Shown here in pieces: positions 1 to 64,000 of a stretch of 64,000 nt of DNA. The notes beneath the pieces were generated by a model. The model worked only from the letters and a program-made list of their open reading frames with translations. It made no database searches and had not been told where the DNA came from. The position numbers and the translations under genes are program-made. The first letter of the stretch is position 1, and the number at the start of each line of letters is the position of its first letter. This DNA is from Candidatus Poribacteria bacterium (GTDB lineage: Bacteria; Poribacteria; WGA-4E; UBA9662). The stretch spans positions 15,464 through 79,463 of the forward strand of contig PAQF01000005.1 in assembly GCA_002709695.1 (NCBI GenBank), read 5' to 3'.

Positions 1-530
1 AAAGGGTAATTAAATTGCTGTGTATCTCCAAATTCAGTTAAAGCGGAAGCTACAATGAAGTTTAACGGAACCTTGAGAGCTGTTGCAGTGGTCGAAAAAG
101 CCCAAATTGCTTCAGACGATGATAAACCTTTTACAAGTATCTTCCCATTAGAAACTGTTGATTGATAAGCAATCATGAACATCCCTTCCAAGTCAGATAA
201 ACCAAAGCTAATTCGATAAGCTTTAGTTACATCACGATCACCGATTGTAGCTGATTTGAGTATCGATTGAAGGACATCGTAACGTGTACCTTCTAAAAAA
301 TATGAATCAACTTCATAAGCTAACACCAAGGTCAGGTTTTCGGGTGCAAATCGACATTTAAGCTCTGCTCTATATTGTAGCTTGACGTTTTCAGTTAGGC
401 TTGAAGTTTCAGCTTCAACCAGATCAACGCCACTCAATTGAACTAACCCAAGAACCAAAAGGAACCAACACAACTTCCCAATTGAAAACGGAGAAAGTTT
501 TCGTTTAATGGATTGTATCTCAAATATCAT
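1..530 (-). CDS. Exported protein of unknown function, 3' end missing (runs off left edge)
   Basis: A minus-strand frame opens with ATG at 528-530 and stays open for 176 codons to the window edge, so the C-terminus is not seen. GAGGAAGG lies just upstream of the ATG as a good Shine-Dalgarno site. Residues about 8-32 look like a signal peptide: a basic start (KRK), then a hydrophobic run (WFLLVLGLVQLSGVDL) and a VEA cleavage-like site. The rest has the alternating pattern of a beta-rich exported protein, and I recognise no family. It starts 11 bases after the stop of the CotH/lamin-tail gene, so the two are very likely co-transcribed and may act together at the cell surface. Confidence 0.75.
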   Translation of the reverse strand, partial: MIFEIQSIKRKLSPFSIGKLCWFLLVLGLVQLSGVDLVEAETSSLTENVKLQYRAELKCRFAPENLTLVLAYEVDSYFLEGTRYDVLQSILKSATIGDRDVTKAYRISFGLSDLEGMFMIAYQSTVSNGKILVKGLSSSEAIWAFSTTATALKVPLNFIVASALTEFGDTQQFNYP

Positions 531-541
531 AATCCTTCCTC

Positions 542-3500
542 TTAACCCAGCTTATGTTTAGCACCAATTAACTCACCATTGTAATCGAGGAATTTGACAT
601 AAACAGGTGCCATCCAAGAGGGTAACACTAACTTCCATTCTGTAGCCCCAGTCCATTGGAGTCCATATTCAACATAGGATTCATTAGCTTGAGCAATCTG
701 AACTGACTTAGTTTCAACAGGGGCTGTCCCCTGAAGAATCAGTTGGTCTGCGTTACGCTTAATATAGCTAATTTTCGTCTCTGCCTGTGGAATAACCTGA
801 TTCAGATAGGCCGTACGATCTTGAATAAACTTGATTAAATCTTCCGGTGACGTTCCTCCAACTATCCGATGATAATGTTGGAGTTGAGTTCTCAAGTAAC
901 TTACGTTAAAGTATTCGTTCAGCATTTCTCGCATAAAACCAAAATAGAAGTGCTGATGCTTTGGACTTTTCTGAAACCTCTGGATGATTGGACTTGAGGC
1001 CCAAACCTCCATATTAGCACGCCCATATCCCCATTCGTTGTCCCAACTGAGCAATTCCCATTTTTTGCTTTTATTGGGACGATATAAATAGGCATTTTGA
1101 CCTGACGTAGCACCAACGAAGTCCCAGTCACCAACAACCACCCTCGTAGCCAGCATGCGCAACCATTGTTCAACGTTAATATGTTTGTCCATAACCAACT
1201 CGTATTGATCATCAGAAGTGTCATTCATTGCCCTCAGCAAGTTAAAAAGATGATCAAAATCCCCTTTATTTTCACGCGATCGCGGCTGATAATTCCATCT
1301 ATATAGACTAGCATCATCGACACCCAACCAACGGAAATCAGCTCCTCTACTATCAAAATTACCCGCGTCACTGGGGTCACCTCGAAAATCGAAACGTGAG
1401 CTCACCTCAAACAACTGTTCTCCAGCATCTTGTGGGTAAAAAACCGACAAAAAACGACTATTAGGGGGCATAATATCTTCCCAAATGGGGTGTCCTTGGT
1501 CACTGTTGAAGCGAACAGTAATCCACTCCTGAAATCCTCTTTGCAAACCCATTTTGCTTAGCAAATAATAAGACAATCGCTCGTTGTAATAACCACCGGG
1601 AGAATTGTCGTTGCGATCAAATCGTGCCATTTGTTGAACACCATTCAACTTCTGATCCGCATGGAAACGAATCTTATAACCACTTGGATACCCACCTCTT
1701 CCTCGTCGATATGGACTACCCGTCCACCGGCAACCAACTTGATAGTAAATATCAGTTTCGTTAAAAATGAAGGTGGCATTCATCATCTGGTTACTCAAAG
1801 AAGGACGTCTCTCCATTTCCTGCACATCATCCTCTTGCATGACAATTCGGTAACTGGCTAATTCCGGCTTAAACCGATCTCGACTCTGCTCAATACGATA
1901 TAGAGCCGGCGCTCGAATATCTCTGGGCCAAGTTCCTATTGTTCCGTTTTTATCAGTTGCTTGAATGTAGAAGGCAACTGTTTGATGTGCCGAGTGTGCT
2001 GGAATCCTTGCCCGATATTGGTAGTACCCATTGTTCTTTCCTATATCCAATACCATAGGTATCTCTTGATAAACTGAAGAAGTAACACTAAGGAGGGACC
2101 GAGCCTTGATATGCGATGAAGATTGTTTGGCTCGATCGGGCTTATAGTACAAAGTCACCGACGAAATCCCATCCGGGTCAGAAACCTGGATACTGACAGC
2201 AACCATATCCGTTGCGATCGGGACAACAGGTGCATGAGACGCATCCTTAAAAACTGGCATTGTTTGCGATTGATAGACGGAATTTTGAGCACCTGGCGTA
2301 CCAGACCATTTGCCCATTGGAAGCCAATGCATTTTCGCCATTTGGTTGCCTGAACATCTGGTTAATAGCAAATTATTCCCCTTCTGCCATTTTGCCCAAA
2401 ATGAGATAGTATATGACTCTCCCGCTTCTAATACCGACTCTAACGGAACTTCAACATGGTTAGGCCCAGTATTTCCTGCACCAGTGGCAACCAATTTAAA
2501 GTTTTTTCGACCGTGAGGAGGGTTATCAACAGTCGTGTAGCTATCGATGTGCGTACCAACAATGACCCAGTCTTCCAACCCATACTCAAACGAACCGTTT
2601 ATAATAAACTCGCCTTGACGGCGCGTGGCACGAGCAAAGAAAGGTGTGCGGGTCGAGATCAGACGAATATCATCGATCAAAACTTCTCCAGTTCCCTGTA
2701 AATGCATGTGGAACTTGGGCCATGCTTCTTCATCTCTAGATTCGGTACAAGTCCGAGTGTAGCTAATATACTGCCACTCAGCCTTATCTCGCTCTTCACT
2801 ACCTAGCCATGCTTGATAATTACTATTATCCTGATGAGGGTTTATCAATTCTAAACTTGTCCCATAACCATCCGCCGACTTAGGCCAATGCCCCCCATCA
2901 TAATAGTGCACTTGGTCCACTTGGTTTCCCCAAGTGTCTTCCAAAAGTATCTTGTCCTCACCGTTGTTAAGTGCCTGTTTAAAGTCACCAATTACCTTAT
3001 TAAAAGACAACTCGTACTGTGAACGAAGCCAACTCGCATTTTTGGCCACCACCAAATAGGCATTGGAAGCGAGAGTCGTTCTCTTTGGGAGCTCGAAAGA
3101 AATGCCACCCTTAATCGACCATCCTGAAAGGTCTACAACCGTTGTTCCTCGATTATAAAGTTCGACATACTCATTTTTGTCTAAGCCATTTGCAGGATTA
3201 AACATAATCTCGTTAATAACGATATCCGAATTCAGTTCGACCTTGTTGGCATTTTTTAGCGATGTTGGCATGACATACCACTCATTCATACCATCGGGAA
3301 AACGCCCCCAACTCAGGCTGGAAACGAGAGACAACCTTTGCAATTGACACACGTCAAGTACTCGAGTAACCAATGGGTTAGTAAAAAACAAACGTTCGTT
3401 TTTCAAATTTAGCTTAAAATTGAATTGGTCGGAGTTAAACACGACATAACTTCCAGCAGAAACTTTGGTACCCTCCAACACTTGATATCGATCTAATTCT

Positions 3501-4279
3501 CCGGGATTATCACTCAACCAATACCCACTAATGTCAACAGTATCCTCTGTTGGATTATAAACCTCGACCGAAATATTAGGCCGTCCTCCCTGTCCTTTGT
3601 AATTCGAAGAAATTGCAACTTCGTTAATCACAACAGAAACCAGACTATGCTTGTCCTGATGAAGGCGATAAAGTCGATTGGCCTTTCCCGGAGTACCACC
3701 CAAATTGGCACTCAACCGCCAATTTTCAGCTCGATCAGGATTTAAACGAGGTGAGATTTTAGACAAAGTGTGCCCTGTCCCATCTGCAGCAACTGGCCAT
3801 TGTCCCCGATCACTATAGGAGAAATCAATAATTGAACCTCCAGAGAGGTCATTCAACCTTATACGATCTCTCCGGTTATTTAGCGTTCCCTTGAAAGGAC
3901 CAAACACAGGAACATCAATCACCCAACCATAAGACTCGGCATACCATTGCTTCAACTTTTCCGGACTTTTAGCAACCAAGAAGTAAGTCCTCGGTTCGAT
4001 AACCGCCCCATCTGGAAATTGGAGTTTGATGCCTTTTGTAAACTGCCACTGACCAAGATCTAGACGATCAGCTTTTTCGTTATAGAGTTCAATAAACTCG
4101 TAATCGGTGCCGTTGTTTTTCGTAGAAGTTTCTAACTGGTATTTTACCTTTTTAGATTTTTTAGCTTCGCCAGGTGGATTATACATTACCTCCGTAACTT
4201 GCACGGCATCAACCGGCAACAAACACAACCAGCAAAAAATCAGCACTGGTAAGAACTTCACTAAAATATGACAGAGCAT
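542..4279 (-). CDS. Exported lamin-tail-domain / CotH kinase-like protein
   Basis: Large secreted protein of about 1245 residues. GGAG sits 12 bases before the ATG at 4277-4279, and a signal peptide (LVKFLPVLIFCWLCLLPVDA) begins right there; the longer frame starting at 4351 would put 24 hydrophilic residues ahead of it. Three lamin-tail (LTD) domains follow, each opening with a motif like VTEVMYNP, VINEVAIS or VINEIMFNP and containing FIELYN, VEVYN or YVELYN. A carbohydrate-binding-like stretch follows at about residues 510-680. The C-terminal third is CotH-like, with a Gly/Arg-rich RGRGGYPSGYKIRF element and an acidic WDNEWGYG motif. CotH proteins of spore-formers are protein kinases; in non-spore-formers the role is unknown. 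It is the first gene of a likely two-gene operon with the truncated protein at 1-530. Confidence 0.85.
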   Translation of the reverse strand: MLCHILVKFLPVLIFCWLCLLPVDAVQVTEVMYNPPGEAKKSKKVKYQLETSTKNNGTDYEFIELYNEKADRLDLGQWQFTKGIKLQFPDGAVIEPRTYFLVAKSPEKLKQWYAESYGWVIDVPVFGPFKGTLNNRRDRIRLNDLSGGSIIDFSYSDRGQWPVAADGTGHTLSKISPRLNPDRAENWRLSANLGGTPGKANRLYRLHQDKHSLVSVVINEVAISSNYKGQGGRPNISVEVYNPTEDTVDISGYWLSDNPGELDRYQVLEGTKVSAGSYVVFNSDQFNFKLNLKNERLFFTNPLVTRVLDVCQLQRLSLVSSLSWGRFPDGMNEWYVMPTSLKNANKVELNSDIVINEIMFNPANGLDKNEYVELYNRGTTVVDLSGWSIKGGISFELPKRTTLASNAYLVVAKNASWLRSQYELSFNKVIGDFKQALNNGEDKILLEDTWGNQVDQVHYYDGGHWPKSADGYGTSLELINPHQDNSNYQAWLGSEERDKAEWQYISYTRTCTESRDEEAWPKFHMHLQGTGEVLIDDIRLISTRTPFFARATRRQGEFIINGSFEYGLEDWVIVGTHIDSYTTVDNPPHGRKNFKLVATGAGNTGPNHVEVPLESVLEAGESYTISFWAKWQKGNNLLLTRCSGNQMAKMHWLPMGKWSGTPGAQNSVYQSQTMPVFKDASHAPVVPIATDMVAVSIQVSDPDGISSVTLYYKPDRAKQSSSHIKARSLLSVTSSVYQEIPMVLDIGKNNGYYQYRARIPAHSAHQTVAFYIQATDKNGTIGTWPRDIRAPALYRIEQSRDRFKPELASYRIVMQEDDVQEMERRPSLSNQMMNATFIFNETDIYYQVGCRWTGSPYRRGRGGYPSGYKIRFHADQKLNGVQQMARFDRNDNSPGGYYNERLSYYLLSKMGLQRGFQEWITVRFNSDQGHPIWEDIMPPNSRFLSVFYPQDAGEQLFEVSSRFDFRGDPSDAGNFDSRGADFRWLGVDDASLYRWNYQPRSRENKGDFDHLFNLLRAMNDTSDDQYELVMDKHINVEQWLRMLATRVVVGDWDFVGATSGQNAYLYRPNKSKKWELLSWDNEWGYGRANMEVWASSPIIQRFQKSPKHQHFYFGFMREMLNEYFNVSYLRTQLQHYHRIVGGTSPEDLIKFIQDRTAYLNQVIPQAETKISYIKRNADQLILQGTAPVETKSVQIAQANESYVEYGLQWTGATEWKLVLPSWMAPVYVKFLDYNGELIGAKHKLG

Positions 4280-4651
4280 CAAATGAAAATACTCCTTCTC
4301 TTTCGGATGGATCCCACTTTGACTTTGAAAGTTAGCTACATTGTAGTTCAACTAACAAAGTATCCTTGACTAAATCTTTAACCGAACTCAAACAGCATCC
4401 TAAGATAGAAAAAATACAGAATACATTACAACCCAAATTCCATAAAACAACTGAGAACACACCATTATAACAAAATTGTCACACAATGTAACAATTTCAT
4501 AGCAACCTGTCATCTCGTGCATAAACCGAATTCACATCATTAACAAAATAACAGAATTGTGCCATGAATTAGGCCTAACTTAAATCATAAATCTGGCAAG
4601 CAAATCGTCATTACCCCTAACAATAAAGATTCTTTTGCTAATAATATACAT
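4280..4651. other. Intergenic region, no gene seen
   Basis: About 370 AT-rich bases upstream of the CotH gene and downstream of the first aldo/keto reductase. It should hold the CotH promoter and the reductase terminator, but I see no convincing hairpin or hexamer pair. Confidence 0.4.
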
Positions 4652-5689
4652 TTATTCTTCTTCTCGAATTGGCATATTCACTGCGCTCGCCCGACGCAAA
4701 TGCATATCCTTTTCCATCGAATGTGGATAACGAGGCGAAACTGATGAAACCTCATTCAACTGCAACACTAAATCCTTTTCCAATTCCCATCCCGAGCAAC
4801 CCACATTGGATTGAATCTGCTCAACTTTCGTAGCACCTACAATGACAGAAGTAATCGTATCCTGAGCCAAGATCCAACGCAACGCAACCTCAGCCATGCT
4901 TTTTCCCAAATCTTTGGCTATCCCACCAAGCAAGCCAATTGTATTCTGAGTTCTGGCTTCCAAAAAACCATCCATTGTAGCCTGTGTATAATCTAAGCGA
5001 CTACCCTTCGGAGGTGATTGATTTGGTTTGTACTTTCCAGTTAAATACCCAGCAGCCAAAGGCCCCCAAACAATAACACCAATCTCTTTCTCTTTACACA
5101 GTGGAAGAATCTCCTCCTCAATCTCCCTAGTCAACAGATTATATTTCGGTTGCAGACTCTCGTATCGTGCAAGATTCTTGGTTTCACTAATCCATAATGC
5201 ATCACATAACCGCCACGCATATTCATTACTACAGCCAATATATCGAACTTTTCCTTGATGAACCAAGTCATCCAGAGCCCGTAACCGCTCCTCAGTTGGA
5301 GTTTCACGATCAACATGATGAACTTGATAAAGATCAATATAATCAGTTTGAAGGCGTTGCAGGCTATTCTCTATTTCGGAGATAATATGCCAACGTGAAG
5401 TACCAGAATCATTAATATCAGACCCTACAGGGTTAAAAACCTTAGTGGCAACAATTAACTTATCACGATTACCTCTTTCCTTAATCAGCTTGCCCAAAAT
5501 CTGCTCGGATCGACCATCTGCATAGCTATTCGCAGTATCAAAGAAATTAACCCCTGCTTCAACCGCCAGACCAAATATCTCCCGTGATTGGTTTTCGTCG
5601 ATCCCCCAATTATTAGTGCCGAACGTCATGGTACCAAGACATACTTCTGAAACCTTCAAACCTGTTCTACCCAAACGGCGGTATTCCAT
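4652..5689 (-). CDS. Aldo/keto reductase
   Basis: NADPH-dependent aldo/keto reductase of about 345 residues, predicted cytoplasmic. The protein starts MEYRRLGRTGLKVSEV, the usual family start, preceded by AAAGGAAAAG; an upstream in-frame start at 5749 would add 20 unsupported residues. The catalytic tetrad is visible: Asp51 and Tyr56 in FFDTANSYADG, Lys83 in IVATKV and His124 in YQVHHVD. The C-terminal NADPH-binding part includes VIVGATKVEQI. The sequence resembles the YajO/potassium-channel-beta subgroup, acting on sugar aldehydes or ketones; the substrate is not predictable. It is divergent from a second aldo/keto reductase starting at 5807, and the short shared region could control both. 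Confidence 0.9.
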   Translation of the reverse strand: MEYRRLGRTGLKVSEVCLGTMTFGTNNWGIDENQSREIFGLAVEAGVNFFDTANSYADGRSEQILGKLIKERGNRDKLIVATKVFNPVGSDINDSGTSRWHIISEIENSLQRLQTDYIDLYQVHHVDRETPTEERLRALDDLVHQGKVRYIGCSNEYAWRLCDALWISETKNLARYESLQPKYNLLTREIEEEILPLCKEKEIGVIVWGPLAAGYLTGKYKPNQSPPKGSRLDYTQATMDGFLEARTQNTIGLLGGIAKDLGKSMAEVALRWILAQDTITSVIVGATKVEQIQSNVGCSGWELEKDLVLQLNEVSSVSPRYPHSMEKDMHLRRASAVNMPIREEE

Positions 5690-5766
5690 ATTTTCTTTTC
5701 CTTTAAAATAGGTTAGTATAAAACAATTAACATATTTTACCTTCAGCAAGTTGACCTACACTGAAG

Positions 5767-5777
5767 GTGAAATTCAC
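5767..5777. promoter_or_regulatory. Small palindrome between divergent reductase genes
   Basis: GTGAAATTCAC is a perfect dyad (5-base arms, 1-base centre) lying between the two divergent aldo/keto reductase genes, with a wider imperfect repeat ACACTGAA...TTCACTGT around it. It could be an operator, but such short dyads also occur by chance. Confidence 0.25.
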
Positions 5778-5806
5778 TGTAACAGTAAGATCAGCTAGAT
5801 AGTGAA

Positions 5807-6805
5807 ATGACCATGGCAGTTGATCATAATGACAAGAATGAAAAATTAGAGACTAGGAGATTGGGACGTACAGAGTACCAAGTTACCTGCCTAGGATTGG
5901 GAGCTTACCGACTCACAATTGACTTTGGAATTCCCAGAACACAGTCATTAGCACTTTTACAAAGCGCAGTAACTATGGGCATCAACTACATGGACACTGC
6001 ACCACAGTACGGAGCAGGTGAAAGTGAAGAATTAATTGGACGTACCCTACGAGAGCACCCAAACCGAAAAGTCCATATTAGCTCGAAAGTTGGACATCTA
6101 GACGACACAATCGTCAGATCATTTGGAACTGGTGCCTACCAAAATGACGACTGCATCAGACGAGTCATCGAACATTCACGCTGGTTATTACAAAAAGACC
6201 AGCTGGAAATGGTTTTTGTGCACGAACCGGAAATGGAAATTTGGGGGTGGGACAAAAAAACACTAGACGCCCCAGTGCTCAGAACTCTAGAGAAACTCAA
6301 GAATGAGGGAACAATCGGCGCCATTGGCCTTGGAAGTAACACAGTAGAATTCCCCAGCAAATTGGCAGAAACAGGACGCTTTGACGTAATAGAAATTGCT
6401 AACGGTTATACCCTATTAACACACAGACTCGAAGAACATATTCTTCCAACAGCACAGAAACACGACCTCGGAATTGTCGCTGGCGGCCCGTTCCGCGATG
6501 GCTTATTAGCGACCAGACAATACAAAAAAATCGAAGCTCTTAAAAAAGCCCCTAAACAAACTGGATGGACCACAGAAAAAGCCTTAGATCGACTTTACCT
6601 TCTCTATCAACTCAGCAATGAAACAAACCTACCCATGTATGAACTAAGCCTCCGTTACATCTTAAGCAACAGTTCCATTCATTCCGTTATCCCCGGAGCA
6701 CAGAAACCAACAGAAGTTGAAGCGAACTACCAAGCTGCTTTGAAAGGCCCACTACCAACAGACATTTTAGAGGCTATTAGAAAAATTCAACAGAAAACCT
6801 CATAA
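5807..6805 (+). CDS. Aldo/keto reductase (aldose dehydrogenase-like)
   Basis: About 332 residues. The family start ETRRLGRTEYQVTCLGLGAY is followed by the Asp/Tyr motif NYMDTAPQYGAGESEE, a Lys motif ISSKVGH and a His motif MVFVHEPEME, and it ends with the nucleotide-binding SVIPGAQKPTEV. The layout resembles the D-threo-aldose 1-dehydrogenase/pyridoxal-oxidising branch rather than its neighbour's branch, so these two are not recent duplicates. The start is uncertain: ATG at 5807 and ATG at 5813 are both possible and neither has a clear Shine-Dalgarno sequence. It is transcribed away from the reductase at 4652-5689. Confidence 0.87.
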   Translation: MTMAVDHNDKNEKLETRRLGRTEYQVTCLGLGAYRLTIDFGIPRTQSLALLQSAVTMGINYMDTAPQYGAGESEELIGRTLREHPNRKVHISSKVGHLDDTIVRSFGTGAYQNDDCIRRVIEHSRWLLQKDQLEMVFVHEPEMEIWGWDKKTLDAPVLRTLEKLKNEGTIGAIGLGSNTVEFPSKLAETGRFDVIEIANGYTLLTHRLEEHILPTAQKHDLGIVAGGPFRDGLLATRQYKKIEALKKAPKQTGWTTEKALDRLYLLYQLSNETNLPMYELSLRYILSNSSIHSVIPGAQKPTEVEANYQAALKGPLPTDILEAIRKIQQKTS

Positions 6806-6904
6806 CATTCAGATTCGTGTTGTATTCCCCAAAACCCTTCATAGATTACAAAGACTTCCAGTTTCTCTGCCACTAGGATCAAAATAACCTAGAGATTCAA
6901 ACTT

Positions 6905-7786
6905 CTAGCCTCTTCCAAAGCGTTCATGAGTTGTAACTTTCAAATCTGGCAACGTCTCCCAATAACGCGCAGTAGAGGAATCACGCCAATCTTTATCTAG
7001 TTCATCCCAAGAAAATGGATCACCTAACCAATTAAAATGAGGTTGTAACCACCCTTCTGTTATAACATGACTTTCACCTGCATACCGAAAATCGATTGAC
7101 AAACGCAGGACATCTTGCGTATGGTTGTCAGCAGCAGCATGAACAGTAAGAGATTTAAACAACAACAAATCCCCCACGCGGTAGTCTGTCTGAAACCACT
7201 CTAGATCAGAATCGATAGGCACTATATTACCACCCGGACCAGGTGCAGGCCGAGGAACGAGAAAACCAGACTTGTGACTACCAACCAATAATTTTAACCC
7301 TCCCACTTCTACTGGCACATTACCCAACGGTGCCCAACAGGAGATAATCTCCGTAGACCCTCCAACGTAAAGCCAATCCTGATGGGGTTGTGTACCACGC
7401 TCGTTATCACGAGGGAACGCAATACGTGCAATCGTCATCGGCAACGCGAAAACTGACTCCTGAAATATATCTTCCATAATTTCGTGCACTCGATGATGAA
7501 GCTTCAACCGATGGAAAGCTTCCAATGACTGCAATTTTGCATATACTGGACGCCATTCTTCCTGCCCTTCAAGAATCGGAGCATGATCAGTTAAGCCATC
7601 CATCAAATTGGCCCCATCACGTAACCAACCAGCCCCCTGACAGAATTCAAGGATTGATTTTCTTAAACCCAATACCTCCTCTGTAGGTAGAATATCCCTT
7701 AAAAACAAATAGCCATCATCGCGTAATTGCCGACGAAGTAATGGGGGATCATCAAGCAGATGATTGGATTCAACAAAGTAATTCAT
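6905..7786 (-). CDS. Phytanoyl-CoA dioxygenase (PhyH) family protein
   Basis: Fe(II)/2-oxoglutarate-dependent oxygenase of about 293 residues. AAAGGAG lies 6 bases before the ATG at 7784-7786, which favours this start over the longer frame from 7843. The iron-binding triad is visible as H-x-D in QPHQDWLYVGG (about residue 134) and a distal His in LTVHAAADNH, followed by the 2-oxoglutarate-binding Arg in LRLSIDFRY. The early GYLFLRDILP motif is also typical. The PhyH family hydroxylates very varied substrates, so phytanic acid metabolism should not be assumed. It converges with the reductase at 5807-6805, and a roughly 660-base gap lies upstream. Confidence 0.88.
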   Translation of the reverse strand: MNYFVESNHLLDDPPLLRRQLRDDGYLFLRDILPTEEVLGLRKSILEFCQGAGWLRDGANLMDGLTDHAPILEGQEEWRPVYAKLQSLEAFHRLKLHHRVHEIMEDIFQESVFALPMTIARIAFPRDNERGTQPHQDWLYVGGSTEIISCWAPLGNVPVEVGGLKLLVGSHKSGFLVPRPAPGPGGNIVPIDSDLEWFQTDYRVGDLLLFKSLTVHAAADNHTQDVLRLSIDFRYAGESHVITEGWLQPHFNWLGDPFSWDELDKDWRDSSTARYWETLPDLKVTTHERFGRG

Positions 7787-8448
7787 AGATTCTCCTTTTG
7801 CAAGTGACTTATAGTTTTCCGTCAAACTTCGAATGAACCTCAAGACAAGCTTAACTTATATATTATACTCTATAAATTCTTTGTCATAACAAGAAATGAG
7901 AGGTTCCATATGCAATCTTTTGAGTTTACATCAGCTTAGCTACTAGACCATAAAAAAACAACAGAGATAATACTAGACAGTACATAATCTTTACTTGCAC
8001 GGTATATGTTTACACGCATTAATTCCATATTGGATAATCAAACAAGTATAAATTGTTCTTAGCTGGTAGTTCTTCCCTCTTGGCAACCATTTTCTTTCTT
8101 CCTAATTCAATACACCGAAAAACCTACAAAGGGGCTTATAGCACACCATTAGCTGGATTTTCAAATCATAATAATCAACTCAAGATAGTTCTTCTAAAAC
8201 TCAATTCAATCTTAAACTAAATGACATAGATTGGATAATAGACCACACTTTACATAATTCTACTTATATGCTATTTTCTATCTAATAACTCAGGGTAGGA
8301 GCTATGCTGGTATTAAACTTTAGAACCGTGTTCAGAGCATTATAGAAAGCTGCATCGCTAGGCCCCAAAAAAAAGAAAAGCTAATCTTACTAAGCCTAAA
8401 CCATTTCGCTAACTGAAAAGTCATAGTTAAATATTAAAAGGGTTAATC
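7787..8448. other. Intergenic region between divergent genes, no gene seen
   Basis: About 660 AT-rich bases with frequent stops in all frames. It must carry the promoters of the PhyH gene on the left and the sialidase-like gene on the right. I see no RNA gene, repeat or strong promoter in it. Confidence 0.4.
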
Positions 8449-9567
8449 GTGATTATAACACCCAACAGTCTATTAGCTTGTTTCGCTAAATTAAGTGTAA
8501 ACGACATCAAAACCTTCATGACCCCAGCCCAACTTGAAATCCAACAGATCTTCGATGACGAAAGATTTCCAAATGTTGTTGTAACTCCTTACGGCACAGT
8601 TTTAGCTAGTTGGGGGTCTCCTAATATACGCGTTCGCAGAAGCGAAGATGGGGGTGTTACTTGGAGTAAAGAAATTACTATCGCCAAATCAGGATTTCAT
8701 GGAGGAGGAACCACCGTAAATGAAATAAACGCTGAAATCCTGGTGTTTGTAGAAGACAATCATCCACCTGCACCTTCGACTGCCTACCGGAGTAAAGACG
8801 ATGGCAAAACATGGCAAGCTGCAAAAGTAACAATTCATGCTGACAGCAACGGGAAACTGCCCTCGATGCATATGAACGAACATGGAATTACTCTGAAGTA
8901 TGGAAAATATAAAGGTCGCTTGCTCAGACCCACACGATTCTATGGGGAAGGTAACCGGCCAGAAAGCCTATGGCCCACTCATTTTACCAACGCGATCTTC
9001 AGTGATGACGGAGGAAACACATGGCAGACAAGCGAGCCATTCCCCGAAAATGGAACAGGAGAAGCAACAATAGCGGAGTTATCTGACGGCCGAATATACT
9101 ACAACTCACGACGTCATTGGGCTCCAGAAGGAAAAAACCCGCGACGACGTTGGATCGCATGGAGCCATGATGGAGGTGCGACTTGGAGCGAAGCCAAAAT
9201 TTGCGAGATACTTCCTGATGGACCTCAAAATAGCAACTACGGTTGCATGGGTGGACTAGTTCGCCTACCATGTAAGAACCATGATATTCTGATCTATAGT
9301 AACTGTGATAATGCAGAAAAACGAACTCATGGGACAGTTTGGGCTAGTTTTGACGGGGGGGTAACATGGCCTATAAAAAGATTGGTTTATGAAGACAAAT
9401 TCGCTTACTCTTCAATAGACGCCGGTCGAGCGGGAACAGCAACGGAAGGGTGGCTATACCTCCACTTCGAAAGTGAAGGATCTAAGATGGCTCGCTTCAA
9501 TCTGAGCTGGTTACTCGAAGGCCAAAAAACCGGTGATGGTGAACTTCCTTCCCAACTCAAGTTGTAA
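8449..9567 (+). CDS. Sialidase-like (BNR/Asp-box) six-bladed propeller protein
   Basis: About 372 residues with five clear Asp boxes of the SxDxGxTW type: SEDGGVTW, SKDDGKTW, SDDGGNTW, SHDGGATW and SFDGGVTW. This is the hallmark of the sialidase/neuraminidase propeller. An Arg-containing stretch FPNVVVTPYGTVLASW lies before the first box and RLLRPTRFYGEG in the middle, as in exo-alpha-sialidase-like proteins of marine bacteria. It starts with GTG behind a weak AAAAGGG site. No signal peptide is evident, so either the enzyme is cytoplasmic or the start is elsewhere. Its substrate (sialic acid or another sugar) cannot be read from sequence. A terminator follows at 9633. Confidence 0.85.
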   Translation: MIITPNSLLACFAKLSVNDIKTFMTPAQLEIQQIFDDERFPNVVVTPYGTVLASWGSPNIRVRRSEDGGVTWSKEITIAKSGFHGGGTTVNEINAEILVFVEDNHPPAPSTAYRSKDDGKTWQAAKVTIHADSNGKLPSMHMNEHGITLKYGKYKGRLLRPTRFYGEGNRPESLWPTHFTNAIFSDDGGNTWQTSEPFPENGTGEATIAELSDGRIYYNSRRHWAPEGKNPRRRWIAWSHDGGATWSEAKICEILPDGPQNSNYGCMGGLVRLPCKNHDILIYSNCDNAEKRTHGTVWASFDGGVTWPIKRLVYEDKFAYSSIDAGRAGTATEGWLYLHFESEGSKMARFNLSWLLEGQKTGDGELPSQLKL

Positions 9568-9632
9568 TCCGAGCAAAACGAAAAATCCCGACCTTCTCAA
9601 CGGCACTTTTTAATGAGCAACTAAAATGAGAC

Positions 9633-9664
9633 AGGAGTACTCGATTTGAATACTCCTTTTTCTT
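9633..9664 (+). terminator. Rho-independent terminator after the sialidase-like gene
   Basis: Perfect 7-base arms AGGAGTA (9633-9639) and TACTCCT (9651-9657) with an 11-base loop, followed by a T-rich run (TTTTCTTT). It is about 65 bases after the stop codon of the gene at 8449-9567. Confidence 0.7.
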
Positions 9665-9951
9665 TCGTCAAGGAATATTTCAGAATTACTATCTTTATTG
9701 GTTGCTGAGTATTCATCAATAATTTCCTTCTGATTATTGAATCCTGACCCATATTCCCAGAATTCAATGGTAATCCTTTAGATATTCTCCCACCAACCAA
9801 AATCGCATACGCTAGCCTCTATGCTACTATTAGCCAGATAGATAGATTCGATCGAAGCAAAAAATCAAGTAAACTTGCCCCGTCAACCAATTCGAACTTG
9901 GAACTTTGTTGACATTAGATTTCCCTCAGGCAGTTTTCAAAAGAGAAGAAG
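9665..9951. other. Convergent intergenic region with an inverted repeat
   Basis: The region contains a dyad at 9882-9913: outer arms GTCAA(C) and GTTGAC, and inner arms CCAA and TTGG around TTCGAAC. It lies downstream of the esterase gene, which reads from the right, and may form its transcript end. I see no gene here. Confidence 0.35.
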
Positions 9952-10800
9952 CTAACTTTCTTTTGGTAACTGTAATAAACCACTCGATCGCATCCAGTCT
10001 TGCAATCGATGATGCCAGCTTGAAACAGGATCCTCGGAAGGACGAATACCATAACCGTGACCACCTACAGCATAAATATGCGCTTCGGCAGGAACACCTG
10101 CTTGCTTGAATTGATTTAGCAACATGCCTGTTTGTACCCCCCGATAACTGTCATCGAAGGTTACCGCCATAAAGGCGGGCGGGGTATTTTGACTGATTTT
10201 TACCAAAGAGCCTAATTCTGGACGATCATCACTGTAGTTTGGCCCGAGATAAGCCGCATAAATCGGACAAACAAAATTAGGCCGGGAACTAACATCATCT
10301 ATAGTGTCTACACCTCCATAACTGTCTAACTGATATTGTGTTGCTACCATCAACGAAAGATGCGCTCCGGCAGAGAAACCCAGCAGGCCAATACGCTCAG
10401 GATCAATATTCCATCCCGCTGCGTTGTAACGAACCAAACGCATGGCACGTTGCCCATCTTGCATGGGTTCTCGGTGTGGATACTCAGGATGACGTCGAGG
10501 CACACGATACTTCAACACCGCTGCAGAGACACCAAAACTGTTGAACCATTCAGCTAATTCCAGCCCCTCCTTGGGCCATGCTAGGATATTGTAACCACCA
10601 CCGGGACACACCACAACGCAACAACCATTTGCTGTTTCAGACGACGCCGGATAAAGGGTTAATGTTGGTGTTTCTACCCAAGTAAGGTGCTCCTCGGTTT
10701 GTTGTTTTTTTAATTGTTCAATCTGCTCATCAGGAAGTACCCTAGCGTCAGTGGGCAGACCGTTTGGCCATAAATCAATCTCGAATCTGTCATTTTCCAT
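9952..10800 (-). CDS. Alpha/beta hydrolase, BD-FAE/acetyl-xylan-esterase-like
   Basis: About 282 residues with no signal peptide, so probably cytoplasmic. The oxyanion motif CPGGGYNILAW and the nucleophile elbow GFSAGAHLS (Ser in GxSxG form) are clear, as is the catalytic His in GGHGYG near the C-terminus. The N-terminal LYPASSETANGCCVVVCPGG pattern is typical of the BD-FAE branch that removes acetyl or feruloyl groups from plant or algal sugars. The ATG at 10800 has only a weak GAAAGAAG upstream. The next gene upstream on the same strand is the DUF1080 sugar hydrolase, across a 350-base gap. Confidence 0.85.
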   Translation of the reverse strand: MENDRFEIDLWPNGLPTDARVLPDEQIEQLKKQQTEEHLTWVETPTLTLYPASSETANGCCVVVCPGGGYNILAWPKEGLELAEWFNSFGVSAAVLKYRVPRRHPEYPHREPMQDGQRAMRLVRYNAAGWNIDPERIGLLGFSAGAHLSLMVATQYQLDSYGGVDTIDDVSSRPNFVCPIYAAYLGPNYSDDRPELGSLVKISQNTPPAFMAVTFDDSYRGVQTGMLLNQFKQAGVPAEAHIYAVGGHGYGIRPSEDPVSSWHHRLQDWMRSSGLLQLPKES

Positions 10801-11150
10801 TCATCAAACTTCTTTCAGTTTCACCGTGTAAGTTGGGAAAACGAGTTTCATGTAAAAATAACTATTATTCTATAACTATACTAGCATAACTTAAAAGATA
10901 ACACTTTGCTAAAACTAAAAATCAATGACGACAGAAAATTAGACACAAAGTAATATAGTCAAAGTTTATAAACATTCAACATGTGGCTCACTGATACCCA
11001 TGCAAAAAGATGCCCGGTATACGACATTCTATCCCAACTGGCCCATTCGTCACTTTGACGAACACATCACATTGCCAAGTCTTTGACAGCCACTCAAAAA
11101 AGGTTATAAAGACCCAATATCTCATCCAATTCTTCCAGCAAAAGCCAAAA
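10801..11150. other. Intergenic region, no gene seen
   Basis: About 350 bases between two minus-strand genes. A short frame at 10988-11179 overlaps the end of the DUF1080 gene, but it has no Shine-Dalgarno site or recognisable domain and I do not count it as a gene. Confidence 0.4.
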
Positions 11151-11876
11151 TCAAGCAAGTTCCTTGATGTAAACATCACAGAATTGAATCAGACTTGATG
11201 CTGGAGAAAATTCCCCAGTTTCTTTATTGATACCACCATGATGTTGTAGAGCAATGGCCCCTTCCTCGGGCAACCCTGGAGTTTGTGCATCATCAATCAC
11301 TATCTGATCATTTAATACAACATTAACCCGATCTTCCTTCATAGTAATCTCCATTAAATTCCATTCTCCAACCGGGTTATCAGCACACACTTTCGGAACC
11401 GCACTAGCCCTAACTTCGGGAGTCATAGCTTTGTCATTCCTATAGTGCCAAAGTTCTCCAGACCCAACGGGCCAACACCACAAATTAACCTGTCCTTGCG
11501 CCGTACCACGGAGATAAATCCCCGAATCAGCATTGGGACGAAGTTCCTTAATAACCTCACCATTTGCATCCGTTTTATATGAACCATCAGGAAGAATAGT
11601 TGGCATTGGATACAATCCAGATGTTTGCTTAAAACGCCACGAAATCCGAAGAATAAAGTCGACGAAAGTACTTTCAGTCCATAAATTCTTATCACCACTT
11701 GCTTCCGACTGAGCATCATAATCAATGACACCATCCACGACTCTCCAATGCCCATTATCCTTTTCTGGAATCCTCCAACCACTTAAATCTTGCCCATTGA
11801 AAAGTCGAATAAACCCTCTTTCAATAAGTGCTTTATGACTCGCTGATGTGTCTTGTAGCACAATACCCTCCACCAT
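11151..11876 (-). CDS. DUF1080 / 3-keto-disaccharide hydrolase domain protein
   Basis: About 241 residues matching the DUF1080 concanavalin-like fold: an early IRLFNGQDLSGWRI, then GHWRVVDGVIDYDA, a central ADSGIYLRGTAQGQVNLW and a late GAIALQHHGG. The family includes hydrolases that split 3-keto-disaccharides made by Gfo/Idh-type oxidoreductases. No signal peptide is seen, which is unusual because many family members are exported. The start is uncertain: the ATG at 11876 has no Shine-Dalgarno site, while a GTG at 11859-11861 is preceded by GGAGGG. It lies 61 bases after the methyltransferase gene and may be read with it. Confidence 0.85.
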   Translation of the reverse strand: MVEGIVLQDTSASHKALIERGFIRLFNGQDLSGWRIPEKDNGHWRVVDGVIDYDAQSEASGDKNLWTESTFVDFILRISWRFKQTSGLYPMPTILPDGSYKTDANGEVIKELRPNADSGIYLRGTAQGQVNLWCWPVGSGELWHYRNDKAMTPEVRASAVPKVCADNPVGEWNLMEITMKEDRVNVVLNDQIVIDDAQTPGLPEEGAIALQHHGGINKETGEFSPASSLIQFCDVYIKELA

Positions 11877-11937
11877 TTTTATTTAATTTACTGTTCATAA
11901 ATTCCTACGATAATTGCCACGAAAAGCCCCATCTAAT

Positions 11938-13077
11938 TCAATATAATTCATACATTACCAACCGGCCATCAAGACCACCATTAGAAATTTGTTTTCTCCA
12001 TGACGGCTTTAAACCTAAATTCTTAATGTATCTACGCTGACCAAAGTACACATAAGCGGTTGACCCACAACAACGTCGCTTCAGAAAATCACCAAATCTT
12101 TCATAAAAACCACCCAGATCTACATCTTTGCCTGTCCGTATTCCATAGGGAGGATTACAAATGATCGCCTTCCCTTCTATGTTATTAATATCAAACACAT
12201 CCTGTTGTTCAATATTAATAACATTTTCTTCGTCAACTATTGAACAATTATGAGTTGCTGATTTGACAGCTCTCATGGATAAATCACTTCCAGCAACAGT
12301 ATTTTTTGAGAGTGCTATTCTCTTTTGTACACCTTTTTGCTTAACCTCCTCCCAAAGCAATGGATCGAAATCCGGCAACCTTTGAAACCCAAAACTTGGA
12401 CGCAGTAAAGCAGCAGGGGTACGAGAAGCAAACATATACCCTTCGCAAAGCAAGGTCCCGGATCCACAAAATGGATCATACAAAGGCATACTACCATCCC
12501 AACCAGAATACTTAATAATGGCTGCCGCTAAGGTCTCAATCATTGGAGCTAGCACAGATTCCTTACGATAGCCTCGTTTGTGCAATGACCCACCAGAAGT
12601 ATCCAAGCTAATTGTGGCTTTATTTTTTTCGATATGCAGGTTGATCCATAAATCCGGGTTTTTCCGACTAACTGATGGCCGCTCACCCTTGCGTGACCGG
12701 AAGTAATCCACAATAGCATCTTTCAAACGCAAGGCAGCAAATTTTGAATGCTTGATAGCACTATGCGAGACAGTAGCAGAAACAGCAAAAGTTTGAGAAA
12801 CACTTAAAAAATCTTGCCATTCAATTCGTGAAGACACTTTGTAAAGATATCGATCTGAATGACAATCAAACAATATTAATGGAGCTAAAACGCGATGAAT
12901 CAAACGTGATTCAAAATTGATCGTATAAAGGACTTCCGGAGTTGCATCAAAATAGATCCCCCGATAAACCTGACGAGTATCACAGGCACCTAGAAATAGA
13001 ATTTCTTTTTCGGCAATATCTTTTAAATCATCTGCTACCTGAGCAAAATAGCGGTTGGTTTTCTGGTAATTGTACAT
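11938..13077 (-). CDS. THUMP-domain rRNA guanine-N2 methyltransferase (RlmL/YpsC type)
   Basis: About 379 residues. The N-terminal RNA-binding THUMP-like part (FAQVADDLKDIAEKEI, later FAALRLKDAIVDYFR) is followed by a Rossmann methyltransferase domain. That domain has the N-terminal ESVLAPMIETLAAAI motif, the SAM-binding DPFCGSGTLLCEG and the catalytic NPPYGIRTG motif of N2-guanine methyltransferases. The product probably makes m2G in 23S rRNA. It matches single-domain YpsC-like proteins and lacks the C-terminal RlmK half found in E. coli RlmKL. It sits between an SGNH hydrolase and the DUF1080 gene on the same strand. Confidence 0.88.
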   Translation of the reverse strand: MYNYQKTNRYFAQVADDLKDIAEKEILFLGACDTRQVYRGIYFDATPEVLYTINFESRLIHRVLAPLILFDCHSDRYLYKVSSRIEWQDFLSVSQTFAVSATVSHSAIKHSKFAALRLKDAIVDYFRSRKGERPSVSRKNPDLWINLHIEKNKATISLDTSGGSLHKRGYRKESVLAPMIETLAAAIIKYSGWDGSMPLYDPFCGSGTLLCEGYMFASRTPAALLRPSFGFQRLPDFDPLLWEEVKQKGVQKRIALSKNTVAGSDLSMRAVKSATHNCSIVDEENVINIEQQDVFDINNIEGKAIICNPPYGIRTGKDVDLGGFYERFGDFLKRRCCGSTAYVYFGQRRYIKNLGLKPSWRKQISNGGLDGRLVMYELY

Positions 13078-13150
13078 ATACTAAATTTAAGACTACCCAA
13101 ATAAGTCGAAGAAACAACAAACTAAAAACATAATTCCCAATCGTAGTAAT

Positions 13151-14341
13151 TCACTCATAAGCATTTATGACAAAATTAACAATTCGACAGGAATATCCCT
13201 GACTTTGCCTATTCTTTTGGTCAAGTAAACGAACTTCTAGCCGATGTTTCTTCTCCTTTTCCAATTCAGCTTCAAGCATATAAACCCAAGGAATATGTAA
13301 CCCTCGGCTCCATTTGGTATACAAGTCTTGTTTTTGCCATTTGCCATTGTCAACCCGATACTCAACACGCCCAGAATCTGGACCAGCTATAACAAACAAT
13401 CCAACGGCACTGCCTACAAAACTTAACTCAAAACTATCACCTGGATTCTTACCCACCAACATAGGAACATTCACAAAACCCGGTCGTGTTGCACCACCCA
13501 CAGTGTTTTCCCACTTAGGATCCATTATGAAACCATTAACCTTTTCTACATTATCAGGTGATAACAACACACCAGTATCGTAACAGAATTCATCTAATTT
13601 GTCAGGTTGATAATATGCCTTAATTCGACTATTTTCTCCGGTAGACTTACCAACCCAAGCAAATTCAAATAAACGACTAATCGTGCGAAAATAAAGCTGG
13701 TGACCAAAAGGTGATGGATGCAGATCTTTAAAGTCATTTTCCCAAGAAAACTCTTCACGGTTGATACGCTCCGTGACTTCCAACGCAAAATTAATAGAAG
13801 GCAAATTATAATGGACGGCAACCCTTTCGTGATTCTTAATAACTGCCGGTACTTCGCCATTGTTGTATTCCTTCACTTTTTCTGGATCAACAAAATGCAT
13901 TAAAATAATATCAATGTTTGGATTAATGTTTTGAGCATGACGGACAATACCTTCCATACCACGAATTTGCTCTTTATCTGATCTCCCATTATAAAAATCA
14001 TTGACGGCTGCCTCTTCAAACATAAGATCCACTGGTCCATTTTTGAGCACATCACGTGCCAAGCGGTACGCTCCTGGGGTAGATCCAGTCGACGGAATTC
14101 CCGCGTTAATAAAATCAAACTTGGTTTCCGGGAAGCGACGTTCCAATTCAGCACAAACCATGTCTCGCCATCCCGACATGAACGTAATTGATCCTCCTAA
14201 AAACACCACACGACCCATACCTGTACTTTCAAAGACCTGTTTAGAATTCCCCAACCCGCGGCGCAAAACAAAGTAATCTGTATCGCTCACAACAAAACCT
14301 CCAGTAAAAAGAAATGCGCACATAGATGCAAATATTTTCAT
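13151..14341 (-). CDS. Exported SGNH/GDSL-type hydrolase
   Basis: About 396 residues. The N-terminus MKIFASMCAFLFTGGFVVS looks like a signal peptide. SGNH blocks are present: block I FLGGSITF (nucleophile Ser), block II NAGIPSTGS with Gly, block III EEAAVNDF with Asn, and block V KDLHPSPFGHQLY with Asp and His. The C-terminal 150 residues are beta-rich (VGLFVIAGPDSGRVEYRVD) and resemble the carbohydrate-esterase accessory domain seen with such hydrolases. A likely role is deacylating polysaccharide outside the cytoplasm. The ATG is preceded by a GGGGGGA stretch. The gene lies 73 bases before the methyltransferase gene. Confidence 0.85.
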   Translation of the reverse strand: MKIFASMCAFLFTGGFVVSDTDYFVLRRGLGNSKQVFESTGMGRVVFLGGSITFMSGWRDMVCAELERRFPETKFDFINAGIPSTGSTPGAYRLARDVLKNGPVDLMFEEAAVNDFYNGRSDKEQIRGMEGIVRHAQNINPNIDIILMHFVDPEKVKEYNNGEVPAVIKNHERVAVHYNLPSINFALEVTERINREEFSWENDFKDLHPSPFGHQLYFRTISRLFEFAWVGKSTGENSRIKAYYQPDKLDEFCYDTGVLLSPDNVEKVNGFIMDPKWENTVGGATRPGFVNVPMLVGKNPGDSFELSFVGSAVGLFVIAGPDSGRVEYRVDNGKWQKQDLYTKWSRGLHIPWVYMLEAELEKEKKHRLEVRLLDQKNRQSQGYSCRIVNFVINAYE

Positions 14342-14741
14342 ACTAGTATTCCCCCCAAAAGAGCTGTCACTCTAACAAACACGACAGAATCCAAAACACT
14401 AATTACTGAACAATATTAACAAAAAAACAGAGCTAGCCAAATTGCAAATCAATCCAAGTCTGTAAGACTATTAAACACCAACAATCATGCAATCTGATAA
14501 AGAGGTTTCGTTCGACGGTATCCGCACTAATTGACTAATTTATTCGCCTGCCCGAAGCCCCTTCTTGAAAGGTAAATACTAACACTAAGCTGACATCCAA
14601 AACAACAGTTTTCCCTTACCCTCAGACATCTCTATTTATAATACGCATTAAACTCTTATGAGTATCAGATCTTACGAATCTTGATTCAACACATTGGAAC
14701 TTAAATCGAATAATTTCTGTTTAATTCCAAGAACTTTATGC
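14342..14741. other. Divergent intergenic region, no gene seen
   Basis: About 400 bases between the SGNH gene and the MerC gene. Apart from the MerC promoter at its right end I see no structured element or open frame of interest. Confidence 0.4.
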
Positions 14742-14747
14742 TATAAT
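14740..14747 (+). promoter_or_regulatory. Extended -10 promoter of the MerC gene
   Basis: TGCTATAAT (TGnTATAAT, extended -10; TATAAT at 14742-14747) stands about 30 bases before the TTG start at 14777. No good -35 is visible, as is common for extended -10 promoters. Because transcription would begin near 14754, the TTG at 14750 cannot be the start codon. Confidence 0.6.
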
Positions 14748-14776
14748 GTTTGCCTAAGTTTAGGAGACAAGAAAAA

Positions 14777-15175
14777 TTGCAAATCAAAAAGCTTCAAGCA
14801 ACTATGGACAAAGTCGCCATTGGGTTTTCAGTCCTGTGCGCAATACACTGTATGGCCTTGCCCGTTGCTTTAACCATGATCCCTATTCTCGTGGTCACAC
14901 CACTAGGAAGTGAGAATTTCCACCAACTAATGATATGGTTGGTTCTACCTACCAGCAGTCTTGCCTTTACACTGGGATGTCGTCATCACAAAGACCTAGT
15001 CGTAATTCTGCTAGGATGTATTGGCCTGATATTAATCGGGCTGAGTGCGTCTTCGATCGTACACGCTTGGGGTGAAACTGGAGAACGAGTAATCACTCTA
15101 TTAGGCGGGTTAACCTTAGCATTTGCTCACTTTCGCAACCACCGTCTCTGCAGAGCAGATGATTGCGAATCCTAA
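14777..15175 (+). CDS. MerC-domain membrane protein
   Basis: About 132 residues with four hydrophobic segments. The CAIHCMALPV motif in the first segment is the Cys pair that marks the MerC family of metal-ion transporters, and the tail ends with CRADDCES. TTG at 14777 is preceded by AGGAGA with 9-base spacing; an ATG at 14804 is a second option. No MerA, MerR or other mercury gene is nearby, and stand-alone MerC-domain proteins are frequent in marine bacteria, so a mercury role is unproven. Confidence 0.8.
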   Translation: MQIKKLQATMDKVAIGFSVLCAIHCMALPVALTMIPILVVTPLGSENFHQLMIWLVLPTSSLAFTLGCRHHKDLVVILLGCIGLILIGLSASSIVHAWGETGERVITLLGGLTLAFAHFRNHRLCRADDCES

Positions 15176-15388
15176 AGACAACACTTCTGTTGACTCCCCA
15201 TAGCTGAAACAGACCAGCTTTCCCAACCGAAATAGCACCTATCAACTTGCTTGTGTCCATTCGGAAAACCAGCTACCAAATTCCGCATACTCATTCTCTT
15301 TTCAAACTCTCAAAAATCATCGATGTTACTCGCCCGCACAATCAATACCACAAAACCAAATCAATACATTCAGTCACAATATCGTTTT

Positions 15389-16669
15389 TCAATTAACCAA
15401 AGCATTGAATTCACTCTCCTCACTCTTCACACTCAGATCAAGCAACGAAAGTAGTATAAAAATTATAGAAAACAAAATGTACCCGTAAATAACAATAAAT
15501 TCTGAAACAAATACCGAGAAGGAAGCAATGATAATAAAAAGGAAAAACAGGTACTTAACTAAAAAATTTCGGAAATTCCCGTTAACGTTGGAACACTTTT
15601 CCCAATAGATTACCAAAAGGATAAAACAAAATACGCAAGGAACGCTATAATCATATGCAAGTGTAGGATAGATAGTAAGTATAATCCCTGAGCCCATTAA
15701 ATAAGGAATCTGGTACAAGAACTTATTCTTATATCTTCTAATATTCAAATATCCTAGAATAACCAGCAAAAACGGTAATATTTTGACCATAAATCTAGGA
15801 AATAACTTCATCAAGCTAAGCCCCTGAGGCTCATATGTAATCTCCTGATCAAAAAGTCCAATAAAAAAATGAATGCCATAACCAAAATAAAGTTAAAACA
15901 GCAAAACAACCATCAATGGAAACACCGATGCCAGAGAAATACTATATCTTAATTCTTTAATGCTTTTTGAATTTAGCACCCAAAGCAAAATAACCAAAGA
16001 AACAAATGGAAATGAGGTCCACTTGACATAAGCAAACAGTGCTGATAAAAGTATGTAGTATCCATTCCTGTTAAACAACCCTAAAAATAGCCATAAATAA
16101 CTCAGAGAAACATAAAGGGAAAACTGCCCTGGCTCAAAGCATGAAAGGCCCACAGGAGTAAGAAACAAACAAAAGTTTACTAGCAAGATTACAGGAAACA
16201 GATCTTTCCCTATCTACAGAACTTTAAAAGCGTAAATGAAGGATACAAAAAATAACAAGATTTGAATTAAAATGTGCAGGAAACTCGCAAAACCATATTC
16301 GAACTTGCAAAAACTAAGTGAAAAAACTGCATGTATAAAAGGAGCATATCTCGATGGCCTCCACCAAGGATCAAGGGTCTCTTTTGTATAAGCTTTGGCT
16401 AAAGAAGAGAACTCCTGAGAAGGAAAATAAATTTGGGCAAAATCAGCTGCTAACCTTTGAAAAGCCTAATATTTCAATGTAAAAGCATTTTCAGGAACTC
16501 TCATAAAACCATAACGAGGTAAAGGTTTGAGATAAAGCCCAGAAGAGTCTCCATAAATCATATCCTTTGACAAAAGAATAAAATCATACAAACACAAAGG
16601 TTGCAGCAATACAACAAAGGTAATTATGAATGGTTTTCTCACCCTCATTAAAAAGGACACCAATGTCAT
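15389..16669 (-). pseudogene. GT87-like polytopic membrane glycosyltransferase, broken by three in-frame stops
   Basis: One minus-strand frame of 427 codons begins at ATG 16667-16669 and ends at TGA 15389-15391. It is interrupted only by TAG at 16466-16468 (codon 68), TAG at 16214-16216 (codon 152) and TAA at 15893-15895 (codon 259). Reading through the stops gives a continuous multi-pass protein with DPWWRPSRYAPFIHAV and CFEPGQFSLYVSLSYLWLF, which recall the WRYxP and GQ elements of GT87/DUF2029 polyprenol-phosphate-sugar mannosyltransferases. No frameshift was needed. As written it yields only fragments of 67, 97 and 141 residues. The neighbouring intact gene is also a GT-C-like membrane protein, so this may be an envelope polysaccharide locus in decay. 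Confidence 0.7.
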
Positions 16670-16996
16670 ATCCCCAACCTATAAAGCTCCAATTCCAAAA
16701 CAAATAATTCGAAACCTACAATAAAAACAGATAAAAAAACTCTCACTTTACACATCCAGCCCCTAACATACATATCGCACAATAAAACCTTTGCTTTCGT
16801 ACTCCTTATTAGAAATGGGAATATACTGTACTAAGTAATGCAAATTAAGCACGGGAAAAAACGAGGTTAAAAGGCCATTCACGTGGAGAAACTAATTCAC
16901 CGATAACAACTCTCACTTATCCACCCTTTATTGTTACAATTCAAACGATATCGAATTGCAGTACTATCAAAGAATGGTTAATCAAAAAATCTAAGG
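16670..16996. other. Intergenic region, no gene seen
   Basis: About 330 bases between the intact YfhO-like gene and the broken GT87-like gene, both read leftward. It is rich in short A runs and stops, with no clear hairpin or promoter. Confidence 0.35.
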
Positions 16997-18850
16997 TTAT
17001 TCTTCAATTAACCAAAAGACCATACGACTAGTGCATCTAACAAAAAACCAAGGATGAGATATCCAGTTATGCAAGCGAGTCCTTCGGTAAGCTAAGCAGA
17101 TCCATCCCAAGATAACTAAACTTAAAATCGTAATCACCAACCCAAGATAAAAACTACGGGAATAATAACGCAAAGAAATTTGATAGGCACCAAGACGGTC
17201 GAGCCGCAATGCAATTAACCCATCTTTATTGAACAACTTTCCATAATCAGTATGCCAACCAGAATGATAATTTTGATTAATAACCAAGATATCAGGTTTT
17301 TTCAGCTCGACCTGAACACTAATCGAGTTCGGCCGAAATTCACTACTCACACTATTATCAATTCCTAAGAGAAAAGCTTCCCCACGATATTCAGGATTTG
17401 GAAGATAATTGTTGTCCGTACCCACATAATATTTGGGAATAGCATTTTCTTCAAGTGGGACACCTGTATACCAGTCGATTGTTCCTATGTTCCTCAAAAG
17501 ATTGAAGTATGTAATAGCAAAGGGTGGCTCTTTACGATTTCTCTTCAATCCCCAACCCTTTATATGAAAAAATCCTGATTCTAGCTGAGTCGATTGAGGA
17601 CAGGCAAAATTGTAAGTTTCGCTTTGGATTTTTTCTATTCTCGGATAAAGAAATACTATTCCAAGTATAATCAAGATTAAAGCGATTACATGCTCCAACC
17701 ATCGATGAGAAAGTCGACTTAACAGTACAAAAAACTGTCCAGAGGCTACAGCAATAGTAAAAACAATCTGAAAACTAAAATATTTGATAGGTTGCCGAAC
17801 AGCATTAAATATTGGCAAATGCCGCAGTAACTCGAATAAATCAACAGATACATTATTAGCAAGTACCAACCAAACAAACAATATTAGTACTATCCCCCAA
17901 GGCAAAGTTTTTCTCCAAAAAACAAATGTGGAAGCTACAAAAAGGAGAACCGGTAGCCATCCAACTGTGACCAGTCCCTGCCTACCTTTCCACCCAATCG
18001 TTTCCTGCCAAAGCCGTTCAAATGTATAGCCAAAAAAGTTATAGGTTTCAGTATAGAAGAACAAATCAATATTCCCTAAACCACCTTTTTCATTTATGTG
18101 CTCAACAGCTGGTAGAATTCGAACCATTCCAACAAAAAACGTTATGCTTATCACAAGAATAAACACCTTAAGTGGCCGAGCATCAATCCGATCAATCAAC
18201 TTATCCTTAGGAAATACCCCAAACCGCGGAACCAAGTTAAACAAGCAAACCAAGCCAACGTAAAACATCCCCATGAAGCAATTCAATTTCCCATCGGAAA
18301 GCATAGTGTAGAAAACAATTGGCAAAACTATAATTGGAAATCGATAACCACGGCAGGCTAATCCTATCAATAGTAAGCATAAGGGAAGGAAGGTCGCATA
18401 AACTTCGTTGGGATTTCCATCTTGGACTCGCAATGGAACAAACAAACTTAAGCCAAAAACCAATGCCGAAAAAAGTGATCCCCACTCTGTATACCCAAGG
18501 ATACAACGTGTAAAAACATAAGTTGCTAACCCGCCAATTAACAACGAGAAAAAGACAATGAGTTTAAGTCCAATAATGGGATTAAATAAAATTGTAAGCA
18601 AAACTAAAGGGTTTAAAGTTGGATCTTCAGGATCACCCAGTGTCGGGAAACCACCTCCGAGCCAATGAGAACGCATAGGAAAGGTATGGTATTCGATTAA
18701 GCTTTTTCTGATGGCTTCATGACGAGAAGCATACTGAAAAAAATCATTGTCAAAATTCAGCTTACTCCAAGATTTAAAGACAGGTACTGAAGAAAAGGTA
18801 ATAATTATGACGATGATGCTCATGAAAAGAAAATCCGGTACCATCTTCAT
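16997..18850 (-). CDS. YfhO-like polytopic membrane protein (GT-C family)
   Basis: About 617 residues with many transmembrane segments and a soluble C-terminal part. The first periplasmic loop has FDNDFFQYASRHEAIRKSL and MRSHWLGGGFPTLGDPEDP, the acidic-plus-SHWLGGG pattern of YfhO/PMT-like GT-C proteins that move lipid-linked sugars. The C-terminal region (DILVINQNYHSGWHTDYGK) also matches YfhO proteins. AAGG precedes the ATG at 18848-18850 by 7 bases, so the extra two codons up to 18856 are not needed. The acceptor is unknown; glycosylation of an envelope polymer is the most likely role. Confidence 0.8.
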   Translation of the reverse strand: MKMVPDFLFMSIIVIIITFSSVPVFKSWSKLNFDNDFFQYASRHEAIRKSLIEYHTFPMRSHWLGGGFPTLGDPEDPTLNPLVLLTILFNPIIGLKLIVFFSLLIGGLATYVFTRCILGYTEWGSLFSALVFGLSLFVPLRVQDGNPNEVYATFLPLCLLLIGLACRGYRFPIIVLPIVFYTMLSDGKLNCFMGMFYVGLVCLFNLVPRFGVFPKDKLIDRIDARPLKVFILVISITFFVGMVRILPAVEHINEKGGLGNIDLFFYTETYNFFGYTFERLWQETIGWKGRQGLVTVGWLPVLLFVASTFVFWRKTLPWGIVLILFVWLVLANNVSVDLFELLRHLPIFNAVRQPIKYFSFQIVFTIAVASGQFFVLLSRLSHRWLEHVIALILIILGIVFLYPRIEKIQSETYNFACPQSTQLESGFFHIKGWGLKRNRKEPPFAITYFNLLRNIGTIDWYTGVPLEENAIPKYYVGTDNNYLPNPEYRGEAFLLGIDNSVSSEFRPNSISVQVELKKPDILVINQNYHSGWHTDYGKLFNKDGLIALRLDRLGAYQISLRYYSRSFYLGLVITILSLVILGWICLAYRRTRLHNWISHPWFFVRCTSRMVFWLIEE

Positions 18851-18998
18851 AGTCAAACCTTAATACAGAAACGCTCTCGCTCCCAAACTAATTCAACTGG
18901 GAGCTAATACCTACCCCTCATGCTCGGACATTAATAACAACTAGTTTGGCCTTAAATTAAAAGCTGACCTCCAGTGACATACAAAGATCGATCTGTTT

Positions 18999-20360
18999 TC
19001 AGCTAGACACTCTTTTCGTAAAATATAGGTCTTTAACCCTTTCCCCATCCAACACAAACCCAATAACCTGACCATAATGATCCCTTTTGAAACATATATG
19101 GGAAAAAAACCATTCTTCACTTGTAAAACCAACTCCATCATATACCAACAAAATATCGTTATTGCGTATGTGTCGTGCAATTAGCTGACCTTCACAAACA
19201 AGGATGAAGTAGGTCGTGTCAAGTTCCTGACTATAATAATCCCCCTCAAGTTCCTTCAGCTGCTCTAATGTTAAATTGGGACTCACATCCGGATAGACTG
19301 ACTCTTTTACTCGAATGGTCTGATTCGATGTGTAATTAAGATCTACAGAATCAAGTAAATCAGAAAAGTGTATATCTGCGATTTTATTAGCCCACTCAAC
19401 AGGATCAAAAGATGCATAATTTGACAAGATAACAATGGCACACCTCCCATCCAGAAATCGAACCAAATGACTACGGAACCCTCGCCAAGACCCGCTATGC
19501 TCAGCAACCCGTGCCCCTTTATACATACCTACACGTTGTCCAAAAGCATAGTCAATTTGTTCGCCACTGCTTAGCGTCCCTCGTTGATGCATCAATTCAA
19601 TTACCTGATCTCCACCAACCCACTTCTCATCGAGATTTAAGATCCACTTGGCTAGATCCTCTACTGTTGAATAGAGAGAACTTGACCCCAAAGCAGTCAA
19701 GTTATTCAAAGCATTATAAAATCTTCCCTCATGTTTATAGTAGGAAGAAGCTCGATTTTTGACAACCATCTCATGGTTGTCACAGAAATAGGTATTTGAC
19801 ATTCCTAACGGATGGAAGATGTTAGACTCAGTCCAATCAGCAAACAATTGCTTAGTTACTCGTTGTACAATCTCTGCCAACAAATTATAACCAGTATTGG
19901 AGTAGAGATACATACACCCTGGTTTAAAGTTTAAAGACTGTTGATGCTTAACCATTTTTAAAATATGCTGAAACGAAATAACATCATCCATTCGAACACC
20001 AGCAACAACCATCGATTGCACCCAATCTCTCAGACCACTGGTATGATGAACCAAGTGTTGAACAGTGATTTTATCACCAAAACCTGGCATCTCAGGTAGG
20101 AACATGCGGACATTGTCATCGAGCGATATTATTCCCTCAATTGCCAACTTAGCAATAGCAAATCCAGTGAACTGCTTAGCAACTGAGGCAACATCAAAAA
20201 CCGTCGATGGTGTAATCAGGATTTCATGTTCCAGATCCGCCATACCATATCCTCGTTGATAAATTAAATCCCCATTTTTAACTATTGCTAACACTACCCC
20301 AGGCTGATCTTGTCCATTGTGTACATCCAAAAACGCATCAATTTCCAACTCGAATTTCAT
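18999..20360 (-). CDS. Serine hydrolase, class C beta-lactamase family
   Basis: About 453 residues without a signal peptide. The active-site motifs are visible: SxxK in DVASVAKQFTG, YxN in YSNTGYNLLAE and a third HxG motif in AEHSGSWRGF. Loops such as TVQHLVHHTSGLRDW are typical of this family. A C-terminal beta-rich domain of about 110 residues follows the hydrolase, as in many stand-alone peptidases and esterases of this group. Absence of a signal peptide argues against a secreted antibiotic-degrading enzyme; it may be an esterase or D-aminopeptidase. GGA lies 7 bases before the ATG. Confidence 0.85.
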   Translation of the reverse strand: MKFELEIDAFLDVHNGQDQPGVVLAIVKNGDLIYQRGYGMADLEHEILITPSTVFDVASVAKQFTGFAIAKLAIEGIISLDDNVRMFLPEMPGFGDKITVQHLVHHTSGLRDWVQSMVVAGVRMDDVISFQHILKMVKHQQSLNFKPGCMYLYSNTGYNLLAEIVQRVTKQLFADWTESNIFHPLGMSNTYFCDNHEMVVKNRASSYYKHEGRFYNALNNLTALGSSSLYSTVEDLAKWILNLDEKWVGGDQVIELMHQRGTLSSGEQIDYAFGQRVGMYKGARVAEHSGSWRGFRSHLVRFLDGRCAIVILSNYASFDPVEWANKIADIHFSDLLDSVDLNYTSNQTIRVKESVYPDVSPNLTLEQLKELEGDYYSQELDTTYFILVCEGQLIARHIRNNDILLVYDGVGFTSEEWFFSHICFKRDHYGQVIGFVLDGERVKDLYFTKRVSS

Positions 20361-20725
20361 ATTGTATCCAGATCACTGGTTTTATAATCTAGCATTAAAT
20401 TTCGATTTCACAACAAACTAGCAACTTCAAAATCCAACAGTGACACCACGTGCTATCTTGCTAATTGGCTATCTCCAAAAAACCAACTATTTAAAAAATA
20501 CATACATGCCGGTTGATAATGATAAAGTAGAACATACAACACATCAGTAAAACCGGTTTCCAAACCTAATCAAATTTTCTAGCCACAGCCCAAATTGCAG
20601 AGCAACTAAAAACAATGGATCTCTACAGTGGCTAATCTAATCAAAATCAACAGACAAGACTATTATTAGGTTAAATTGTGAAAATAGACGCTCTCTCCGA
20701 TTTTCCAGCTAATGCTAGCAACCTG
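20361..20725. other. Intergenic region, no gene seen
   Basis: About 365 bases between the MoaD-like gene and the serine hydrolase gene on the same strand. No frame or RNA structure stands out. Confidence 0.35.
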
Positions 20726-20980
20726 CTAGTTGGGAGAACCACCTGTAACCGGTGGTATCAACGCGACCTCATCGTTATCTGAGAGTTTCGTTTCATAGTC
20801 AGCATATTGCCAGTTCACTGACATTTGCATCGTTTCAAAGAGTCCGGAAATTTCTGGTTTTTCATCTTTTAACCGATCCAGCACATCTTGTAAAATTGCG
20901 CCTTCAGGAAGTTCCATATCTTCTTCATCACGATTGAGCATTTGACGACAAACTGCAAAATATTTAACTGTCACTTTCAT
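20726..20980 (-). CDS. MoaD/ThiS-family ubiquitin-like sulfur carrier with residues after the GG
   Basis: 84 residues with the beta-grasp pattern: KVTVKYFAVCRQML, LPEGAILQDVLDRL and DNDEVALIPPVTGG. In canonical MoaD and ThiS the protein ends exactly at Gly-Gly, which is activated by a MoeB/ThiF-type enzyme to a thiocarboxylate. Here three further residues, SPN, follow before TAG at 20726-20728. As written it could not be activated unless the tail is removed, as happens for some sulfur carriers with a JAMM protease. No MoaE, ThiF/MoeB or protease gene is in the window. GGAA lies 7 bases before the ATG. Confidence 0.8.
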   Translation of the reverse strand: MKVTVKYFAVCRQMLNRDEEDMELPEGAILQDVLDRLKDEKPEISGLFETMQMSVNWQYADYETKLSDNDEVALIPPVTGGSPN

Positions 20981-21853
20981 AATATTTCCACGGTTCCATA
21001 ATCCATATTCAAATCACAAACAATAAGAACTATAGGTAATTGACCTACACGAGACAAATGATCTTGACAAATAAAATCAACAAAATTGAATTTTTTGCTA
21101 TCTTAAACTAAAGATCTTCTCAACCGAATATTACCTACAATACACCACAATATTATAGCTCATATTCACACAACTAATTAACCATACTATTTTTTTGTAA
21201 CCATAATTCCATAGAAATCGGGTTAGCCGAATTTTGATAAAACTCCACATATCAAGATATAATTGGAGTTAACCTAATGGCAAAAGACTCGTATTTTTGG
21301 TTCACAAATCCATGATTGAAGCAAACATTCAGACGGCTATCCAATACCCGTTTGAAACTGTCTTAGGACAATACTTTGATTATGAACACACTGAATTCGT
21401 TCTGCCTCATTCATTGAGTGATTTGCTAGAAGAAAATGGTGAAAAAAAAAATCATCCACAAACACGTGTGGCCCAGAAAAAGATTGATTAACAAAATTTA
21501 GTATTATAGAACATCAATACTTCGCCCCAACGAAATGTGGTTTGCTTTCACACAGGGTCTCTATAAGGGCATCAAAGTGCACACGAAATTGTCCGAAAAA
21601 CAAGAATATGCCTTAGCTGAGGAAACTTGTTATACACCTTGGCCAAATTGGAAGTGGCTAAAAATTATCTCCTGTTTCCTAACCCCATAGAAGCCACATT
21701 TTATAAAGACACTAGCTAGAAAAAAACCACTCACTTTTTGGCCAAGCTCCGGTGGAGGGCATTCAAAATTGTACACTTGACGAAAATATCGGGATGCAAT
21801 AGAATCTCGATAATCAGCCTATTAAGAAATAATTGAAAGTACTAGGCCAGAAC
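20981..21853. other. Gene-poor region with small unassigned frames
   Basis: Nearly 900 bases between the divergent MoaD-like and PhyH genes. A 59-codon frame from ATG 21312 to the stop ending at 21491 (start MIEANIQTAIQYPFETVLGQ) and a 51-codon frame from ATG 21535 to TAG 21688-21690 (start MWFAFTQGLYKGIKVHTK) are both in + orientation. Neither has a clear Shine-Dalgarno site or a recognisable family. They could be remnants of a lost gene or chance frames. Confidence 0.3.
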
Positions 21854-22666
21854 ATGGCATTCCAATTCTCTGACCAGCATATTGAAGATTTTCACATGCT
21901 GGGATACACAGTGTTTGGCAAGATACTGCCTCCCTCACTGATCAGTGATCTCCGTCAAGTTAGCAATGTCGCAAGGAAAATCGCCCGAGAACGAGGAGGT
22001 CCACAAGTTCAGAGGCTACAACCAGTGGGGCATTTCGACCTCGATCAACAACCCTTCATTGATTACGCTGAATTACCAGTTCTGGTGGATGCAGTTGCCA
22101 AGGTACTGACTCCAGATCATCATCATGGGGACCGCGACGATTTCGGCATTCTTCTAGAACCTGCAGAAATGCCTTACTGTACAGCTTGGCACCGTGATTG
22201 GCGCGACAACATCCACGGCTTAAACTTAGAACACTGGAATCAGGGATTATTGGACATAAATCTCTTTAATCAAATCAACTGTGCCTTGTACAACGATAGT
22301 TGTACTTGGATAGTACCAGGTAGCCATTTGCGGCACGATCTACGCAGCGAGGTAGAACGATTTCCAGATCGTCCCATCCCTGGGCCAAATTTAGAGGGTA
22401 AGACAACAGAAGAACGAGAGTATACTTGTTTGACATATTGTCGCAGTATGCCCGGCGCGGTACAATTGCATCTAGAGGCAGGTGACTTCGCTCTATATCG
22501 AAACACCTTGTGGCATATGGGAAATTACGTGCCCTACAGTATACGGGCAACTCTGCATGATTGTCCCATGACACCAGAATTCAAAGCATGGCGTCAACAG
22601 GCACAACAAGAAGCAGCTCAACGGCAAAAAGATGGAATGGTGATGGAGAACCCAAACACTATATAG
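21854..22666 (+). CDS. Phytanoyl-CoA dioxygenase (PhyH) family protein
   Basis: About 270 residues, an Fe(II)/2-oxoglutarate oxygenase-like protein. The first metal ligands are in TAWHRDWRDN (H-x-D) and the distal His in LWHMGNY, followed by an Arg in YSIRATLHD. Between them is an unusually long insert with SCTWIVPGSHLRHDL and a loop rich in Arg and Glu. TTG at 21833 gives a 7-residue longer protein, but ATG at 21854 is favoured by AGG 9 bases upstream. The substrate is unknown. A long stretch with no recognised gene lies on both sides. Confidence 0.85.
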   Translation: MAFQFSDQHIEDFHMLGYTVFGKILPPSLISDLRQVSNVARKIARERGGPQVQRLQPVGHFDLDQQPFIDYAELPVLVDAVAKVLTPDHHHGDRDDFGILLEPAEMPYCTAWHRDWRDNIHGLNLEHWNQGLLDINLFNQINCALYNDSCTWIVPGSHLRHDLRSEVERFPDRPIPGPNLEGKTTEEREYTCLTYCRSMPGAVQLHLEAGDFALYRNTLWHMGNYVPYSIRATLHDCPMTPEFKAWRQQAQQEAAQRQKDGMVMENPNTI

Positions 22667-23016
22667 ATTTTAGTACCAATATCCAACGAAACATCAACAA
22701 CAGTAGACCTTATTTACCATCTTAAATCACTAATTGGAAAATTACACTTAGGGGAAAACCAGCCAATTTAAACAGCCTCCATTATGGGATCCAACCATTT
22801 CTATAACTGGTAAAGATCCACTAGTTACTAGAGATAAACTCGAAAAACCGTCCGTCTTTCTAACCGATCAGATCTCCGTAGGAATCCAATCATTAAACAT
22901 CGTCAAAAAATTCTTTAACCCAGCCAAAAAACACCTAAGAATACTAGAACAATCACACTTCTTCGGACTAAAGCTTAATAACTCATAGCCCCTAATTCAT
23001 TCAAAATCCAACCATG
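22667..23016 (+). other. Intergenic region with one long startless open frame
   Basis: Frame 22752-22985 has 78 sense codons between TAG 22749-22751 and TAG 22986-22988 but no ATG, and no ribosome site is visible. It reads PPLWDPTISITGKDPLV and later FFNPAKKHLRILEQSHFF. It might be the tail of a decayed gene; I do not recognise it. Confidence 0.25.
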
Positions 23017-23931
23017 CTAATGCCACCGCAATCCATAAAAAGTGAGATAAAACCATATAACAGGCACAATGGCAGCAGCCCAAAAATTCCTTTTGTCGAT
23101 CAAGTCACGCTGCTGTTGCAGATCTTTTTCATGAGTGGCTTTAGCATCTAAATACGCTTGTCTCTGAATTCGCGGCCAACCATCGAGAGGCGCCCCAATT
23201 GATCTAAGATCCTTCAACTTAGGATACTTAGTCTGAAATACCTGAAGATAATGTTCTTCCCAAAACTCTCGTTCCACTACAGACGTTTTCAAAGCCTTAT
23301 CTGATTGGTGTGATAGGACCCAACGATCAGGCAACATTAAAGTTTGCAAGGTCCTCAATTTAGCCTGCACCAACTCGTTACCATATTCTCCAAATGCATC
23401 AATTCGTCGAATTCCACTTTTAGAATTCGGTTGAGGGGTACCCACTTTAATCTCTTGAACTAGTTGGATGTAACTAACCACCATCTGGATTTCAATAATA
23501 TCTCCATTTTCAATAGGAAACTCGACATATTTCAAGAATGTCCAACCCAGATTTGGGGAAGACGTATCCTGATCCGGTTTTGACGAACAGGTATAAATAG
23601 CAATATCCTTAACCGGCTTATAACAATAAATAGCAATATTTTTAATGAAGCGTTGCTCTCCAAAATCCAAGATGTATGTAGTTGGCATTTGTTCTTGTAA
23701 AGTATCTTTCGCAAGGGACCTATGAATCGGATTTGCATGTTGCCCAACACCAACACTACGATCAAGAACATTGAAAAACACAGTGCACCCTGGCAAGTAA
23801 CAGGTTAAAGCTACCATTAACAGTACAGTTAAAACGATCCTATATAGTATGCAATTTTTCTTCTCACCGTTTATTTCCCTCAATAATCTCTGCCCATAAA
23901 AAACACATCTCAACATTCTTTCAAAGTCCAT
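23017..23931 (-). CDS. Lipoprotein of unknown function with a C-terminal membrane segment
   Basis: About 304 residues. A hydrophobic run ends in a lipobox (LTCYLPGC), preceded by an atypically long 40-residue N-terminus, so the start may be further in; ATG 23916 is an alternative. The middle has a discoidin-like signature (TTYILDFGEQRFIKNIAIY and IRRIDAFGEYG). The last 20 residues form a hydrophobic segment (WAAAIVPVIWFYLTF), so both ends may be membrane-bound. The annotated ATG overlaps the end of the HD gene by 11 bases, implying coupled translation. No known family is recognised. Confidence 0.6.
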   Translation of the reverse strand: MDFERMLRCVFYGQRLLREINGEKKNCILYRIVLTVLLMVALTCYLPGCTVFFNVLDRSVGVGQHANPIHRSLAKDTLQEQMPTTYILDFGEQRFIKNIAIYCYKPVKDIAIYTCSSKPDQDTSSPNLGWTFLKYVEFPIENGDIIEIQMVVSYIQLVQEIKVGTPQPNSKSGIRRIDAFGEYGNELVQAKLRTLQTLMLPDRWVLSHQSDKALKTSVVEREFWEEHYLQVFQTKYPKLKDLRSIGAPLDGWPRIQRQAYLDAKATHEKDLQQQRDLIDKRNFWAAAIVPVIWFYLTFYGLRWH

Positions 23932-24481
23932 CCAATCCGAGTAAATCCGACACCGATTTCATTGCCTCAATGATAAAAGCAATATGTTCATCTAAATCAA
24001 CCCCTAATTCTTGGGCACCCATCCAAATATGCTCCCTATCAACAGAACTAGCAAAACGTTTGTCTTTCAGCTTTTTGTTGACTGAAGACACCTTTACCTC
24101 TGCAATATTTTTGTTGGGGCGTACTAAGGTTACGGCAGTTATGAACCCTACCAGTTCATCAACGGCAAATAATGCCTTATCCATTAAGCTTTCACGCACC
24201 AATCCTAGATACTCAGCGTGAGAAAGAATAGCATAGATTACATCATCAGGATAACCACGCTCTCGCAATATTCGGGATCCAACTTCTGGATGCTGATCGG
24301 GACTTGGATATTTTTCATAGTCAAAATCGTGTAAAAGTCCAACAATACCAAATTTAGTTTCATCTTGGTTGAATTTCCTGGCGTAGGCGCACATAGCTGC
24401 TTCAACAGCATAAGCGTGCTTTAGTAGCCCTTCTTTTTGGGTGTATTCTTGTAAAAGCTCCAGTGCAGCTTGGCGATCCAT
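23921..24481 (-). CDS. HD-domain metal-dependent phosphohydrolase-like protein
   Basis: About 186 residues. An early His in LKHAYAVEAAM, the HD pair in VGLLHDFDYEKYP, a later His in PDQHPEVGSRIL and ILSHAEYLG match the HD/HDIG metal-binding pattern, while the C-terminus holds GFITAVTLVRP. Such proteins often act on nucleotides or signalling molecules, but the substrate is unknown. AGGA is 8 bases before the ATG at 24479-24481; the longer frame to 24490 is less likely. It overlaps the lipoprotein gene and lies about 300 bases from the sugar kinase gene. Confidence 0.85.
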   Translation of the reverse strand: MDRQAALELLQEYTQKEGLLKHAYAVEAAMCAYARKFNQDETKFGIVGLLHDFDYEKYPSPDQHPEVGSRILRERGYPDDVIYAILSHAEYLGLVRESLMDKALFAVDELVGFITAVTLVRPNKNIAEVKVSSVNKKLKDKRFASSVDREHIWMGAQELGVDLDEHIAFIIEAMKSVSDLLGLDGL

Positions 24482-24779
24482 GGGTATCATCCTAAAATTA
24501 TACTTGTTTGTTCAACAAAGTCCTGATTAGTTGACAGTTAGTTTGAAGTTTCTTTGAAGCACAGAACATAGAAGGAAGATTAAAACAGATAATACTATTA
24601 AAACGCCCCAAGTAAAACTTACCTCAAGGTAAAACTTAATAAAGCAAATATAAAAAACGGTCGATAGTAGAGTGTATGCTACATCACTATCTCTTGCATA
24701 TGCGGGTACACATCCATGTAGAAACTATAATCCATTCTGTCTGTACGAGATCGAAGATTAGAACTTGAAACAGGTAATA

Positions 24780-26270
24780 TTAATCTCCTAGAAACCAATT
24801 TTTCAGACTTGGATACAAATTGCAATAGCGTTGATATTGACGCTCGTATTGCTCAACCTGCCGAGTATCAGCCCGAACCGTTTCTCCTAAAACAACAGAC
24901 ATACTGCATGCTGATTCAAAATCATCAAATATTTCCACGCCAACACCAGCAATGATGGCAGCCCCAAGAGCAGAAGCGTCTTGTACTTCCAAAACTTGAA
25001 CATCTTTTCCAAAAACATTCGCCTGAATCTGACGCCATAATGCAGACCTCGATCCACCCTCACTAATATATACCTCATCAATTGGTAATTGCAATTGCTT
25101 AAAGCATTCCACAGAATGCCGAAGGTCAAAGACCACTCCTTCCATCAAGGATCGAATCATATGTGCCTTGGTATGATGCAACGTGATGCCTAGCCATCCG
25201 GCGCGAGCATTCGCATCTGGGTGGGGAGTCGCAGTGCCTTGAAACCACGGCATAAAAAATAGACCATCACTGCCAACAGGAACCCCTTCAGCGAGACCAA
25301 TAAGTTCGGTAAAACTATCTCCAAACTGATCATGAAACCAAGTTAGACTAGCACCACCTGTAAAAGAACAACCAAGCCAAAAATACTTGCCGGGTATAGC
25401 ATGGCACATAGGCCATAATTGATTAAAGGCCGCCTCATTAACTTCTTCGGCATAGGTCAATACATGCCCCGCTGTACCAATTCCAACGCTGACAATCCCA
25501 GGACGCCTAATACCACTGCCAACAGCCATACAAGCCATATCTCCCCCCCCAGCACAAACAGGCATCCCAACATATAATCCCGTCTCATCTGCAACACTCT
25601 CGGTTATCTGGCCGATAACCGTTGGTGACTCGACGACCTGAGGAAATAGTCTTTCTTCAACACCCAAACCATCGAGTATTTCCCCACTCCAATTGCGGGT
25701 TTTTAGATTTAATACGGCTGTGACCGAAGCATCAGTTACCTCCGCCTGGAACGTACCCGTCAGTTTAAAACGAATCCAATCTTTGGGAAGTAGTACATGG
25801 CAAACTTCAGCATATATTTCGGGCTGCATTTCTTTCAACCAAAGAACCTTAGCCAAAGTATTAATTGGATTCAGTACATGCAATGCATGATTCCGAAGAA
25901 GGTCGCCAACTAGATCATTTGCCCGATCGCATTGCTCTTGTGCTCGCTGGTCAAGCCAGAGGATAGCTGAACGGAGTGGATTTCCAGAAGCATCAACAAA
26001 CACGGCACCATTCATCTGCCCAGAAAGAGATATCCCCTTTATATCTCTAACAGCAAACGAAGATTGAGCAGACTCAAGATGCTGAATAACTTGACGGATT
26101 GTATCACAAACTGCCTGCCACCAGTCATGAACATCTTGCTCAACCCAACCTGTATAGGGTGTTACTAGTGGATAACTCGCGCTGGCACTGAAAACAATTG
26201 TGCCTTCTTCACTCAATAATAAAGTTTTGGTACTAGACGTACCAATATCAATACCAATAACAAGAGACAT
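24780..26270 (-). CDS. xylB: FGGY carbohydrate kinase, xylulokinase-like
   Basis: About 496 residues, phosphorylating a keto-sugar with ATP in the cytoplasm. The N-terminal ATP loop IGIDIGTSSTKTLLL, the ISLSGQMNGAVFVD motif with the sugar-contact residues, CAGGGDMACMAVGSG and the C-terminal EGGSRSALWRQIQANVFG all match xylulokinases of the FGGY family. The catalytic Asp lies in AEVTDASVTAVLN or the nearby motifs. Other FGGY members also fit, so the sugar is provisional. It is the last gene of a likely four-gene operon with phosphotriesterase-like, creatininase-like and dehydrogenase genes. Confidence 0.85.
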   Translation of the reverse strand: MSLVIGIDIGTSSTKTLLLSEEGTIVFSASASYPLVTPYTGWVEQDVHDWWQAVCDTIRQVIQHLESAQSSFAVRDIKGISLSGQMNGAVFVDASGNPLRSAILWLDQRAQEQCDRANDLVGDLLRNHALHVLNPINTLAKVLWLKEMQPEIYAEVCHVLLPKDWIRFKLTGTFQAEVTDASVTAVLNLKTRNWSGEILDGLGVEERLFPQVVESPTVIGQITESVADETGLYVGMPVCAGGGDMACMAVGSGIRRPGIVSVGIGTAGHVLTYAEEVNEAAFNQLWPMCHAIPGKYFWLGCSFTGGASLTWFHDQFGDSFTELIGLAEGVPVGSDGLFFMPWFQGTATPHPDANARAGWLGITLHHTKAHMIRSLMEGVVFDLRHSVECFKQLQLPIDEVYISEGGSRSALWRQIQANVFGKDVQVLEVQDASALGAAIIAGVGVEIFDDFESACSMSVVLGETVRADTRQVEQYERQYQRYCNLYPSLKNWFLGD

Positions 26271-26300
26271 AATTCTTCAATTCGTCCGCAGCTGATTTGT

Positions 26301-27224
26301 TTAAGCACCAGTAAGAAAACGTCGGGGGTTATTAATTAATATCTCGTCAATGATATGCTGATCAATCCCTTGGGATAAGAGACGTGGAACAAACCGAGTG
26401 AGGATAAAATCAAGGCCTGGCCCTCCACCATAACTACGCCAATAACTTGGTCGCCCGAGGTCATTGCCTAATAGAATTTGTTGGCCAAATCCAGCAGCAA
26501 TTAAACGTTTGAGTAAATCAATCCGCCATTCATCTGGCCCATATTTCGACTTACCAGGACAATCATAGCCTAGATAAGCTCCCGTTTGGGCAATACGTTG
26601 ATGTTCCCAAAAATCAGGATTGCGATCGAGATGACTTAAGCAAACTCGATGCGGTTCAACACCATGACTATTAAGAAATTCAACCTGCTCAAAACCCATC
26701 GTCCCAGCTTCAGTATGGGTAATAATAGGAACATCTGTTTCTACTTGCACTTTGGCTGCAATCCGCATCAATTTCTGGTCATAATCGTTGAACGTATTAT
26801 AGCCAGTACCCCCTTTCATAATCCCTGCTTTGATACCCGTTCCATCAATACCTTCAACAATATCCTGAATACATTGATGAATCAAATCAGACTCATTTGC
26901 TTGCCATACCGATTGATCACAGAAATAAGGTTTGTTAAAACCTGTAATTACAATAACGTTCGCATCAGGAACGAGGTCAGCAACTTGTTTCGTGCTATGG
27001 ATATTCCGACCGAAGTCGATAGCTGACATCTCAATTATCGTTTTCCCGCCCGCATCCATCCAGGAACGCAGTTCCTGAGCTGACTTTTCAACATCATTCA
27101 ACCTAAAATCCAAGTCTTCACGCAACAACCAAGGTGGAGCATCGAAATATAAGTGTTCATGATAATCTACAATACCAAGATCCTTTCCTTCAACCTCACC
27201 TTGGATTGTCATTATGGTTCCCAT
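26301..27224 (-). CDS. Phosphotriesterase-family hydrolase (possible sugar lactonase)
   Basis: About 307 residues. The binuclear metal-site motifs are visible: DYHEHLY, the Lys in IKAGIMKGGTGY, HTEAGT, SHLDRNPD and the Asp in LLGNDLGRPSYW. The family covers lactonases as well as phosphotriesterases. GGGAG lies 8 bases before the ATG at 27222-27224. In this setting, between a dehydrogenase/creatininase pair and a sugar kinase, a lactonase or sugar-ring-opening role is the most sensible guess. The gap to the kinase gene is 30 bases. Confidence 0.85.
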   Translation of the reverse strand: MGTIMTIQGEVEGKDLGIVDYHEHLYFDAPPWLLREDLDFRLNDVEKSAQELRSWMDAGGKTIIEMSAIDFGRNIHSTKQVADLVPDANVIVITGFNKPYFCDQSVWQANESDLIHQCIQDIVEGIDGTGIKAGIMKGGTGYNTFNDYDQKLMRIAAKVQVETDVPIITHTEAGTMGFEQVEFLNSHGVEPHRVCLSHLDRNPDFWEHQRIAQTGAYLGYDCPGKSKYGPDEWRIDLLKRLIAAGFGQQILLGNDLGRPSYWRSYGGGPGLDFILTRFVPRLLSQGIDQHIIDEILINNPRRFLTGA

Positions 27225-27273
27225 CACATACTCTCCCTTTTGCTAGTTAATTTCACAAGAATCACTGGATTTA

Positions 27274-28008
27274 TCATTCTGGTAAACCCAAGAATTCTTT
27301 CCACACTTTTACGATGTTGGCAACACAAAGGTTAAACCATCTTTCGCCTTTTTTCGCTGTTGCTACTGTGGCATCACCAAACACACCAGACTCACTCAAA
27401 GCTCCCATGGGCAATGTCGACATTTCATAAGCTAACGAATACGGTGGATACTCACTAACGGCCTTGGTCATATCGACCAGATTAGGATGTAAATACAGCA
27501 TTAGCGATGTTTCAAATTCCTCAGCGTGAAAATTTGAGTTTTGCCAAGTAGTGGAATCCGCATCAGTCATAATCTGACTCAGATTAGGATAAAAAGCACG
27601 GAGAACTCGTATCGCAGTATGGTCAACCAATTCACGACTCGCATACTTAATCGGCTGCGGATTCGCACCATGTGTCGTCAAAATCAAAAGCGCACGACAT
27701 CCATTTCGATCAAGACTAACTACAATATCCTTAATAACAGCCCTAAATGTATCGAAAGAAAAAGTCAATGAACCAGGATAATCACGCCAAACCCACGAAT
27801 AACCAATTGGTATTGTTGGCAAAATCATACCCATGCTCTCTCTGCCAACTTGCAAGGCGAGAGCTTCAGCAATTAGACTATCCGTATTCTGTGGTAAGTG
27901 CAGTCCATGCTGCTCTGTTGCCCCTAATGGCAAAATAGCAAACGGGTGACGTCCCAAGAAAGAACGACATTCCTGCCATGTTGAGGTAGCGGCCTCAATA
28001 TAATTCAA
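27274..28008 (-). CDS. Creatininase-family amidohydrolase
   Basis: About 244 residues. The metal-binding motifs are PLGATEQHGLHLPQNTD (Glu, His and Asp), LILTTHGANPQP and SNFHAEEFETSLMLYL, all typical of the creatininase family. The start is TTG at 28008 with AGGT 9 bases upstream. Family members cleave creatinine, N-formyl groups, or mature peptides (MftE). The position between a dehydrogenase and a phosphotriesterase-like lactonase suggests a sugar-lactone-like substrate here, but that is inference. Confidence 0.82.
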   Translation of the reverse strand: MNYIEAATSTWQECRSFLGRHPFAILPLGATEQHGLHLPQNTDSLIAEALALQVGRESMGMILPTIPIGYSWVWRDYPGSLTFSFDTFRAVIKDIVVSLDRNGCRALLILTTHGANPQPIKYASRELVDHTAIRVLRAFYPNLSQIMTDADSTTWQNSNFHAEEFETSLMLYLHPNLVDMTKAVSEYPPYSLAYEMSTLPMGALSESGVFGDATVATAKKGERWFNLCVANIVKVWKEFLGLPE

Positions 28009-28049
28009 TTGCTTTACCTAGACAATCTCAAATTTAGGAGCATAGTTAA

Positions 28050-29021
28050 CTATATAGTACGCCAATCAAAAACTGCTGCTAGTCTATCGGTTTGCTTGTG
28101 AAGTAGTTTTTGGTAAGCTTGCTGAGCTTGGACAGGAGAGAACAAATCGTAAATACTTTCCACGTTAACCCTATCCGTAGACAACCAGTTTAGTGCACCC
28201 TGAATATTACTCCAAACACTATTTTCGGTAAAATCAGTTAAACCCATCGGTAGTTCCCACTCCCAACCACTACGAACAACGGCATATTTATGAAAAATAG
28301 CATGGTGAAGCTCATGAGCAGAAAGCTCAGTATATCGCTTCCAAGGAGTTGCTATACAAACAACTTCCCCCTTCTTTCGGATAACATTACACCCATCTAA
28401 TAATGCCTGTTCATGTCCAGAACATTCAATAACCAAGGAAAATTTTCCGTTGAGCTTAGGATCTTCCAGCGGAGCTTCCGAAAGAATATTTGGAATACCA
28501 GTCTCAGAGGCAATACGACGCCGAGATTCAACAGGATCGCAAGCATAAACGTTGTACCCGCAAGCTAAAAAATTCTTAGCAGCAAGATGTCCTACTAGCC
28601 CCAATCCCATTACCAACACATTTGCAGGGGGACGAGCAGCAGTTGTTGTTAATGTTGTCATACTTACCCCCATCATTCTAGCAAAAACAGCGACTTCAGG
28701 AGGAAGTCCTTCTGGAACTAGAAGCAACTGGTCAGCCTTAACACGATAATAGGAACGATGATTTCCCATACAAAAAGCTAAGTCTCCAGGCTGAATTGCC
28801 TGCACATTTTCACCGACTTCTTCAACTTGGAATACGGCTGCGTACCCCGGTGTAGCAGGAAAATTTTCCCCAAGATAAGCGGAGGCTAACTCAGTACCAG
28901 CACTAATTAAAGTAACTAGAGTTTTTCCTGCCACCTCATCCGGTCCAACCGAACTTTGAGGACGCTCTAACGGAAGAAGTTCGGCAGTTTCTTTAGCAGT
29001 TATAGTAACAACATAATCCAT
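28050..29021 (-). CDS. Medium-chain dehydrogenase (MDR) without obvious structural zinc site
   Basis: About 323 residues. The GroES-like N-terminal half contains ISAGTELASAYLGENFPATPGYAAV, split here as SAGTELASAYLG and PATPGYAAVFQVEEVG, followed by PGDLAFCMGNH. The Rossmann half has VLVMGLGLVGHLAAKNFLA and VYACDPVESRR, with an acidic Asp at the end of beta2 that favours NAD. The four-Cys structural zinc lobe of classical alcohol dehydrogenases is not present, as in some sorbitol/galactitol-type or quinone-reductase-like relatives. It leads the sugar operon, so it probably oxidises the sugar or polyol first. Confidence 0.83.
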   Translation of the reverse strand: MDYVVTITAKETAELLPLERPQSSVGPDEVAGKTLVTLISAGTELASAYLGENFPATPGYAAVFQVEEVGENVQAIQPGDLAFCMGNHRSYYRVKADQLLLVPEGLPPEVAVFARMMGVSMTTLTTTAARPPANVLVMGLGLVGHLAAKNFLACGYNVYACDPVESRRRIASETGIPNILSEAPLEDPKLNGKFSLVIECSGHEQALLDGCNVIRKKGEVVCIATPWKRYTELSAHELHHAIFHKYAVVRSGWEWELPMGLTDFTENSVWSNIQGALNWLSTDRVNVESIYDLFSPVQAQQAYQKLLHKQTDRLAAVFDWRTI

Positions 29022-29542
29022 TCTTTTTTGCCCATAATATAATTTTAGTAATCATTCGACTTAAGTAAAACATTATATCATGTTCATCCAACTTTTAAAA
29101 TAATGAGTATTTCCACCGATCATTATGGCCCCGAGCCACACGAAGAAACCTCCCCAAAGAATCAAAAAAATGGTTTTTGGTCAAGAAACTATTAAGACCA
29201 AATATTTTCGCTCAAGGGATAAGACTTTAAACATCTGCATAAGTCAAGCATGCCATATCATTATAATTTCCCTATTCCACAAAACATTATGTCCTCGAAA
29301 ACTCTATCAGCTATGTCATCCGGAAGTCACCATCCTAATTTGGAGCAAAAACCATTGATCGTTTAGAACCTGGCTAGATCCTAACATCATTGAAGAATAT
29401 CTTGGTACTTCAATAACAAAATCTATTTTGAAACAAAAAAATAAATCAACAAATGCCATCTATCATTTAGGCACAAAAATTGACGCCAATAGCCACAAAT
29501 GTTAGAATTTGTATTATGGTAGCTGACGATAAAGGTGAAATA
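29022..29542. other. Divergent intergenic region, no gene seen
   Basis: About 520 bases between the sugar operon and mqnC. A 77-codon frame at 29125-29358 has no ribosome site and no family signature. The promoters of both sides must lie here, but I see no strong hexamer pair. Confidence 0.4.
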
Positions 29543-30613
29543 ATGATTGACGCATCAATACAACCAATTCTGGAAAAAGCCTTACTGAATGAACGCCTTA
29601 ATTATGATGATGGATTAACTTTGTTTAAAAGTTATGATCTATTGTCAATTGGTAACACTGCAGATCTTATCCGGCAAAAGATCCATCCCGAGCCGTATGT
29701 AACCTATATTGTAGATCGCAATATCAACTATACAAATGTATGTCATGTGGACTGTGATTTTTGCGCTTTCTATCGCCACCTGAAGGACTCAGAAGCATAT
29801 ACACTATCACGTGAAATACTTGGCAAAAAAATACAGGAAACTATCGACCTTGGCGGAGTACAAATTCTTCTGCAGGGTGGACTCCACCCAAAACTTAAAC
29901 TTGACTGGTATGAAGACCTGCTACGATGGATTAAATCAAATTACGATATACACATTCATGGTTTTTCACCACCAGAGCTTGATTGGTTTGCCAAGATCAA
30001 CAAAATTTCTCTAACAGAAACTTTAACACGCCTACGTGATGCGGGACTCGATTCAATTCCAGGAGGAGGAGCAGAAATCCTAACTGACCACGCACGAGAT
30101 ACCATTTCACCTAAGAAATGTACATCTGCCGAATGGTTAGAAGTTATGAGACAAGGACACCTAATTGAATTAAAATCAAGTGCAACAATGATGTATGGTC
30201 ACGTAGAGAATTATGGTGAACGGGTCGAACACTTGCTAAGACTGCGTGAACTACAGGATGAAACCGGTGGGTTCACAGCCTTTATCTGTTGGTCACTCCA
30301 ACCAAATAACACAGAACTCGAACATATTCCTGCATCAGGCAGTTTTGAATACCTCAAAACATTGGCTATTTCACGATTAATGCTGGATAACATACCAAAT
30401 TTTCAATCATCATGGGTTACCCAGGGACCAAAGATTGGACAGCTCTCCCTAAAATTTGGGGCCAACGATATGGGCGGAACTATGATTGAGGAAAATGTTG
30501 TTAGCCAAGCAGGCACTGTATACTGCATGCCAATGGATGAAATTGAGCGTCTTGTTTCAGAGCTCGGTTATATCCCCAAACAACGTAACTTTTTCTATGA
30601 AATTATTAATTAG
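29543..30613 (+). CDS. mqnC: Cyclic dehypoxanthinyl futalosine synthase (MqnC)
   Basis: Radical-SAM enzyme of about 356 residues that closes the ring of dehypoxanthine futalosine in the futalosine route to menaquinone. The radical-SAM cluster is CHVDCDFC at about residues 67-74 (Cys67, Cys71 and Cys74). Preceding and following motifs (VDRNINYTNVCHVDC, LQGGLHPKLKLDWYEDLL, GAEILTDHARDTISP, GHVENYGERVEHLL and KFGANDMGGTMIEENVV) are those of MqnC. AAAGGTG is 7 bases before the ATG at 29543, so the TTG at 29480 is not the start. The rest of the pathway is not in the window. Confidence 0.92.
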   Translation: MIDASIQPILEKALLNERLNYDDGLTLFKSYDLLSIGNTADLIRQKIHPEPYVTYIVDRNINYTNVCHVDCDFCAFYRHLKDSEAYTLSREILGKKIQETIDLGGVQILLQGGLHPKLKLDWYEDLLRWIKSNYDIHIHGFSPPELDWFAKINKISLTETLTRLRDAGLDSIPGGGAEILTDHARDTISPKKCTSAEWLEVMRQGHLIELKSSATMMYGHVENYGERVEHLLRLRELQDETGGFTAFICWSLQPNNTELEHIPASGSFEYLKTLAISRLMLDNIPNFQSSWVTQGPKIGQLSLKFGANDMGGTMIEENVVSQAGTVYCMPMDEIERLVSELGYIPKQRNFFYEIIN

Positions 30614-30639
30614 ACTGACTCAATTAAGGTAGTTAGCAT

Positions 30640-31443
30640 TTGGAGTTCTTAAATCATTACCTTGTACAATTTTCTATCGTCGTTGCAACAGGAATTTGCG
30701 CAGGTTTTCTCAACACCGTAGCAGGCGGAGGATCCTTACTTACACTTCCAGTGCTGATTTTTCTCGGTCTAGATGGAGCGACAGTAGCTAACGGCACCAA
30801 CCGTGTAGCAATTATGATTCAAAATACAGTTGGAATTGCAGGTTTTCGTCGGAAAGGGATCTCTGACTTTCGATATGGCATTTTCATTGCAATACCCGCG
30901 ATGGTTGGTGCAGTCATGGGAGCGCTATTGGCCATCAACTTGGGAAAATTCGACAAAAGCGGTATTATTTTCAACCGACTGCTTGCGGTAATAATGATTG
31001 GTGTTTTGGCCATAACACTCTCCAACCCATTCAAGAAATTCCAAAGTGACATCGAATATCTGGGCATTCTTCGGAAAATCTTGGCTGCACTTGTTTTCTT
31101 CTTCCTAGGCATCTACATGGGATTTATCCAAGCCGGCGTAGGATTTATGATCATTGCAACATTAACTATTGTAAACGGCTTTAATCTGGTACGAACCAAC
31201 GCTTTAAAGATGTTCGTTGTCCTATTCTGTACCCTCGTCGCCCTAATCATTTTCATTATAAATGGCCATGTAAATTGGGGAATTGGCATTGCACTCGGTG
31301 GAGGTAATGCAGTGGGAGCATGGATTGGAAGTCACTGGGCAGTCGAAAAAGGAGATAAGTGGATTCGAATTATACTAGTGGTTGCGGTTCTAGCCTTTGC
31401 CACTAAACTTATCTGGACTAGTCTGGTCCATTCCATAACCTAA
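30640..31443 (+). CDS. Sulfite exporter TauE/SafE-family membrane transporter
   Basis: About 267 residues with eight predicted membrane segments. The family repeat is present as LNTVAGGGSLLTLPVLIFLG with LDGATVANGTNRVAI in the first half and FIQAGVGFMIIATL with LVRTNALKMFVV in the second. Members move sulfonates, sulfite or other anions; no sulfur gene adjoins, so the cargo is unknown. The start is TTG at 30640 with AAGGT about 10 bases upstream. It follows mqnC by 26 bases and may be co-transcribed, though the two have no obvious functional link. Confidence 0.86.
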   Translation: MEFLNHYLVQFSIVVATGICAGFLNTVAGGGSLLTLPVLIFLGLDGATVANGTNRVAIMIQNTVGIAGFRRKGISDFRYGIFIAIPAMVGAVMGALLAINLGKFDKSGIIFNRLLAVIMIGVLAITLSNPFKKFQSDIEYLGILRKILAALVFFFLGIYMGFIQAGVGFMIIATLTIVNGFNLVRTNALKMFVVLFCTLVALIIFIINGHVNWGIGIALGGGNAVGAWIGSHWAVEKGDKWIRIILVVAVLAFATKLIWTSLVHSIT

Positions 31444-31449
31444 GTTGGG

Positions 31450-32178
31450 TCACCCATCTTGAATCAACCTCTCAAGTTTCGCTTCAAGCTGATCCAATCG
31501 ACTTTCAATCCGCGTAGTGTACGATTCTAAAACTATTTCTAAAGTCGACACAAGATCCTGACGAACATCTCCCCGCAACCTAGTTTGTCGATCCAATTCC
31601 TCTCGCCTCCTTTCTTGTTCGATTTGAACAGTTGAAACAAAATCTTCCGTATAACAAAACCATAGATTTTCGATGATATTCTGACTGATGATTGTTTCGA
31701 TACCAACCAACATAACTTCACCCATTTGCAGTGTGCTAACTAACTCATCCCCAATTACATCCAAAGTATCAAACCTAGCATGAATTTCGGAATTAACCTG
31801 TTGCCACTCTTCCGAAAGATTAACCACTATTAAATTCACGAACTGCATAAGCGAAATCTGTTCAACTTTCGTAAGATCACGATTACTAATCTCTTCAACA
31901 TCTGAATAATCGAGAAGTTGAGAAACGATCCAAAATGACAGTCTTCGCGGAATAGCAAGAATCAATGCACCTTGTATTGGAGGAAGTCCGATTTGACAAA
32001 ACACAATTTCTACGTTTTCATCTAGAAAATCGCAACCATCAATCATCTCCACAATCGCACAGGACATTGTGGTATCAAGACCAAGTAATTCGGAAACCGA
32101 ATTCGATAACCGCTGGGCAAGTTGCTGATGCAACTCCCAGCTATCTTCTATCAAATTATCAGCAAGATTAAGATTCAT
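31450..32178 (-). CDS. CheC/FliM-fold protein with C-terminal coiled coil
   Basis: About 242 residues. Residues about 80-150 (IQGALILAIPRRLSFWIV, LLDYSD, DLTKVEQISLMQFVNLIVVN and EEWQQ) match the CheC/FliM fold: a Gly plus hydrophobic strand, a helix ending in LLxxS/G, then a Thr/Glu-led helix with a Trp near its end. The CheC phosphatase signature ExxN is here QFVN, so phosphatase activity is doubtful. The last 60 residues are charged and heptad-like, a likely coiled coil. The ATG at 32176-32178 shares a base with the stop of the CCA-transferase gene (TGATG). No other motility or chemotaxis gene is in the window. Confidence 0.6.
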   Translation of the reverse strand: MNLNLADNLIEDSWELHQQLAQRLSNSVSELLGLDTTMSCAIVEMIDGCDFLDENVEIVFCQIGLPPIQGALILAIPRRLSFWIVSQLLDYSDVEEISNRDLTKVEQISLMQFVNLIVVNLSEEWQQVNSEIHARFDTLDVIGDELVSTLQMGEVMLVGIETIISQNIIENLWFCYTEDFVSTVQIEQERRREELDRQTRLRGDVRQDLVSTLEIVLESYTTRIESRLDQLEAKLERLIQDG

Positions 32179-33512
32179 CAACCCACTTTTTCTTTCAAAA
32201 ACTGTTCAACTGCTAAGAAAGCTTGTGACTTTGTTTGAATAACATTTTTGAATTGCAGGTCCTCAATATAACGAAGAATTTTCCCCAATTCAACTCCAGG
32301 AGTAACCTTATATTTACGCATAACCTCATTTCCGTTAATTAGCCCACCCTGATTTATAATTTCCAGAAAATCAAAATAGAACACACGAGCTATCTCAGGT
32401 ATTCGGAATTCAGCATTACGTACCTGGCCTCCCTGAGACCTGAGACTCGCATAAACATATAATGCCACAGACACCCAATCTTGTTTAACCTTTCGCAAAA
32501 ATTGAATAATTTCCTGACGTGAAGTCGAAGGAGTAATTATTAAACTGACAAAATCCGACTGATAACGGTATATACATTTAATTAATCGAAGAGCCTTATT
32601 ACTTAAACACAAACGAGTTAAAACCCCAAACGAAGCCTTAGTCGAACCTAGGAAAATAGCAAGCTTTACTATCTCACAGCGACTGAAACTTCCAAGAAGC
32701 TTCGTCTGAAGATATTCATCTATGTTCTTATAGTATGGTTGGAGAATATCTAGTATCCTTTCGGATTCAAAGGCAGCAATAGCAGCTAAATCTTCGCCTG
32801 TCACTCCCAAACCAGGGAAAACCGATGACAAGATCTGGTTACTGGATAACAAACGTAAGGTATCCACAGAATCTGAAACTGATAAGGTTTTTAATAATTC
32901 ACCACTGACCCGCTCCATCGAAACTTTAATTAACCTGTCAGCATACTTTTTGGTCAACGCAATTGTTTCTACCGGCAGATCAAACCTCAGTTGTGCAGAA
33001 AAACGGTAAGCACGTAAAAGACGCAACGGATCATCGGCTATGACTCGTTCACTACAGAATCGTATAACCCGGTTCTCTAGATCGTCCAAACCATGATACA
33101 GATCAATCAGATCAATTTGGTGTTCACTAAACAACTGATTGAGATCAAAAGCCATTGCATTTATAGTCAGGTCTCGCAACTGAAGATCCAACCCCAAGTT
33201 ACCGGATCGAAACTGGGTAAAATCAATATTAGATTGGTCCGACCGAACCACAAGGCGTACTGTAGCCGGCTGATCATCCAACTTAACAAAAGATGCGCTG
33301 ACCTTATTAGCGAACAGCTTCCCAAATGAAATTGGGTCACAATCGACGACAAAATCTAAATCACTAATTGGACGTCGAAGCAACAAATCCCGCACTGACC
33401 CACCCAACAAATAAAGTTGAACCCCCTGAGCTTTAGCAAACACATTAAGCTCAGAAAGAAGCTCCAAGTTAGGCAAACCAGACAGTATCTTCTCAACCGG
33501 AATAGATTTCAC
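32178..33512 (-). CDS. CCA tRNA nucleotidyltransferase / poly(A) polymerase family
   Basis: About 444 residues. The nucleotidyltransferase head has YLLGGSVRDLLLRRPISDLDFVV (GG and DxD metal ligands, split here as LLGGSVRDLLLRR and ISDLDFVV), then RDLTINAMA and ADDPLRLLRAYRFSAQL. The class II poly(A)-polymerase fold follows, and the long C-terminal part has no HD domain. Probable role: adding or repairing the CCA end of tRNA; poly(A) polymerase cannot be separated by sequence here. It lies 17 bases after the DUF457 gene and its stop overlaps the start of the CheC-like gene, so these are one operon. Confidence 0.88.
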   Translation of the reverse strand: MKSIPVEKILSGLPNLELLSELNVFAKAQGVQLYLLGGSVRDLLLRRPISDLDFVVDCDPISFGKLFANKVSASFVKLDDQPATVRLVVRSDQSNIDFTQFRSGNLGLDLQLRDLTINAMAFDLNQLFSEHQIDLIDLYHGLDDLENRVIRFCSERVIADDPLRLLRAYRFSAQLRFDLPVETIALTKKYADRLIKVSMERVSGELLKTLSVSDSVDTLRLLSSNQILSSVFPGLGVTGEDLAAIAAFESERILDILQPYYKNIDEYLQTKLLGSFSRCEIVKLAIFLGSTKASFGVLTRLCLSNKALRLIKCIYRYQSDFVSLIITPSTSRQEIIQFLRKVKQDWVSVALYVYASLRSQGGQVRNAEFRIPEIARVFYFDFLEIINQGGLINGNEVMRKYKVTPGVELGKILRYIEDLQFKNVIQTKSQAFLAVEQFLKEKVG

Positions 33513-33529
33513 AGTATTTAGGTAACTCG

Positions 33530-34111
33530 CTATGTTCTTTTAACTATGCTGTAAAAAAATTTAGGTATAGTCAATAAGACACCATCCAAGTGAAGATGCG
33601 TTGCGTAACCAATCAAACCTGCAACATAAAAGGGAATACAAGTTTTTATCAAGCCCAAATTTGTCGGAGACAACCAATGCTCGGCATTAATAATATCCTT
33701 GTGCAAATAGAGAGGTATAATGATAAAAATCATTGGGAAAAAAAACATCGTAATCCTAGAATGAGTCCAGCCACGATGTTTTCCAATCATTGGTAACATA
33801 GCAAATAATCCGAAAAATGCCGATTCAATATACCACCTTTTCAAAATCAAGAAAATGTTAATGATAATAAAAATCTTGTAAAAAACCGATTGGCTTTTGC
33901 TTTTAATATCGACATCAGGCCACAACCCAAATAACACTGCAACTATAAAGCAAGCAACGACATGCCACCAAGATTTGGTAGATACTGTTGAATTCCAATC
34001 AATAGGCTTTTGAAATAACCAATGACCAGCAAAAGTTGTTCCCATTGAAATTCCAAAGAAAACGGAATAAGACACAATACCACCAATGTAGTGTTCTCGA
34101 AATGCCCCCAT
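33530..34111 (-). CDS. YdjM/DUF457-type membrane-bound metal-dependent hydrolase
   Basis: About 193 residues with four or so membrane segments. The metal-binding motifs are in FGLWPDVDIKSK, KHRGWTHSRI and THLHLDGVLL, the conserved Asp/His pattern of the YdjM/DUF457 family (LexA-regulated membrane hydrolases in E. coli). The ATG lies two bases after the NagA-like stop codon (TAG), with TTAGG acting as ribosome site, so translation is coupled. Substrate unknown. Confidence 0.82.
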   Translation of the reverse strand: MGAFREHYIGGIVSYSVFFGISMGTTFAGHWLFQKPIDWNSTVSTKSWWHVVACFIVAVLFGLWPDVDIKSKSQSVFYKIFIIINIFLILKRWYIESAFFGLFAMLPMIGKHRGWTHSRITMFFFPMIFIIIPLYLHKDIINAEHWLSPTNLGLIKTCIPFYVAGLIGYATHLHLDGVLLTIPKFFYSIVKRT

Positions 34112-34113
34112 AC

Positions 34114-35262
34114 CTAATTTCTGTTTTGGCCACCTATTACGGTTGATAAAACATTAATTTTGGATTCCAGTTCATCCCATTGAAACGTAATATAATCTGC
34201 GTTTCGATCCACCTGAATAGATCCAATCCGATTATCAAGCCCAAGCACACCTGCAGGCCGAACAGTCGCCAGTTGAAAAGCTTGATCCAGCGAAATCCCA
34301 GCAAATTTCACACTATTCTCAACCCCACGCACTAATTCAATAGCAGATCCTGCCAAATAATCAGTTCCATATAACCGAACAGATTGATCAGCAGTCAATT
34401 CGATATCTCGGCCACCAAATTGGTAGCGTCCAGGCTGTAACCCAGCCAAATGTACTGCGTCACTAACTAGAATAGTACGTTCAAGCCCTTTGGCACGGAA
34501 CATACTTTTAACCACAGAAGGCGGTAAATGGTGACCATCAACAATAAAGCTGGCATGTAATTCATCTGCCGCAAGTTGATCCCAAATATAATTCGGATGG
34601 CGACAGATCTGGGCATGGGCGCCATTCCCCAAATGCGTAGACATAGTAGCACCTGATCGAATCGCATCCTGAATCTGTTGGTATTTGGCACTAGTATGGC
34701 CTATTGCAACAACTACACCACTTGCCGTTAACTTTTCGATTAACGCTATAGCACCTTCGGTTTCAGGAGCTAGTGTGAGGATTTTAATTTGTCCTTCTGC
34801 GATATCCTGCCAACGTTGAAATTCATCCCAATCTGGTCGGCGGACATGCTCTTTAGAATGAGCACCACGCGGACCATCTTGTGGTGAAATATATGGTCCT
34901 TCCACATGAATCCCGATAATGGAACTCCCAATAGCATCATCCTTAAGTGCAGCAGTAACAGCTTGAATGGATCGAGACATCCGTTGATGTGAACCAGTAA
35001 CGATAGTTGGACAGCAAAAACCCGTGCCAGTTTTCCAAAGCGATTTCACCATCTGGCACACATCTTCTACTTTCACATCGTCACTATTTAAATCATAACC
35101 AGCAAACCCATTAACTTGAACATCAATTAAAGGAGGCGCAATAAAAACACCTTGGGAGTCAAAACCATTATCTTTAACTTTGGTGATAGTTGAAAATACC
35201 CCTTCAATCACCTCAATTTCAACATGTTGATCCAATCCAACAAGCCGACCACTAACGAGCAT
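34114..35262 (-). CDS. nagA: N-acetylglucosamine-6-phosphate deacetylase-like amidohydrolase
   Basis: About 382 residues. The family motifs are IDVQVNGFAGYDLNSDD, IIGIHVEGPYISP (Glu metal ligand), VAIGHTSAKYQQI, TMSTHLGNGAH and LVSDAVHLAGL (catalytic Asp). Classic NagA has THLFNAM where this has THLGNGA, so the substrate may differ from GlcNAc-6-phosphate. It would deacetylate an amino-sugar phosphate in the cytoplasm, possibly during host or algal glycan use or cell-wall recycling. GGAG lies 7 bases before the ATG. It begins an operon with the DUF457, CCA-transferase and CheC-like genes. Confidence 0.82.
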   Translation of the reverse strand: MLVSGRLVGLDQHVEIEVIEGVFSTITKVKDNGFDSQGVFIAPPLIDVQVNGFAGYDLNSDDVKVEDVCQMVKSLWKTGTGFCCPTIVTGSHQRMSRSIQAVTAALKDDAIGSSIIGIHVEGPYISPQDGPRGAHSKEHVRRPDWDEFQRWQDIAEGQIKILTLAPETEGAIALIEKLTASGVVVAIGHTSAKYQQIQDAIRSGATMSTHLGNGAHAQICRHPNYIWDQLAADELHASFIVDGHHLPPSVVKSMFRAKGLERTILVSDAVHLAGLQPGRYQFGGRDIELTADQSVRLYGTDYLAGSAIELVRGVENSVKFAGISLDQAFQLATVRPAGVLGLDNRIGSIQVDRNADYITFQWDELESKINVLSTVIGGQNRN

Positions 35263-35362
35263 GTAATCTCCACTCAGGTTACCGTAAATTTCCGTATTCT
35301 ATCACAACCATATTGAGGTTTCAACGCAAAAGCAGATGAGCACTGCATTCTCAAGCATCGTA

Positions 35363-35391
35363 TTGACTCACCGAAAGACTTATGCTAGAAT
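35363..35391 (+). promoter_or_regulatory. Sigma-70-type promoter of pheS
   Basis: TTGACT (35363-35368) and TAGAAT (35386-35391) are separated by exactly 17 bases and lie about 30 bases before the pheS start. It is the best promoter match in the window. Confidence 0.7.
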
Positions 35392-35420
35392 TGTCGCTCA
35401 TTACATAGAGGAAAATACAC

Positions 35421-36437
35421 ATGCAAGATCAACTAGAGAAAATCAGAATCGAAGCCCTAGCAGAAATGCAGGAAGCCGAAACACTTGAAATATTGGACAA
35501 GCTCCGCATTAAATATTTTGGTCGTAAAGGATTGTACACCGATGTGATGAAGGGAATGGGTAAACTATCAAAAGAACAAAAACCCATTATTGGAAAACTC
35601 TCTAACCAAATTCGATTGGAAATCACCAATAAATTTGACCAAATAAAAGAAAAATTCAATCAGGAGAAACGTGAACTTCAACTAGAGGAAGAAGCAATCG
35701 ACATCACGTTGCCTGGACGTCAAAGGCAAACTGGGCGGAGTCACCCAATAACCCAAATACTAAATCAAATTCAACTGATATTTAAGGGCATGGGTTTTCA
35801 AACTGTTGAAGGCCCCGAGATAGAGCTTGAGTTCTATAATTTCGATGCGCTCAATACCCCCAAAGACCATCCAGCGAGAGATTTACAAGACACTTTTTAT
35901 ATAGATGACGGCGTTGTTTTAAGAACACACACTTCCCCAGTCCAAATCCGGGTGATGAAAAAGACGACACCTCCTATTCGCATTATTGTTCCCGGGAAGG
36001 TCTACCGTCGAGATTATGATATTACCCACTTACCAATGTTCAACCAAGTGGAAGGATTACTCGTTGACCACCACGTAACTTTCAGCGAACTGAAAGGTGT
36101 CTTATACTCTTTCGCACGGCAGATGTTTGGTGATACAATACAAGTCAGGTTCCGTCCTCACTTCTTCCCGTTCACCGAACCATCAGCAGAGGTTGATATA
36201 TCCTGCATTTTTTGCAAAGCAAAAGGATGTCGCGTTTGTTCTCAGACTGGCTGGCTCGAGATTCTTGGATCTGGTTCTGTAGACCCAAATGTTTTTAAAC
36301 ATGTCAATTATAACCCCGAACATGTTACCGGTTTTGCTTTTGGCATGGGGGTCGATCGAATAGCCATGCTCAAGTTTGGCATTACAGATTTAAGGCTAAT
36401 GTTTGAAAATGACATGCGATTTGCAAAGCAGTTCTAA
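35421..36437 (+). CDS. pheS: Phenylalanine-tRNA ligase alpha subunit
   Basis: About 338 residues. The N-terminal coiled coil (residues about 1-90) is followed by the class II catalytic core, with QIFKGMGFQTVEGPEIELEFYN type motif 1 elements (IFKGMGFQTVEGPEIE), motif 2 PGKVYRRDYDITHLPMFNQ and motif 3 GFAFGMGVDRIAMLKFG. Aromatic-pocket residues include LRTHTSPVQIR. GAGG lies before the ATG and a strong promoter sits 30 bases upstream. In most bacteria pheT follows directly; here the next gene is an unrelated, probably decayed locus and a sugar-acid dehydratase, so pheT is elsewhere. Confidence 0.95.
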   Translation: MQDQLEKIRIEALAEMQEAETLEILDKLRIKYFGRKGLYTDVMKGMGKLSKEQKPIIGKLSNQIRLEITNKFDQIKEKFNQEKRELQLEEEAIDITLPGRQRQTGRSHPITQILNQIQLIFKGMGFQTVEGPEIELEFYNFDALNTPKDHPARDLQDTFYIDDGVVLRTHTSPVQIRVMKKTTPPIRIIVPGKVYRRDYDITHLPMFNQVEGLLVDHHVTFSELKGVLYSFARQMFGDTIQVRFRPHFFPFTEPSAEVDISCIFCKAKGCRVCSQTGWLEILGSGSVDPNVFKHVNYNPEHVTGFAFGMGVDRIAMLKFGITDLRLMFENDMRFAKQF

Positions 36438-36474
36438 AATCTAAGATTGCCTTTTTCTAACCACAGGGGTTAAT

Positions 36475-37356
36475 ATGCATGATTATCCGATTGCTTCTCA
36501 TTAACGTCCATCATTCCATAAAAAAACTCGCCTTAAAAGCTGCGTTTTTTCTACTCTCTGCCGGCATTACAACCACTATAACCCAAGAAACAATTCTCCA
36601 TCCCCCAAATTCCCAAACGACTCCCAATATTGGAAAGCAAAAGACAGGTCAAATTAGGAAGTCAAATATCAAGATCTATACCCCACCATCCATACGATAC
36701 CAATTACACTAATAAACTGCACTGCAGATAAAGGGTCAGAAGTCTACTTTGACAATCTAAATATCAACGGTATTACACATAATTTCTCCGTCACCTATAA
36801 ACCTGATTGATCAGAACACGTAAGTCGTGTCGAATTTCAGGATAAGGGAATCCGTCCTCATCCAACTTTCGGTCACAGTTCAACTTGCTATACTAGCAAT
36901 GAAATTGGACAAATAGGTAAACTATAGAGAATAAAAGAAAATGGCACGGTGTCAATAATTTGAGCGGCAGTTGGCAACACAGTTTTAATCGGTTAGTTCC
37001 AACTCCAAGTCCCATATTGGAACTTCACCTGTAAGCTTTATTGACATTATGATCGAAGGCCTAAGTCAAACCGATCACTATTTCCGACCCATTTATTCCA
37101 ATTCTAAAGATGCCTATGAAATTAGTAAACAATGACCGATTATCAGGACAAATGTAAGTAGACATAACTGGATATTCGCGTATAATCCAAACACAAATAG
37201 CAACAGAGGAAATATTCTTATTACATCCGATGAAACAACGGTATCCTTCCTACCACAGAGAGGGACACTATTTGGAAATTTCCTTCGACAACTTAACTCA
37301 TACAACAAAAAACGTAATAATCCTCCTCAACATCAAAATATCAATAAGGAACCCAC
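36475..37356 (+). pseudogene. Probable decayed gene for an exported beta-rich protein
   Basis: No intact gene is present, but protein-like stretches survive. A frame reads DKGSEVYFDNLNINGITHNF and continues past an in-frame TGA with SEHVSRVEFQDKGIRPHPTF, then past TAG and TGA. Another frame reads from ATG 37049 through SQTDHYFRPIYSNSKDAYEI and, after a TGA, DETTVSFLPQRGTLFGNFLR. The region begins with AGGGG and a Met-rich hydrophobic start near 36479 that could be a signal peptide. I infer remains of a secreted protein with several stops and at least one frameshift; the family is unknown. Confidence 0.4.
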
Positions 37357-38556
37357 ATGAACACAACAATAAAAGATATCCAAACCATCATGACACAACC
37401 CAGTGGATCACGCTTGATCATCGTCAAGATTATAACTTCCGAGCCAGGATTACATGGTGTTGGTTGCGCAACATTTACGCAACGTTTCAACGCTGTACAT
37501 ACTGCGATTGAAAAACATCTAAAACCTTTCTTGATAGGTAGAGACGTATCAAGAATCGAGGAAATCTGGCAAATGTCGATGGTAAATAGTTATTGGCGAA
37601 ACGGTCCCGTATTGAACAATGCCATTTCGGGTGTTGACCAAGCATTATGGGATATTAAAGGCAAACAAGCAAACATGCCAGTATATCAATTACTAGGTGG
37701 TAAATGTCGTGAAGCAGCAGCCGTATATGGCCATGCGGGAGGAAGCACTCCGCAGGCAGTAGCCGACGACATACAAAATTTCTCTGAACAAGGATATCAT
37801 TATATCCGTGTTCAAATGGGTGGATACGGAGGCCATGAGAGCCAAACTCGAAAACCAGAAGGATCACCAGATGGAGCTTATTTTGATCCACGTGCCTACA
37901 TGCGCAGCACCTTGCAAATGCTAGAACATGTTCGCTCAGAAATCGGAGACCAAGTCGAGCTACTACATGACATTCACGAACGGCTTCAACCTATCGATGC
38001 TGTAAAATTTGCCAAAGATGTTGAGCAATTTAACCTCTTCTTTCTAGAGGATCCACTCGCTCCCGAAGACCTCGAATGGTTTACACATATAAGACAACAA
38101 TGCTGCACACCTATCGCCATGGGGGAATTGTTTAACAATCCGCGTGAATGGCAACCGTTAATCGAAGGAAAATTGATCGACTTTATTCGCATGCACGTCA
38201 GTCAAATGGGTGGTATTACGCCTGCTCGAAACGTAGCCATGTTTGCTAACATGTACGGTTTACGCACCGCATGGCATGGCCCTGGCGACACGTCTCCAGT
38301 CGGTCATGCCGCTAACTTACACCTTGATTTATGGGCACCTAACTTTGGAGTTCAAGAATGGTGCCGTTTTTCAGAACTGGTTTATGAAATTTTTCCTGGC
38401 ACACCAGAAGTTCGGAATGGATATATGTATCCTAATCAGAAACCAGGTCTAGGCATAGATGTTAACGAAGAACTTGCAGCTAAGTATCCGTGCCAAGACG
38501 CAATTGAACATTGGACACAAACACGATTACCTGATGGCAGCCCTACACGTCCTTAG
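37357..38556 (+). CDS. Enolase-superfamily D-mannonate dehydratase-type enzyme (ManD/RspA-like)
   Basis: About 399 residues. The sequence matches the ManD/RspA branch: NGPVLNNAISGVDQALWDIK, VYQLLGGKCREAAAVYGHAG, metal ligands Asp in HDIHERL, Glu in FFLEDPLAPE and Glu in MGELFNNPREW, plus WHGPGDTSPVGHAANLHLD. These are the marks of sugar-acid dehydratases that turn D-mannonate or D-gluconate into 2-keto-3-deoxy acids, though many homologues are slow and their true role is unclear. AAGGA is 7 bases before the ATG. It is a stand-alone gene between the decayed locus and pbp1A. Confidence 0.88.
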   Translation: MNTTIKDIQTIMTQPSGSRLIIVKIITSEPGLHGVGCATFTQRFNAVHTAIEKHLKPFLIGRDVSRIEEIWQMSMVNSYWRNGPVLNNAISGVDQALWDIKGKQANMPVYQLLGGKCREAAAVYGHAGGSTPQAVADDIQNFSEQGYHYIRVQMGGYGGHESQTRKPEGSPDGAYFDPRAYMRSTLQMLEHVRSEIGDQVELLHDIHERLQPIDAVKFAKDVEQFNLFFLEDPLAPEDLEWFTHIRQQCCTPIAMGELFNNPREWQPLIEGKLIDFIRMHVSQMGGITPARNVAMFANMYGLRTAWHGPGDTSPVGHAANLHLDLWAPNFGVQEWCRFSELVYEIFPGTPEVRNGYMYPNQKPGLGIDVNEELAAKYPCQDAIEHWTQTRLPDGSPTRP

Positions 38557-38778
38557 TCTCAATCTCACTAGCATACAAGATCTTCTGCACATTGGCAGTT
38601 AATCCAGTGACTTGATACTTTGGAATAAGACTTAATCACAAAATCATGAGTGGTAGGCTCTTTCTGTTATTAATCGCCTCTTGTATTCTATGGAAATTAA
38701 TCTCTCTCCTGAGAAATACCGACTTCTTCGTCCATTTAGTCTTTCACGTCGACAGATTTGCATTATATTTTTTCACAA
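38557..38778. other. Intergenic region upstream of the PBP1A promoter
   Basis: About 220 AT-rich bases after the mannonate-dehydratase-type gene, with no gene or hairpin seen. Confidence 0.3.
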
Positions 38779-38779
38779 A

Positions 38780-38788
38780 TGGTATAAT
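38780..38788 (+). promoter_or_regulatory. Extended -10 promoter of the PBP1A-uvrB operon
   Basis: TGGTATAAT at 38780-38788 is a perfect extended -10 (TGnTATAAT); a weak TTGCAT 19 bases upstream may serve as the -35. The PBP1A start lies about 85 bases downstream. Confidence 0.6.
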
Positions 38789-38872
38789 GAACCAGTAATT
38801 TTGAGGTAAGCAATCAGTGCTAAAATTAGCGTAGTTTCAGTATCGCACACGTAGTAAACAAATAGGCAGGAT

Positions 38873-41284
38873 ATGAACAGCCATTTACTGAAAATAGCCG
38901 CAGGTGTACATCTTATTTTTGTCTTTTGCATAGCGATCTTTTTCTTCACAGTTGGTTTTATATGCGGAGCAACATTTAGATCCTGGAACGATATAAAAAC
39001 AATCAATTTAGATCAACTGGAATATAGCCAAGTTGATACTTGGAAACAACATCTGGAAATTTATGCTGCTGCTGCCACCATCCAAATTGGTGATAATGTC
39101 GATTTTCTGATCAATAAATTGAAACGTCTAGAATACCAAGAGATGCCAAGGGAAAACACCAAAAAGCTACAAGCAGGTCAGTACATACGCCAAGGAGAAA
39201 AAGACGGAGAGATAAAAAAACTCGTTGTATACTTGCAAGGATTTCATTACCCCCGTGCAGATAAAAAACCTTACATCATTAATATCAGCCTAAACAAAAC
39301 AAAAATCGCGACAATTAAAAAGGAAAATGGTATTAATCTCAACAGTTTTGACTTAGCTCCAGAATTAATGAGCGAAATTTACGATAAAGGAGGTGCTGCT
39401 CGCGAAATCGTAACGCTTTCTGAAATTCCAGACACACTCATCCAAGCCTTTCTCGCTGTTGAAGACAAACGCTTTTATGAACACTGGGGAGTAGACGTCC
39501 GACGTGTTTTTGGATCTCTCTTATATAATATTCAGAATCTTGGACAGGGAAGCTTGCAAGGGGCAAGTACAATCACTCAACAACTATCGAAAAACATATA
39601 CCTCAGCCCACATCAAAGGTACATCAGAAAAATTAAAGAAGCTTTACTGGCAGTCCGGATTGAAACCCGCTTTTCCAAAGATGAGATAATGGAACGCTAC
39701 CTGAATTTTATCAATTTGGGACGTTATGGTTCACGAGATTTGCTTGGTGTTCAGGAAGCCGCAAAAAGTTACTTTGGGAAGACGGCATCTGAACTCAACA
39801 TTCATGAATGCGCCACCTTAGCAGGAATACCTAAATCACCTCCTCGCTATTCTCCAATTCGAAATCCAGAAAATTGTAAAACTCGACGCAACCTTGTTAT
39901 CCGACTGATGAGAGACGAAAACTTTATTTCGGACAAACAATACCAGACAAATATTACCAAACCAATTGAGGTTGAAAAATCACAGAGCAAACAAATCAGA
40001 GGATCATCGCATTTTCTCGATTACGTACACGAACAACTCAGAAATATTCCCTTACTTGCAGGACAACTGTACAACAATGGACTAAAAGTATATACAACCA
40101 TTGACCTATCAATGCAACAAATAGCTGAAACTGCCGTTGCTGACCATTTGCGTGAGTTAGACAAAGGTTATAAAGATTTACCTAACTACGATGAGAACAA
40201 AATTTTGGATTCGGGCATTAACCCAATCGAAAACTACCTACAAGCAGCCTTAATCGCTATTGACCCGAAAACAGGTTACATCAAAGCAATGGTCGGCGGC
40301 CGAGACTATTATATTACAAGGCAAAAAGTTAATTTTTTCAACCGTGCGGTACAAGCTCAGCGCCAACCCGGATCAGCATTCAAACCAATTGTTTTCGCCG
40401 CGATGTTTCAAGCCCCCCCCCTCGCCACACCAGCAACCATAGTCGTTGACGAACCTTGGTTCACTGAAGGAATACCTGGAACACGTTGGGCTCCAGGTAA
40501 CTACAAAGGGCGTTACTATGGTGATGTAACCGTTCGAACAATCTTAGAAAAGTCAATTAATGTCGCCACTGCACGATTAGCAAACGAGACAAAAACCAAT
40601 CTCAACGGTGTTGCTGAAGGAATAGTTCGAACCGTACAACTAGCAACGAATATGGGTATAGAGAGTCGATTGTTCCCTTATCCCGCTTTATCACTAGGAG
40701 CCTCGGATGTCAGATTAATCGAGCTCACTAATGCTTATGCCGTATTTGCAAATTATGGAATTTATACCGAGCAAACCAGCATACGCTATGTAGAAGACCG
40801 TAACGGAGATATTCTCATCGACAATACAATACAACGACGCCGTGTCTTGGATGGAAAAATCGCGTATCTATTGAGCAATTTGCTTGAAGGAGTGATTAAA
40901 AATGGTACGGGAAGACGTGCCAGGGTTATGGGAGTAAAGAGACCAGTAGCAGGTAAAACTGGTACTACAAACGATTTTACAGATGCTTGGTTTGTCGGGT
41001 ATGACCCCAATTTGTCCGTAGGCGTCTGGGTTGGGTTCGATGATCCTCAAAAAAGTACCGATTATGAAGGAGCCACTGCAGCATTACCAATTTGGGCCAG
41101 ATTCATGAAAGAAGCAATGCGTGGTGAAATCCAAGATTTTGTTGTACCCAATGGAATAACCTTTCGTGAAATTGATAAAGAAACTGGTTTGTTGCGATCG
41201 GAAGAATGCCCAAAGAATCAGACTATCCAAGAAGCATTCCTAGCTGATTACGAACCAAAGATGATATGTAATGCCCACAATTAA
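38873..41284 (+). CDS. Class A penicillin-binding protein (PBP1A type)
   Basis: About 803 residues. One N-terminal membrane segment (LIFVFCIAIFFFTVGFICGA) anchors a GT51 transglycosylase domain with EDKRFYEHWGVD (catalytic Glu, near residue 195), GASTITQQLSKN and RKIKEALLAVRIETRFSKDEI (shown as RKIKEALLAVRIE). The transpeptidase domain follows, with SxxK in RQPGSAFKPIVF (near residue 500), SxN in EKSINVATARL and KTG in AGKTGTTNDFTDAWFVGY (near residue 695). It makes and cross-links peptidoglycan at the outer face of the inner membrane. The next gene, uvrB, starts 10 bases later and shares its promoter. Confidence 0.92.
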   Translation: MNSHLLKIAAGVHLIFVFCIAIFFFTVGFICGATFRSWNDIKTINLDQLEYSQVDTWKQHLEIYAAAATIQIGDNVDFLINKLKRLEYQEMPRENTKKLQAGQYIRQGEKDGEIKKLVVYLQGFHYPRADKKPYIINISLNKTKIATIKKENGINLNSFDLAPELMSEIYDKGGAAREIVTLSEIPDTLIQAFLAVEDKRFYEHWGVDVRRVFGSLLYNIQNLGQGSLQGASTITQQLSKNIYLSPHQRYIRKIKEALLAVRIETRFSKDEIMERYLNFINLGRYGSRDLLGVQEAAKSYFGKTASELNIHECATLAGIPKSPPRYSPIRNPENCKTRRNLVIRLMRDENFISDKQYQTNITKPIEVEKSQSKQIRGSSHFLDYVHEQLRNIPLLAGQLYNNGLKVYTTIDLSMQQIAETAVADHLRELDKGYKDLPNYDENKILDSGINPIENYLQAALIAIDPKTGYIKAMVGGRDYYITRQKVNFFNRAVQAQRQPGSAFKPIVFAAMFQAPPLATPATIVVDEPWFTEGIPGTRWAPGNYKGRYYGDVTVRTILEKSINVATARLANETKTNLNGVAEGIVRTVQLATNMGIESRLFPYPALSLGASDVRLIELTNAYAVFANYGIYTEQTSIRYVEDRNGDILIDNTIQRRRVLDGKIAYLLSNLLEGVIKNGTGRRARVMGVKRPVAGKTGTTNDFTDAWFVGYDPNLSVGVWVGFDDPQKSTDYEGATAALPIWARFMKEAMRGEIQDFVVPNGITFREIDKETGLLRSEECPKNQTIQEAFLADYEPKMICNAHN

Positions 41285-41294
41285 CTGAGGAAAA

Positions 41295-43280
41295 ATGGAA
41301 ACGTTTGAATTAATTTCGGATTACTTACCAAAAGGAGACCAACCTCAAGCAATTGATAAACTTACAACAGGATTACTTAATGGAAACCGGTTCCAGTCTC
41401 TGCTTGGCGTAACGGGTTCAGGTAAAACATTTACCATGGCAAATGTAATTCAGGAGGTGCAAAGACCTACATTGGTTATTTCGCCCAATAAAACGCTCGC
41501 AGCCCAACTTTACAACGAATTTCGCGATTTTTTCCCAAATAACGCGGTACATTACTTCGTTAGTTATTACGATTTTTACCGTCCAGAAGCCTATATTCCA
41601 ACAACCGATTTCTATGTTGAAAAAGAGGTGGACATCAACGAGGAAATTAACAAATTACGGTTAGCCTCAACCGCAGCAGTCCTTTCACGCCATGACGTTA
41701 TTACTGTTGCCAGTGTTTCATGCATCTATGGTCTTGGAGATCCTGAAATTTATAGTAACCAATGCGTGGAAATTGAAATTGGTAATGTCATCAAAAGGCA
41801 TGACCTGTTAAGGAAATTAGTTGACATCCAATACGCACGGAATGAAGTTGGGTTTTCTCATGGGACTTTCCGAGCCAAAGGCGATGTTATCGAAGTATTT
41901 CCAGCTTATACAGATTTCGCTTATCGGATCGAGTTATTTGGAGATGAAATTGATCGAATAAGTGAAATTGACACCTTAACTGGAGAAATTCTTGACAACC
42001 ATGACAGACTTATAATCTTCCCCGCAAAACATTTCATGACTGAGGAAGCACGCGTAGAACAAGCATTACTTGACATTGAAGTCGAGCTACAAAACCAAAT
42101 CGAGTTCTTCAGATCCCAAGACAAACTGCTTGAAGCACAACGCATTGAACAGCGAACCAGATACGATCTAGAAATGATTCGTGAAACTGGATATTGTCAA
42201 GGAATCGAAAATTACTCAAGACACTTTACTGGCTTGCAAATTGGCGAACCACCTTATTGCTTAATCAATTATTTTCCGGATGATCTACTGATTATAATAG
42301 ATGAATCACACGTAACCATCCCCCAAATTAACGGGATGTACAAAGGAGATAGGTCGAGAAAAAAAACACTAGTTGATTACGGGTTCCGTCTCCCATCAGC
42401 ACTCGATAATCGCCCACTTCGCTATGAAGAATTTGAGGACCTTATTAATCAAGCGGTTTTCGTGTCTGCTACACCGGGTCACTATGAACTAGAACATAGC
42501 AACCAAGTCGTTGAACAAATCATCCGACCAACTGGACTTATTGACCCCAAGGTTTCAGTCCATCCAGTCACCAAGCAAGTAGATCATCTAATTGGCGTAG
42601 TAAAAAAACGAATCACCAAAAATCAACGTGTTTTAGTCACCACACTTACCAAAAGGACAGCAGAAGATCTAAGTGAATACTTCACAGAGGTTGGAATTAA
42701 AGCCAATTACCTACATTCCGATATTGATACTATTGAAAGAGCTAAGATCTTAAAAGAACTCCGTCAAGGCATCTTTGACGTACTTATTGGTATTAACCTG
42801 CTACGTGAGGGGTTAGATTTACCAGAAGTGTCGTTGGTTGCCGTCTTAGATGCAGATCAAGCAGGCTTTCTCCGATCAGAAACCTCATTAACTCAAACAG
42901 CAGGACGTGCTGCACGTAATGTTGATGGGGAAGTCATTCTTTACGCGGATAACTTGACACCAGCAATCGAACATACAATCAACGAAACGAAACGTCGACG
43001 CAAAATTCAGATGACATATAACGAAACCAACAACATCACTCCTGTAACCATCCAAAAAGCAATCCGTGACATGATTGACCAAAACGCACCCGAAGAGGCG
43101 AAAATCCTTCAAGTTGCCGAGCCGCCCACATCATATAAAACTGAGCCTGAAGAACAAGACAACGAGACACTAATTGCCGAACTGAAGGTGAAGATGCAAA
43201 AAGCAGCTATCGAAATGAAGTTTGAAGACGCAGCAATTTTTCGCGATCAAATTATCGCATTAGAGGCTAAACAAACATGA
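41295..43280 (+). CDS. uvrB: Excinuclease ABC subunit B (UvrB)
   Basis: About 661 residues, the damage-verifying helicase of nucleotide excision repair. Walker A GVTGSGKTFTMANV lies near residue 39, the beta-hairpin region is YYDFYRPEAYIPTTDFYVEK, DESHVTIPQINGMYKGDRSR is the DEAD-like and hairpin part, and the C-terminal helicase motifs are VLIGINLLREGLDLPE and QTAGRAARNVDG. A C-terminal UVR motif (ALEAK preceded by EMKFEDAAIFRDQI) is present, so it should bind UvrC. GAGGAAAA precedes the ATG, and the stop overlaps the next gene by four bases (ATGA). Confidence 0.96.
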   Translation: METFELISDYLPKGDQPQAIDKLTTGLLNGNRFQSLLGVTGSGKTFTMANVIQEVQRPTLVISPNKTLAAQLYNEFRDFFPNNAVHYFVSYYDFYRPEAYIPTTDFYVEKEVDINEEINKLRLASTAAVLSRHDVITVASVSCIYGLGDPEIYSNQCVEIEIGNVIKRHDLLRKLVDIQYARNEVGFSHGTFRAKGDVIEVFPAYTDFAYRIELFGDEIDRISEIDTLTGEILDNHDRLIIFPAKHFMTEEARVEQALLDIEVELQNQIEFFRSQDKLLEAQRIEQRTRYDLEMIRETGYCQGIENYSRHFTGLQIGEPPYCLINYFPDDLLIIIDESHVTIPQINGMYKGDRSRKKTLVDYGFRLPSALDNRPLRYEEFEDLINQAVFVSATPGHYELEHSNQVVEQIIRPTGLIDPKVSVHPVTKQVDHLIGVVKKRITKNQRVLVTTLTKRTAEDLSEYFTEVGIKANYLHSDIDTIERAKILKELRQGIFDVLIGINLLREGLDLPEVSLVAVLDADQAGFLRSETSLTQTAGRAARNVDGEVILYADNLTPAIEHTINETKRRRKIQMTYNETNNITPVTIQKAIRDMIDQNAPEEAKILQVAEPPTSYKTEPEEQDNETLIAELKVKMQKAAIEMKFEDAAIFRDQIIALEAKQT

Positions 43281-43972
43281 ATTCAGGACGTTTTGCTAAC
43301 GATATTATTACCTATATCCGTCAAAATATAGTTCCAATCGTAGCTGAGCAAGAAGATCCTCCAACACTCGACCAAGTCTGGCGTTTTCGTAGCCAAATTC
43401 ATGGTTTAGACCTTTTGATAATCCAAACAAATTTACCAGCCAGCTTGGCACACATGGTAGAATCAATGCTATCCACAAGTGAAGCTCTCTGGAACTTAAT
43501 TTCGGAAAATGAGGAAACTGTTACCAACCTTAAGGAATACTCACGTGTACGATCCCTTGCTGCCGAGGCGGAAGGGTTAACCAACCTTGAAGAGTTGATA
43601 TCAGGCGAGGACACAATACGAGACGTCATCATCAACAGCATTGCATTTATGTTAAACTGGAAATCAAATACAATTTGGGTCGATAGTGCAAAAAGATCAA
43701 GACAGACTCTAGCTAACAGCTACTTTCTTGAAATTCAAAATCGCATCTGGGAATTTCTCAAAATAGGGGCGCAACAGACCTCCGAGGTAGACCTAAACCG
43801 CATCAATCAAATCCGGGAAAAAACAGAGAATTGCATACATCTTATTCGAGAAAGTGAAGTGACAATCGAAGCGCAAATCGCCATGCTTTTACAAATATAT
43901 ACGCTTATCTTGCGACTTCAACTTGGAACATTAATTCTACGCTTGGAGGAACTCATTACAGAAGAAGAGTAA
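43277..43972 (+). CDS. Helical protein of unknown function, translationally coupled to uvrB
   Basis: About 231 residues, strongly helical and charged, with no signal peptide or membrane segment. Its start overlaps the UvrB stop (ATGA), so the two are coupled. Patterns such as DQVWRFRSQIHGLDLLI and IAMLLQIYTLILRLQ suggest a helical bundle, but no family is recognised. A role connected with DNA repair or with the envelope enzyme two genes upstream is possible only by position. Confidence 0.7.
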   Translation: MNSGRFANDIITYIRQNIVPIVAEQEDPPTLDQVWRFRSQIHGLDLLIIQTNLPASLAHMVESMLSTSEALWNLISENEETVTNLKEYSRVRSLAAEAEGLTNLEELISGEDTIRDVIINSIAFMLNWKSNTIWVDSAKRSRQTLANSYFLEIQNRIWEFLKIGAQQTSEVDLNRINQIREKTENCIHLIRESEVTIEAQIAMLLQIYTLILRLQLGTLILRLEELITEEE

Positions 43973-43984
43973 GAGGCTCTTACT
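43968..43984. terminator. Hairpin between convergent genes
   Basis: AGTAAGAG (43968-43975) and CTCTTACT (43977-43984) form a near-perfect hairpin whose left arm includes the stop codon of the UvrB-coupled gene. TTTACTT follows on the plus strand. The gap between the two convergent genes is only 13 bases, so this may stop transcription from both sides. Confidence 0.45.
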
Positions 43985-43985
43985 T

Positions 43986-44561
43986 TTACTTCCGCCTTCT
44001 CGTACGCTTGCGGTTCTTTTGACGCGACTCCTCTTTGTTAGACCCATCATCCTCATCAATACCCTCAGCGTGACGACGTTGTTCTAAAGACCGACGAACT
44101 TGACGTCCATTTGATCCGGCCTGATCAACCACCCGTTTCCGTCTCCAATCAGACGATTGTGGACTCCGCGCACGCCTTCTCGTCTCAACAATTTTCTGTT
44201 CGGAAGGAGTCGCATATTGGGTTGGAGCACGCATAATCGGCGCTTCACTACGACGATAACTATCGTACGGGTTAGGATCTACATTCAAACGATCAGACGT
44301 TTGGTAACCAAGCACAGACGAAAATTGGCTGGACGAGACACCTCGATAATACTGCGACATCCGCCAAGCATCAGTAGCAAACGTCGGGCTACTAATGCCA
44401 TTCCCACTATAGTAACTCCCAGCAACATATTCCATCACTGGGTCCGGCTCAACAGCAGATTGATCCAACGGGATATGGCGCACACTACACCCCAATAAGA
44501 ACAACACACACACGAAAAACTTCGCAAGAATAAAAGCTTTCATCCTCAGAAGAAAGTACAT
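43986..44561 (-). CDS. Lipoprotein of unknown function with a very basic C-terminus
   Basis: About 191 residues (or 185 from a second Met at 44543). The N-terminus AKFFVCVLFLLGCSVRH carries a lipobox (LFLLGC). The middle is rich in Ser, Tyr and Pro, and the last 70 residues are packed with Arg and Lys (ending RQKNRKRTRRRK), unusual for an exported protein and suggestive of contact with nucleic acid, peptidoglycan or an acidic glycan. It lies 19 bases after the TIG/LysM lipoprotein gene, so the two are probably one operon. Confidence 0.7.
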   Translation of the reverse strand: MYFLLRMKAFILAKFFVCVLFLLGCSVRHIPLDQSAVEPDPVMEYVAGSYYSGNGISSPTFATDAWRMSQYYRGVSSSQFSSVLGYQTSDRLNVDPNPYDSYRRSEAPIMRAPTQYATPSEQKIVETRRRARSPQSSDWRRKRVVDQAGSNGRQVRRSLEQRRHAEGIDEDDGSNKEESRQKNRKRTRRRK

Positions 44562-44580
44562 TTAGGATAAACCTGCTTAG

Positions 44581-45474
44581 CTATTCTGCTGCAACCTCAT
44601 CACCCCATGCTTTTCCTCTAGGAACGATCAGCTGTTGTCCCACAAACAACCGATTGGGGTTAAAATCATAATAGTCTTGGTTGGCTTCTACTAAACGCAG
44701 CTGGTATTGTCGGTCACTGCTACCGTAAACTTCGGGGCGAGCAGATATCGCCGGCAAAGTATCTCCAGGGCGTACTCTATAGAGTTTGACTTTATCCGGT
44801 GCTTGAATTGTGAAGTTAAATTTGTACGGTGTTGTCAGCGCATTCCCTGCAGTATCTTCAATACCCGAAACAGTAATTGAGTAAACATTACCAGCAGTCA
44901 TATATTCGTCAGCGGTAAACGTAATAGTGTTGCCACTGCCCGTTGCTTTACCAGTGATTTCGGCAGATTCTGAAGTCACAAAAACCGAACCAGTGCCCGA
45001 ATTGACCGCTTCGTTAAAAGTAATCGTAAGCGAATTCATCACCTGCATAGAATCTTCATATTCACTAATGGTTTCATTACCAGATGGATCCGTAGTAGTT
45101 ACCTCTGGCGGCGTGGCATCAGTATAAGTAAACTTCTGTGTTAGCGAGACCTGTTCCCTCTTATCTTCTGGTTGACCTTTGTTCGCCACTTTAACTGTCG
45201 CTGTTTGCCCCGCTGTACCAGCAGGAGCCTCACAGGTAATTTGAGTTTCACTCGGAACATTTATACTTTGAGCGTTTTTACCATCAAAAGTTACAATGAC
45301 ACCGTTTTTTATGTCGAAATCTTCTCCGGTAATTTTAACAGTGGTTCCCCCGGTTTCCGGGCCAGTAGTTGGGCTCATTCCTGACGGTATAGGAGGGGGA
45401 GTACCACATCCAGCCAGCCACACCACAACAAAAACCAAAGAAAAAGTTAAGGCAATGCCCTTGAATCGATTCAT
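44581..45474 (-). CDS. Lipoprotein with IPT/TIG, Ig-like and LysM domains
   Basis: About 297 residues. GGAGG is 8 bases before the ATG at 45472-45474, which favours it over the frame from 45489. A lipobox (VVVWLAGC) is followed by an IPT/TIG domain (MSPTTGPETGGTTVKITG), an Ig-like bacterial domain with SLTITFNEAV and SITVSGIEDTAGNAL, and a C-terminal LysM-like domain: KLYRVRPGDTLPAISARPEVYG and LRLVEANQDYYDFNPNRLFVGQQLIVP (given here in two parts). It probably binds peptidoglycan through LysM while projecting Ig-like domains. Confidence 0.85.
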   Translation of the reverse strand: MNRFKGIALTFSLVFVVVWLAGCGTPPPIPSGMSPTTGPETGGTTVKITGEDFDIKNGVIVTFDGKNAQSINVPSETQITCEAPAGTAGQTATVKVANKGQPEDKREQVSLTQKFTYTDATPPEVTTTDPSGNETISEYEDSMQVMNSLTITFNEAVNSGTGSVFVTSESAEITGKATGSGNTITFTADEYMTAGNVYSITVSGIEDTAGNALTTPYKFNFTIQAPDKVKLYRVRPGDTLPAISARPEVYGSSDRQYQLRLVEANQDYYDFNPNRLFVGQQLIVPRGKAWGDEVAAE

Positions 45475-45729
45475 ATTCATTTCCTCCATAGACTCCTATA
45501 GATTCAGAATCCTTCTCTATTGCAAATAAAGTCGGGGACGCGTAAAACCTCTAGAAGATTATAAAATCCCTAAGATGAGATAGTATATCAGGTTAACCCA
45601 AAACTTGTCAATTGTCAATATCTTATAATTTGTAAAATCTCTACCCCAACGTTATTCTTGTTCCAACCACAGTTTAATGAGTTATACACATTTTAAAATA
45701 ATCTTATACCAGCGCAAATAAAACATAAC
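45475..45729. other. Intergenic region, no gene seen
   Basis: About 255 bases holding the promoter of the LysM lipoprotein operon and the 3' end of the third aldo/keto reductase. No clear hairpin was found. Confidence 0.3.
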
Positions 45730-46614
45730 TTAGACAGTTGGTATTTGATCCCAGATTTCGGCGGGCATTTCAGCCGTTGCTGCCACATAATTTTGTTCGA
45801 CTTCCGAAACATTTTTTGAACCAGTCAAAATAGTATCGATCAGCGGTTGACGCAAACAGAATTGAATAGCCAAGTGTAAAAGATTAAGGTTGTTTTCTTG
45901 TGCCCAACACCATAGTTTATGCGCCCGTTCACCATCTGGATAGCGATCGCTGGGATCCGGCTCAACAGAACACAACAACCCCATAGCAATTGGACTTCCG
46001 TTGATAATACCAATATCATCCTCTTTAGCAATCGGTAGCAACGTCTTTAACGCCGATTGACTGAGAAGAGTATAATCAAGATAGGTCAGAATGACATCTA
46101 CAATACCAGTTCTAATGGCAATTTTATGAAACTCATGTTGACGGACTCCTAAACCAATAAAATGGATTAAACCTTCTTCACGCATCCTTTGCAACTCATC
46201 AAGTGCCCCTCCCTTAGCCACAACCGGCACCATGCTTTCCGGATCATGAACCAAGCAAACATCAAGATAATCAGCCTTTAATAAACGCAGACTATTTTCA
46301 ACTGACCTGCGCGTCCCAGATGCAGAATAGTCTCCACGCCATTGAGGATGCGTGCCCGTTTTCGTGGCCAAATAGACTTTCTCACGCCAACCTCGGTCCA
46401 AAGCAAGTCCAACACGTCTCTCACTTTCACCGTAAAGAGGAGATGTATCGAGATAATTTATGCCCAATTCAATCGCTCGATGAACAGCATCTACGGCCTG
46501 ATCGTCAGTAACATCGTCCCGCCCTAACCCAGCCCCCCCTAAACTTAGTGAAGTAACCTCCAAATTTGTCCGTCCAAGCCTTCTTTTTGGCAATTTAGGC
46601 AACGATATTGGCAT
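45730..46614 (-). CDS. Aldo/keto reductase (aldose 1-dehydrogenase-like)
   Basis: About 294 residues. The family start RRLGRTNLEVTSLSLGGAG, the Asp56/Tyr61 motif NYLDTSPLYGESERR, Lys85 in YLATKTG and the His in CLVHDPES are present, with ILTGSKNVSEVEQNY at the nucleotide-binding C-terminus. It is closest in layout to the D-threo-aldose (L-fucose) dehydrogenase branch and to the reductase at 5807. GGAAGGAG lies just before the ATG. It follows the propeller-like gene on the same strand by about 210 bases. Confidence 0.88.
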   Translation of the reverse strand: MPISLPKLPKRRLGRTNLEVTSLSLGGAGLGRDDVTDDQAVDAVHRAIELGINYLDTSPLYGESERRVGLALDRGWREKVYLATKTGTHPQWRGDYSASGTRRSVENSLRLLKADYLDVCLVHDPESMVPVVAKGGALDELQRMREEGLIHFIGLGVRQHEFHKIAIRTGIVDVILTYLDYTLLSQSALKTLLPIAKEDDIGIINGSPIAMGLLCSVEPDPSDRYPDGERAHKLWCWAQENNLNLLHLAIQFCLRQPLIDTILTGSKNVSEVEQNYVAATAEMPAEIWDQIPTV

Positions 46615-46822
46615 AATCCACTCCTTCCTTCATTAACTTGCAACTTTACAATCTGGTCTCTAAAAAAATTATCGTTTGCCAGACCCACTAGACGCAAGCT
46701 CAGTAAATAGCTAACTAGCATCTTGAGGCAACCCCAGTCAAAGTTCCTTCATACAAAACCCAACAAAAAAATCTGCCGTTGTCCCCAGCGAACAATCCCT
46801 GTTTATCTTTAATATTGCGCAA

Positions 46823-48157
46823 TCATCCGCTTGAATCCACTCGAATACGAGCGTACCCCACAGTATTTGCTTTGTTTGGTGAAATCCCAACGACGTCAAT
46901 AATATCAGACGGCATAGATCCTCCCCGAACCGTATTGGTGAAAAATGCACCTGAGAATGACCCAGACAATGGAACATCAATCCATTTTAAAGTAGTTGAC
47001 CCAGTAGGAATTTCAGCAAGACAATATACTGTTACCTGATCAGAAGTTGGTGTGTTAGGAACAAAAGACGCTAGTACAACAAGTGTACCTTCCGAGAGTA
47101 TGTGAAAACGGGCAAACTGCGGTCGCCGTCCATCTTCTTGCTCACAAATTCGTGCTAACGTCTGGGATGTTTGAATTTTTCCATTACGCATGGTCAAGTA
47201 TTTCAAACTATACACGAGATCCTTATCAGGAAAGAATTTCTTTTTCAAACGGACATCTGTGTTAATTTCACACCAGATCAGATGGATAGTTCCATCCGGG
47301 GAAAGCCAAATATCGTTGTTTTGTACATGTCCCGCAGTCGCATCAAAATTAGCAATTTCAACCCATTGACCAAATAGGTGATCCTTGATATTCGGTGTAT
47401 ATGCATAAAACAGTCGGCGAAAAACATAGTCCCATTCACGCCCAGTAACCTCATATTTCGACCGTTTCCATTCTTGCATCGGTTCAACGACATCACTAAC
47501 ACCCAAGAAATGCACAGCTCTATCCCGCATAATAACATTGGGATAACATAATCGCAGAGGCTGAGGTTCTTGGTATTCATCAGCATATGGCCAACGAATA
47601 TAACCCACACCAGACCATTTCCCACCTGATTCTAAGAATGACATGTGGGCAACATCCATCCCAACATTTTGAATATAGAGGACCTCATTATATTCACTAT
47701 CAGCAACAACAGTCCGGTATGAATGCTCTGTAAATCGAGGTTGGTCTTTCCAAACAGGCAGTTCTTTTGTACACTCGCTCCGGATGCCTGTTGTGTCAAA
47801 TCGGTAAACGGTTGGTTCCGCTAGGCCGCTATACTCTCCTGGTTGAGTCAATGTTGGGTTGCAAGTAACCAGCAACTCCCTATTTCTCAAGAGTCCTACA
47901 GGTGAAGGTTCGCGTGTTCGCCCACTTTCATCTCGATATACTAAGTTCCAGACATCATGCCGATGTTGGAATAATAACCATCGGCAATTGTGCAATGGTT
48001 TCTGGTCCGGTAAAGTCTCAAGCCCTGCCACATAAACCACATCATCTGCCCGGGCAACAATTGTTGACCCATGGGACCAGAGCGGCCCTGCCCCGTTATG
48101 TGCAGGTTCAAAAGAATAGATATCATTCTCAATTTCAACGACTGGGTGAACCGCCAT
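46823..48157 (-). CDS. Propeller-like protein of unknown function
   Basis: About 444 residues, rich in Trp, Tyr and Asp with repeated beta-blade-like turns (HNGAGPLWSHGSTIVAR, YRTVVADSEYNEVLYI, HLIWCEINTDVRL, and IDVPLSGSFSGAFFTNTVRG). The overall pattern resembles BNR-4 or sialidase-like propellers, but classic Asp boxes are absent, so no family is claimed. No signal peptide is seen. GGGAAACGT before the ATG is a fair ribosome site. It starts 27 bases after topB and may be read with it. Confidence 0.65.
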   Translation of the reverse strand: MAVHPVVEIENDIYSFEPAHNGAGPLWSHGSTIVARADDVVYVAGLETLPDQKPLHNCRWLLFQHRHDVWNLVYRDESGRTREPSPVGLLRNRELLVTCNPTLTQPGEYSGLAEPTVYRFDTTGIRSECTKELPVWKDQPRFTEHSYRTVVADSEYNEVLYIQNVGMDVAHMSFLESGGKWSGVGYIRWPYADEYQEPQPLRLCYPNVIMRDRAVHFLGVSDVVEPMQEWKRSKYEVTGREWDYVFRRLFYAYTPNIKDHLFGQWVEIANFDATAGHVQNNDIWLSPDGTIHLIWCEINTDVRLKKKFFPDKDLVYSLKYLTMRNGKIQTSQTLARICEQEDGRRPQFARFHILSEGTLVVLASFVPNTPTSDQVTVYCLAEIPTGSTTLKWIDVPLSGSFSGAFFTNTVRGGSMPSDIIDVVGISPNKANTVGYARIRVDSSG

Positions 48158-48184
48158 ACGTTTCCCATATTTGTGGTACCGTGA

Positions 48185-50581
48185 TTACACCCCGGTAAAT
48201 AATTCGATTTTTCCGTTCTGCAATTTCAGACTCGCCTCAAAGCTTTTGCCTTCCTTCGACTTGAAACCTTTAAGCCTTGATGTCTCTCCTTTCTTTAGCA
48301 AAGTTTTGACCGAACGCAAGCCTATCTTTTTACCCGCAATTGTCTTGGAAACTCTAAAGCTACATTGCTGTTTTAAGCTGCTACAACGATATTCATTTTC
48401 ATGCGCCATAACTTTTTGACTGCACAGTGGACAATCCCCTACCAACGACGAATTCTGAGTTACAGGTTGGCTCGTTGGTACCATGCTTTTTTCGCCTTTT
48501 TCAGCTTTTTTGCCTCTTTGGCTTTTCGCCTGTACAGGTTTCTGCCGATCCTTCTTGGGCACTTCAATACTCATCAAATGACCTTCATCCGACAAATAAA
48601 GTACCGACTCCACACCAGCTTGATCTTTAATCGGCCACAACAATACTTTGTGTTGAAGAAGGGCCTGAATTTGCCTAACATTCAGTTCAATCCCATTATA
48701 ATCACTCCATATAACAAACTCACACCCTCCCTTCCACTTGGAACAACCATAACCACGCCGACCTTTTATAACCGCATTGCTACAACGAGGACAATTCCCT
48801 AAGCTCTTGTTATTAATTGCAGACACATTGCTAGTCTCAATAAGTTCTCTGGTAAACTGAACCACTCCATCCATAAACTGTTCAGCAGGAAATTCCCCTT
48901 TTTCCATAGCTTTCAACTTTGATTCCCAGCCACCGGTCAATTCAGGAGATTTGAGATTGGGATCTTTAACCAAAGCTATTAGATATCGACCTAAATCTGT
49001 AGCAGTTATTCTCTTTTTTGCTCGCACAATATAACCACGCCTCAGAAGTGTCTCGATAATTTCGGCCCGAGTTGCTGGAGTCCCTATCCCTCTATCCTTA
49101 AGTGCATCCTTTGACTGTTCATCTGTAACCATTCGTCCCGCTGTTTCCATCGCTCCTAGAAGTGAACTCTCATTATAGTTGGACGGTGGTTTAGTCTTTC
49201 CAGACTTGATAAAAGGCTCATGATCTCCTTGTTCTCCTTTTACGAATTTGGGTAGTTCCTGATTTTCACTACTATCCTTGTTGTTCTGTGTTGGATAAAG
49301 TACTGTCCAACCCGGGTCAACAACCCGAGTTCCTTTAGCTTCAAAAGAAACGGAATTGGAGGTAGCATCAACCGTAGTAATTTCCTTTATACACTTTGGG
49401 TAAAAAACAGCAATCAGACGTGTCAGGACAGCATTAAATACATTAGATGAAGGAGTCGACAGATCTCTAGGAACTTTCCCTGTTGGAATGATAGCGTGGT
49501 GATCTGTAACCTTCTTATCGTTAATAATACGCGTATTAAAGCTAAGATTGTCCAGATCTAGCCCAGTTATTTCTTCCTGCTTCTCTATTTTCAATTTCCG
49601 AAGTGCACTAACCACTTTGCCTTTCATATCCTGGCTCAAATACTGGGAATCCGTACGAGGATACGTTAACAACTTATTTTCATACAACGATTGCGCCAAT
49701 TCCAGCGTTTTTGACGCAGAAAGACCATACAAACGATTCATATCTCGTTGCAAACTCGTCAAATCGTATAATAGCGGAGGGTTCTGATTTTGCTTTTTCC
49801 CCTTAATCTTTTCAATAACAAGTGGATGTTCGCTAACTTTCCCTTGTACTGTTTCGGCATCTTCCTTTTTGTCAAAGCGTTTTCCTTTAAATTTAAAGGT
49901 TACATCTCTGTATCGAGTCATCAATTCCCAAAACGGCTCAGATAGAAAATTACGGATTTCATCATCTCTTTTGACTATCATAGCCAAAACTGGAGTCTGC
50001 ACACGTCCAACACTCCATAGAATTCTTTCACGTCCACCATAACGTACAGTAAAATTCCGAGTTCCATTTAAGCCAACAATCCAATCAGCTTGGCTTCGAC
50101 ACCTTGCCGCAGCATATAGATCATCGTACTTACTACCTGATTGCAAGTTACTGAATCCTTCGCGAATAGCCTCATCAGTTAAAGAACTCAACCACAAACG
50201 CTGAAAAGACCTCTGGCCACAACCTGCCATATGAAATATATACCGAAAAATCAGCTCGCCTTCACGCCCAGCATCTGTCGCACAAACCACTTCATCAGCA
50301 TTCTGAAGCAAACGTTTGATTACTGAAAATTGCTTCCGTATCCCAACATCATCTATTAGTTTCAACTCGAATCTATCCGGGGTAATCGGCAATGTACTTA
50401 ATGACCAACTTTTATAATTAAGATCATACTCAGAAGGCTCTTTTAAAGTAAAGATATGACCAAAGGACCAAGTAATCTGATAACCACGTCCTTCATAGTA
50501 ACCATCACGACGAGACTTCACCCCTAGTGCAGATGCTATATCACGTCCAACTGACGGTTTTTCAGCTAGTACAACTTTCAT
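48185..50581 (-). CDS. topB: DNA topoisomerase III (type IA)
   Basis: About 798 residues. TOPRIM motifs are KVVLAEKPSVGRDIA near the start and CATDAGREGELIFRYI (acidic DxD-type site). The catalytic Tyr is Tyr307 in LLTYPRTDSQYLS. Two C-terminal four-Cys zinc ribbons follow: CPRCSNAVIKGRRGYGCSKW and CPLCSQKVMAHENEYRCSSL, each ending with a topo C-repeat-like strand. It relaxes and decatenates single-stranded DNA, normally with a RecQ helicase; none is adjacent. The long spacing between the ribbons (KKDRQKPVQAKSQRGKKAEK) is lysine-rich. Confidence 0.93.
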   Translation of the reverse strand: MKVVLAEKPSVGRDIASALGVKSRRDGYYEGRGYQITWSFGHIFTLKEPSEYDLNYKSWSLSTLPITPDRFELKLIDDVGIRKQFSVIKRLLQNADEVVCATDAGREGELIFRYIFHMAGCGQRSFQRLWLSSLTDEAIREGFSNLQSGSKYDDLYAAARCRSQADWIVGLNGTRNFTVRYGGRERILWSVGRVQTPVLAMIVKRDDEIRNFLSEPFWELMTRYRDVTFKFKGKRFDKKEDAETVQGKVSEHPLVIEKIKGKKQNQNPPLLYDLTSLQRDMNRLYGLSASKTLELAQSLYENKLLTYPRTDSQYLSQDMKGKVVSALRKLKIEKQEEITGLDLDNLSFNTRIINDKKVTDHHAIIPTGKVPRDLSTPSSNVFNAVLTRLIAVFYPKCIKEITTVDATSNSVSFEAKGTRVVDPGWTVLYPTQNNKDSSENQELPKFVKGEQGDHEPFIKSGKTKPPSNYNESSLLGAMETAGRMVTDEQSKDALKDRGIGTPATRAEIIETLLRRGYIVRAKKRITATDLGRYLIALVKDPNLKSPELTGGWESKLKAMEKGEFPAEQFMDGVVQFTRELIETSNVSAINNKSLGNCPRCSNAVIKGRRGYGCSKWKGGCEFVIWSDYNGIELNVRQIQALLQHKVLLWPIKDQAGVESVLYLSDEGHLMSIEVPKKDRQKPVQAKSQRGKKAEKGEKSMVPTSQPVTQNSSLVGDCPLCSQKVMAHENEYRCSSLKQQCSFRVSKTIAGKKIGLRSVKTLLKKGETSRLKGFKSKEGKSFEASLKLQNGKIELFTGV

Positions 50582-50649
50582 ATACCTAAAATTCCCACAA
50601 AATTTAATTGATATTTAAGTTAGTCAAGACAAAATTTGCCATAACGAAA

Positions 50650-51486
50650 CTAGAGTTGCAAAAAACTTTTGGGGTCTGATTCCGGATAATTCTCAATATA
50701 GTTTTGCACATACTGACTTGCAACCATAGGCATTTCATCAACATGCTTCAGTAAGATTTCACGCTGACCAAATTCATGCTTCATAACAGGACATCCAGCT
50801 TTCCAAAACGCACAGTGCATTGTCCAACGCTTATCTCCATTTGGATTCCAACCACGATGCCACAGATTGGCATTATAGTAAACAATATCTCCTGGTTCAA
50901 GCTTCAGCTCAATCGCCCCAGGCATGCTTAAGCTCGCATCTTTGTTTACAGCTGTGAGTTCCTGAAAAGTAGAAGCACGCAGATGACTAGCAGGTACAAT
51001 ATTTAGAAAACGATCTGCTGGCAAGAGCGGAGCATTAAGCTGTACAAACTCTCCGTGATGCCGGAGGAGAAATGATTCCTCCCCGTCTTCTCCTGGTTTA
51101 CACAAATCACGATGCCAGGACTGACAATAAGGTTGTCCACCACCACTAGCTAACATCCCAAAAAGACTATGCCTAACTGGTTCATTACCTAACAATGCTT
51201 CGATATGCGGTGCTAAATCCTCCCCCAACCAATCAGCATAAGCATGATCATATTTGTCAGGATATAACAAGTGCCCAACACGGGCGGGAAGACGACTGTC
51301 CTTATTAATCCATCCAATTTCACAATCACCAGCTAGTGCACGATCTATCAACCGATCAACAGCTGCTAACAAGGATTGAATTCGATTTTCAGTAAAAGCA
51401 TTACGAACAACCAAATACCCCAAGCCATTATATAAATCGACATCATTTTGGGTGATTGAAACCTGTGTACGCAATTTTTGACTCAA
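50650..51486 (-). CDS. Phytanoyl-CoA dioxygenase (PhyH) family protein
   Basis: About 278 residues. The first metal ligands are in QSWHRDLCKPG (H-x-D), the distal His is in NLWHRGWNPNG, followed by an Arg/Lys in KRWTMHCAFW that should bind 2-oxoglutarate. GLGYLVVRNAF is the usual N-terminal motif. This is the third member of the family in the window; the three are not close duplicates. It starts 8 bases after the Gfo/Idh/MocA gene, so a joint role is likely, for example oxidation of the product of its neighbour. Confidence 0.86.
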   Translation of the reverse strand: MSQKLRTQVSITQNDVDLYNGLGYLVVRNAFTENRIQSLLAAVDRLIDRALAGDCEIGWINKDSRLPARVGHLLYPDKYDHAYADWLGEDLAPHIEALLGNEPVRHSLFGMLASGGGQPYCQSWHRDLCKPGEDGEESFLLRHHGEFVQLNAPLLPADRFLNIVPASHLRASTFQELTAVNKDASLSMPGAIELKLEPGDIVYYNANLWHRGWNPNGDKRWTMHCAFWKAGCPVMKHEFGQREILLKHVDEMPMVASQYVQNYIENYPESDPKSFLQL

Positions 51487-51494
51487 TTATTGAT

Positions 51495-52508
51495 TCAAAG
51501 CGTCATAAACGAGGAAATCTCTATGCACTTCCCATTACAAAGTGACGATTCCCAACCAGCTAAAATAGGTGCTAAAGAAAAAAGGCCATCATGATAATCA
51601 TTGAGAATCTGACTTCCATCGTTAGAACGTACAGCCTCAATAAAAGTTTGATCCTGCTTAAACCATGGATCAAAAGCTTCAGTTGTGTAGACAACCTCCT
51701 GATTCACTTCAATACGCTCATAACCATAAATTGCCAGATAACCTTGTTCAAAAAAAACCTGAAACCATGGATTATCCTTTGGTCGCCCACCAGCTGAAAT
51801 GAAGTTGAGATTGATAATCGCACCATTTGAGGAAGAAAAATTAAAAGAGCAAGATAATGGTTTCGAATAATCATCAGGATGATGGTAGAAAGCCTGTGCT
51901 CTGACGATATCTAACCCTGTAATGAAACGGATGTAATCTACAGCATGCCCACCCCAGTCAAAAGCAGAGTACCCTCCTCGTTCAAAATCTGAATGCCAAT
52001 CAACACTTTCCTGAACAAGTTGGCGAGATGGAAATCCACCGAAGCTATGAAATTGTACATGCACAATCTCCTTATCCAACAATAATTGGCGAGCTTGCTG
52101 AAAGATAGGTCGATATCTTTCCCGAAAACCAACCGTACTAAAGACGCCAGCTTCTTGGATCGCGGCATCGATATGTTGTGCAATTTCGATTTTAATAGCT
52201 TGCGGCTTTTCACTGAAGATGTGAATTCCCTTCGAGGCTGCTATAGCTTCCACATCTGTTCGGGCAAAAGCAGGGACTACGGAGTAAAGAACATCAAATT
52301 CCTCTTCCTCCAACAACTGGTAAGCATCATGATAAGTTTTAGAAATACCGAACTGCTCAGCGGTGGACTGCAATGCCTGCGGATTAATATCACAGATGGC
52401 AACAATATCGACACCATCAATTTTCATCAGATTAGGTATATGTGTCTTGTTGGCAAACTGGCCAGTTCCAAAGAAAGCCACTCGAACCCTAGAACCTACT
52501 TTCCTCAT
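51495..52508 (-). CDS. Gfo/Idh/MocA-family oxidoreductase
   Basis: About 337 residues. The Rossmann motif RVAFFGTGQFANKTHIPNL and VAICDINPQAL bind NAD(P), with the Lys of HIFSEKPQAI as the family catalytic residue, and GHAVDYIRFITG in the C-terminal domain. GGGAG lies just before the ATG at 52506-52508, while the frame to 52526 has no site. The gene precedes the PhyH gene by 8 bases. Such enzymes oxidise or reduce sugars, including 3-keto formation on glycosides, so it may supply a substrate for the DUF1080 hydrolase far upstream. Confidence 0.87.
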   Translation of the reverse strand: MRKVGSRVRVAFFGTGQFANKTHIPNLMKIDGVDIVAICDINPQALQSTAEQFGISKTYHDAYQLLEEEEFDVLYSVVPAFARTDVEAIAASKGIHIFSEKPQAIKIEIAQHIDAAIQEAGVFSTVGFRERYRPIFQQARQLLLDKEIVHVQFHSFGGFPSRQLVQESVDWHSDFERGGYSAFDWGGHAVDYIRFITGLDIVRAQAFYHHPDDYSKPLSCSFNFSSSNGAIINLNFISAGGRPKDNPWFQVFFEQGYLAIYGYERIEVNQEVVYTTEAFDPWFKQDQTFIEAVRSNDGSQILNDYHDGLFSLAPILAGWESSLCNGKCIEISSFMTL

Positions 52509-52659
52509 TACACTCCCCAAAAACATGGTAGATACTTAACTTAATATAACAAAACCTCAACCCAAATTCAATCACTGATCGACAGACACCTATACTATTG
52601 AGCATAATGAGCAAAACAAATTACAATAACATGTCCTCAATAACAACCCAACCCGTAAA
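52509..52659. other. Short intergenic region between two oxidoreductase genes
   Basis: About 150 bases with no gene or clear hairpin. Confidence 0.3.
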
Positions 52660-53862
52660 TCAAATTCCCCATTTGTCATTAATTTCATCCTGATAACCTG
52701 AAATTCTCTCATTATACACATCATCAAACTTTACTGACTCACCACACCACCCAGACTCATAAATAGCATTACATACAGCTTGCGCTTTCAACCCATCAAC
52801 ACCATCAAGTTCCGGCCGACGACGAGCCTGAGCAGCATCCAAAAAATCGTAGACTTCCAAAGCCACACCTTCGGTAATATCATGCGGAAACAAGCTGTTT
52901 TTCTCTTCCTGGCTTAGGCTTCCCATATATGCCTTCTGTAAATCATCCTTTTCTCGCCTAACCCCATCCCAAAATTGTAATTCAGGCTGTTCTGGATAGC
53001 CACCTCCACTGTATATGGAACCAAGACTGCCATGATAACAATTGTAACCCATGCCATGCCCTGGTGCAGCACTAGTGCTCACCCATTGACCAATAACCCC
53101 ATTTTTGAATGTAATAGTTGCTAAAGCAGTATCCTCAACCGTTTGGGAAACATACCTCCCATCCTCAGCTCGAAACTGGAACTGATTTAGATTCTCTACT
53201 CGAGCATAAATCTCATCAGGCTCACCAAAGAAATAAATCAACAAATCGACGTAGTGCACCCCGCCATCGATAATACCATTACCACCACTGGTCAACTTGT
53301 CTCTTCGCCAGACCATTGGTTCATCACGCAACAAATTCTCAGGATCAGTAGGACCACCAATTCCTTGTCGAAAGAACATGCGTGGCTGGCCAATCATCTT
53401 CTCTTTATTGATCAGCCATTCAACTGTTCGCGGGCCGACCCAACGCCGTACTTGTTCCGCAGTCGCTAGAATCCGGCCGTGCGTCTCCGCGCTCTGTATC
53501 ATTTTATGACCAGCCCGTATCGTAACAGCTAACGGTTTTTCCACTATCACATCGAGCCCTGCTTCAAAACAGAGAATAGCAAGGCTATGATGCAAAAAAT
53601 GTGGGCCACAAATATCGGCCGCATTCAATGACTCTTTATCCAACATTTCGTTAACATCAACATATGCACTAGGCTGAACACCACCTTGGCTTTCAGCTGC
53701 GGTCACAGCAAATTCTTGTGCACGATTCAGGTCAACATCACACATAGCCACGAAATCAAATATGTTTATCCCCAAGTTCTTGAGGTAAATATAAGCGTTC
53801 AGATGAGCCCTTGCCATTCCACCACAACCAATAATAGCAAGTCGAATTTTATCTTTTTGCAT
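52660..53862 (-). CDS. Gfo/Idh/MocA-family oxidoreductase
   Basis: About 400 residues. The NAD(P)-binding IIGCGGMARAHLNAY and FVAMCDVDLNRA motifs, catalytic Lys in VIVEKPLAV, and DGGVHYVDLLIYFFG in the substrate domain are clear. The long insert (ENLLRDEPMVWRRDKLTSGG) is typical of the larger members. AGGAG precedes the ATG by 9 bases. It is on the same strand as the previous oxidoreductase but separated by about 150 bases, and the two are only distantly alike. Sugar oxidation is the likely function. Confidence 0.88.
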   Translation of the reverse strand: MQKDKIRLAIIGCGGMARAHLNAYIYLKNLGINIFDFVAMCDVDLNRAQEFAVTAAESQGGVQPSAYVDVNEMLDKESLNAADICGPHFLHHSLAILCFEAGLDVIVEKPLAVTIRAGHKMIQSAETHGRILATAEQVRRWVGPRTVEWLINKEKMIGQPRMFFRQGIGGPTDPENLLRDEPMVWRRDKLTSGGNGIIDGGVHYVDLLIYFFGEPDEIYARVENLNQFQFRAEDGRYVSQTVEDTALATITFKNGVIGQWVSTSAAPGHGMGYNCYHGSLGSIYSGGGYPEQPELQFWDGVRREKDDLQKAYMGSLSQEEKNSLFPHDITEGVALEVYDFLDAAQARRRPELDGVDGLKAQAVCNAIYESGWCGESVKFDDVYNERISGYQDEINDKWGI

Positions 53863-54041
53863 CTAAAATGTCTCCTGTTTCATTATGACACTATTGAATA
53901 TTGATGTCACCCAAAAGTCATTTTTCGATTTTCGAAAGAGCATAAATAGAATCAGCATCATATCAACTTCCTTTGATTCGTCAAAAGTTATCTGCTAGAA
54001 TGGTTTCGACCAAAAACTAAAATTTGAATTGGGAGTTTCCT

Positions 54042-55100
54042 ATGTTGAAGAATCGGTTGAGATCAAAGATATTATTCCTAATTTCAGTTGCGGCTGTTTT
54101 TCTAATTTCTATCCATACACCAGTAAAATCCGAGACAACACCAACTCCAAGTGGAGATAAAAGTATTATCATCTCTTCCTCCAAACTGGAGAAGTTGTTT
54201 GATTTAGGACACTTCACAGAAGGACCTGCTGTCGCCTTAAATGGCACAGTTTATTTTAGTGATATTACTTTTACCCACGAATCAGGAATGCAAGCAGGAC
54301 ATATTTGGACATATACGCCCCAAACGGGCCAAACCAAAATCTTCCGTTCTCCCAGCGGGATGTCCAATGGCCTTAAATTTGACGACCAAGGAAGACTCAT
54401 CGCAGCTGAAGGAGCGGATTTCGGCGGGCGCCGACTGACGCGCACAAACCTCCAAACAGGAAAAAGCGAAATCATTGCCGGTTTATACGAAGGGAAACCA
54501 TTCAACTCTCCCAACGATATTACTATCGACGAAAAAGGAAGAATCTACTTCAGTGATCCAAGATATGTTGGCCATGAACCGATAAATCAGCCAGTGATGG
54601 GTGTGTATAGAATTGATCTCGATGGCTCAATTCATCGTATCATCGCCGATGCGGGAAAACCAAATGGTATTGCCGTTTCACCTAACCAAAAAACATTGTA
54701 TGTCGTTTGCCACAATAACGGAACAACCAACGGAAGTCAACTACCAGAAGGAGCACCTGTACACAAAGGCCGTATGGCCCTGTTGGCCTATGACCTCTCC
54801 ATGGATGGGACAGCAACTTTCCGAAAAATTCTGGTTGATTATGCACCTCAGGATGGTCCAGACGGATTAGTGGTCGATACAGAAGGAAATCTCTACGTAG
54901 CAGTACGTGATGTAACGCGTCCGGGAATTTATGTCTATACATCCGAAGGAGTTGAACGAGCTTACATTCCTACACCTAATCTTCCCACGAACGTAGCCTT
55001 TGGTCGAGACGAAGACAACAAAACATTATACATTACGGAAGGAAAAAGCTTGCATCGGATTAAGGTGAAGAAACGCGGCTATCATCTACCGTCAAAATAA
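54042..55100 (+). CDS. Exported SMP-30/gluconolactonase-like protein
   Basis: About 352 residues. GGGAG is 6 bases before the ATG at 54042; the longer frame from TTG 54024 is less likely. A signal peptide (KILFLISVAAVFLISIHTPV) is followed by the SMP-30/gluconolactonase propeller: FTEGPAVALNGTVYFSDIT, NGLKFDDQGRLIAAEGADFG, PFNSPNDITIDEKGRIYFSD and PDGLVVDTEGNLYVAV. The metal-binding Glu, Asn and Asp of the family appear in TEGPAV, NSPNDI and DGPDGL. It probably hydrolyses sugar lactones outside the cytoplasm, fitting the nearby sugar oxidoreductases that would produce lactones. Confidence 0.9.
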   Translation: MLKNRLRSKILFLISVAAVFLISIHTPVKSETTPTPSGDKSIIISSSKLEKLFDLGHFTEGPAVALNGTVYFSDITFTHESGMQAGHIWTYTPQTGQTKIFRSPSGMSNGLKFDDQGRLIAAEGADFGGRRLTRTNLQTGKSEIIAGLYEGKPFNSPNDITIDEKGRIYFSDPRYVGHEPINQPVMGVYRIDLDGSIHRIIADAGKPNGIAVSPNQKTLYVVCHNNGTTNGSQLPEGAPVHKGRMALLAYDLSMDGTATFRKILVDYAPQDGPDGLVVDTEGNLYVAVRDVTRPGIYVYTSEGVERAYIPTPNLPTNVAFGRDEDNKTLYITEGKSLHRIKVKKRGYHLPSK

Positions 55101-55680
55101 AGACAACACTCTCTATTTATCCTGTACTTCCTCTCCAGTTTGCCCATCTCTTGCTTACACTAAAAGATGGACATAGGTTTGAAACCCTTGTCAGGCAATC
55201 TGAATATTGATATAAGGGTAGGGGTGACAGGTAAATATTAGATAAGCTTCCTTCAGCTGTACCAACTACGAGCGAACTGACATCTTAAAAAAAGAATACC
55301 CACTTTGTCATCAGTTTAGACTTAGTAGATACAACGAAATCTAGGCACCCTGGAAAACTTCGGGAGAAGGTATCTTTGAGCGTGTCCAGTGGATAGCGCA
55401 ACATCTAAAAAATCGCTACTTCGTCGATCTAATCTTTAAAAACTTCCTGGACCAGGATTCCTCCTCCTTCCTAACATAACAGGCACCATTAGAACCACTT
55501 GTCTCATCTGGTACACCTACCTTATTTTTAGCAATCCTTTTACTATTTACCTTAGAGTTATTGAAATCAAATTCATACAAACAATAATGCGCTGTTTTTG
55601 ATTATTTCAGAAAAATTCCGAACAAAAAATTGGTTGCTTTGTCTAAACAGAGCGAAACAAAAATTTTGGAGGATAATCAA
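55101..55680. other. Gene-poor region with possible gene remnants
   Basis: About 580 bases. One frame (55246-55476) reads FSCTNYERTDILKKEYPL and, after a TAG at 55342-55344, ERVQWIAQHLKNRYFVDLIF. The frame is open enough to look like an old gene with an in-frame stop, but the family is not recognisable. Nothing else stands out. Confidence 0.3.
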
Positions 55681-56256
55681 ATGTTAAAGCAAATTTCAAT
55701 GGTACTAGCAATATTGTGCGCTAGTATTACAGTAACTATTTTCCCTGCTATGTCAGAGGTCAATCAACCTGATCCTACAGCGAAAGAAAAGCTGATAGAA
55801 AACGGCAAAAAAACATCAAAATCAAAAGAAATTAACAAAAAGAGAGGATTCCATCGTCATGGTGATATGCGACGTAAAGGACGCTTTGGTCATGATGAAC
55901 AAAGAAGACATAAAAGCCGTTTCGACGGCCGAAGACATGGTAAATCAGACGCAAATTATCGGAGAGATGGGCATAATCGCAAGTACCCACGCAGAGAACA
56001 ACGAATGTCACAAAACAGGCCATTTAGCAGAGATCATCGAAGCTCTGGCATTGTAAAGGGTAAATCTGGCAGCATTTTACCATCCAAATTAGCCAAACGC
56101 TTGACAAGTGAACAGCGCCAAGAAGTACAACAAGCGGTTAGAAAACTGCGTCAACAACATCAAACACAAATGAAGTCAAAAATAGCAAACTTACTGAAGG
56201 AATACAACATAGAATCACCTAAACCTAAGGGAAAGAAAGCAACAGTAAACGAATAA
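55681..56256 (+). CDS. Exported, very basic protein with LTxEQ-type helix
   Basis: About 191 residues. GGAGG is 8 bases before the ATG at 55681, so the longer frame from 55630 is not needed. A signal peptide (MLKQISMVLAILCASITVTI and a MSE-like site) precedes a region full of Arg, His and Lys (RRHKSRFDGRRHGKSD). The C-terminal helix has KLAKRLTSEQRQEVQQAVRK, which resembles the LTxxQ motif of the periplasmic Spy/CpxP/Zn-resistance group. The strong positive charge is odd for an exported protein; it could bind an acidic polymer or metal. A terminator follows. Confidence 0.75.
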   Translation: MLKQISMVLAILCASITVTIFPAMSEVNQPDPTAKEKLIENGKKTSKSKEINKKRGFHRHGDMRRKGRFGHDEQRRHKSRFDGRRHGKSDANYRRDGHNRKYPRREQRMSQNRPFSRDHRSSGIVKGKSGSILPSKLAKRLTSEQRQEVQQAVRKLRQQHQTQMKSKIANLLKEYNIESPKPKGKKATVNE

Positions 56257-56280
56257 GTTAAACCCTAAAACAAAGTCGGC

Positions 56281-56315
56281 AAAGCCTGATTGCTCAAAAG
56301 CAGTCAGGCTTTTCT
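56281..56315 (+). terminator. Strong terminator hairpin
   Basis: 14-base arms AAAGCCTGATTGCT (56281-56294) and AGCAGTCAGGCTTT (56299-56312) with one G-T wobble and a CAAA loop, followed by a short T run. It lies about 25 bases after the stop of the basic protein gene. Confidence 0.8.
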
Positions 56316-56504
56316 GAAAATCACAATTTCTGTATTCAAAATGTAGTCATTGGTTATAAATACAAGAAACATTTTATACAACTGAAACAGTAATCTTCTG
56401 TTTTTGTAGATTTTTTATTTGACTTCCCGATTTTCATACTGTAATTAACTTACAGCATCAATGAATAAACACACAAACATTGGTGCATTCTCCTGAAATA
56501 CCAA

Positions 56505-56555
56505 ATAAGCCCTAATTCGCACCCTAAAACCTCCTTCAAACGGATTAGGGCTTAT
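56505..56555. repeat. Perfect 12-base inverted repeat
   Basis: ATAAGCCCTAAT at 56505-56516 is matched by ATTAGGGCTTAT at 56544-56555, with a 27-base loop. It lies between the + terminator and the end of the first LamG gene, which reads from the right, and could be the transcript end of that gene. No T run follows, so a structural or protein-binding role is also possible. Confidence 0.5.
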
Positions 56556-56740
56556 ATCATCTAAAACTATGTGCTAATTGCAGTTCTAGAACGTTTTTGC
56601 CTACCAATTGGAGGATGGATTTAAAAAAAGTGAAAACCTTACCCTTATTCAATCCAAGTTCAATTTTGGTGGGGAATTTGAACTGAGTTTTTCCTATTGA
56701 TTTAGTTTTTGGAATAAAGAAGATACCTAATAGAATTAGT

Positions 56741-57526
56741 CTAGTATTCCGTTTTGACGCTACTCCAAAACACGGAAAGCTTAGCTTGAGGGTTAACAGC
56801 TAACGCCTCTTTTATACCCATCTCCATATATTGCCCAATTTCCTTTTCGCTCAAGGCTCGATCCCATAAGCGGACTTCATCAATCAAACCAGTAGGAATA
56901 TAGTTCAGTCGGTCGCAATCTTGACCAATAGCCCACGGGTCGTCGCTAACTTTCAGTTTACCTTGCGGATTACCTTTCGCTACTTCCTTACCATCATAGA
57001 ATATTTTGCCTTCCTTGCCATCATTACTGCAAGCGAGATGAACCCATTTTTCAGCGTCCGGTGGTGCGGTTCCAATATCGATTTGCCCAGCCTCACCTGC
57101 CAACCTGAGTTTCATATTTCCAGCTTCGCTAAACAGTCCGTACTGAACACGACCAGCACAACCTCCATGAACCGATTTACCCACAATTTGCCTGGTACCG
57201 CCAACCCAGTCTTCGATATTCACCCAAGCCATAAAAGTGAATTCATTGACATTCATTTGCTTGTTACTTTCCACTTTAACCCAAGTACCAGCATTAGTTT
57301 CAAAACGTAAAGCTTTACCAAATTTACCTTTCTCCCACTTAAGTGGACCTTCTAGTATGCCATGATTGTTATTCCCACTGGCATCCTCGGCTTTTTCACC
57401 CTTTCCTTCATCAAAAGGAAGATAGACAATCAAACCATCGGTGAATCCTGCAGCCAAAGACAAAGAAGGTATAATAATCAGTACCAAGCTAATAACAGTT
57501 CCTAAAACAGCAAACTTATTCTTCAT
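56741..57526 (-). CDS. Exported LamG-domain protein with KLxxxW tail
   Basis: About 261 residues. A signal peptide (VISLVLIIIPSLSLAAG) precedes a LamG/concanavalin-like domain: DGLIVYLPFDEGKGEKAEDA and ASGNNNHGIL, TRQIVGKSVHGG, YGLFSEAGNMKLRLAG, HLACSNDGKEGKIFYDGKEV and TGLIDEVRLWDRALSEKEI. The last residues AVNPQAKLSVFWSSVK match the tails of the four exported proteins further right. Such LamG proteins may bind sugars at the cell surface. It is read alone, with a 450-base gap upstream. Confidence 0.85.
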   Translation of the reverse strand: MKNKFAVLGTVISLVLIIIPSLSLAAGFTDGLIVYLPFDEGKGEKAEDASGNNNHGILEGPLKWEKGKFGKALRFETNAGTWVKVESNKQMNVNEFTFMAWVNIEDWVGGTRQIVGKSVHGGCAGRVQYGLFSEAGNMKLRLAGEAGQIDIGTAPPDAEKWVHLACSNDGKEGKIFYDGKEVAKGNPQGKLKVSDDPWAIGQDCDRLNYIPTGLIDEVRLWDRALSEKEIGQYMEMGIKEALAVNPQAKLSVFWSSVKTEY

Positions 57527-57976
57527 CGTAAACTCCTTGAATTATTTAGAATACTACCATTTCCTAAGACTTCAGTTTGAAGACAATATAACATCCAACT
57601 AACACAATCATGCAAGCTATGTTAACATTTGTCAATACTCTAGAAACATAATTGAAACCAAAAAACCATCAAAAATAAAATAATAACTGCTTTGGGTCAG
57701 AAGAACCATTAGACAACTACCAAACCTATTAAGTTGCATTGCATCAATGAAAATAATTAAGACAGGTAAAGTTCGAAAAAATCTTATTGTTAGCTACACT
57801 CGTGTGTCGAATCTATAAAAATAAATATTGTTTAGCTTACTAACACAAACCATAGAATTTGAGCCTAATCTTTAGTGTGAAAATTTGTTTACACTACAAC
57901 CATCAATTTTTTTCATTCTACCAAGTGTATTTTATACTGTGAACTGTGATGTCATAAATAAGGGGAACGAATTCAA
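57527..57976. other. Divergent intergenic region with a weak promoter
   Basis: About 450 AT-rich bases. TATACT at 57933-57938 with TTTTCA 17 bases upstream is a weak promoter candidate for the metal exporter gene. Otherwise nothing stands out. Confidence 0.35.
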
Positions 57977-58948
57977 ATGCGACTAGAGCCCAATTCCAAG
58001 CTGCAACACTGGCAACACACACACACTTTCGGACAAGATCAAAAGCGGCCCGGTGAACTGCGCACGATCATCGTTATCATTATCACAGCTACCATGATGA
58101 TGGTCGAAATCACAACGGGTAGCATCTTCGGCTCAATGGCCTTACTGGCCGATGGCTTACACATGGCATCCCATGCCGTAGCATTGACAATCAATGCCTT
58201 CGCCTACATTTATGCCCGTCGCCACGCTCAAGACATCAAATACAGCTTTGGCACTGGCAAAGTCAACGCTCTAGGTGGATTTACCGGTGCAGTATTACTA
58301 GCTATCTTTGCGCTGATGATGATATGGGAAAGTGTAGAACGAATTATCTACCCTGTAGAAATTGCATACAATCAAGCTATTTTTGTCGCAATCCTCGGTT
58401 TAATCATCAACGGAGCATCGGTCTTTATCTTGGGTCACCATCACAATCACGCTGACGAAGACCATGATCATCACCATGATCATAACCATAACCATCACCA
58501 TCACCATCACCATGATCATAACCTCCGGGCTGCATACCTTCACGTCTTAGCCGACGCTCTCACCTCGCTCTTAGCCATAGTTGCTTTGCTGGCAGCCAAA
58601 TATATTGGTATAGTCTGGATGGACCCACTAATGGGAATTGTCGGTGCTGCCTTGGTTTCACGATGGTCTCTGGGACTGTTGCGTACAACCAGTACTGTCT
58701 TACTGGACAACCAAGGCCCAGAGCACCTGCTATCAAAAATAACACAATGTATTGAGGATGATAATAATAAGATTACTGATCTTCACCTGTGGTCGATTGG
58801 ACCTAACATTTACAGTGTTATCATCTCAGTTGTAGCGCGAACCCCACAACCACCAGAATACTACAAAGACTTGATTCCTTCTAGCCTAGGCTTAGTCCAT
58901 CTCACTGTCGAAGTTCATGAATGGATTCAAGAAAATTCAAACAATTAG
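57977..58948 (+). CDS. Cation diffusion facilitator metal exporter, DmeF type
   Basis: About 323 residues with six predicted membrane segments. The N-terminal HTHTFGQDQKRPGEL motif is typical of DmeF-type exporters. Metal-binding residues are in LLADGLHMASHAVAL (helix II) and HVLADALTSLLAI (helix V), and between helices IV and V lies a His/Asp-rich loop with a run of seven His residues. The C-terminal cytoplasmic domain ends with VHLTVEVHEW. It probably expels Co, Ni, Zn or Mn from the cytoplasm. AGGGGAACG lies before the ATG. No regulator gene is next to it. Confidence 0.88.
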   Translation: MRLEPNSKLQHWQHTHTFGQDQKRPGELRTIIVIIITATMMMVEITTGSIFGSMALLADGLHMASHAVALTINAFAYIYARRHAQDIKYSFGTGKVNALGGFTGAVLLAIFALMMIWESVERIIYPVEIAYNQAIFVAILGLIINGASVFILGHHHNHADEDHDHHHDHNHNHHHHHHHDHNLRAAYLHVLADALTSLLAIVALLAAKYIGIVWMDPLMGIVGAALVSRWSLGLLRTTSTVLLDNQGPEHLLSKITQCIEDDNNKITDLHLWSIGPNIYSVIISVVARTPQPPEYYKDLIPSSLGLVHLTVEVHEWIQENSNN

Positions 58949-59053
58949 AAAAAGCTTAAACTAATAATAAGATCCAGTTAGTTCATTAAGGTTTACATAT
59001 ATCAAAATCTTCTTTATTGCGAAGAAGTATAAGCACTAACTGAAGAATAAAAC
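58949..59053. other. Short convergent gap with a weak hairpin
   Basis: CTTCTT (59009-59014) and AAGAAG (59022-59027) can pair, but no T run follows. It may mark the end of either the metal exporter or the LamG transcript. Confidence 0.3.
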
Positions 59054-59836
59054 TCACCTTTTTCTGAGTTCCCCCCAGGTTATGGCAAGTTTACTCAACG
59101 GAGAAACTGACAGCGAAACTTCTAAACCTTCATTCATAACTGTTTTTATATCGTCTGCATTCAAAGCCACATTAAATAAACCTACATCGTCAATGATACC
59201 TTTGGTATACCTATCATAGTGTCGCCCGATAGCCACTACCCCTTCACTAGTTCCATAACCACTCTTTTTGTTAAAATCAGCTTCAGCCTCTTTTTTTCCA
59301 TCTATCCAAATTGAACTTTTCCCCTGAGAAGCATCCGCTACAGCAGCGACAAAATGCCATTTGTCATCTGCCACCACGGAGGTGCCATCAGCCCGAAAAC
59401 TTGCTCCTCCTTCATCCCTTAGATACAAGGTCACCTTAGGGCTACTTCCATCATTCCAAAGCAGATACCAAGGCAAAGCTTGAGATTTGTCTTCATAATT
59501 CTTACCAACCAATGAGCCGCCGACCTTACTCCCTTTATAATGAACAGTAATAGTAAAGGACTTCCCAGCAGCAAACCCGAGGTTCTTCGAGTGAGGGATC
59601 GAAACCCAATCGTCAGTCCCATCAAACTCTAACGCCTTACCAAAACGCCCTTTTACCCATTTGGGACCGGCTTCAATTGCACCATCATGACCATTACCAG
59701 TCGAATCCGACGCAGTTTTTCCATTTCCTTCATCAAAAAGCCAAGCGGCAACTATCGATTCAGGCACAATTTTCGCCCAACTCACCTGAACCAGAAACAT
59801 AAATAAAGCAACAGAAAAAACAGTAGTTTTTTTCAC
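59054..59836 (-). CDS. Exported LamG-domain protein, tandem copy 1, with KLxxxW tail
   Basis: About 260 residues. The start is taken as GTG at 59834-59836, since GGAGG lies 9 bases upstream; TTG six bases earlier would be too close to the ribosome site. A signal peptide (TTVFSVALFMFLVQVSWA) precedes a LamG domain: VAAWLFDEGNGKTASDSTGN, LEFDGTDDWVSIPHSKNLGF, KWHFVAAVADASQGKSSIWI and GIIDDVGLFNVALNADDI. The C-terminus SVSPLSKLAITWGELRKR is the shared tail. It is a recent duplicate of the gene at 60068-60862, with which it shares most codons and its 5' leader. Confidence 0.85.
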   Translation of the reverse strand: MKKTTVFSVALFMFLVQVSWAKIVPESIVAAWLFDEGNGKTASDSTGNGHDGAIEAGPKWVKGRFGKALEFDGTDDWVSIPHSKNLGFAAGKSFTITVHYKGSKVGGSLVGKNYEDKSQALPWYLLWNDGSSPKVTLYLRDEGGASFRADGTSVVADDKWHFVAAVADASQGKSSIWIDGKKEAEADFNKKSGYGTSEGVVAIGRHYDRYTKGIIDDVGLFNVALNADDIKTVMNEGLEVSLSVSPLSKLAITWGELRKR

Positions 59837-59873
59837 TGACAAAACCCTCCCTGTAAAATCGCTTAAATCACGA
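59828..59873 (-). repeat. Conserved 5' leader shared by the two tandem LamG genes (copy 1)
   Basis: From CAGTTTTTTTCACTGACAAA through the ribosome site to AATCACGACTA, the leader is nearly identical to that upstream of the second LamG gene at about 60851-60901 (one T/C difference). The sequence conservation ends just beyond, so the duplication included the ribosome site and possibly part of the promoter. Confidence 0.6.
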
Positions 59874-60067
59874 CTAGGCTACGTGTGTCTACCATTCAAC
59901 GGGCCTCAATCACAAACATACGTTTCATACGCCCGGTAACGGAAACAACAACTTCAACATTTATCTACTGTGAACCCAAACCATCAAATTAACTTAGATC
60001 TCAGGATCCACGATTGCTTCTTCCAAACATCTACTGGACGAAAAAAGCAGGAACTGTAATATCCAGC

Positions 60068-60862
60068 TTACCTTTTCCTGATTTCTCCCCAGGTTATAGC
60101 AAGTTTATTTCGGGTGGAAACTGCCGTTGAAACTCCTCCTAAACCAGCATCCATAATCGTTTTTATATCGTCTGCATTCAAAGCCACATTAAATAAACCC
60201 ACATCGTCAATAATGCCTTTGGTATACCTATCATAGTGTCGTCCGATAGCGACGACCCCTTCATTAGTTCCATAGCCACTGTTCTTGTTGAAATCAGCTT
60301 CAGCCTCTTTTTTCCCATCTATCCAAATCGAGCTTTTTCCTTTGGAAGCATCCGCTACAGCGGCAATAAAATGCCATTTGTCATCTGCAATAGCAGAGGT
60401 ACCATTAGCCCGAAAACTCGCTTTCGCTTCATCCCTTAAAAACAAGGTCACCTTAGGACTACTTCCATCATTCCAAAGTAGATACCAAGGCAAGGCTTGA
60501 GATTTATCTTCATATCCCTTACCAAACAAGGAGCCGCCGACCTTACTTCCTTTAAAATGAACTGTAATAGAAAAAGACTTCCCAGCAGCAAACCCGAGGT
60601 TTTTTGAGTGTGGAACCGAAACCCAATCGTCAGTCCCATCAAACTCTAACGCCTTACCAAAACGTCCTGTTACCCATTTAGCACCCTTTTCAATTTTCCC
60701 ACTATGACCATTGCCGGTTGAATCCGCAACAATATTTCCCTTCCCTTCATCAAAAAGCCAAACGGCTACCATAGATTCTGAATTAACCTTCGCCAAGCTC
60801 ACCTGAACCAAAAACATAAATAAAGCAACAAAAACAACAGAAACAACAGCAGTTTTTTTCAC
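60068..60862 (-). CDS. Exported LamG-domain protein, tandem copy 2, with KLxxxW tail
   Basis: About 264 residues and very similar to the gene at 59054, with the same signal peptide layout (VVFVALFMFLVQVSLA), the same LamG core (VWLFDEGKGNIVADSTGNGH, LEFDGTDDWVSVPHSKNLGF) and the tail AVSTRNKLAITWGEIRKR. The start is GTG at 60860-60862 behind GGAGG. Differences are concentrated in the linker before the tail and at the signal peptide, suggesting selection keeps the core and the tail. The duplicate pair has about 200 bases between copies. Confidence 0.85.
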   Translation of the reverse strand: MKKTAVVSVVFVALFMFLVQVSLAKVNSESMVAVWLFDEGKGNIVADSTGNGHSGKIEKGAKWVTGRFGKALEFDGTDDWVSVPHSKNLGFAAGKSFSITVHFKGSKVGGSLFGKGYEDKSQALPWYLLWNDGSSPKVTLFLRDEAKASFRANGTSAIADDKWHFIAAVADASKGKSSIWIDGKKEAEADFNKNSGYGTNEGVVAIGRHYDRYTKGIIDDVGLFNVALNADDIKTIMDAGLGGVSTAVSTRNKLAITWGEIRKR

Positions 60863-61179
60863 TGACAAAACCCTCCCTGTAAAATCGCCTAAATCACGAC
60901 TAAGTTATATTAATCGACCATAATAGCAAATTAGAGTATACATAATTTCACATCTTACTCCCACAATAAACTTCACATTTGACTACGAAATTTAAATCAA
61001 GTTAAAAATCCCTGCCAAAACACTTTTGCCTGAAAATAATATACAACCCTGAAATTCATACAAAATAACACAAACATTAAATATAAGGATATGATACAAT
61101 AGACATAAGGACATAATACAATTACGGCTATTAAGGTATAGCTTAAACCAAATATTATTAGAACTGAGGAAAACTATCA
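60863..61179. other. Divergent intergenic region
   Basis: About 320 AT-rich bases. The left end holds the leader copy shared by the LamG genes; the right end should hold the promoter of the discoidin-like gene. No RNA gene is seen. Confidence 0.35.
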
Positions 61180-61923
61180 ATGGTTAAACTAACATCTTTT
61201 TGCTACCAAGTGTGCCTTTTGCTAATAGCAGTGCTATTGGTCTGCCCACTCGCCACTGCACTTCATGAGCCTAAAAAAGGCCCTACCGAATGGCGTGGCT
61301 ACAAATTTAAAAAGCAGGACATAAAAAAAGCTACGGATGAATGCGACGCTGGAGGCAAACCTGGACCTGAATATGTCCCAACAGTACGGGATGGTGAACC
61401 TAATCTAGCCTTACTCGAACAAGCAAAACACAAAGTTCTAAACACAATCGTTGGCCATTGCCCCAAACGTCATTGCGACCACTACCTTAACGATGGTTTT
61501 TACAACAACTGCCGTAGTTGGATTATGGGTGCTGCACCGTCATGGGCGCAAATTGATATCGGCGAAGTCGGGAATATCAATCGGATAATTTTTGGTAGTG
61601 ACCACTCACAAGGCTTTGCAGATCGAACTTGTATGGACTTTGACATTCTCGTTGCAGAAAACAAAGCAGCCGAGAAATCAAATGCCGCTACTTGGAAAAT
61701 GGTCTATGAACACAAAAAAGGTGACCCTGTTCGTGAAACAACAGAATTCACGTTTAAGGACGTTCAGGCCCGGTGGGTTCGTATAGACATACGAGGTGCT
61801 GCGGGAGCTCGTATCGATGAACTGGAAATCTATGGTGGAAGCAACCCTTTAGCCGTTGATCCTGTCAGCAAACTGACAACAACCTGGTCAGAGATAAAAA
61901 CTTATCCCGATTACAGCAGATAA
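61180..61923 (+). CDS. Exported Cys-rich discoidin-like protein with KLxxxW tail (intact copy)
   Basis: About 247 residues. A signal peptide (CLLLIAVLLVCPLATA) is followed by a Trp/Cys-rich N-terminal module (GPTEWRGYKFKKQD, CDAGGKPGPEYVPTVRDGEP) and an F5/8-type-C-like domain: NLALLEQAKHKVLNTI, NDGFYNNCRSWIMG, WAQIDIGEVGNINRIIFGSD and WVRIDIRGAAGARIDELEIY. The tail AVDPVSKLTTTWSEIK matches those of the LamG genes. GAGGAAAA lies before the ATG. It is the first of a tandem pair with the broken copy downstream, 28 bases apart. Confidence 0.85.
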   Translation: MVKLTSFCYQVCLLLIAVLLVCPLATALHEPKKGPTEWRGYKFKKQDIKKATDECDAGGKPGPEYVPTVRDGEPNLALLEQAKHKVLNTIVGHCPKRHCDHYLNDGFYNNCRSWIMGAAPSWAQIDIGEVGNINRIIFGSDHSQGFADRTCMDFDILVAENKAAEKSNAATWKMVYEHKKGDPVRETTEFTFKDVQARWVRIDIRGAAGARIDELEIYGGSNPLAVDPVSKLTTTWSEIKTYPDYSR

Positions 61924-61951
61924 AACTTCCCACACACAGGGGGGATTGTAT

Positions 61952-62773
61952 TTGAACATCAAATCTGATCCCCCTACACAATTTAGCCAGATTGAAAATT
62001 TGCAAGTCGCTAAACCAACGCGTGTCTGCTATCGTATTTGTTCCCTTCTGATAACATCATTGGTCGCCACTTCTTTAGCTGTAGGAGGCCATAAACCCGA
62101 TAAGGGGCCTACCGAATGGCGCGGCTACAAATTTAAAGAACAGGATATGAAAGCAGCTGAGAAGGAATGCAACGCTGGAGGTAAGCCATTACCTGAATAT
62201 GTCCCAACAGTACGGGAAGGCGAACCCAATCTTGCCCTACTCAAACAATCATCTTTCAAAGTTCTGAATACGATAGGAAATGGGGCACACTGTCCTAAAC
62301 CTCACAACCCTAATGGTAAAGCTAAGGGGCGGCATTGCGGCAAATTCCTTAATGATGGTTTTTACAACAATTGTCGTAGCTGGATTATTGGCCCTCTAGA
62401 ATCATGGGGCTAAATAGATATTGGGAGTGTAGGAACAGTCAATCGAGTGTTTCTGGGTAGTGATCATTCGCAAGGGTTTGCAGATCGCGTGTTATCCGAC
62501 TTTGATATCTTGGTTTCAACCACCAAAGCTCCAGACAATTCGAATGCGCCTTCTTGGAAAAAGGTCTACAAGCACAAAGAGGGCCCCGTTCGTGAAACCA
62601 CAGAGATTAAGTTTAAAGAAACCCAAGCACAATGGGTTCGTATACACATACGAGGTGCTGCGGGAGTTCGTATCGATGAATTGGAAATCTATGGTGGAAG
62701 CAACCCTTTATCCATTGACTCTGCCAGCAAACTAACAACAATCTGGTCACAAATTAAAATTGATTCCCAGTAG
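61952..62773 (+). pseudogene. Discoidin-like paralogue broken by one in-frame TAA
   Basis: 274 codons from TTG 61952 (GGGGGG is about 7 bases upstream) to TAG 62771-62773, with the same modules as the gene at 61180: GPTEWRGYKFKEQD, NDGFYNNCRSWIIG, HSQGFADRVLSDFDILV, IRGAAGVRIDELEIYGG and the tail SIDSASKLTTIWSQIK. The only disruption is TAA at 62411-62413 in ESWG(stop)IDIGSVG, exactly where the intact copy has the Gln codon CAA in SWAQIDIGEVG. Both halves remain alignable, so the mutation is recent or the stop is read through. The first part alone would encode an exported stub of about 153 residues. Confidence 0.8.
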
Positions 62774-62874
62774 AATTTCATCTGTAATAGATTAGCCCAC
62801 AGAAACACCAAATATAAATACTTGTGCCGCTCGTCTTTTTCATCGAGTCGATATCTAGTTGAGCCAATTTTGCT

Positions 62875-64000
62875 ATGCCGTTTTCAATGACGCTAAAAAA
62901 CAACTGGCCATCAGCTTATCTCTGCATGTTGGGTTTGATTACGTTAATCAACGCAAATCAGGTTCTCGCTGATTTTACCAATGTCACTCGAGCTGCCGGT
63001 CTAGACAGATATGAAGTCGACTCGTTCGATAGTTCTGCTCATGGCGTAGCTTGGGCAGATTACGATAATGACGGGGATCTCGATCTCTATCTCCCTTACC
63101 GCTTTAAGTTCAGCCGGTTCTGGGAGAACAATGGTAACGGAACCTTTTCCGATGTAACAAAAAAAATGGGTATAACAGGATATATGAGCGCTTGTTTCGC
63201 AGATTACGACAAAGATGGTGATCTCGATCTTTTTGTCATGAATTTCTTGAGGCCAAATGCCCTTTACAAAAACAACGGTGATAAAACCTTTTCTGATGTA
63301 ACTCCTTTTAGCCAAATAGGTGATGATCGTGGAGATACTTATGGTATTACGTTAGGAGACTACGACAAAGATGGAGATCTCGATTTCTATGTCACCAGCT
63401 ATCTGTTTTATCCTGATCAGTTCTATGGCAATAACGGAGACGGTACTTTCACTAATCTCTCTGATAAATTGGGTTTTAAGAACTTAGAAGAACGAGGTTT
63501 GGGAGTCATGTCACTGGATTACGATAATGACAGGGATCTAGACATCTACGTGGCTAACGATTTCGGGGATGATGTCCTATACCAAAATCAGGGTGACGGT
63601 ACTTTTCGCGATGTTGCCAAAGAGGTAGGTATAGACTTGCCCTTTAATGCCATGGGTGTAACCGCTGGTGACTACGATAACGATCTTGATCTAGATATCT
63701 ATGTTACAAATGGAGGCACCAACGTCTTGTACCGAAATAATGGCGATGGCACGTTCACTGATGTTGCCAAAGAAGCAGGTGTCGAAGATCGTCCAGGTAT
63801 CGGCTGGGGAACCTCTTTTCTGGACTATGATAATGATGGTGACCTCGATCTTTACGTAGTTAATGGCAGTCTAGAAAACGTTGGAAAAATCCCGGGAAAC
63901 CCCAGTTGGCCAGACAGATCCGGCCCAAATGTTCTCTACAGGAATAATGGAGATGGAACCTTTACTGACGTCAGTGAGGTAGAAGGCGTAAAAGATGACG
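62875..64000 (+). CDS. Exported FG-GAP/VCBS-repeat protein, 3' end beyond window
   Basis: Open for 375 codons from ATG 62875 to the window edge. A signal peptide (LCMLGLITLINANQVLA) is followed by repeated calcium-binding loops of the DxDxDGDLD type: DYDNDGDLDLYL, DYDKDGDLDLFV, DYDKDGDLDFYV, DYDNDRDLDIYV, DYDNDLDLDIYV and DYDNDGDLDLYV, alternating with NNGDGTFTDV-type segments, each unit about 50 residues. Such repeats form a large propeller (integrin-like or CRTAC/ASPIC group). One loop has Arg and one has Leu in place of the conserved Gly. The rest of the protein is not seen. Confidence 0.9.
   Translation, partial: MPFSMTLKNNWPSAYLCMLGLITLINANQVLADFTNVTRAAGLDRYEVDSFDSSAHGVAWADYDNDGDLDLYLPYRFKFSRFWENNGNGTFSDVTKKMGITGYMSACFADYDKDGDLDLFVMNFLRPNALYKNNGDKTFSDVTPFSQIGDDRGDTYGITLGDYDKDGDLDFYVTSYLFYPDQFYGNNGDGTFTNLSDKLGFKNLEERGLGVMSLDYDNDRDLDIYVANDFGDDVLYQNQGDGTFRDVAKEVGIDLPFNAMGVTAGDYDNDLDLDIYVTNGGTNVLYRNNGDGTFTDVAKEAGVEDRPGIGWGTSFLDYDNDGDLDLYVVNGSLENVGKIPGNPSWPDRSGPNVLYRNNGDGTFTDVSEVEGVKDD

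Follow-up and report, generated by a model that had tools for sequence, protein, structure and literature searches.

Both the PEP-CTERM/exosortase and the GlyGly-CTERM/rhombosortase systems place a short C-terminal homology region on many unrelated exported proteins per genome (PMC1569441, PMC3237569). The C-terminal domains (CTDs) of type IX secretion can likewise be short, as in Prevotella intermedia (PMC11969387), and for HBP35 the final 22 residues of its CTD are enough for GFP export by type IX secretion (PMC4804311, PMC11969387). In Poribacteria, Kamke et al. 2014 (PMC3909097) reported CTDs without finding genes for their secretion. Here we analysed a tail of ~16 residues (about 16 to 20) at the end of exported proteins encoded in a 64-kb window of poribacterial DNA, the window being the whole stretch that was analysed; it is probably a Poribacteria-wide C-terminal tag that sorts proteins to, or anchors them at, the outer surface.

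The first-pass annotation had reported five such tails, and a pattern scan recovered all of them in place; they are the only matches to the KLxxxWxx[ILV][KR]-type pattern in the window (Table 1). Its description of all five proteins as exported held for four intact genes, but the fifth gene is broken by an in-frame TAA at 62411-62413, which puts its export signal and its tail into different open frames. The assignment to two different folds also stood: the bodies comprise three LamG_3 (PF13385) domains, a single F5/8 type C (PF22633) domain, and, in the fifth gene, an F5/8 paralogue. LamG and F5/8 bodies give no real alignment with each other (19-21% identity, negative scores), P0002 and P0003 bodies are 85% identical, P0004 and the fifth gene are 68% identical, and only three bodies in the window are independent. 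Embedded among the tailed genes of this run is one classical CTD cargo gene, coding for an FG-GAP/ASPIC-type protein whose CTD scores 26.3 bits against TIGR04183 (cut-off, 23); a further tailed F5/8 gene (L069:2645-3430) lies ~34 bp past it.

Table 1. Tailed genes, their putative tags, and the neighbouring CTD cargo gene (window positions)
Feature	Position	Strand	Basis and remarks
P0001, exported LamG protein 1, 261 aa	56741..57526	-	ORF and Pfam LamG_3 (E=2.7e-24); ends AVNPQAKLSVFWSSVK-TEY
P0001 putative C-terminal tag AVNPQAKLSVFWSSVK	56753..56800	-	Core motif codons 56753-56782
P0002, exported LamG protein 2	59054..59842	-	ORF and Pfam; ends SVSPLSKLAITWGELR-KR
P0002 putative C-terminal tag SVSPLSKLAITWGELR	59063..59110	-	Core motif codons 59063-59092
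P0003, exported LamG protein 3, recent P0002 duplicate	60068..60868	-	ORF and Pfam; ends AVSTRNKLAITWGEIR-KR
P0003 putative C-terminal tag AVSTRNKLAITWGEIR	60077..60124	-	Core motif codons 60077-60106
P0004, exported F5/8 type C (galactose-binding-like) protein	61180..61923	+	ORF and Pfam; ends AVDPVSKLTTTWSEIK-TYPDYSR
P0004 putative C-terminal tag AVDPVSKLTTTWSEIK	61852..61899	+	Core motif codons 61870-61899
Second F5/8 type C gene, interrupted	61946..62773	+	In-frame TAA 62411-62413; SIDSASKLTTIWSQIK-IDSQ tail past the stop
Fifth-gene putative C-terminal tag SIDSASKLTTIWSQIK	62711..62758	+	Core motif codons 62729-62758
FG-GAP/ASPIC-type exported protein	62875..64000, on to 64746-equivalent outside the window	+	Classical type IX secretion CTD at end (PNPFNPETWIPFQLAE...SMVLIK)

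KLxxxWxx[ILVM][KR] matches at 113 sites in the source genome, whereas its reversed control matches at 18 (Poisson P ~6e-51), and the forward matches cluster at C-termini. All 85 Poribacteria genomes examined, from 22 genera, exceeded their own reversed control, and 32 BLAST-distinct body clusters with several unrelated folds carry the tail; it is thus not limited to recent duplicates, a possibility that the first-pass annotation had raised. Ten other genomes showed no consistent excess over control, and among 79 Planctomycetota genomes a single one had a stricter form of the tail, on two contigs. Among the loci listed by a GTDB scan (at least 80), 69 are Poribacteria by title; the remaining 11 are mostly chance matches, but three of them (L104, L115, and L136) bear real tails; since these lie on contigs of 3.8-21.5 kb in otherwise tail-poor genomes, binning contamination is likely, or else transfer. 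Chance matches to the pattern include a MazG-like protein in L042 and antisense frames.

Across 202 proteins the consensus of the tail is [LTF][APS]V[ED]PxGKL[AT]TTW[GA]x[IL]K, and for 199 of them the distance from tail to stop is 1-6 residues. Named Poribacteria loci have 150 in-frame matches, of which 148 are no more than 12 residues away from the stop. A valine at -5 is present in 190 of the 202 tails, although V was absent from the search pattern. Each protein carries a single copy, and none has two. Within the LamG family, conservation is highest in the tail: in an alignment of 44 LamG homologues, K249 and W254 of P0001 are the sole invariant columns besides M1, and most candidates for a LamG protein without a tail bear diverged tails with KV or RL in place of KL. 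Codons for K, L, V, and T in the tail change synonymously while the residues stay fixed, which indicates that selection acts on the peptide; across the phylum, and through synonymous changes, conservation of the tail exceeds that of the bodies, which likewise places the tail under selection.

Tailed proteins are small (median, 264 aa; maximum, 451 aa), and by a heuristic rather than SignalP, a strong hydrophobic stretch at the N terminus is present in 190 of 198 full-length members, and 186 resemble substrates of signal peptidase I. Their bodies are mostly single domains of lectin or carbohydrate-binding type and include LamG (the largest cluster, 134 of 214 proteins), F5/8C, CBM9, CBM4/9, NPCBM, HmuY, WD40, and BNR families, along with some bodies that have no Pfam hit. 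As had been claimed for the window, the tail follows a linker of differing length, whatever fold precedes it. The first-pass annotation had also allowed for the tail being the last strand of a known domain; AlphaFold instead sets it outside the fold, as a low-confidence helix with block-mean pLDDT of 40-59, in a LamG protein and in an unrelated beta-rich body alike. In P0001, the body is modelled at pLDDT >90 over most of its length, the LamG_3 match stops at residue 230 of 261, and the tail helix has pLDDT 49-59. We therefore rejected the tail as part of LamG (PF13385), as it lies beyond the Pfam match and outside the modelled fold and also occurs on non-LamG bodies. The spacing of L, W, and I in the tail suits an amphipathic helix. 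A fold search with P0001 returned a generic lectin jelly-roll (an arabinanase module, sialidase lectin domains, and clostridial neurotoxin binding domains); these matches are uninformative on the tail, and no toxin inference is drawn from them.

When 675 ORFs around tailed genes were clustered, the families obtained were all common ones (PhyH, sulfatase, oxidoreductases, and TPR), and no machine emerged. Elsewhere in the genomes, parts of a type IX system were found. The source genome encodes a divergent SprA-like protein in a single ORF of ~2170 aa; its score of 166 bits (E=8e-49) falls short of the 200 bits set for the curated equivalog. A SprA-like protein is found in 84 of the 85 Poribacteria genomes. 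The PorV family has 16-21 matches per genome in five genomes, C25 peptidases of ~2000 aa score above cut-off in all five of five, with a PorV-family gene adjoining in some, and classical CTD cargo numbers 34-82 per genome in nine genomes. A GspD-type secretin is present as well.

Of the readings considered, the earlier one, a C-terminal sorting, anchoring, or secretion signal whose machinery is encoded elsewhere, fits best, the tail being modular, strictly C-terminal, and borne by exported carriers. Sec would carry a tailed protein to the periplasm, where a receptor would bind the free C-terminal tag and take the protein, already folded, across the outer membrane or onto it; the tag would then do in minimal form what a CTD of 70-90 residues does for large poribacterial proteins. 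Judging from the parts present, that receptor might be a branch of type IX secretion, a tentative assignment; such a branch is the likeliest candidate because SprA-like, C25/PorU-like, and expanded PorV-family proteins occur and CTD cargo lies in the same gene run, although co-occurrence of tail and type IX parts cannot prove the link, since both are near-universal in the phylum. Quite possibly, this amounts to a second, phylum-specific sorting code in parallel to CTDs, in which a helical tag of ~16 residues has a receptor to itself (either a specialised shuttle of the PorV family or another outer-membrane machine), small single-domain proteins taking the tag and large multidomain proteins the CTD. 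It seems rather improbable that the tail belongs to an undescribed pathway of sorting or secretion that has nothing to do with type IX, such as a branch of type II secretion or of lipid anchoring in which a separate receptor reads the tail: the tail is unlike all NCBIfam families and unlike poribacterial CTDs, the size classes look distinct (tailed proteins of up to 451 aa against at least 568 aa for the source-genome CTD proteins listed), and a GspD-type secretin is present, but no dedicated gene recurs beside tailed genes, a CTD cargo gene sits among them, and exosortase is absent from all nine genomes searched.

The tail might instead be a docking tag: as a peptide ligand it would attach exported binding modules to a scaffold or to an S-layer-like surface protein, much as dockerins attach to cohesins, and would play no part in crossing the outer membrane. 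The bodies are indeed chiefly binding modules (LamG, F5/8C, CBM9, CBM4/9, and NPCBM), the tail is detached from the fold with helix-like spacing, and each genome has many tailed genes with one copy apiece; yet docking modules can sit anywhere, whereas placement within 6 residues of the stop is commoner for sorting signals, and no scaffold was identified, so we hold docking to be improbable. That the tail is functionless baggage of one ancient superfamily, spread via duplication and domain swapping, is very unlikely; tandem duplicates are common (P0002 and P0003 among them) and the LamG cluster accounts for much of the set, but unrelated folds (WD40, BNR, HmuY, CBM9, and NPCBM) bear the tail, and it outconserves its bodies even as its codons change. 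Chance or composition in an A+T-rich genome is refuted. The reversed pattern does lead one to expect ~18 matches per genome, and some listed matches are chance, but the source genome has 113 matches, the position is strictly C-terminal, every phylum genome lies above its control, the ten comparison genomes show no consistent excess, and the stricter form is confined to 1 of the 79 Planctomycetota genomes.

Poribacteria are abundant in sponges as uncultured symbionts, and what is known of their surface biology comes from genomes only. A tag marking tens of exported proteins per genome would allow the surface proteome, and the domains in it, to be read out directly, with a bearing on host interaction and polysaccharide binding. 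In the open-access literature we found no paper tying Poribacteria to LamG C-terminal signals, nor one relevantly tying them to type IX secretion, and the tag points to a sorting route for which we found no description. The SprA-like, PorV-family, and C25 proteins are also a possible answer to the question left by Kamke et al. 2014, and the machinery is now testable.

Among described systems, PEP-CTERM and GlyGly-CTERM share the many-to-one logic of the tail. PEP-CTERM/exosortase, in which the motif precedes a transmembrane helix and a basic end, was rejected, as only 1 of the 198 full-length tailed proteins reaches the C-terminal hydrophobicity threshold and exosortase was found in none of nine genomes, and GlyGly-CTERM/rhombosortase was rejected because the consensus has no GG and there is no C-terminal transmembrane segment. 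LPXTG/sortase signals are also C-terminal, modular, and on surface-type proteins, but the tail has neither LPXTG nor a membrane anchor, and its host is diderm. With dockerins and with encapsulin and microcompartment cargo peptides the tail has in common a terminal peptide, a flexible linker, diverse cargo, and amphipathic-helix-like spacing. Dockerins are calcium-binding modules of 60-70 residues; encapsulin and microcompartment cargo is cytosolic, and cargo peptides of these two kinds were rejected since tailed proteins bear export signals. As in cargo with a type IX type A CTD, tailed proteins have an N-terminal Sec signal and an extreme C-terminal signal, and the genome encodes a translocon (the SprA-like protein, below its equivalog cut-off), a shuttle, and a sortase. 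Type A cargo is further defined by SprA-dependent export and by cleavage of the signal, in whose place surface polysaccharide is attached. The tail itself was rejected as a type A CTD (40-90 residues, beta-sandwich, motifs B, D, and E): TIGR04183 has no match at E<=10 in the five window proteins and none among the 44 LamG members, and a tail profile shows no similarity to 14 poribacterial CTDs. The tail differs from type IX CTDs in having ~16-20 residues rather than 40-90, a predicted helix rather than beta strands, and a conserved KLxTTWGxIK block without CTD sequence similarity, and in occurring on small proteins only; it resembles them in being modular, at the extreme C terminus, and present many times per genome on surface-type proteins of unrelated folds that carry export signals.

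All five C-termini reported by the first-pass annotation are present in the window, and a scan found no other motif sites there. As that annotation described, the tail follows LamG_3 domains in three genes and F5/8 type C (discoidin-like) domains in two, the second of which was assigned as a paralogue of the first (68% identical). Its count of five exported proteins holds only in part; all five tails exist, but an in-frame stop breaks the fifth gene and separates its tail from its export signal. The window's tailed genes represent three independent bodies, and the case for the tail rests on the remainder of the genome. The plus-strand run reads tailed F5/8, interrupted tailed F5/8, FG-GAP protein with a classical type IX secretion C-terminal domain (CTD), and tailed F5/8, the genes being separated by about 22, 101, and 34 bp. 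Nearby, an exported Arg/His-rich basic protein and a transporter of the cation diffusion facilitator type, which has a His-rich loop (55630-56256 and 57977-58948) together make up a possible metal-handling neighborhood.

Features of the tailed-gene run and the candidate translocon
Feature	Position	Strand	Remarks
Tailed F5/8 gene	61946-62773	+	In-frame TAA at 62411-62413; both flanks otherwise well preserved
FG-GAP/ASPIC-type exported protein	62875-64000, on to 64746-equivalent (L069:739-2610)	+	Classical type IX CTD at end, over cut-off; tailed genes either side
SprA/Sov-like type IX translocon, divergent	G000:C86:77854-81759 (L211:11089-17583)		Single protein, ~2170 aa

Across the 5.2-Mb genome, a degenerate DNA version of KLxxxWxx[ILVM][KR] matched 113 times, versus 18 for the same pattern reversed. 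When relatives were searched, as the first-pass annotation had proposed, all 85 Poribacteria genomes examined (22 genera, 10 families) exceeded their own reversed controls, typically several-fold; ten genomes from other groups showed no consistent excess over control. Among the matches listed in a GTDB scan, 69 of 80 loci were Candidatus Poribacteria by record title. In Planctomycetota, a single genome out of 79 had a stricter motif form, which lay on two contigs there, the shorter-described one measuring 4.3 kb. The tag is a property of Candidatus Poribacteria. Tailed proteins are also encoded on contigs that were assigned to MAGs of Pseudomonadota, Planctomycetota, and Deltaproteobacteria (L104, L115, and L136); contamination likely explains these, although they may instead stem from transfer.

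For 202 proteins, drawn from this genome and from named Poribacteria contigs, the consensus is [LTF][APS]V[ED]PxGKL[AT]TTW[GA]x[ILV]K, followed by 1 to 6 residues and the stop in 199. Valine at -5 (190/202) and a small residue after the tryptophan (199/202) are not required by the search pattern. V, L, T, and K are each encoded by freely varying synonymous codons, so the conserved entity is the peptide. Across 44 LamG proteins, K and W of the tail are, apart from the start, the sole columns without variation. No tailed protein examined had a second copy, and no C-terminal membrane anchor was found. The L/W/I spacing (i, i+4, i+7) is compatible with an amphipathic helix. The tail might instead have been the last strand of a known domain, but AlphaFold models of a LamG protein and an unrelated beta-rich family argue against this, placing it outside the fold as a low-confidence helix (block-mean pLDDT 40-59), as would be expected of a free peptide awaiting a partner.

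About 95% of tailed proteins carry an N-terminal export signal, and a simple heuristic classes nearly all of these as signal peptidase I-like. The tailed proteins are small, with a median length of 264 aa and none longer than 451, and their bodies form 32 BLAST clusters, including LamG, F5/8C, CBM9, CBM4/9, NPCBM, HmuY, WD40, and BNR, weak 3-keto-disaccharide hydrolase matches, and families without a Pfam match; binding modules are commonest. The tag is a phylum-wide, selected, strictly C-terminal peptide common to unrelated exported proteins. One tailed protein of this genome (L044:3287-3934) has an HmuY domain, a heme-binding family known from Bacteroidota. Neighbor comparison found no specific gene family recurring beside tailed genes; PhyH-type dioxygenases were the most frequent non-tailed neighbors (36 Poribacteria loci, within L031-L196), probably mirroring their abundance in the phylum.

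We infer that the tag is a sorting or anchoring signal. Exosortase was absent from all nine genomes searched. Components of a type IX system are encoded, although its structural genes were not reported in Poribacteria by Kamke et al. 2014 (PMC3909097). The SprA-like protein of this genome reaches 166 bits with E=8e-49, short of the 200-bit curated equivalog line, and counterparts occur in 84 of 85 Poribacteria genomes, the remaining one being 81% complete. A genome of another family (G035:C30:112-4146, L218) holds a homologue scoring 508 bits over the frame, far above the rest of the phylum, possibly a second SprA type or contamination. This genome and four relatives (e.g., G003:C4:319939-325230) each show 16 to 21 PorV-family matches, an unusually large shuttle family, as well as C25 (PorU-like) peptidases of ~2000 aa over cut-off, two or three per genome and in some genomes directly adjoining a PorV-family gene. 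Classical CTD cargo numbers 34 to 82 per genome in nine genomes. That the type IX system reads the tag is a more tentative proposal, to which we give somewhat less than an even chance; the reader would perhaps be found among the numerous PorV-family shuttles. With a GspD-type secretin encoded too, a type II route is possible as well.

A short signal has precedent in the HBP35 CTD, whose last 22 residues export GFP (PMC4804311, PMC11969387). No description of the tag was found among the library models searched or in the open-access literature. In logic it resembles the type IX CTD, PEP-CTERM, and GlyGly-CTERM, but tested against each it belongs to none; its kind, a C-terminal sorting signal, is already known and its code is new, and a receptor unrelated to type IX secretion would shift it toward the categorically new.
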